From a virus: 21,898 nucleotides of DNA. Shown in pieces: positions 1 through 21,898 of this stretch; positions within the stretch are counted from its first letter, which is position 1; each line of letters starts with the position of its first letter. The position numbers and the translations under genes are program-made. The stretch is from the IMG/VR virus record IMGVR_UViG_3300006753_000095, positions 1 to 21,898 of that record; one strand, given 5' to 3'. The notes beneath the pieces were generated by a model. The model saw nothing but the letters and a program-made list of their open reading frames with translations, was not told the origin of the DNA and made no database searches.

Positions 1-1596
1 GAAGGTTTCGCAGCCGTCGCATTCCCCATCGTTCGTCGTGTGTTCGCGGGTCTGATCGCAAACGATTTAGTTAGCGTTCAGCCGATGAGTCTACCAAGTG
101 GTCTCATCTTCTTCCTAGACTTTACTACGTCTACGAGCGGTCCTGGCCTACCCCGTTTGGGTTATGGTTCGGCCGAAGAGTCACTATATGGTGGTGGCGT
201 CGTTGGTTCACAGTTGACTGGCGGTGTTGATCTTTCCGGTGACAATGCTGAGGCAGGTCCTTATGCGTTGAACAACGGTTATGCTTCGCCAACCGGTTCA
301 GCTGGTCTATATATTGGTGGTGGCGTTCTCGTCGCTTCCGGTACAGCCGGCGCTGTTGGTGGCTCGGGAGCAAATCCCTTGTCTACCGCAAACCAGGCGA
401 CCCTGGATGCTCTCACACGTTATGATGTGGATCTGTCCGGTTCCCCTGTTGTTGTTACTGAGTTAACTGGCGCAAGCGTCGGTAACCTGGCTCAGTTCAA
501 CATTGAGGATTTGGTTGCTCTAACTGAAGATAGTGTAACTGGTGCAACCGTTAAGCTGGTGCGTCGTCTTACGACCATCTCTTCCGGTTCTAGTGTCGAG
601 GATCCCAGCAATGCAAACTGGAAGATTAATTTAGTTTGGACTGCAACCAGTGGCGCAATGCCTCTGTTGGGTTCTTCTGCCGCTGGTGGTGATGGTGTTC
701 TTTCCATTACCTCATCTAACGCTCAGTTGTCCTTCCCAATCGATGATAACTTTACCACGAGCAATGCTCTTGGTTCCGTCATCGGTACCACAGTGTGGGG
801 GTTGGAAAACCAGGCACTCATCCCCGAGATTGACATCAAGGTCGATTCCGTGGCGGTGACCGCTATCACCAAGAAGCTCAAGGCTAAGTGGACGCCAGAG
901 TTGGGACAGGATCTAAATGCCTATCACAACCTTGACGCCGAGGTCGAGCTTACTAGCATCCTCTCTGAGCAGATTGCTCTTGAGATTGACCGCGAGATCC
1001 TTGAGGATCTGGTTATCGGTGCTAAGGCTGGTACCTACTACTGGGCCCGCTCTCCCGGCTTGTTCGTGGAGCGCACAACTGGTAGGGAAATTGGCGCATC
1101 TTCGGCTGCTCCTGACTTCACCGGTACTGTGTCTGAGTGGTATGAGACCCTGGCTGAGACCATCAATGATGTGTCGGCGCAGATCCACCGTAAGACTCTA
1201 CGGGGTGGTGCTAACTTCATCGTCTGCGGACCTGAAGTGGCTAACGTCCTTGAGTTCACCGCTGGTTTCCGCGCAAGCGTTACTGCTGACGATGAGACTG
1301 GTTCCATCGGCGCTGTGAAGGTCGGTTCACTGACGAAGAAGTTCGACGTCTATGTTGACCCCTACTTCCCACGCTCGGTGATTCTGGTTGGTCGCCGCGG
1401 AAGCTCTTTCCTTGAGAGTGGATATGTATATGCACCTTATGTGCCGCTGCAGACCACTCCCACTATCTTTGGTCCCGAAGACTTCGTGCCCCGCAAGGGC
1501 GTGATGACGCGGTACGCCAAGAAGATGGTGCGACCCGATATGTACGGTCTTGTTATCGTACGCGGTCTCCTTGGAGAGGCAGGCGCTACTAGCTAG
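1..1596 (+). CDS. Major capsid protein, T4 gp23-like (5' end missing)
   Basis: Forms the hexameric shell of the head. The reading frame is already open at base 1 and continues through a GTG at 40, which is therefore internal; the true start, and any N-terminal propeptide cut by a prohead protease as in T4, lie outside the window. Seen: FPIVRRVFAGLIANDLVSVQ followed by QPMSLPSG matches the conserved gp23 stretch; later EQIALEIDREILEDL, NFIVCGPEVANVLE, KKFDVYVDPYFP, YVYAPYVPLQ and RKGVMTRYAKKMVRPDMYG follow in gp23 order. About 80 residues after the first block are very rich in Gly, Ala and Ser (roughly bases 180-390), probably a surface loop or insertion. A strong terminator follows 24 bases after the stop, so this gene ends its transcript. 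The family call is firm; the exact length is unknown. Confidence 0.93.
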   Translation, partial: EGFAAVAFPIVRRVFAGLIANDLVSVQPMSLPSGLIFFLDFTTSTSGPGLPRLGYGSAEESLYGGGVVGSQLTGGVDLSGDNAEAGPYALNNGYASPTGSAGLYIGGGVLVASGTAGAVGGSGANPLSTANQATLDALTRYDVDLSGSPVVVTELTGASVGNLAQFNIEDLVALTEDSVTGATVKLVRRLTTISSGSSVEDPSNANWKINLVWTATSGAMPLLGSSAAGGDGVLSITSSNAQLSFPIDDNFTTSNALGSVIGTTVWGLENQALIPEIDIKVDSVAVTAITKKLKAKWTPELGQDLNAYHNLDAEVELTSILSEQIALEIDREILEDLVIGAKAGTYYWARSPGLFVERTTGREIGASSAAPDFTGTVSEWYETLAETINDVSAQIHRKTLRGGANFIVCGPEVANVLEFTAGFRASVTADDETGSIGAVKVGSLTKKFDVYVDPYFPRSVILVGRRGSSFLESGYVYAPYVPLQTTPTIFGPEDFVPRKGVMTRYAKKMVRPDMYGLVIVRGLLGEAGATS

Positions 1597-1620
1597 AAAA
1601 TAGCGTAGTCAAATAAATGT

Positions 1621-1655
1621 AAAGCCTCCGCCTTTTGGCGGGGGCTTTCGTTTGT
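1621..1655 (+). terminator. Rho-independent terminator after the capsid gene
   Basis: A 12-bp stem (AAAGCCTCCGCC pairs with GGCGGGGGCTTT, with one T-G wobble) closes a TTTT loop and is followed by a T-rich tail. It separates the capsid transcript from the next gene. Confidence 0.9.
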
Positions 1656-1659
1656 TGAA

Positions 1660-1667
1660 ACTACTTA
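1660..1667 (+). promoter_or_regulatory. ACTANTTA motif 1 (candidate late promoter)
   Basis: ACTACTTA lies 5 bases after the terminator tail and 72 bases before the ATG of the next gene. It is one of six intergenic copies of ACTANTTA. The promoter role is inferred from position and recurrence. Confidence 0.55.
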
Positions 1668-1673
1668 TAGGTG

Positions 1674-1689
1674 CGAGTCGCAAGGCTCG
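1674..1689 (+). other. Leader stem-loop with GCAA tetraloop
   Basis: CGAGTC pairs with GGCTCG (one T-G wobble) around a GCAA loop, a stable GNRA tetraloop. It lies 6 bases after ACTANTTA motif 1, so it would be near the 5' end of the transcript of the gene at 1732. A role in mRNA protection or regulation is inference. Confidence 0.45.
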
Positions 1690-1731
1690 TCCCATGTTTT
1701 TGGACATGATTATAAATGGAGGGTTTAAATA

Positions 1732-2205
1732 ATGGGAACTAAAAGAGTGGGCTTGGCGAGAACCCAAGCATTAATTGAGAATTTAAAAAGAGAGTTGCAA
1801 ATGAACGGCACGTCGTTGGCTGGTCTTAAAGAGAAAACACTGACGACTACGGCAGATAAGACTTTAACTGTATCAGACTCAGGAAAGACAATTTTCTTGG
1901 ATGGTTCGACTACACACGATGTTACTTTGCCGGCTGCAGCCACAGGACTTACGTTTACGTTTTTCCTTGTTGACGCTACGGCCGATGTCGATATCGTCCA
2001 AGGCGCCACCGCCACGGAAGACTTTGTTGGCAATATTACTGCTCACAACGGTAAAGACACTGCCTCTGCGAGCGATACGAAGATTATCTTCGATCAAAGC
2101 GGAGGAGCAGCAGTGGGCGACTGGGTTCAGGTAACGTGTTATAACGATGACGACTGGTATGTGGTGGGTCTTTCCAACACTTCCGCCGCTGTTGTTTTTG
2201 GATAA
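1732..2205 (+). CDS. Small beta-rich probable virion protein (decoration or fibre-like)
   Basis: 157 residues; the start is set by GGAGGG at 1718-1723, 8 bases before the ATG. Residues 1-35 are helical and basic (KRVGLARTQALIENLKREL). From about residue 40 the protein is a run of short Thr/Val/Ala-rich beta segments (KTLTVSDSGKTIFLDG, HDVTLPAAATGLTFTFFLVD, DWVQVTCYNDDDWYVVGL), the pattern of beta-sandwich domains in phage decoration and fibre proteins. There is no signal peptide, membrane segment or catalytic motif. The gene sits alone between two terminators, directly after the capsid gene and behind its own candidate promoter, which fits a protein needed in many copies such as a capsid decoration protein. 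Function is inferred; I do not recognise a named family. Confidence 0.6.
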   Translation: MGTKRVGLARTQALIENLKRELQMNGTSLAGLKEKTLTTTADKTLTVSDSGKTIFLDGSTTHDVTLPAAATGLTFTFFLVDATADVDIVQGATATEDFVGNITAHNGKDTASASDTKIIFDQSGGAAVGDWVQVTCYNDDDWYVVGLSNTSAAVVFG

Positions 2206-2243
2206 GCCGATAAGAGATACTCAATAAAATATTTTATATTTAT

Positions 2244-2272
2244 CCCCCTCTTCGGAGGGGGTTTTTCTTTTT
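2244..2272 (+). terminator. Rho-independent terminator with TTCG tetraloop
   Basis: CCCCCTC pairs perfectly with GAGGGGG around a TTCG loop, followed by TTTTTCTTTTT. UUCG loops are exceptionally stable. It ends the transcript of the gene at 1732. Confidence 0.93.
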
Positions 2273-2283
2273 GAAGAATACTA

Positions 2284-2291
2284 ACTATTTA
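2284..2291 (+). promoter_or_regulatory. ACTANTTA motif 2 (candidate late promoter)
   Basis: ACTATTTA lies 12 bases after the T tail of the preceding terminator and 31 bases before the next ATG. Same motif as at 1660, 2621, 5339, 8433 and 10261. Confidence 0.55.
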
Positions 2292-2314
2292 CTATATTAC
2301 AAAGGAGAATTCCC

Positions 2315-2563
2315 ATGGGAAAGAAACGACGAATGAACGCATCGCAGACTAAGTTTGGAGGTAAACACGCTAATCATCCTCGGCTGCGCCTTTTACTGGA
2401 AGAAATCGAAAACATCACAGCTACGATTAAAGAGATTACGGAGCCCATAGCAGAGACCATAGAGGAGATCCCCGAGATCCCTGAGATTATAGAGCCTCGG
2501 GTTAAGAGACCTACGTTGCGCAAGAAAACCACCAAGCGTACTACTAAAAAGTCAACTACCTAA
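2315..2563 (+). CDS. Small charged protein with basic ends and Glu/Ile/Pro middle
   Basis: 82 residues, with AAAGGAG at 2301-2307 giving good spacing to the ATG. The N-terminus is basic (MGKKRRMNASQTKFGGKH); the middle is Glu/Ile-rich with repeated EIPEI units; the tail is a Lys/Arg/Thr run (about residues 63-82) resembling nucleic-acid-binding tails. It has no membrane segment or enzyme motif. It is a single-gene unit between its own candidate promoter and terminator, beside the capsid gene. An internal head protein that touches DNA, or an assembly factor, would fit, but this is inference from composition and place only. Intact and not obviously degraded. Confidence 0.6.
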   Translation: MGKKRRMNASQTKFGGKHANHPRLRLLLEEIENITATIKEITEPIAETIEEIPEIPEIIEPRVKRPTLRKKTTKRTTKKSTT

Positions 2564-2584
2564 AATATTTTCCTTTATACAATA

Positions 2585-2613
2585 AGCCCCCGCCCCGTCG
2601 GGGGTTTTGTTTT
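2585..2613 (+). terminator. Rho-independent terminator
   Basis: CCCCCG (2587-2592) pairs with CGGGGG (2599-2604) around a short loop and is followed by TTTTGTTTT. It ends the transcript of the gene at 2315. Confidence 0.88.
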
Positions 2614-2620
2614 ATGAACT

Positions 2621-2628
2621 ACTAATTA
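2621..2628 (+). promoter_or_regulatory. ACTANTTA motif 3 (candidate late promoter)
   Basis: ACTAATTA lies 7 bases after the terminator T tail and 28 bases before the ATG at 2649. It would drive the three-gene neck operon. Confidence 0.55.
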
Positions 2629-2648
2629 CTGCGAGGAGAATAATATCG

Positions 2649-3941
2649 ATGCCTACCGCTCTTAATCCTAGATCGCAAACGAGCGCCATTGTACTGAGCG
2701 AAACAGGCTCTGTTACTCAAGTGGCCACCGCTGTACCATTTGGAATGTACACTGGGTCGCTAGAATTTTTAACAGGTGCAGCCACGCAGGTAGCCTATAC
2801 ATATAAAAAGTTAGGAGGGGACGTAGTTGACATTGAGTTGACTCCGGCTAATGTATATGCGGCTTATGAAGAGGCTGTCTTAGAATATTCTTATATTGTT
2901 AATCTTCATCAAGGCAAAAACATGCTTTCGGATGCGTTGGGAAACGCCACAGGCACTTTTGATCATCGGGGAGAATTAGAAGCGGGAGAGCTTTCATCTA
3001 GTTTGGGAGGTCAAAGAGTGGCCCTCAAGTATCCGCGTTTCCAGTTTGATTATGCGCGCCGCGTCGGTGATGGACTGTCGGCGGTGGCTGGGTTCGGAGG
3101 CACTGTGCCTCAATATTCTGCATCTTTCACCCCTAAAGAAGGCATTCAAGATTATGATCTGCAAAACATAATTTCTAGCTCTGCCGCCACGGGAACTAAC
3201 GATTCGGAGGGGGTAGTTCCCTTTGAGGGGAAAGTAGAAGGGCGACGTATTATTGTTACCCAAGTCTTTTATCGGTCTCCGCGCGCCATGTGGCGATTTT
3301 ATGGATATTATGGAGGGATTGGGGTTGTAGGTAACTATTCCACGTATGGGCAATTCGCGGATGATTCGACATTTGAAATTATTCCAACATGGCAGAACAA
3401 GCTACAAGCCATCATGTATGAAGATTCGATTATGACGCGAACTTCTAACTATTCGTACGAGATTATTAATAACAATCTACGTCTTTATCCTAATCCGAGT
3501 TATTGGGATTTTGGGGCGATGGATAAGATTTGGGTGAGGTTCTATGTAGACGATAACTCGTGGGATGAAGACCCCAATTACGAAAGCGGAGTTAACGGCA
3601 TCAATAATGTTAACACGCTCCCCTTCGATAACATACCCTATAAGAACATCAATTCCATTGGTAAACAGTGGATACGAAAATATTGTTTAGCGCTCTGTAA
3701 GGAGATGCTGGGGCAGATTAGAGGCAAGTTTCAAACCCTACCTATACCAGGGGATAGTGTGACGTTGAACTATGCCGACTTGCTGAGTCAAGCAAAAGAA
3801 GAACAGCAAAATTTGAAAGATAAGCTTGCAGAAATTCTGAAGGAGCTAGAGTATACAGAGCTAGTTAAGCGCGATAGTGAAAAGGCTGAGGCGACAGCTA
3901 CTACATTTAAGAATTCGCCGTTGCCGATTTTTGTGGGGTGA
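2649..3941 (+). CDS. Neck / head-completion protein, probably gp13-like
   Basis: 430 residues from the ATG at 2649. An in-frame ATG at 2607 is rejected because it lies inside the preceding terminator, while GAGGAG at 2633-2638 precedes 2649. The N-terminus is beta-rich; residues about 65-95 (PANVYAAYEEAVLEYSYIVN) are helical; the C-terminal part holds GKQWIRKYCLALCKEMLGQI, then RGKFQTLPIPGDSVTLNY and a coiled coil (about residues 378-405). That combination is typical of neck or connector proteins in T4-like and large phages. It heads an operon with the gp14- and gp15-like genes, between capsid and sheath, which supports a role in closing the DNA-filled head and docking the tail. The virion role is likely; the exact gp13 equivalence is less sure. 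Confidence 0.6.
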   Translation: MPTALNPRSQTSAIVLSETGSVTQVATAVPFGMYTGSLEFLTGAATQVAYTYKKLGGDVVDIELTPANVYAAYEEAVLEYSYIVNLHQGKNMLSDALGNATGTFDHRGELEAGELSSSLGGQRVALKYPRFQFDYARRVGDGLSAVAGFGGTVPQYSASFTPKEGIQDYDLQNIISSSAATGTNDSEGVVPFEGKVEGRRIIVTQVFYRSPRAMWRFYGYYGGIGVVGNYSTYGQFADDSTFEIIPTWQNKLQAIMYEDSIMTRTSNYSYEIINNNLRLYPNPSYWDFGAMDKIWVRFYVDDNSWDEDPNYESGVNGINNVNTLPFDNIPYKNINSIGKQWIRKYCLALCKEMLGQIRGKFQTLPIPGDSVTLNYADLLSQAKEEQQNLKDKLAEILKELEYTELVKRDSEKAEATATTFKNSPLPIFVG

Positions 3942-3947
3942 TAATGA

Positions 3948-4436
3948 ATGGCTGATGAATGGAAAAGACCGAGTGCACCGCCCCCTCCCTTGTTTCTGGG
4001 GAAGAAGGAAAGAGATCTTGTTAAACAGGTCAATGACGAACTTATTGAAAAAGTCATAGGGCAACAAATTCTTTACTATCCCATTGACTTGGAAAGAACA
4101 AATTTTCATGAACTGTATGGAGAAGCCATAAAGAAAACTTTTTTACCTCCGATTCGCGTATACGCCTTAGTGGAGTTTACTGCCTTTGAAACAGAATATA
4201 TGCCGAGTGTAGGAGTGGACAAGGTATGGGAAATTAACGTTCATTTCCACAAACGGCGCCTTGAAGAAGACCAAAATTTAGCAGTACGAGAAGGAGATTT
4301 TGTTCTTTATGGAGATAATTATTATGAAATCGTGAAGCTAGATCAAAGTAAACAGCTGTTTGGGCAGGTTAATCACTTGTTTGAAATATCTGCGACTTGT
4401 AAACGCGCACGCAAGGGGCTTTTCGATGCTACCTAA
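3948..4436 (+). CDS. Neck / head-closure protein, probably gp14-like
   Basis: 162 residues. The ATG at 3948 is chosen because a nearby ATG at 3944 opens only a three-codon frame; GGGGTGA just before acts as ribosome-binding site and spans the upstream stop. After a Pro-rich start come KKERDLVKQVNDELIEKVIG and LERTNFHELYGEAIKKTFLP, then the compact beta part with VHFHKRRLEEDQNLAVREGD and FVLYGDNYYEIVKL. An E-x-D 'requirement to be in a defined state' loop (REGDFVLYGDNYYEI) is characteristic of head-closure and neck proteins. It lies six bases after the gp13-like gene and overlaps the gp15-like gene by 11 bases, so these three are probably made in proportion. Its function is inferred from pattern and position. 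Confidence 0.58.
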   Translation: MADEWKRPSAPPPPLFLGKKERDLVKQVNDELIEKVIGQQILYYPIDLERTNFHELYGEAIKKTFLPPIRVYALVEFTAFETEYMPSVGVDKVWEINVHFHKRRLEEDQNLAVREGDFVLYGDNYYEIVKLDQSKQLFGQVNHLFEISATCKRARKGLFDAT

Positions 4437-5310
4437 GAATTTTGATTTTGCTATGATTCCCACGGGGAGCAACGGGAAACAGCTCTTCGCGTTAGAAGAA
4501 ATAGGAATGCTGGAGTCTACAATTGAGACGATTGATGCTGCGATGGTGGAATGGGTAAAGGATGATTTAGATATTAGTACATCCACCAACGAAGGATTTA
4601 AAAATGTCCCTGTCTTGTGGCAAGTTCCCGAAAGGGCGTACCAAGTGAAGCACGAAAAAGCGTTACGAGATGATAGTGGAGCTATCACGCTGCCTATTAT
4701 CAGTGTGCAGCGTACAGGAATGGTGAAGGATCCTACTAAAAAAGGATCCTGGCAGGCTAATTTTTATTCGGATAAACATGATGGCCGTTCAGGTCGAATG
4801 GTGATTGCTAAAAAGATTGTGGAAGATAAAACACGTAATTTTGCTGCAGCAGCCGGCACCCGGAATCATGAGACTTCAGGAAGTCAACAGTTGTATTACC
4901 CCCGAGTTAACAAAAAGGTAGTGATCAAGACGCTGTCTATCCCTATTCCAGTATATGTTAATGTGAACTATAAAATAGTTTTAAAATCTGAATACCAACA
5001 GCAAATGAATACCATGATAGCGCCATTTATTGCCCGTACCGGGCAAATTAATGCGTTTGTGATGCGTCGAAATGGTCATTTATATGAAGCCTTTATTGAG
5101 CAAAACTTTAATCATACTAATAACATAGATAATTTAGCAGAGGATGTGAGAATGTATGAATCAGAGATAACAATTAGAGTGTTGGGCTATCTTATTGGAG
5201 AAGGGAAGAGTGATGATCGTCCTCTGGTGATGGTTCACGAAAACGCAGTCGAGGTGACTTACCCCCAAGAAGGCGCAGTTCCTGACGGAAACGATGATTT
5301 TTTTCTTTAG
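4426..5310 (+). CDS. Tail completion / tail terminator protein, probably gp15-like
   Basis: 294 residues from the ATG at 4426. The frame extends upstream to 4360, but AAGGGGC at 4413-4419 supports 4426, which overlaps the previous stop by 11 bases. The C-terminal half has the order seen in T4 gp15: IPIPVYVNVNYKIVLKSEYQ, a helix (QMNTMIAPFIARTGQ), then a beta stretch with RVLGYLIGEG. An N-terminal block (TLPIISVQRTGMVKDPTKKG) resembles the usual LPIISV-R motif of this group. In T4, gp15 caps the finished tail and joins it to the neck. Here the gene is last in the neck operon and directly before the sheath gene, as expected. No frameshift or truncation is seen. Confidence 0.62.
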   Translation: MLPKNFDFAMIPTGSNGKQLFALEEIGMLESTIETIDAAMVEWVKDDLDISTSTNEGFKNVPVLWQVPERAYQVKHEKALRDDSGAITLPIISVQRTGMVKDPTKKGSWQANFYSDKHDGRSGRMVIAKKIVEDKTRNFAAAAGTRNHETSGSQQLYYPRVNKKVVIKTLSIPIPVYVNVNYKIVLKSEYQQQMNTMIAPFIARTGQINAFVMRRNGHLYEAFIEQNFNHTNNIDNLAEDVRMYESEITIRVLGYLIGEGKSDDRPLVMVHENAVEVTYPQEGAVPDGNDDFFL

Positions 5311-5338
5311 TTCAGGAACTCCTTTTGAAATTAAAAAT

Positions 5339-5346
5339 ACTATTTA
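5339..5346 (+). promoter_or_regulatory. ACTANTTA motif 4 (candidate late promoter)
   Basis: ACTATTTA lies 29 bases after the gp15-like stop and 58 bases before the sheath ATG. No convincing terminator precedes it; only a weak AGG-AACT-CCT hairpin with four T residues at about 5314-5327. Confidence 0.5.
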
Positions 5347-5349
5347 ATT

Positions 5350-5367
5350 AATGATTGCACTATCATT
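5350..5367 (+). other. Leader stem-loop of the tail sheath gene
   Basis: AATGAT pairs perfectly with ATCATT around a six-base loop. It starts 4 bases after ACTANTTA motif 4, so it would sit at the very 5' end of the sheath mRNA. A stabilising role is inferred. Confidence 0.35.
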
Positions 5368-5396
5368 TGCGCATTTTTTAATAAGAGGAATATAGC

Positions 5397-8300
5397 ATGT
5401 CAGTGAAGAATTTTAAATTTGTATCTCCCGGGGTTTTTATCAACGAGATTGATAATTCTTTTATCCCTAAATCCGCCGACGCGATTGGCCCTGTAGTAAT
5501 CGGACGGTCCCGACGAGGCCTAGCGATGCAGCCGGTTAAAGTCGAGTCATACTCTCAGTTTGTCGAAATGTTCGGCGATACTGTTCCCGGTATGGGAGGT
5601 GGAGATATTTGGCGCGACGGCAATTACCAGTCACCCATGTATGGCACGTATGCGGCTAAAGCGTTCTTGAATGCAAACGTAGCTCCTCTTACTTACGTGC
5701 GTCTTTTAGGACAGCAGGATGGCAATAATGACAGCTCCAATGATGGCCAAGCAGGCTGGGCTACTTTTAAAACAACGCCAAATCGAGTGCCTATCACGAA
5801 CGGTGGTGCTTATGGATTGTGGTTGTTTACCTCGGGCGCAGCCAATGGAACAAACCTTGGTACAGGAAGTTTGGCGGCCGTTTGGTATGTTAATCAAGGA
5901 ACACTTACTTTAAGTGGAACGGTGTTTGGAGGCCTCGCAACCAACTCGCTGGCCAGTTCTTCGGCCGTGCACACCGCTTCCAATGGTGTTATTTTAGGAG
6001 CCAGCAGCACAGACGGAACATATCAAATGGTAGTTAGCGGCGGCGATGGCCAAGGCGTTACGGATCAAACCATTTTATTCTCTTTTGATGATACAAAATC
6101 TACTTTCGTGCGCAAGGCGTTTAACACCAATCCACAACTTGTTAGTGGAGCGACTTTTTATACTTCTGATTCTTCAAAGAATTACTGGCTCGGACAAACT
6201 TATGAACAAGAAATTCGTGATCGGAGCCTCCACACGGGCGCCCTCGGTTGTTTGATGCCGATAGTGGGCCCCAGTAGTGCCACGCCAGCCAATCTCCGCG
6301 GAAACGCCTCTACGGAGGGACGCAGTGGTTGGTTTATTAGCCAGGATGTGGGAACCGCTCAAGCGTATGTTCCTTTCAATCAGCAGAAACTATTCCGGCT
6401 CGTAGGCCGCGGCCACGGAGAATGGCTACAAGAAAATTGTAAAATCTCCATTGCTAATGTTCGGGCATCTACCACGACCGTTACAGAATATGGCACTTTT
6501 TCGGTGATTATTCGGGCCTTGAGCGACACCGACAACGCAGTACAAGTGATGGAGCGCTTTGATAATCTTAGTCTCGACCCAACATCCCCTAATTATATTG
6601 CGCGCAAGATAGGAGATTCTTATGCTTCGTGGGATAACACAGAAAGGCGTCTGAAGACCTATGGAGAATACGCCAACAATTCAAAGTTTGTGTATGTTGA
6701 GATGAATAATGACGTCGATGCCGGCGCCACCGATCCCACCTTCCTTCCCTTCGGATATTTCGGACCGCCACGCTTTGCCGGGATTTATAATCTTTGTAAT
6801 ACGGGCTCAATGAACGTATCACCTAACTATTGGGGCGGGGCCCCCGCCAAGACCGCCGGATCTGAGCAAGGTACTTTAGCGGCCAACGCCTTTGTGACGG
6901 GAGGCTTGGTGCTGCCCAACGGGCCCGGCACCGCCTTCGAACCCGACGCCGAGGACAACGTGCCTGGGGGATTAATTTACCTATCGGGGGGTGCCGGGGT
7001 CGCCGGCACGTCGAACGGTGGATGTACAGGCTCTCTAGAATTCCCCGCGGTGCGCTTGCGGAATTCCTCCTCTGATGGCGGCCTCAGCGATCCTCGAAAT
7101 GCATTTTTTGGAATGCAGACTACGCGCACAGCGACCAGTACCATCCACGATCCCAGCGTCGCCGATTTCCATCGACTATTATACGGTGGGTACACGGGCG
7201 GCGGTGGCACCAACGCTACTTCTCCCCTCGGAACCGCCGGTGTGGAAGACTATGCGTATGTCTTTTCACTTGATAATGTAGCAAAGAGCAGCACAAACGT
7301 GTTCTTTTATCAGTCGGGGTCTAGAGCCAATGGGACCTCTCAAACGTCGGCATCTTATACCGAACTATTGGACGCTGGTTATGATAAATTCACGAGCCCC
7401 TTTTACGGAGGCTTTGATGGATTTAATATTATGAAACCCGATCCATTGTATAACACCGGAATGGCCGCAGCAGCAACCAATTTAAACAGTTATGCGTACT
7501 ACACTTATAATCGCGCGATTGATACAGTGGCCGATCCAGAAGCCCTCAATATGAATTTGTTGACGGTACCGGGCTTAACACACGATGGCCTTACTACTCA
7601 CACCATTAGAGTTTGTGAGGAGCGCGGTGATGCATTGGCTCTGATTGATTTGCCTAATGTATATATTCCGGCCGCAGAAGCTTACAAGAGCAGCAAGTCA
7701 GCCCGCGTCGGAACCACAGCCGTGCAGGCTGCCACCAACTTGCGCGACCGCCGAATTGACTCTAGCTACGGTTGTACTTTCTACCCATGGCTACAGACTA
7801 GAGATGAGGACACTGGAGCCTCCTTGTGGATCCCACCTTCGGTGGCGATGATGGGAGTTCTGGCTTCGTCGGAACGAGCCTCACAGATTTGGTTTGCGCC
7901 AGCTGGCTTTAACCGCGGTGGCCTTACTGACGGCGCGGCAGGTATCCCGATTACTAATGTAACGCAGCGATTGACTTCCAAAGAGCGCGACACTTTGTAT
8001 GAGAGCAACATTAATCCGATTGCCTCGTTCCCATCTAGCGGAATTGTGGTATTTGGGCAGAAGACTCTGCAGGAACGCCAGTCGGCTCTGGACAGAATTA
8101 ACGTGAGAAGGCTTGTGATTTATATGAAGAAGCAAATTTCTCTTCTCTCGACGCAGGTGTTGTTCGAACAAAATGTGAACGCGACATGGAAGCGCTTCAC
8201 CGGATTAATCGACCCATTCTTATCTCGTGTACAGACAGATTTTGGTATCACAGATTATCGTCTTATCCTTGACGAGAGCACTACCACTCCCGATCTTATT

Positions 8301-8408
8301 GATCAGAACATTTTGTATGCGAAGATTATGGTGAAACCAGCCCGGTCCATTGAATACATTGCCATCGACTTTGTTATCATGTCGACGGGAGCATCTTTTG
8401 ATGATTAA
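5397..8408 (+). CDS. Contractile tail sheath protein, gp18-like, enlarged
   Basis: 1003 residues; AAGAGGAA before the ATG is the ribosome-binding site. The N-terminus is classic sheath: FVSPGVFINEIDNS, then AIGPVVIGRSRRG, SYSQFVEMFGD and the YAAKAFLNANVAPLTYVRLL block. The C-terminal 260 residues are the conserved sheath core: CTFYPWLQTRDED, IPPSVAMMGVLA, IWFAPAGFNRGG, SGIVVFGQKTLQ, RRLVIYMKKQI, LFEQNVNATWKRF and AKIMVKPARSIEYIAIDF. Sheath subunits slide to shorten and drive the tube into the host. T4 gp18 is 659 residues, so about 350 extra residues lie between the cores. One stretch (residues about 477-578, bases 6825-7130) is very rich in Gly, Ala and Pro and clearly more GC-rich than its flanks. 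The frame is intact. The tube gene follows after 59 bases. Confidence 0.95.
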   Translation: MSVKNFKFVSPGVFINEIDNSFIPKSADAIGPVVIGRSRRGLAMQPVKVESYSQFVEMFGDTVPGMGGGDIWRDGNYQSPMYGTYAAKAFLNANVAPLTYVRLLGQQDGNNDSSNDGQAGWATFKTTPNRVPITNGGAYGLWLFTSGAANGTNLGTGSLAAVWYVNQGTLTLSGTVFGGLATNSLASSSAVHTASNGVILGASSTDGTYQMVVSGGDGQGVTDQTILFSFDDTKSTFVRKAFNTNPQLVSGATFYTSDSSKNYWLGQTYEQEIRDRSLHTGALGCLMPIVGPSSATPANLRGNASTEGRSGWFISQDVGTAQAYVPFNQQKLFRLVGRGHGEWLQENCKISIANVRASTTTVTEYGTFSVIIRALSDTDNAVQVMERFDNLSLDPTSPNYIARKIGDSYASWDNTERRLKTYGEYANNSKFVYVEMNNDVDAGATDPTFLPFGYFGPPRFAGIYNLCNTGSMNVSPNYWGGAPAKTAGSEQGTLAANAFVTGGLVLPNGPGTAFEPDAEDNVPGGLIYLSGGAGVAGTSNGGCTGSLEFPAVRLRNSSSDGGLSDPRNAFFGMQTTRTATSTIHDPSVADFHRLLYGGYTGGGGTNATSPLGTAGVEDYAYVFSLDNVAKSSTNVFFYQSGSRANGTSQTSASYTELLDAGYDKFTSPFYGGFDGFNIMKPDPLYNTGMAAAATNLNSYAYYTYNRAIDTVADPEALNMNLLTVPGLTHDGLTTHTIRVCEERGDALALIDLPNVYIPAAEAYKSSKSARVGTTAVQAATNLRDRRIDSSYGCTFYPWLQTRDEDTGASLWIPPSVAMMGVLASSERASQIWFAPAGFNRGGLTDGAAGIPITNVTQRLTSKERDTLYESNINPIASFPSSGIVVFGQKTLQERQSALDRINVRRLVIYMKKQISLLSTQVLFEQNVNATWKRFTGLIDPFLSRVQTDFGITDYRLILDESTTTPDLIDQNILYAKIMVKPARSIEYIAIDFVIMSTGASFDD

Positions 8409-8432
8409 AAGGGGAGAGAATTCTTTCTCAAC

Positions 8433-8440
8433 ACTACTTA
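8433..8440 (+). promoter_or_regulatory. ACTANTTA motif 5 (candidate late promoter)
   Basis: ACTACTTA lies 24 bases after the sheath stop and 35 bases before the tube ATG. A six-pair hairpin (GAGAGA with TTTCTC, one G-T) precedes it but has no T tail. Confidence 0.5.
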
Positions 8441-8467
8441 AGAATAGATTATAGGAGAAATCAAACA

Positions 8468-9088
8468 ATGGCTTTTTGGGTGACACAGATGACGGACCAA
8501 CTGAAGGATCCGAAACGAAAATTTAGATTTTTGGTAACAATCGGTGGTATCGATACCACCCAGCCCGGCGTTTGGTATGCTAAGACAGTTACGAAGCCGT
8601 CCTTCCAAATTAGCGCTGCAGAACACAAGTACTTGAATCATACTTTATATTATCCCGGCTCGGTGACTTGGCAGGATGTGACGTTAACGTTGGCAGATCC
8701 GGCCAACCCCGATATGACGGCCACCTTTGCGGATATTATTGAGGCATCCGGCTACGTCGTACCTTCGACGTCGAACGAATTGATGACATTGTCTAAAGGA
8801 CAATCGGTGTCGGCCCTGGGCAGCATCGAGATCGCCCAGTTAGATGCCAATGGTAACGAGTTAGAGACGTGGACATTAATGAACCCTTGGTTGACGGATG
8901 TTAAATATGGCGATTTAGCTTATGGAGACGATGAGCTTACCGAGATTTCTCTAACCTTCAAATACGATTGGGCAACACTGAAGTCCCTACAGTATGGGTC
9001 TAGCAGGAAGAGCACTACAAAGTCGGCCGCGGGCAGCGAGTTCCTTAAGCAGACCTCAACCGCCACCGCCAAAGAAGACACCGAGTAG
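8468..9088 (+). CDS. Tail tube protein, gp19-like
   Basis: 206 residues, with ATAGGAG ahead of the ATG. It matches the gp19 tube family (T4 163 residues) in order: KDPKRKFRFLVTIGGID near the N-terminus; VWYAKTVTKPSFQIS, the hallmark K-x-P-S segment; HTLYYPGSVTWQDVTLTLAD; then a late beta pair with MNPWLTDVKYGDLAYGDDEL and SLTFKYDWATL. Stacked hexamer rings of this protein make the inner tube through which DNA passes. The last about 35 residues (Ser/Lys/Thr/Ala-rich) extend past the family core and look disordered. Gene order sheath then tube is universal in contractile phages. The next gene follows after 38 bases without a motif or terminator, so it probably shares this transcript. Confidence 0.92.
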   Translation: MAFWVTQMTDQLKDPKRKFRFLVTIGGIDTTQPGVWYAKTVTKPSFQISAAEHKYLNHTLYYPGSVTWQDVTLTLADPANPDMTATFADIIEASGYVVPSTSNELMTLSKGQSVSALGSIEIAQLDANGNELETWTLMNPWLTDVKYGDLAYGDDELTEISLTFKYDWATLKSLQYGSSRKSTTKSAAGSEFLKQTSTATAKEDTE

Positions 9089-9126
9089 TCCGGAACATAG
9101 ACATAATTTTTAAACACGAGGTATAA

Positions 9127-9987
9127 ATGTCAAGAAATAGAGAGCGCACTGGAGGCGTTCAACAGCATGATACAAGCCCCCCGCCGCAAGTGATGCAGGA
9201 CAACGGGGCTGAGAAGGACTTTTCCTTTGTAATCCCCACCGAATTTGTGGAACTACCGTCAGAAGGACGATATTACCCAGAGGGGCACCCTTTGCATGGA
9301 GAAGACAGCATTGAAATTAAGCAGATGACCGCCAAAGAAGAAGATATTTTAACTTCTCGGTCGTTACTTAAAAAGGGTGTCGCCATTGATCGTCTTATTA
9401 AGAGCATTATTGTAAATAAGAAGATCGATTCAAACAGTTTGTTGGTGGGAGATCGCAACGCAATCTTAATTGCAGCGCGCATCTCTGGCTATGGATATGA
9501 GTATGACACCAAGGTCGGTTGCCCCTCGTGTGGCGCCCAGCAGGATTATTCGTTTAGTTTAAATGACGCCGATGTATATACGGGTACTGAACTTACAGCA
9601 GATGACGCCGTGGATAATGGCGACGGGACCTTTACAGTTACGTTGGCGCGCATGAAAGCAGATGTAACGTTTAGACTATTAAACGGCACTGACGAAAAGA
9701 ATCTTTTAGCTCAATTAGAATACGCTCGCAAAAAGCGACAAGAAGAAAATGCCATCACAGCCCAATTACGGCAGATGATTGTGGCAGTTAACGGCAACGA
9801 GGAGGCGCAAGCTATTAATTATGCGGTTTCTAACATGCCCTCAATGGATTCGCGCTATTTGCGTCTGGTTTATAAGAAAGCCACACCCAACGTTGATCTC
9901 ACCCAGCACTTTGAATGTAACGACTGTGATTATGATCAGCCGATGGAGGTGCCGCTTACTGCGGACTTTTTTTGGCCTGACCGATGA
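9127..9987 (+). CDS. gp26/gp51-like baseplate assembly protein with zinc ribbon
   Basis: 286 residues; GAGG at 9118-9121 precedes the ATG. It fits the T4 baseplate protein family that contains gp26 and gp51 (Pfam T4_baseplate): IPTEFVELPSEGRYYPEGHP then IEIKQMTAKEEDILTSRSLL, KGVAIDRLIKSII and LLVGDRNAILIAARISGYGY. Two Cys pairs, C132-x2-C135 and C264-x2-C267, should bind zinc. The C-terminus LTADFFWPDR is typical of the family. In T4 these proteins act in hub assembly; this position, between tube and tape measure, is where many phages encode tail assembly chaperones. The final codons run over seven T residues, where a +1 shift would fuse it to the next small frame. The family call is firm; the exact role is inferred. 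Confidence 0.8.
   Translation: MSRNRERTGGVQQHDTSPPPQVMQDNGAEKDFSFVIPTEFVELPSEGRYYPEGHPLHGEDSIEIKQMTAKEEDILTSRSLLKKGVAIDRLIKSIIVNKKIDSNSLLVGDRNAILIAARISGYGYEYDTKVGCPSCGAQQDYSFSLNDADVYTGTELTADDAVDNGDGTFTVTLARMKADVTFRLLNGTDEKNLLAQLEYARKKRQEENAITAQLRQMIVAVNGNEEAQAINYAVSNMPSMDSRYLRLVYKKATPNVDLTQHFECNDCDYDQPMEVPLTADFFWPDR
9967..9975 (+). other. Candidate +1 frameshift site (seven T then GG)
   Basis: Frame 0 reads GAC TTT TTT TGG CCT GAC CGA TGA. Skipping one base on the T run gives TTT TTT GGC CTG ACC GAT GAA, which continues without stop to 10207. A -1 slip meets a stop at once (TGA at 9978). No experimental proof; the site is a candidate only. Confidence 0.4.
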
Positions 9988-9991
9988 ATAT

Positions 9992-10207
9992 ATGGAGAAC
10001 GTATATGAGCAGTTCTTCTTTCTAAAATATTCAGGCGGTTGGTCATTTCTAGAAGCATACAACCTTCCCACAGGGTTGCGCAAATGGTTTGTTGAAAGAC
10101 TTATACAACAGCTAGAAAAAGAAAAGCAGGCGATTGAAGATGCGAGCCGCGGTGGTGGTGGCCGTACCCAGACATTAAGTGTTCATAATCAACCGCCGCG
10201 CCCATGA
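9992..10207 (+). CDS. Small pre-tape-measure protein (chaperone extension or coupled ORF)
   Basis: 71 residues if started at the ATG at 9992, five bases after the stop of the gp26/gp51-like gene and in the +1 frame relative to it. No Shine-Dalgarno site is visible, so translation needs reinitiation or a +1 frameshift at 9967-9975, which would give a fused protein of about 356 residues. Seen: a helical core (MENVYEQFFFLKYSGGWSFL, then EAYNLPTGLRKWFVERLIQQ and LEKEKQAIEDAS), a Gly run and a Pro-rich tail. The YNLP...RKWFVER pattern is one I associate with small ORFs found at this place in T4-like phages. The frame upstream of 9970 is open but reads as a shadow of the neighbour. A terminator follows. 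The coding call is good; the function (tape measure chaperone) is inferred. Confidence 0.65.
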   Translation: MENVYEQFFFLKYSGGWSFLEAYNLPTGLRKWFVERLIQQLEKEKQAIEDASRGGGGRTQTLSVHNQPPRP

Positions 10208-10224
10208 GGCGCGCCCTTTACAAG

Positions 10225-10251
10225 AGACAAGGTTAACTACCTTGTCTTTTT
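10225..10251 (+). terminator. Rho-independent terminator before the tape measure gene
   Basis: AGACAAGG pairs perfectly with CCTTGTCT around a seven-base loop, followed by four more T residues. It ends the tube / gp26-like / small ORF transcript. Confidence 0.87.
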
Positions 10252-10260
10252 GCGTTAATA

Positions 10261-10268
10261 ACTAATTA
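10261..10268 (+). promoter_or_regulatory. ACTANTTA motif 6 (candidate late promoter)
   Basis: ACTAATTA lies 9 bases after the terminator tail and 32 bases before the TTG start of the tape measure gene. Confidence 0.55.
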
Positions 10269-10292
10269 TTCTTAGACCACGAGGTATTTGCT

Positions 10293-13200
10293 TTGCCTAT
10301 TGATGACAACGACAACAACACCGATGCTGAGGCCGAAAATCAGACCTTAGAAGAAAGGATAGAACTTTTAAGGCAGTTAGCTGAGGAAGGCGGCCGCCTC
10401 CACGACATTAAGGAAAAGATTGCGAACCTCAGTGAAGCAGAGTTACAGCAAGTCAAAGACGTATTATCAGACGAGCAAGACGTGGTAAAGGCGGTTGACG
10501 CAAGACTCCAGAAAGAAAAGGAGAGCGTCGAAGTTATAACTAAACGTTTGGCGGCCCTCGGTGAAGAACTTAAGATGCTTAAAAGCGCCACGGACTCCGG
10601 CGAAGTGCGGCGTCTGCAAGCAGAAGCTTCGTTGGAGGCGATGCAAACAGCTGCCAAATTACGCGATAAACTTGTGAAACAAGGCGTGAAAGAAGCCGAC
10701 ATTCAACAACACATTAAAGACACCCTAGGAGGCCAATTGGTAGCCGCCATGGGAGATCTCAAGGTGCTTGGAGAAAGACAAGCTATTCTACAAAAGGTGG
10801 TACGTGCCCAGAGCCAGGTTACTCATCAACTTCAAGGGGGGATTCTAGCTCACAAAGGTGTTGTAGAAGCTACTGTGGCTTGGTCGGCGGCTCTCTCGCA
10901 AGGAAACAAAGTCCTAGGAAAGATGCTCGCGATGCAAACCTGGGCCAAACTATCGGATCAAGTAGATTCATATACCAATAAGGTTATTGCTGGTGGCAAA
11001 TCTCTCCTTTTCCAATTAGATACCCAAACGAAAAGTTTCCAACGTCAAATTCAATTAGGGGACGAATATACCGCCTCTATTAAAGAACAGTTCGTCGCGA
11101 ATCAAGAATACGGGGTAAGCATAGAAGCCGCCGCTCAAGCACAAACGGTCATGACCCAAGTGGTGACGGAATTTACGACCAAAACTAAAGCTCAACGCGA
11201 TGCCTTGTCAGACGCCGCACTCACAGCCTCTAGATTGGGGGTTAGTTTAGAAGATTATGGTGCCTCCGTTCAAGCCTCGATGAAAATTTCGGGCCAATCG
11301 ATGGAGGGCGCGGTCATTACTATGGGAGAATTAGCTGCCACAGCCAGAGAGTTGGGCCGTGACCAGGGACAGTTCGCCGGCGAGTACGCCAAGTCAGCCG
11401 GTCAGCTCGCAAAGTTTGGCGATGAAGCCGTTAATTCATTTAAAGAGTTACAACGCACAGCTAAGATTACGGGTATGGAAATGAACAAGATTCTTAATCT
11501 TACTAACAAGTTCGATACTTTTGAAGACGCAGCGGGAATGGCCGGCAAACTTAACGCAGCTTTGGGTGGTAATTTTGTAAATGCAATGGACATGATGATG
11601 GAGACTGATCCCGTAGCTCGATTTGAATCCGTTCGTAACGCCATCACCGATGCAGGATTGAGCTTTGACACAATGTCATATTATCAGAAGCAATTCTATA
11701 CTGAATCTTTGGGCCTAGGCGACGTAGGAGATTTGGCAATGATGCTTTCGGGCAACATGGGTGATTTAGCCGGCTCTACTAACAAAAGTGCCGAAGAGCT
11801 TATAGCTCAGAAAGAAAGAGCCAAAGGCTTAGTAACCATGCAAGAGCAATTAGAATTAATTATAACAAAAAATTCGGCGCACTTCCTCGAATTTGCCGAG
11901 ACAATCGCAGAGGTGATAAAATGGGTCTCTGAATCGAAGTTGGTCCTTGGGGGCCTCGTGGTCGCCATGTTCGCATTTAAAGTTATCACAATAGCTGCCA
12001 CGGCCAGGCAGGCCTGGATGACCTTGCAGATGGGCCTTACCGCCAAAGCCGTCGCCGAAGCCGCCACAGCACAGACAGCCGCCGCGGCCTCATTGGAAAC
12101 TCTGAATACATCCACAGGTAGGTTTAGCCGGACTTTGGGAAGCGAAACAGCAATGTTAGAGGGAAGTGCGGGCGCACACAACCTGCAAGCCGGCGCCGTG
12201 AGAGGAAATACTGTAGCCGTAGAACAAAAGCTAACTGCCATTACAGCAGAAAACCAGGCTCTACGCGCTGAAATTACGACGCTGCAGGGAAATGCCGCTG
12301 CCCATCTAGAGGGCGCCGGCGCCACAGAAATATCGACCGTTGCGCTCCATGGCAGCGCCGCTGCCCATATAGAGGGCGCCGGCGCCACCCAGGCTGGTAC
12401 GGTCGCTACCGGTAACCATACCGCGGCCCAGGCCACAGACACTGCCGCCACCGAACTTAACACTGTGGCCACAACGAGGTCTTTAAAAACCGACGTTCTG
12501 AAGATAGCGAGTTCTTTTAGGCTGGCGGCCGCCAACAAGGCCGCCGCCATGGCCCAGGGGATTGAGACAGCCGCCACGAACGGCGGCGTCATAGCTAAAG
12601 GTGCAATGATTGTAGCTTCGGGTCTTGCAACCGCAGCTAACTATGCTTTTGGTACATCCCTGGTTGCCGCTTCGGGCGGTCTACTTCTTATTGTCCCCCT
12701 GGTTATAGGCCTTGTGGTGGGGATGGTGGCGATGATTAAGAAATTTGGTTTTGCTAAAGTTGCCCTTGTGGCGTTCGGTGTGGGGCTTGTAGCAGCCACC
12801 GGAGGCCTCATACTTATTATTCCGGCGATAATGCTCGCTGTGAAGGGAATTATATGGTTCGTTAAAAACTTCAGCCGCATGCCAGAAATTATAGGTGAGT
12901 TTGTAGAGAGTATACTGGGATCGTTCTCGAAAATTGGAGAGGGTATTGCGTCCGGCGCTAGCGCACTTTGGGAGGCCCTTATAAGTCCATTTGTTTTGTT
13001 CGCAAAGTGGATTACATCGGCGTGGGATTGGATGTTGGGAAAATCTATATCCCCCTTTATGGCATCTATTATTGAGGGCGTCAAAGCAGGAGGGCAAATG
13101 CTATTTGATTTTTTGACATGGCCCTATCGAATGGCATGGAAATCTATTAAAGGCATTTGGAACTTTTTCTTTGGAGAATCGACGTCGCCGTTTATGGATT

Positions 13201-13862
13201 CTATTATAGGTGGTATGAAAGCCGGCGCTTCCGCCATTTTAGATTTTATCTCGGCACCGTTTGAAAAAGCCGCAGCATTGGTCACTCAAGTTTTTGATGC
13301 AATTAGCATTGAGAAGACTCTGGCATTTGGAGGATTCATGGCTGTGCTTATAGGGAGCGTTCCCTTTGTGGCGCCCGCCGCTGTTGCGCTAGCCGCGTTG
13401 GCTGTTAGTATGGGGGCGTTAGCACTTGCTTTGGTGGCGCTCCAAGAGGCCGGCACGGCACCGGGCCTTATCGCGTTAACTAGTTTTGCTGATAGTATGA
13501 GTTTATTAACTGAATCGGTAGATGAGTTAATGGGAGTAGCTGACGCCTTCGAACACATTGCTGAAGCCATAGATCAGATCCCGACGACTAAGGCTGTCGC
13601 CTTATCAGTACTCACTACGGCTATGGAAGGAGCCGCAGTTTCACTGGCTGCAGCCGGCCCCGCGGCGGTAGCGGAGAATATTCAAAGTACAATTCAAACC
13701 ACTAAAGAAGTGTTGTTAGGTGGGGGTGGCGGCGCCGCTCCCCAAAACGCAACATTTAATGGGACTCTGCAGTTGGACGCTGAAGCTACTCGGCGGTTCC
13801 TCCAGGGGGAAGCAGAAGTAGTAGTAGGAAAAATAGGCTTAGAAGCCTTGCGAGGAGGGTAA
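10293..13862 (+). CDS. Tail tape measure protein
   Basis: 1189 residues, starting at TTG with GAGG at 10281-10284; no better ATG is near. The long first part (residues about 15-160) is charged helix and coiled coil. Hydrophobic segments follow at about 550-570, 788-814 and 823-858, plus a long Ala/Val-rich one at about 1013-1050, as in tape measure proteins that help DNA cross the host membrane. A 21-residue tandem repeat (AAAHxEGAGAT) lies near residues 668-699, and a roughly 45-residue repeat with SPFM..II.G.KAG begins at residues 916 and 961. Size, Ala-richness and position between tube/chaperone and baseplate genes make the call. From the usual relation of about 0.15 nm per residue, the tail would be near 175-180 nm; this is inference. 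Confidence 0.92.
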   Translation: MPIDDNDNNTDAEAENQTLEERIELLRQLAEEGGRLHDIKEKIANLSEAELQQVKDVLSDEQDVVKAVDARLQKEKESVEVITKRLAALGEELKMLKSATDSGEVRRLQAEASLEAMQTAAKLRDKLVKQGVKEADIQQHIKDTLGGQLVAAMGDLKVLGERQAILQKVVRAQSQVTHQLQGGILAHKGVVEATVAWSAALSQGNKVLGKMLAMQTWAKLSDQVDSYTNKVIAGGKSLLFQLDTQTKSFQRQIQLGDEYTASIKEQFVANQEYGVSIEAAAQAQTVMTQVVTEFTTKTKAQRDALSDAALTASRLGVSLEDYGASVQASMKISGQSMEGAVITMGELAATARELGRDQGQFAGEYAKSAGQLAKFGDEAVNSFKELQRTAKITGMEMNKILNLTNKFDTFEDAAGMAGKLNAALGGNFVNAMDMMMETDPVARFESVRNAITDAGLSFDTMSYYQKQFYTESLGLGDVGDLAMMLSGNMGDLAGSTNKSAEELIAQKERAKGLVTMQEQLELIITKNSAHFLEFAETIAEVIKWVSESKLVLGGLVVAMFAFKVITIAATARQAWMTLQMGLTAKAVAEAATAQTAAAASLETLNTSTGRFSRTLGSETAMLEGSAGAHNLQAGAVRGNTVAVEQKLTAITAENQALRAEITTLQGNAAAHLEGAGATEISTVALHGSAAAHIEGAGATQAGTVATGNHTAAQATDTAATELNTVATTRSLKTDVLKIASSFRLAAANKAAAMAQGIETAATNGGVIAKGAMIVASGLATAANYAFGTSLVAASGGLLLIVPLVIGLVVGMVAMIKKFGFAKVALVAFGVGLVAATGGLILIIPAIMLAVKGIIWFVKNFSRMPEIIGEFVESILGSFSKIGEGIASGASALWEALISPFVLFAKWITSAWDWMLGKSISPFMASIIEGVKAGGQMLFDFLTWPYRMAWKSIKGIWNFFFGESTSPFMDSIIGGMKAGASAILDFISAPFEKAAALVTQVFDAISIEKTLAFGGFMAVLIGSVPFVAPAAVALAALAVSMGALALALVALQEAGTAPGLIALTSFADSMSLLTESVDELMGVADAFEHIAEAIDQIPTTKAVALSVLTTAMEGAAVSLAAAGPAAVAENIQSTIQTTKEVLLGGGGGAAPQNATFNGTLQLDAEATRRFLQGEAEVVVGKIGLEALRGG
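12294..12388 (+). repeat. 63-bp tandem repeat inside the tape measure gene
   Basis: A 32-base unit GCCGCTGCCCAT... at 12294-12325 recurs at 12357-12388 with a single base difference (C/A at the twelfth to thirteenth base region), a period of 63 bases or 21 codons. The encoded unit is AAAHLEGAGAT / AAAHIEGAGAT. It looks like a recent in-frame duplication. Confidence 0.85.
13038..13290 (+). repeat. 135-bp (45-residue) protein repeat in the tape measure C-terminal part
   Basis: Residues from 916 (GKSISPFMASIIEGVKAGGQ) and from 961 (GESTSPFMDSIIGGMKAGAS) align, each followed by an aromatic helix and a Pro-Phe/Tyr step. A weaker third copy (ILGSFSKIGEGIASGASALW) lies just before. DNA identity is low, so this is an old repeat kept at protein level. 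Confidence 0.7.
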
Positions 13863-13865
13863 TCA

Positions 13866-14903
13866 ATGGCTAGCGACTCAAATAAATATTCAACTTCGCC
13901 AACCTTTAATGCCTTTGGCATGGAAGACAGTCCTAATACGACGGACACCGACTACAGGCGCGCCGCCGATAGTTTGGCCAATAGCGGACAGATAATTTCT
14001 TTCTATCATGTGCCAAGTCAAACCGAGATATATTTCAAAGCATTCTTGACTAATTTTCAAGAAACTTATAATTCCGATTGGTCTTCTGAGACGGTATATG
14101 GTCGTGTGGATCCGATCTTTCTCTTCAAGAATACTCGTCGCCAGATTGCCCTGGGTTTTAAAGTTCCTGCAGCATCCACCAGCGAGGCTTACGAAAATTT
14201 GGGAAGAGTACAAAAGCTGATTCAATCTCTATATCCCAATTACACCACTTTAACTGATCCAGCAACGGGCGAACCAGACGTATTTGCACAAACTATTTCA
14301 CAGTCTCCAATGATGAGATTAAAAGTAATGAACATTCTTCAAGATCAAAGTACTCATTATACAGCCACAGCCACCGCAGACGAGGGTACAGAGTTGAACA
14401 CTTACACAGAGATAAGTACGACGGGGAACACTCTTGCTGCGGGTGGCCTTTTGGGGGTGATTGAGAATGTAACCGTTGATCACCATCTACATGATGCAGA
14501 AGGCGGCGCTTTAGAGATGGGAGAAGGAGTAATACTTCCAAAATTAATCTCGATTAATCTTTCATTTTCGGCTATTCACGAACATCCGGTTGGTTGGCGC
14601 GAGGATGCCACAACTGATTCAGTTAATCCTTTTTTCAATTCTCTTTTTCCTTACGGAATCAATCTAGAAGGTTCCATAGATTCTCCTAATTCAGCGCCCG
14701 CAGTAGAGCGCCCCAACCCAGTCGGAGAACCCGACGACGAAAGTTTAAACGACGGCACAGACGGAGACACGCCGGCCCCGATGACTGACCCGGATGCAGG
14801 AGGTACACCAGATGCTGCAGCCGCCGCCGCGGCACAGACTGCGGAATCTCTCACGGACAGTACAGTCGCCGGCACAGATCTGTGGATATTGCTCAACCCT
14901 TGA
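13866..14903 (+). CDS. Baseplate tail-tube cap protein, gp48/gp54-like
   Basis: 345 residues; GAGGAGG at 13852-13858 and an ATG four bases after the tape measure stop. Core pattern: GQIISFYHVPSQTEIYFKAF, then FQETYNSDWSSETVYGRVDP, IFLFKNTRRQIALGFKVPAA and ENLGRVQKLIQSLYPNYT, a signature shared by gp48/gp54-type cap proteins, on which tube polymerisation starts in T4. A central beta region has LKVMNILQ and GGLLGVIENVTVDHHLHD. The last about 80 residues are acidic, Pro/Ala-rich and probably disordered, with an eight-Ala run. Position right after the tape measure fits. It is translated with the LysM gene 15 bases downstream. The cap family is likely; whether it equals gp48 or gp54 cannot be told. 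Confidence 0.75.
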   Translation: MASDSNKYSTSPTFNAFGMEDSPNTTDTDYRRAADSLANSGQIISFYHVPSQTEIYFKAFLTNFQETYNSDWSSETVYGRVDPIFLFKNTRRQIALGFKVPAASTSEAYENLGRVQKLIQSLYPNYTTLTDPATGEPDVFAQTISQSPMMRLKVMNILQDQSTHYTATATADEGTELNTYTEISTTGNTLAAGGLLGVIENVTVDHHLHDAEGGALEMGEGVILPKLISINLSFSAIHEHPVGWREDATTDSVNPFFNSLFPYGINLEGSIDSPNSAPAVERPNPVGEPDDESLNDGTDGDTPAPMTDPDAGGTPDAAAAAAAQTAESLTDSTVAGTDLWILLNP

Positions 14904-14918
14904 TAGGATAATTAAATC

Positions 14919-15263
14919 ATGGCAGGACAAAGATATAAAAAATTTAGAGTTTTCACAAACGATAGTGAGTATTACAAACCTTTACGCGAAACCCGCGGCC
15001 TGAAACAAGTACGGCAATATGTTACTCCTGTGTTGCGTAATCCTAGTGTAGCCGAGCGCGCCAAATTAATAACCAACACGCACATTTGGAAGTACGGAGA
15101 TCGATTGTATAAGTTGTCTCATCAGTATTACGGCGATTCTCGTTTTTGGTGGGTTATCGCCTGGTATAATGCGTACCCTTGCGAAGCTGATATTCCTATT
15201 AATACCGTGCTGTATATTCCTGTCAACTTGGACAGCGCCTTAAAGACGCTGGGGGTGGCATAG
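14919..15263 (+). CDS. LysM-like baseplate protein, gp53-like
   Basis: 114 residues; AGGA at 14905-14908 ahead of the ATG. The second half (residues about 53-103) reads as a LysM-type fold: HIWKYGDRLYKLSHQYYGDS, RFWWVIAWYNA, then a Pro-ending final strand (INTVLYIPVN). T4 gp53, a baseplate wedge protein, carries such a domain, and small LysM proteins next to hub genes are common in contractile phages, where they help fasten parts or touch peptidoglycan. It is shorter than T4 gp53 (196 residues). One base separates its stop from the GTG start of the next gene, so the two are probably coupled. No signal peptide, so a host-wall enzyme is unlikely. Confidence 0.72.
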   Translation: MAGQRYKKFRVFTNDSEYYKPLRETRGLKQVRQYVTPVLRNPSVAERAKLITNTHIWKYGDRLYKLSHQYYGDSRFWWVIAWYNAYPCEADIPINTVLYIPVNLDSALKTLGVA

Positions 15264-15264
15264 A

Positions 15265-18200
15265 GTGGGACACCCTTATTCTACCACATCTGATACTCCG
15301 GTCGAAGGGGCGGAGATGTCCCAAAAAGAGTGGCTAGATTCCAATGGGGATGCTGTTTATACTCAGCAGCAGGGCATCGAAGAGGCTATTGAGAAATATA
15401 ATCAAGCCGTCGCTTCTTACAACTCAGCAGCTACTTCAGCAAAATTAGGAAGCGTAAGCGCTCAAGCTGCGTCAGGGGATTCCTTTGTGCAGGTAATGAA
15501 CACTTATTATTCTGTGAGCGGGGTACCCACCGACGAAGATATAGATGAGGCTCAAAAATATATTGATAATTTAGGAGAAGATAAAGAACAAACTAAAGAC
15601 GATTTAGAAGATTTACTTGAGACCATAAAAGACGAAGCGGAAGCCATTGCGGAAGCATCTGCAGAGATGGCCGACTTGTTAGACGATTTGTTGGACAAGA
15701 CAGAAGGTGAAGGAGATCTACCAGAAGACGACTCCGACGAGATCCAAGATGCCAATGATGACGCCGAGGATGCGGACGCTGAGGCGGCCAAAGAGAACGT
15801 CGAGGATCCACGCATCGAGGCGGCCTTAAAAAAAGCTGACTATCCTAAAGGAACGTTTAGCGAGCAGTGTTATCTTTTGTCAAGAATTTTTTCATTGGTA
15901 AAACACAAGCATCAACAATTGGATGTGGACAAATGGACTGCAACGGGAATGTCGAAGCCTCTTCCTTATTATACTGATCCAAATTATAATGCCTCTTTGT
16001 CGATTAACGGCGATGCATATGGTTTTATGAACCAACTGGTGCAGCATCCTGCGCAAAGCGCCTTTTTCGACATGAAGACAGAACAAATCTCTACCCTCCA
16101 GCCAATGATAAGACTTTATAAAGTTACTCTTAAAGACAATGAAGAAGTTCAACAAGAGTACATGTTTGATTCTTATGCAACCAAGACAGATGTGGAGAAT
16201 TTACTCACCAATAAAGCTAAACGAGGATTTGGCGTGGGGATAAAAAACTTTTCTTTTACTTATGATGGCAACAACCCATTCGCAGCCAAGAAAAGTATCA
16301 AAGCCCAATTAACTATTTTTGCAAGCAGTTTTGATGACCTATTGATAGAAAGGGGAGATCCCCAGAACCCTTATAAATATGCCGAATTGGCTCTTAAGAC
16401 AGGGAAAGGCTCTGCTAATGTTACCGCGCCGGATAGTGAAACTTCCGAAGCTTGTCAAGAGCGCGCCCAAGCTATGAGAAATAATTTGGAGGCAATGAGC
16501 TTTAGATTAAAAGCCGTGGTGGGATGGGCGCGCCCGACCGGTAATACGACACTTCTGGCGACGAGCGATAGTGAACAAGTCTCACTCTTGGACGCCATTG
16601 GCGAATCGCACGTTACTTTAAATCTAATTCCTACTGTTCATGAATTTAAAATTGATGAAATGGGACGCGTTAATTTTACATGTAATTATCTAGCCTTCGT
16701 AGAAGATTTTTTCGATCAGCAACAGTTTGACGTATTCTTTAATGCCGAAGCTGCACAAAATATTCTTAAGAGAAAGTATGAGTATGAAGCACTAAGCAAA
16801 GATTGTGATCCTAGTACTGTAGGGGAGTGGAAAAAATCCTTGGCTGCCTCTGGTGCCATCCCACAAGATAAATATTTAAATTTGCAATCCTTGATGAATA
16901 GAATGGTCGCTGCGTCCAAAATACGCAATCTAAACATATCTTATAATGAGGCCATGACGAGCACAATCACAGGCCCCTTCCAAGTGGAAGAGTCCGGAGG
17001 CCTTACGGAGTCACAACTACAAGGGGGCACCGCTAGCGAGGAAGATATTGCCTCAGCGTTAGCCATAGGAAATACCCAATTGACTACAGATGTTACAGAT
17101 AGCGCTTCTACTGACACAGACATACAAGAAGAAACTCCTGTTAACACCGCGCAAAATGTAAGTTTCTTTTATGTCAGCGATTTATTCGATGAAATTTTAA
17201 AAGGAATTGATGAGCGACTTTATCTTTTCACCAATCGCCAGACATGGGAAGACATGGGCCTGGATGAAACCGAGATTGAAGAAGAGGTAACAAAATATGA
17301 AGATTTTAAACGTGAATATAAAAAGTTTAGACTGTTGTTGGGGCCTATTGAGATAGTAAATTCACAAGACAACAGTGAATCCCGTTTTGTGAGCTTGGGG
17401 GACATACCGATCTCTGCTAAATTTTTTATGTCTTGGCTGTCTGAGACCATGGTTAAGAAAGATCAAGCCATCTATAATTTAGGGGGGTTTGCTAATGATT
17501 TTTTTAATACATTATTAAATGATTTTTTGAACAATGATACATGCTTTAAGGGGTTCTCTATCAAACAAAAGACTCGACTAAGTCAAGCGGCAGTCACCTC
17601 TTATAAGACAAGCGATCAAGATTATGATGAAATTACAGAGTGGATGATCCACAACAATGCCTCCACCCCCGCTAATTTTGCTGAATTGCAAGAGGGAACC
17701 CCCGCGGGCGGCTGGCCTAAAATTGGAGAGATGAATCATCCCGTACTAAACGTATCGGGCCCTCAAGAATTGCCAGTGTCCGACGGCGGCGCCGAAAATG
17801 AAATAAATTATTTGATCTTTTTCGCTGGCCGACACCAGCCTCAAGATAAAATGCAGGGTTCACGGCAGGAAGATGAAGCGCAAGGGGTTTTTCATTATCT
17901 CTTGGGGCGCCCACGAGGCATAGTCAAGACGATTTCATTAAGTCGCACCGATGCGAAATATTTGAAAGAGGTGAGATTCGAACAAGAGGGGTTTCAAGGT
18001 CTAGAACAATTGCGAGAAGTATATGATGCAAACATAGAATGTTATGCGAATGTGAAAACTTTCCCTGGTACGTATATATTTATAGATCCCCGCAGCTTTG
18101 CTCCCAATCCCATTACATACGGGGCAGAAACGATGGATTTAACCATGTTTGGCATAGGAGGATATTATATGATTATTCGATCCGAACACAATTTTGGCCC

Positions 18201-18342
18201 GGGCACAGCCAATACCAAATTGACGGCCAAGTGGGTAGCCCAAATTCATCCTGAAGAAGAGGAAGGGTGCGAGACCCCCCATCGTCCAAGCAGTGGCGAT
18301 GGAAGCACAACTAAGTGTAACGATCAAGGCGCAGGCACTTAA
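15265..18342 (+). CDS. Very large tail/baseplate protein, possibly hub-like
   Basis: 1025 residues from GTG at 15265 (GGGGGTGG just before). An in-frame ATG at 15316 also has a good ribosome-binding site (AAGGGGCGGAG), so the start is uncertain by 17 residues. Residues about 90-190 are an extremely acidic coiled coil (KEQTKDDLEDLLETIKDEAE and onward). Then SEQCYLLSRIFSLVKHKHQQ, QISTLQPMIRLYKVTLKDNE and RGFGVGIKNFSFTYDGNNPF, KAQLTIFASSFDDLL, a pattern I associate with structural proteins of large phages. The end (GTYIFIDPRSFAPN, IGGYYMIIRSEHNFGPGTA) resembles the closing strands of hub proteins of the gp27 / Mu gp44 kind. It lies between the LysM and unknown tail genes. A virion role is likely; the hub assignment is tentative. 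Confidence 0.62.
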   Translation: MGHPYSTTSDTPVEGAEMSQKEWLDSNGDAVYTQQQGIEEAIEKYNQAVASYNSAATSAKLGSVSAQAASGDSFVQVMNTYYSVSGVPTDEDIDEAQKYIDNLGEDKEQTKDDLEDLLETIKDEAEAIAEASAEMADLLDDLLDKTEGEGDLPEDDSDEIQDANDDAEDADAEAAKENVEDPRIEAALKKADYPKGTFSEQCYLLSRIFSLVKHKHQQLDVDKWTATGMSKPLPYYTDPNYNASLSINGDAYGFMNQLVQHPAQSAFFDMKTEQISTLQPMIRLYKVTLKDNEEVQQEYMFDSYATKTDVENLLTNKAKRGFGVGIKNFSFTYDGNNPFAAKKSIKAQLTIFASSFDDLLIERGDPQNPYKYAELALKTGKGSANVTAPDSETSEACQERAQAMRNNLEAMSFRLKAVVGWARPTGNTTLLATSDSEQVSLLDAIGESHVTLNLIPTVHEFKIDEMGRVNFTCNYLAFVEDFFDQQQFDVFFNAEAAQNILKRKYEYEALSKDCDPSTVGEWKKSLAASGAIPQDKYLNLQSLMNRMVAASKIRNLNISYNEAMTSTITGPFQVEESGGLTESQLQGGTASEEDIASALAIGNTQLTTDVTDSASTDTDIQEETPVNTAQNVSFFYVSDLFDEILKGIDERLYLFTNRQTWEDMGLDETEIEEEVTKYEDFKREYKKFRLLLGPIEIVNSQDNSESRFVSLGDIPISAKFFMSWLSETMVKKDQAIYNLGGFANDFFNTLLNDFLNNDTCFKGFSIKQKTRLSQAAVTSYKTSDQDYDEITEWMIHNNASTPANFAELQEGTPAGGWPKIGEMNHPVLNVSGPQELPVSDGGAENEINYLIFFAGRHQPQDKMQGSRQEDEAQGVFHYLLGRPRGIVKTISLSRTDAKYLKEVRFEQEGFQGLEQLREVYDANIECYANVKTFPGTYIFIDPRSFAPNPITYGAETMDLTMFGIGGYYMIIRSEHNFGPGTANTKLTAKWVAQIHPEEEEGCETPHRPSSGDGSTTKCNDQGAGT

Positions 18343-18354
18343 GGAATAAAATAG

Positions 18355-19566
18355 ATGTCTATATATTATACACCCTCCAATAACGAAAACGCCAAACAAC
18401 TCTTTGAAAAGAGAACCATCTATAACGTCACTGCACGCACCACTAACACCGGATATAAAAATTTGGTAGATTTTAACTTCGCAGAAAAATTTCTTTATGG
18501 GAGAGTGGACCCCTATTATGTTCCTATTGAACTTTCTTCTACAGTTTTCTCTTTAAAATCTTTCAAGGGTTCCCCAGACACTTTTCAGGCGGTTAATTAT
18601 GTAGTAGATGCGTTTAACGATGTGGTGTTGGAGTTCCAACGCTGCGCAGCGACCGGCCAAATTGACGCTTCGGATCCTTTTTTAAGTAATCCGATAGTGT
18701 ATAAAGCTTATGTGCCTCCCAAGAAACAATACGACGAATATTTAAAAACCTATTTTAATGCCATAGCAGGAGAATTCAAAGCCAACAAGATTAGGGTTAA
18801 CAATTTTGATGAGTTTATGATAGAATTAGAACACAAATTACTTCCGGCCCTGGGTCAGCATCCTTTTACTAAGTCGGGATACCTTAAAAGTCGCTTTTGT
18901 CCTATTAATGTATCGGGACTGGCTATCGAAATAGCTACTCTTGATTATGCCAATGATGAAGAAAAAATAAAACAATTTATTAATAGCCCAAATTGGGAGT
19001 TCTATTTAAATGTTTGTCGTTCTTATGGATTTATGGTAGATAAGTTTGTGCCCTGGAGAATAGTGGCGGATGTTAATTCTGAGTCAATGGTTGACTATGC
19101 ATTGAAGTACTGCCCAGGTCTTAACACCACCACAAAAACCCCCTTAAACTTGGGGTATAGTGGTGCACATACGACCTTTTTTAATAATTTTAAACTTATT
19201 CTTTACAATTTATACAACCGAGTGAGGGTGAAAAGCTATTCTCAACTGATGAGTTGTAATGGGAAAGTGAAATCTCACAAAGTGATACCCCAGCGCTATA
19301 CTTTAGAAGAATTTTCGGACCGCTATTCTGAACTATACTTTTTAAAATTATATTTTCGTTGGCGCGTCTTAGAGGAAGAGATTCACTTGGAAGACTTTGA
19401 AAGTGAAATCTTAATAGATGATAGTATAGAGCTTTATCTAGCCAGCGGCCTTTCGAGGGCCCTTCAAGGGTTCGAAAGAGTAGTAAACAAAACATTTGAC
19501 TTTCGGGGTTCCTTGACGTATACTAAGGAATACCTAGAGGCGCGGTCAGCGTTGGAGACGACTTGA
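18355..19566 (+). CDS. Unknown protein, probably virion or tail associated
   Basis: 403 residues; AAGGA at 18342-18346 and a 12-base gap from the large tail gene place it in the same operon. It is rich in Tyr, Phe, Asn and Lys, with mixed helix and no signal peptide, membrane segment or catalytic motif. Recognisable landmarks: YGRVDPYYVPIELSS near residue 50, HPFTKSGYLKSRFCPINVSG near 175, WEFYLNVCRSYGFMVDKFVP near 225 and FSDRYSELYFLKLYFRWRVL near 320. I do not recognise a family. The string YGRVDP also occurs in the tube-cap-like protein, which is perhaps only chance. It overlaps the polymerase start by four bases (TTGA), so it links tail and replication genes in one transcript. Confidence 0.5.
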   Translation: MSIYYTPSNNENAKQLFEKRTIYNVTARTTNTGYKNLVDFNFAEKFLYGRVDPYYVPIELSSTVFSLKSFKGSPDTFQAVNYVVDAFNDVVLEFQRCAATGQIDASDPFLSNPIVYKAYVPPKKQYDEYLKTYFNAIAGEFKANKIRVNNFDEFMIELEHKLLPALGQHPFTKSGYLKSRFCPINVSGLAIEIATLDYANDEEKIKQFINSPNWEFYLNVCRSYGFMVDKFVPWRIVADVNSESMVDYALKYCPGLNTTTKTPLNLGYSGAHTTFFNNFKLILYNLYNRVRVKSYSQLMSCNGKVKSHKVIPQRYTLEEFSDRYSELYFLKLYFRWRVLEEEIHLEDFESEILIDDSIELYLASGLSRALQGFERVVNKTFDFRGSLTYTKEYLEARSALETT

Positions 19567-20747
19567 TATTTCAGACACTAGACGATAAAACTGAATGCGT
19601 GGGGGTGTATGCGGACGGCGAGTTACATTTTGAGAAATATCCCGATAAGCTAACACAGACGTGGAAGTATACCGGCGTCTTCCCAGCAGCCGATATCGAC
19701 TACGCGAACTTATATTGCGACGGAAAAACATTAGCTCAGGTGTGCCCCCCGGCCATAGAAGAGCGGCTCACGAAAGCTCAGCGCCGCCTAAAAGCTTACC
19801 AACAATCATTTCAGATAGCTAAGATCAATTTGCGCAATCATTGTATTTTTGATTTAGTTCCTCATGATTTTTTAAAAGAGTTTTGCGATATTAAAAATCA
19901 AATTACGAACCACGTTTTAACAACATATGATAGGCCGCTTGTTTATGAACATCTCAGAGATGTAACCAAGCTGTTATATAAGATAAAATTTCAAAATTTA
20001 AACCTGTCCGCGGAACATTGTCAAGAGTTATTTTACAATACTCCCTCTAGAGTGATGGCAAAGAAGTTGTTGGACGGACCTCGTCATATCGATTATAATT
20101 TGTTTGGAACCATCACAGGACGCCTGACTACACAACCGCTTTCCTTCCCCATTCTTACTTCTCAACGAGGATTTAGGAAACTCTTAAAACCTTCTAATGA
20201 TTGGTTTTTGTCTTTGGATTATAATGGAGCAGAAGTACGCACTCTCCTGGGAATGTCCGAGGAGGAGCAGCCCCAAGTGGATATTCATAATTGGAATGTA
20301 AAAAATCTTTTTGAGGATTTTATTACACGGGAAGAGGCCAAGACTATCTTTTTCGGATGGCTATACAATCCGGATTCTACAGCGATAGAGACCGACGTGT
20401 ATAATCGTCAGAAAGTATTAGATACATATTACGATGGAGAATATGTTACCACCCCCTTCTTGAGGAGAATTAAAGTGCAGCAGTCTCGGGCCCTTAACTA
20501 CTTAATTCAAAGTACTACCGCGGACTTGGTACTGGATCGGGCTGTTGCAATTGATAACTTTTTAGAAGGCAAACGCTCCTTTGTTTCTCATATTGTTCAT
20601 GATGAAATTGTGATGGATATGGTAGACGAAGAAAGAGAATTCATCCCTGTGATAAGGGACATTTTTGCAAAAAATAAAATTGGTACTTACTTAGTCAACT
20701 TGAGTGCTGGAAAAAACTATCTGGATTTAAAGTATTTAAACCTATGA
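19563..20747 (+). CDS. Compact family A (Pol I-type) DNA polymerase without recognisable exonuclease
   Basis: 394 residues from TTG at 19563, which overlaps the previous stop (TTGA) and has GGAG at 19554-19557. The polymerase motifs are in order: TITGRL (183-188); motif A with D219 and E224 (SLDYNGAEVRTLL); DIHNWNVKNLF; the fingers helix with R256, K260, F264 and Y268 (REEAKTIFFGWLYN), matching Klenow R754/K758/F762/Y766; N312 and Q316 (ALNYLIQSTTADL); and motif C H346-D347-E348. All key catalytic carboxylates are present, so it should be active. The first 150 residues show no DEDD exonuclease motifs; the family usually has 600-900 residues. Phe at 264 predicts discrimination against dideoxynucleotides. 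It is coupled by ATGA to the next gene, with an SSB gene beyond. Confidence 0.85.
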   Translation: MIFQTLDDKTECVGVYADGELHFEKYPDKLTQTWKYTGVFPAADIDYANLYCDGKTLAQVCPPAIEERLTKAQRRLKAYQQSFQIAKINLRNHCIFDLVPHDFLKEFCDIKNQITNHVLTTYDRPLVYEHLRDVTKLLYKIKFQNLNLSAEHCQELFYNTPSRVMAKKLLDGPRHIDYNLFGTITGRLTTQPLSFPILTSQRGFRKLLKPSNDWFLSLDYNGAEVRTLLGMSEEEQPQVDIHNWNVKNLFEDFITREEAKTIFFGWLYNPDSTAIETDVYNRQKVLDTYYDGEYVTTPFLRRIKVQQSRALNYLIQSTTADLVLDRAVAIDNFLEGKRSFVSHIVHDEIVMDMVDEEREFIPVIRDIFAKNKIGTYLVNLSAGKNYLDLKYLNL

Positions 20748-21583
20748 TTTCTATAATTGGAATTGGCAATGGCGCTTCGGCCGTAGCTGAAAAATTTAAA
20801 GATACCCCTCAATATAACGTTTATCTATTGAATGATAAGGTATCTCGTACGTCTAAGTATAAATTCAAATTAAAACGTTTTGACAAACCGGAAGATTATG
20901 AAGACAATGCTCCGGATCTCACAAAGTTTTTTTCCACTGTTGATGATCGCGTACAAGTTTTTGTAATGGGGTCGTCTTATAGTTCCAACTATGCATTGGC
21001 TGTCTTAGAACAGTTGAAGGACAAGAAAGTAGATGTATTTTATGTTAAACCCGATACCGCTCTTTTAACCGGCCTTCCCAAGTTGATAGAGAATGTGGGG
21101 TTTGGAGTGCTACAACAGTACGCGCGTTCGGGTAATTTTAATTCTATTACCTTGGTGTCAAATGTACATGTAGAGGAAGCCCTGGGGGAGCTTCCTATCA
21201 AGACATACTTTGATCGGATAAATGCGTCTATTTTTTCTACTGCACATTATCTTAATTATTTTGAGCACACCGAGCCGGAAGTGGGAGTCATGGCTCATCC
21301 TGCTGAGATTAACCGCATCCGCACGGTCGCCATGCTTAATATGAATAATTTAGAAGAAAAATGGCTGTTTGACCTTGACACTCCTCGGGACTTGTGTTAT
21401 TATTTATGTATAAACAGTGAGAGATTAGAAAAGGAGGGCGGCTTGCACAAGAAGATAGTAGATCGTCTAAAGGACAAGCCCCGGAATGCCTTCCGCAAAA
21501 TTTCATATGCGATTTATGAAACTGAACATGAAGACTTTGGGTTCTGCGTTGCCCATACTAACGTAGTACAAGAAAACTCTTGA
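20744..21583 (+). CDS. Unknown protein, possible divergent tubulin/FtsZ-like fold
   Basis: 279 residues; its ATG overlaps the polymerase stop (ATGA) with only a weak ribosome-binding site, so translation is probably coupled. The layout resembles tubulin/FtsZ proteins: a glycine loop in a first beta-alpha unit (IIGIGNGASAVAEKF), a strand ending in Asn-Asp (VYLLND), a second strand and small-residue loop at 72-82 (VFVMGSSYSSN) where FtsZ has its GGGTGTG loop, a strand ending in KPDT, then SITLVSNVHVEEAL and a long helix (YFDRINASIFSTAHYL). But the GGGTGTG loop and the T7-loop aspartates are not conserved (AHPAEINRIRTVAML), so GTP hydrolysis is doubtful. A Rossmann-like nucleotide-binding protein is the main alternative. 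The gene is real; the fold is a hypothesis. Confidence 0.5.
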   Translation: MISIIGIGNGASAVAEKFKDTPQYNVYLLNDKVSRTSKYKFKLKRFDKPEDYEDNAPDLTKFFSTVDDRVQVFVMGSSYSSNYALAVLEQLKDKKVDVFYVKPDTALLTGLPKLIENVGFGVLQQYARSGNFNSITLVSNVHVEEALGELPIKTYFDRINASIFSTAHYLNYFEHTEPEVGVMAHPAEINRIRTVAMLNMNNLEEKWLFDLDTPRDLCYYLCINSERLEKEGGLHKKIVDRLKDKPRNAFRKISYAIYETEHEDFGFCVAHTNVVQENS

Positions 21584-21600
21584 CATGCTACGTCGAGAGT
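21576..21600 (+). other. Inverted repeat overlapping the -35 of the SSB promoter
   Basis: ACTCTTGAC pairs with GTCGAGAGT (nine pairs, one T-G) around a seven-base loop. It covers the stop codon of the upstream gene and the TTGACA box. It could be an operator or a weak terminator; no T run follows. Confidence 0.45.
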
Positions 21601-21608
21601 GTTATTAT
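21580..21608 (+). promoter_or_regulatory. Sigma70-like promoter of the SSB gene
   Basis: TTGACA at 21580-21585, a 17-base spacer and TATTAT at 21603-21608 match the host-type consensus 11 of 12. It is the only such promoter I see here and fits an early or middle gene. The TGA stop of the upstream gene lies inside the -35 box. Confidence 0.75.
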
Positions 21609-21611
21609 AAG

Positions 21612-21632
21612 ATAGTAAGGAACGCTTACTAT
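21612..21632 (+). other. 5' leader stem-loop of the SSB mRNA
   Basis: ATAGTAAG pairs perfectly with CTTACTAT around GAACG. It begins 4 bases after the -10 box, so it forms at the 5' end of the transcript, 24 bases before the ATG. T4 gene 32 mRNA is also controlled through a structured leader; a similar role here is inference. Confidence 0.6.
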
Positions 21633-21655
21633 TGCCCATCATAAGGAGATAAGAC

Positions 21656-21898
21656 ATGGGAATTGATATGGAGCTAATGCGCCGCAAGCTCGCACAACTA
21701 CGCGGTGAATATGATGCAAACGGAAATGGAAACTCCGTTTGGTTTAGACCGGACGACGGAGATACGGACATTCGTATTATCCCCACGCCGGATGGTGATC
21801 CACTAAAGGAAATGTTCTTCCACTATAATGTGGGTGAGCACCGCGGAGGCATTCTATGTCCGAAGCGAAACTATGGTGAGCATTGCCCAATTTGCGAA
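21656..21898 (+). CDS. Single-stranded DNA-binding protein, T4 gp32-like (3' end missing)
   Basis: 81 codons are visible before the window ends; AAGGAG at 21643-21648 sets the ATG at 21656. The N-terminus is a basic helix (MELMRRKLAQLRGEYDAN), as in the self-association part of gp32. Then VWFRPDDGDTDIRIIPTP, EMFFHYNVGEHRGG and a zinc-binding set: His in HYNVGEH, Cys at residue about 70, then C-x8-C-x2-C (ending CPICE), close to the His-Cys-Cys-Cys site of T4 gp32. It coats single-stranded DNA in replication and repair. Following the polymerase and the tubulin-like gene, with its own sigma70-like promoter, it marks the border from the late tail block to replication genes. Confidence 0.87.
   Translation, partial: MGIDMELMRRKLAQLRGEYDANGNGNSVWFRPDDGDTDIRIIPTPDGDPLKEMFFHYNVGEHRGGILCPKRNYGEHCPICE

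Follow-up and report, generated by a model that had tools for sequence, protein, structure and literature searches.

Polymerases of the divPolA1 group were first described by Yutin et al. in 2024 from 14 phages, including Flavobacterium phage immuto and three GOV genomes (PMC11348598). In these proteins the catalytic site of the palm is intact, the exonuclease is inactivated by replacement of all three catalytic aspartates, and the thumb is truncated; the genomes are 155-190 kb in size and carry conserved replication genes directly 3' of the polymerase gene (PMC11348598). Genomes with a divPolA1 protein also encode a regular polymerase, which may be of family A, B or C, and it is the role of these 'regular' polymerases, whose gene context is more mixed, that is the less obvious one (PMC11348598).

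The window analysed here is the whole of the IMG/VR virus record IMGVR_UViG_3300006753_000095 (21.9 kb), which ends 1.2 kb 3' of a gene for a compact polymerase. Its 394-aa open reading frame, at positions 19563-20747 on the plus strand with a TTG start, is present just as the first-pass annotation of this DNA had described it, and matches PF00476 (DNA_pol_A) with E=2.9e-14 and 53.3 bits (Pfam cut-off 34.3). Searches with two neighbouring genes gathered about 100 related viral contigs, whose habitat we take to be marine from their gene content and the sample series. The compact polymerase was found in every relative contig that reaches its place; the longest relative contig spans 130.8 kb, is classed as linear and is probably incomplete. 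GTDB genomes searched with the compact polymerase gave no relative, and a direct tblastn search of annotated phages returned only distant PolA proteins at 23-25% identity.

The nearest annotated isolates, judged by terminase, are immuto (48%) and Microcystis phage Mel-JY01 (44%). In both, a compact PolA gene occupies the corresponding position, with the last tail-side gene before it and gp32 after it. With hhalign, the window polymerase aligned to immuto gp001 with a probability of 97 and an E value of 7.4e-11 over 253 columns, and to the compact protein of Mel-JY01 with an E value of 4.8e-9, while the full-length immuto PolA, gp199, reached only 0.006. The gene product is a compact, exonuclease-less family A DNA polymerase of the divPolA1 type, as characterised by PF00476, an AlphaFold2 model, structural comparison with VIA and a 44-sequence alignment, and is a member of this published group.

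The first-pass annotation had credited the 394-aa protein with all core polymerase motifs, and the residues it listed do map onto the catalytic positions of E. coli Pol I. Motif A (20217-20234, plus strand) holds D219 and E224, equivalent to E. coli D705 and E710; motif B on the O helix (20328-20366, plus strand) holds R256, K260, F264 and Y268, equivalent to R754, K758, F762 and Y766; and motif C (20598-20606, plus strand) holds H346, D347 and E348, equivalent to H881, D882 and E883. We aligned 44 non-redundant copies, the others being 51-60% identical to the window copy, and found all nine residues invariant across these diverse homologues. Such invariance is far beyond chance and, at the level of sequence, argues for an active enzyme under selection.

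One of these residues bears on the choice of substrate. E. coli E710 occupies what we take to be the steric-gate position, and an invariant E224 at this gate favours dNTPs, which speaks against a family A-derived RNA polymerase or primase of the kind represented by the T7-like RNA polymerases; a relative also encodes a separate DnaG-like primase. Such an activity has been suggested in the literature for divPolA2, the other divergent group (PMC11348598), but for the compact polymerase we consider it very improbable.

The AlphaFold2 model of the compact polymerase, built from the 44-sequence alignment, is confident (pLDDT 93.2, pTM 0.91) and has a Pol I-like polymerase fold. The best Foldseek matches of the model are Pol I large fragments from Bacillus and Taq (E about 1e-12), and VIA superposed 354 residues on the Bst Pol I large fragment with a Z score of 25.6 and an rmsd of 4.1. 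The short fingers noted earlier are borne out by the spacing of the motifs: 32 residues separate the motif A glutamate from the motif B arginine, compared with 44 in E. coli, and 44 residues separate the O-helix tyrosine from the conserved asparagine preceding motif C, compared with 79. The fingers are thus shorter by about 12 residues ahead of the O helix and by 35 past it. A catalytically dead or purely structural relic might be suspected from the lost exonuclease and from the altered motif residues of the cultivated kin, but this is hardly probable for a protein with so confident a model and with catalytic residues invariant in 44 diverse sequences.

No PF01612 match was found in the compact polymerase, in agreement with the earlier statement that it has no recognisable 3'-5' exonuclease. 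By VIA, residue 1 of the model aligns to residue 316 of Bst Pol I, which presumably lies inside the exonuclease-like domain of that enzyme, and for this reason the protein seems to begin with a short remnant of a 3'-5' exonuclease domain, as far as the model goes. This putative remnant would cover about residues 1-60 (19563-19742, plus strand), an extent and register that we infer. From the start to the TGRL motif there are 187 residues, compared with 344 in Klenow, and the N-terminal stretch has too few residues to hold a whole catalytic exonuclease domain. The N-terminus is strongly conserved nonetheless in sequence (MxFQ[TAS][LI]DDK.EC[VI]G.Y). The profile-sequence alignment to Klenow stops short of the exonuclease region, and the residues assigned to D355 and E357 depend on the register chosen.

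An exonuclease encoded elsewhere, completing a split enzyme, was the finding that the first-pass annotation had named as contrary to its view. At a threshold of E 0.001, we found no PolA-type exonuclease (PF01612) elsewhere in eight long relative records and no RNase_T/DnaQ exonuclease (PF00929) elsewhere in 19 relative records. The immuto 'exonuclease' gp090 was also considered as the missing proofreader and was rejected, as it matches PD-(D/E)XK nucleases and not a DEDD exonuclease.

The missing exonuclease and the shortened fingers could also be read as marks of a translesion enzyme, able to synthesise across damaged bases. Foldseek matched the model to pol nu and pol theta, among others, and one relative also has a UvdE endonuclease (UvdE-type UV endonuclease, L116:11704-12648 in the 130.8-kb record, PF03851, E=2.6e-59). 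However, pol nu and pol theta match no better than Bst or Taq Pol I, and the constant association of the gene is with replication genes, described below, and not with a damage-response set. We therefore regard translesion synthesis as the main role as quite improbable, although sequence cannot decide between repair and translesion.

The gene had been described as attached to the tail operon, which is misleading: it lies at the boundary between tail and replication genes and opens the replication module. The last gene 5' of it (18355-19566, plus strand) encodes a 403-aa protein of unknown function with no Pfam or PHROG match. Its position is kept in relatives, where homologues with about 31-50% identity lie just 5' of the polymerase. 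The reported TTGA overlap between this gene and the polymerase is real in the window, but the spacing varies among relatives, from a 26-bp overlap up to a gap of about 19 bp. On the downstream side, all 93 loci examined show the same 4-bp overlap between the polymerase and a 279-aa gene (20744-21583, plus strand); in the window, the start of the 279-aa gene shares ATGA with the polymerase stop.

Directly 3' of the 279-aa gene, and thus two genes past the polymerase, a homologue of the gp32 single-stranded DNA-binding protein (SSB) is found in all 90 testable loci, namely those on contigs long enough to reach it. In the window, the start of this putative T4 gp32-like gene occupies 21656-21898 (plus strand) and is cut by the contig end; its assignment follows from position and from the relatives' proteins, which match PF08804 (E=9.2e-15) and also phrog_1192. 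A promoter-like site 5' of gp32 (21580-21608, plus strand), TTGACA-17-TATTAT with TG preceding the second hexamer, agrees with the consensus at 11 of 12 positions, a match to consensus only. In long or annotated relatives the order of genes is polymerase, 279-aa gene, gp32 SSB, UvsX/RecA, 5'-3' exonuclease (the 5' nuclease), DnaB-type helicase and class II RNR. The 130.8-kb relative also holds an SbcD-like phosphoesterase and an SbcC-like ATPase, counterparts of T4 gp47 and gp46, in one 1064-aa open reading frame (L116:15272-18466).

The 279-aa neighbour has no Pfam match above cut-off, including Tubulin, no PHROG match and no match among annotated phages. Its AlphaFold2 model (pLDDT 91.6) matches FtsZ in Foldseek with an E value of 1.5e-12, and VIA aligned 257 residues to CetZ, spanning residues 1-279, with a Z score of 23.8 and an rmsd of 3.1. 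The protein is thus predicted to have a full-length FtsZ/tubulin fold. The FtsZ GTP-binding signature GGGTG[ST]G is absent, and the corresponding stretch is mostly G[SA]SxS, a degenerate glycine loop. N140 and N160 are invariant asparagines that, going by the sequence pattern, we take to resemble the two asparagines with which FtsZ binds guanine. The 130.8-kb relative also encodes a second FtsZ/tubulin GTPase, this one canonical (L116:18463-19599, PF00091, E=4.8e-8, with GGGGN and GGGGGTGSS loops), and its sole annotated-phage match is in Bacillus phage G. A profile of the 279-aa protein is not significantly similar in sequence to this canonical FtsZ, so the predicted fold is what the tubulin relationship is based on.

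An overlap that never departs from 4 bp suggests co-translation of the polymerase with the tubulin-fold protein, and co-translation of the pair in turn suggests joint action. It is tempting to go further and picture the two as one functional unit in this marine lineage, with synthesis of the polymerase coupled to that of a phage-encoded filament-forming or filament-derived protein that perhaps also holds or places the enzyme, but we regard this as rather unlikely. If true, DNA synthesis would be connected to a cytoskeletal element in phages other than the jumbo phages that form a nucleus. A literature search found no description of a gene pair of a polymerase and a tubulin-fold protein.

The first-pass annotation had expected a family B replicase, as is normal in a T4-like phage, and this expectation failed in the relatives: none of eight long relative records contains a family B polymerase. 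Instead, a PF07733 search of 19 relative contigs found a family C (DnaE-type) polymerase in all ten whose sequence continues for at least about 12.3 kb past the compact PolA, with its alpha domain about 12-20 kb 3' of that gene. The other nine contigs end before about 12.3 kb. One of these shorter contigs, L071, ends within the first codons of the family C gene, and the 130.8-kb record, which stops within a DNA methyltransferase-like gene 12.0 kb past the compact PolA, neither shows nor excludes the family C enzyme. A complete family C polymerase of 1138 aa with PHP, alpha, finger and HHH domains is encoded by an 85-kb record (L138:1053-4469, minus strand). There the gene lies in a T4-like structural background, where it overlaps the end of a 296-aa open reading frame without a Pfam match and is followed by a ClpP-like protease gene. 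The presence of family C in all ten far-reaching contigs indicates that phages of this lineage have the compact enzyme together with a family C polymerase and, as we infer from the relatives, that this probably also holds for the phage of the window.

The cultivated relatives likewise have a second polymerase: immuto encodes a 777-aa full PolA with its own exonuclease, and Mel-JY01 encodes a PolB with its own exonuclease, plus a clamp loader. An accessory role was among those proposed in the first-pass annotation, and it is this proposal that the separate family C enzyme of the relatives and the separate full PolA or PolB of the related cultivated phages support.

We propose that the compact polymerase has an accessory role, filling gaps as Pol I does, in a phage whose replicase is of family C, a reading to which we give a probability of roughly 0.6. 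The family C enzyme would copy the genome, and the compact PolA would do the job of Pol I, filling the gaps left by primer removal or repair. Gap filling would take place on gp32-coated DNA, together with the separately encoded 5' nuclease of the same module. The phage would thus have Pol I split into one gene for the polymerase and another for the 5' nuclease, and proofreading would be absent.

The two enzymes could also have the opposite roles, because the family C gene is located away from the compact replication cluster, and in such phages it is the 'regular' polymerases whose function is harder to see (PMC11348598). The compact enzyme would then be the main replicative polymerase, and the family C enzyme would have another role. 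The tight conserved cluster of the compact gene with the SSB, recombinase, 5' nuclease and helicase genes fits this view, as does the more mixed context of 'regular' polymerases (PMC11348598). However, the family C protein has the PHP, alpha and finger set and is present wherever this could be tested, an enzyme with no proofreading and shortened fingers is unlikely to be the sole replicase of a genome above 130 kb, and immuto and Mel-JY01 each have a complete PolA or PolB that includes an exonuclease. On balance, we consider it unlikely that the compact polymerase is the main replicase.

A PolA without proofreading, probably accessory, is a regular component of the replication module across a large lineage of marine T4-like phages, and it is retained even though related phages differ in their main polymerase (A, B or C). 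Beyond the published description of divPolA1, our analysis adds about 90 marine loci, a marine clade whose active site is more canonical than that of immuto and Mel-JY01, and an overlap of invariably 4 bp with a tubulin-fold neighbour, which brings to light a conserved gene pair.

Among known systems, immuto gp001 is homologous to the window polymerase and likewise has tail genes on one side and gp32, RecA, 5' nuclease and DnaB on the other. The window clade keeps the equivalents of E710, H881 and E883, whereas immuto gp001 has H, Y and A at these positions. Small genes (gp002 and gp003) lie between polymerase and gp32 in immuto, in contrast to the tubulin-fold gene of the window clade; the 279-aa gene is not what occupies this place in immuto or in Mel-JY01. 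The compact PolA relative of Mel-JY01, a 408-aa 'hypothetical protein' (50397-51623; L129:3398-4624), is also homologous and has the same neighbourhood, but its motif A reads DYDAFH and its motif C YDA, the R754 equivalent is lost, and the protein falls below Pfam DNA_pol_A detection. Since the motifs of immuto and Mel-JY01 differ in this way (E710 to H; HDE to YDA), one shared activity across divPolA1 is uncertain.

The divPolA2 protein of barbaviruses resembles the compact polymerase as an accessory exonuclease-less PolA beside another polymerase, but it is set apart by its description, with no homologous thumb and variable neighbourhoods (PMC11348598). Rhodothermus phage RM378 is similar as a T4-like phage with polymerase and exonuclease as separate genes. 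Judged by motifs, its split polymerase reads as family B, with no significant similarity to the compact polymerase (BLASTP E 1.6), and we rejected RM378 as a precedent for a split family A enzyme. The large fragments of Pol I from Klenow, Bst and Taq share both fold and catalytic residues with the compact polymerase (Z about 24-26). Compared with bacterial Pol I, the compact polymerase is without a complete 3'-5' exonuclease domain, its fingers are shortened and the 5' nuclease is a separate gene. At this locus the idea of a split Pol I can be put to the test in a phage.
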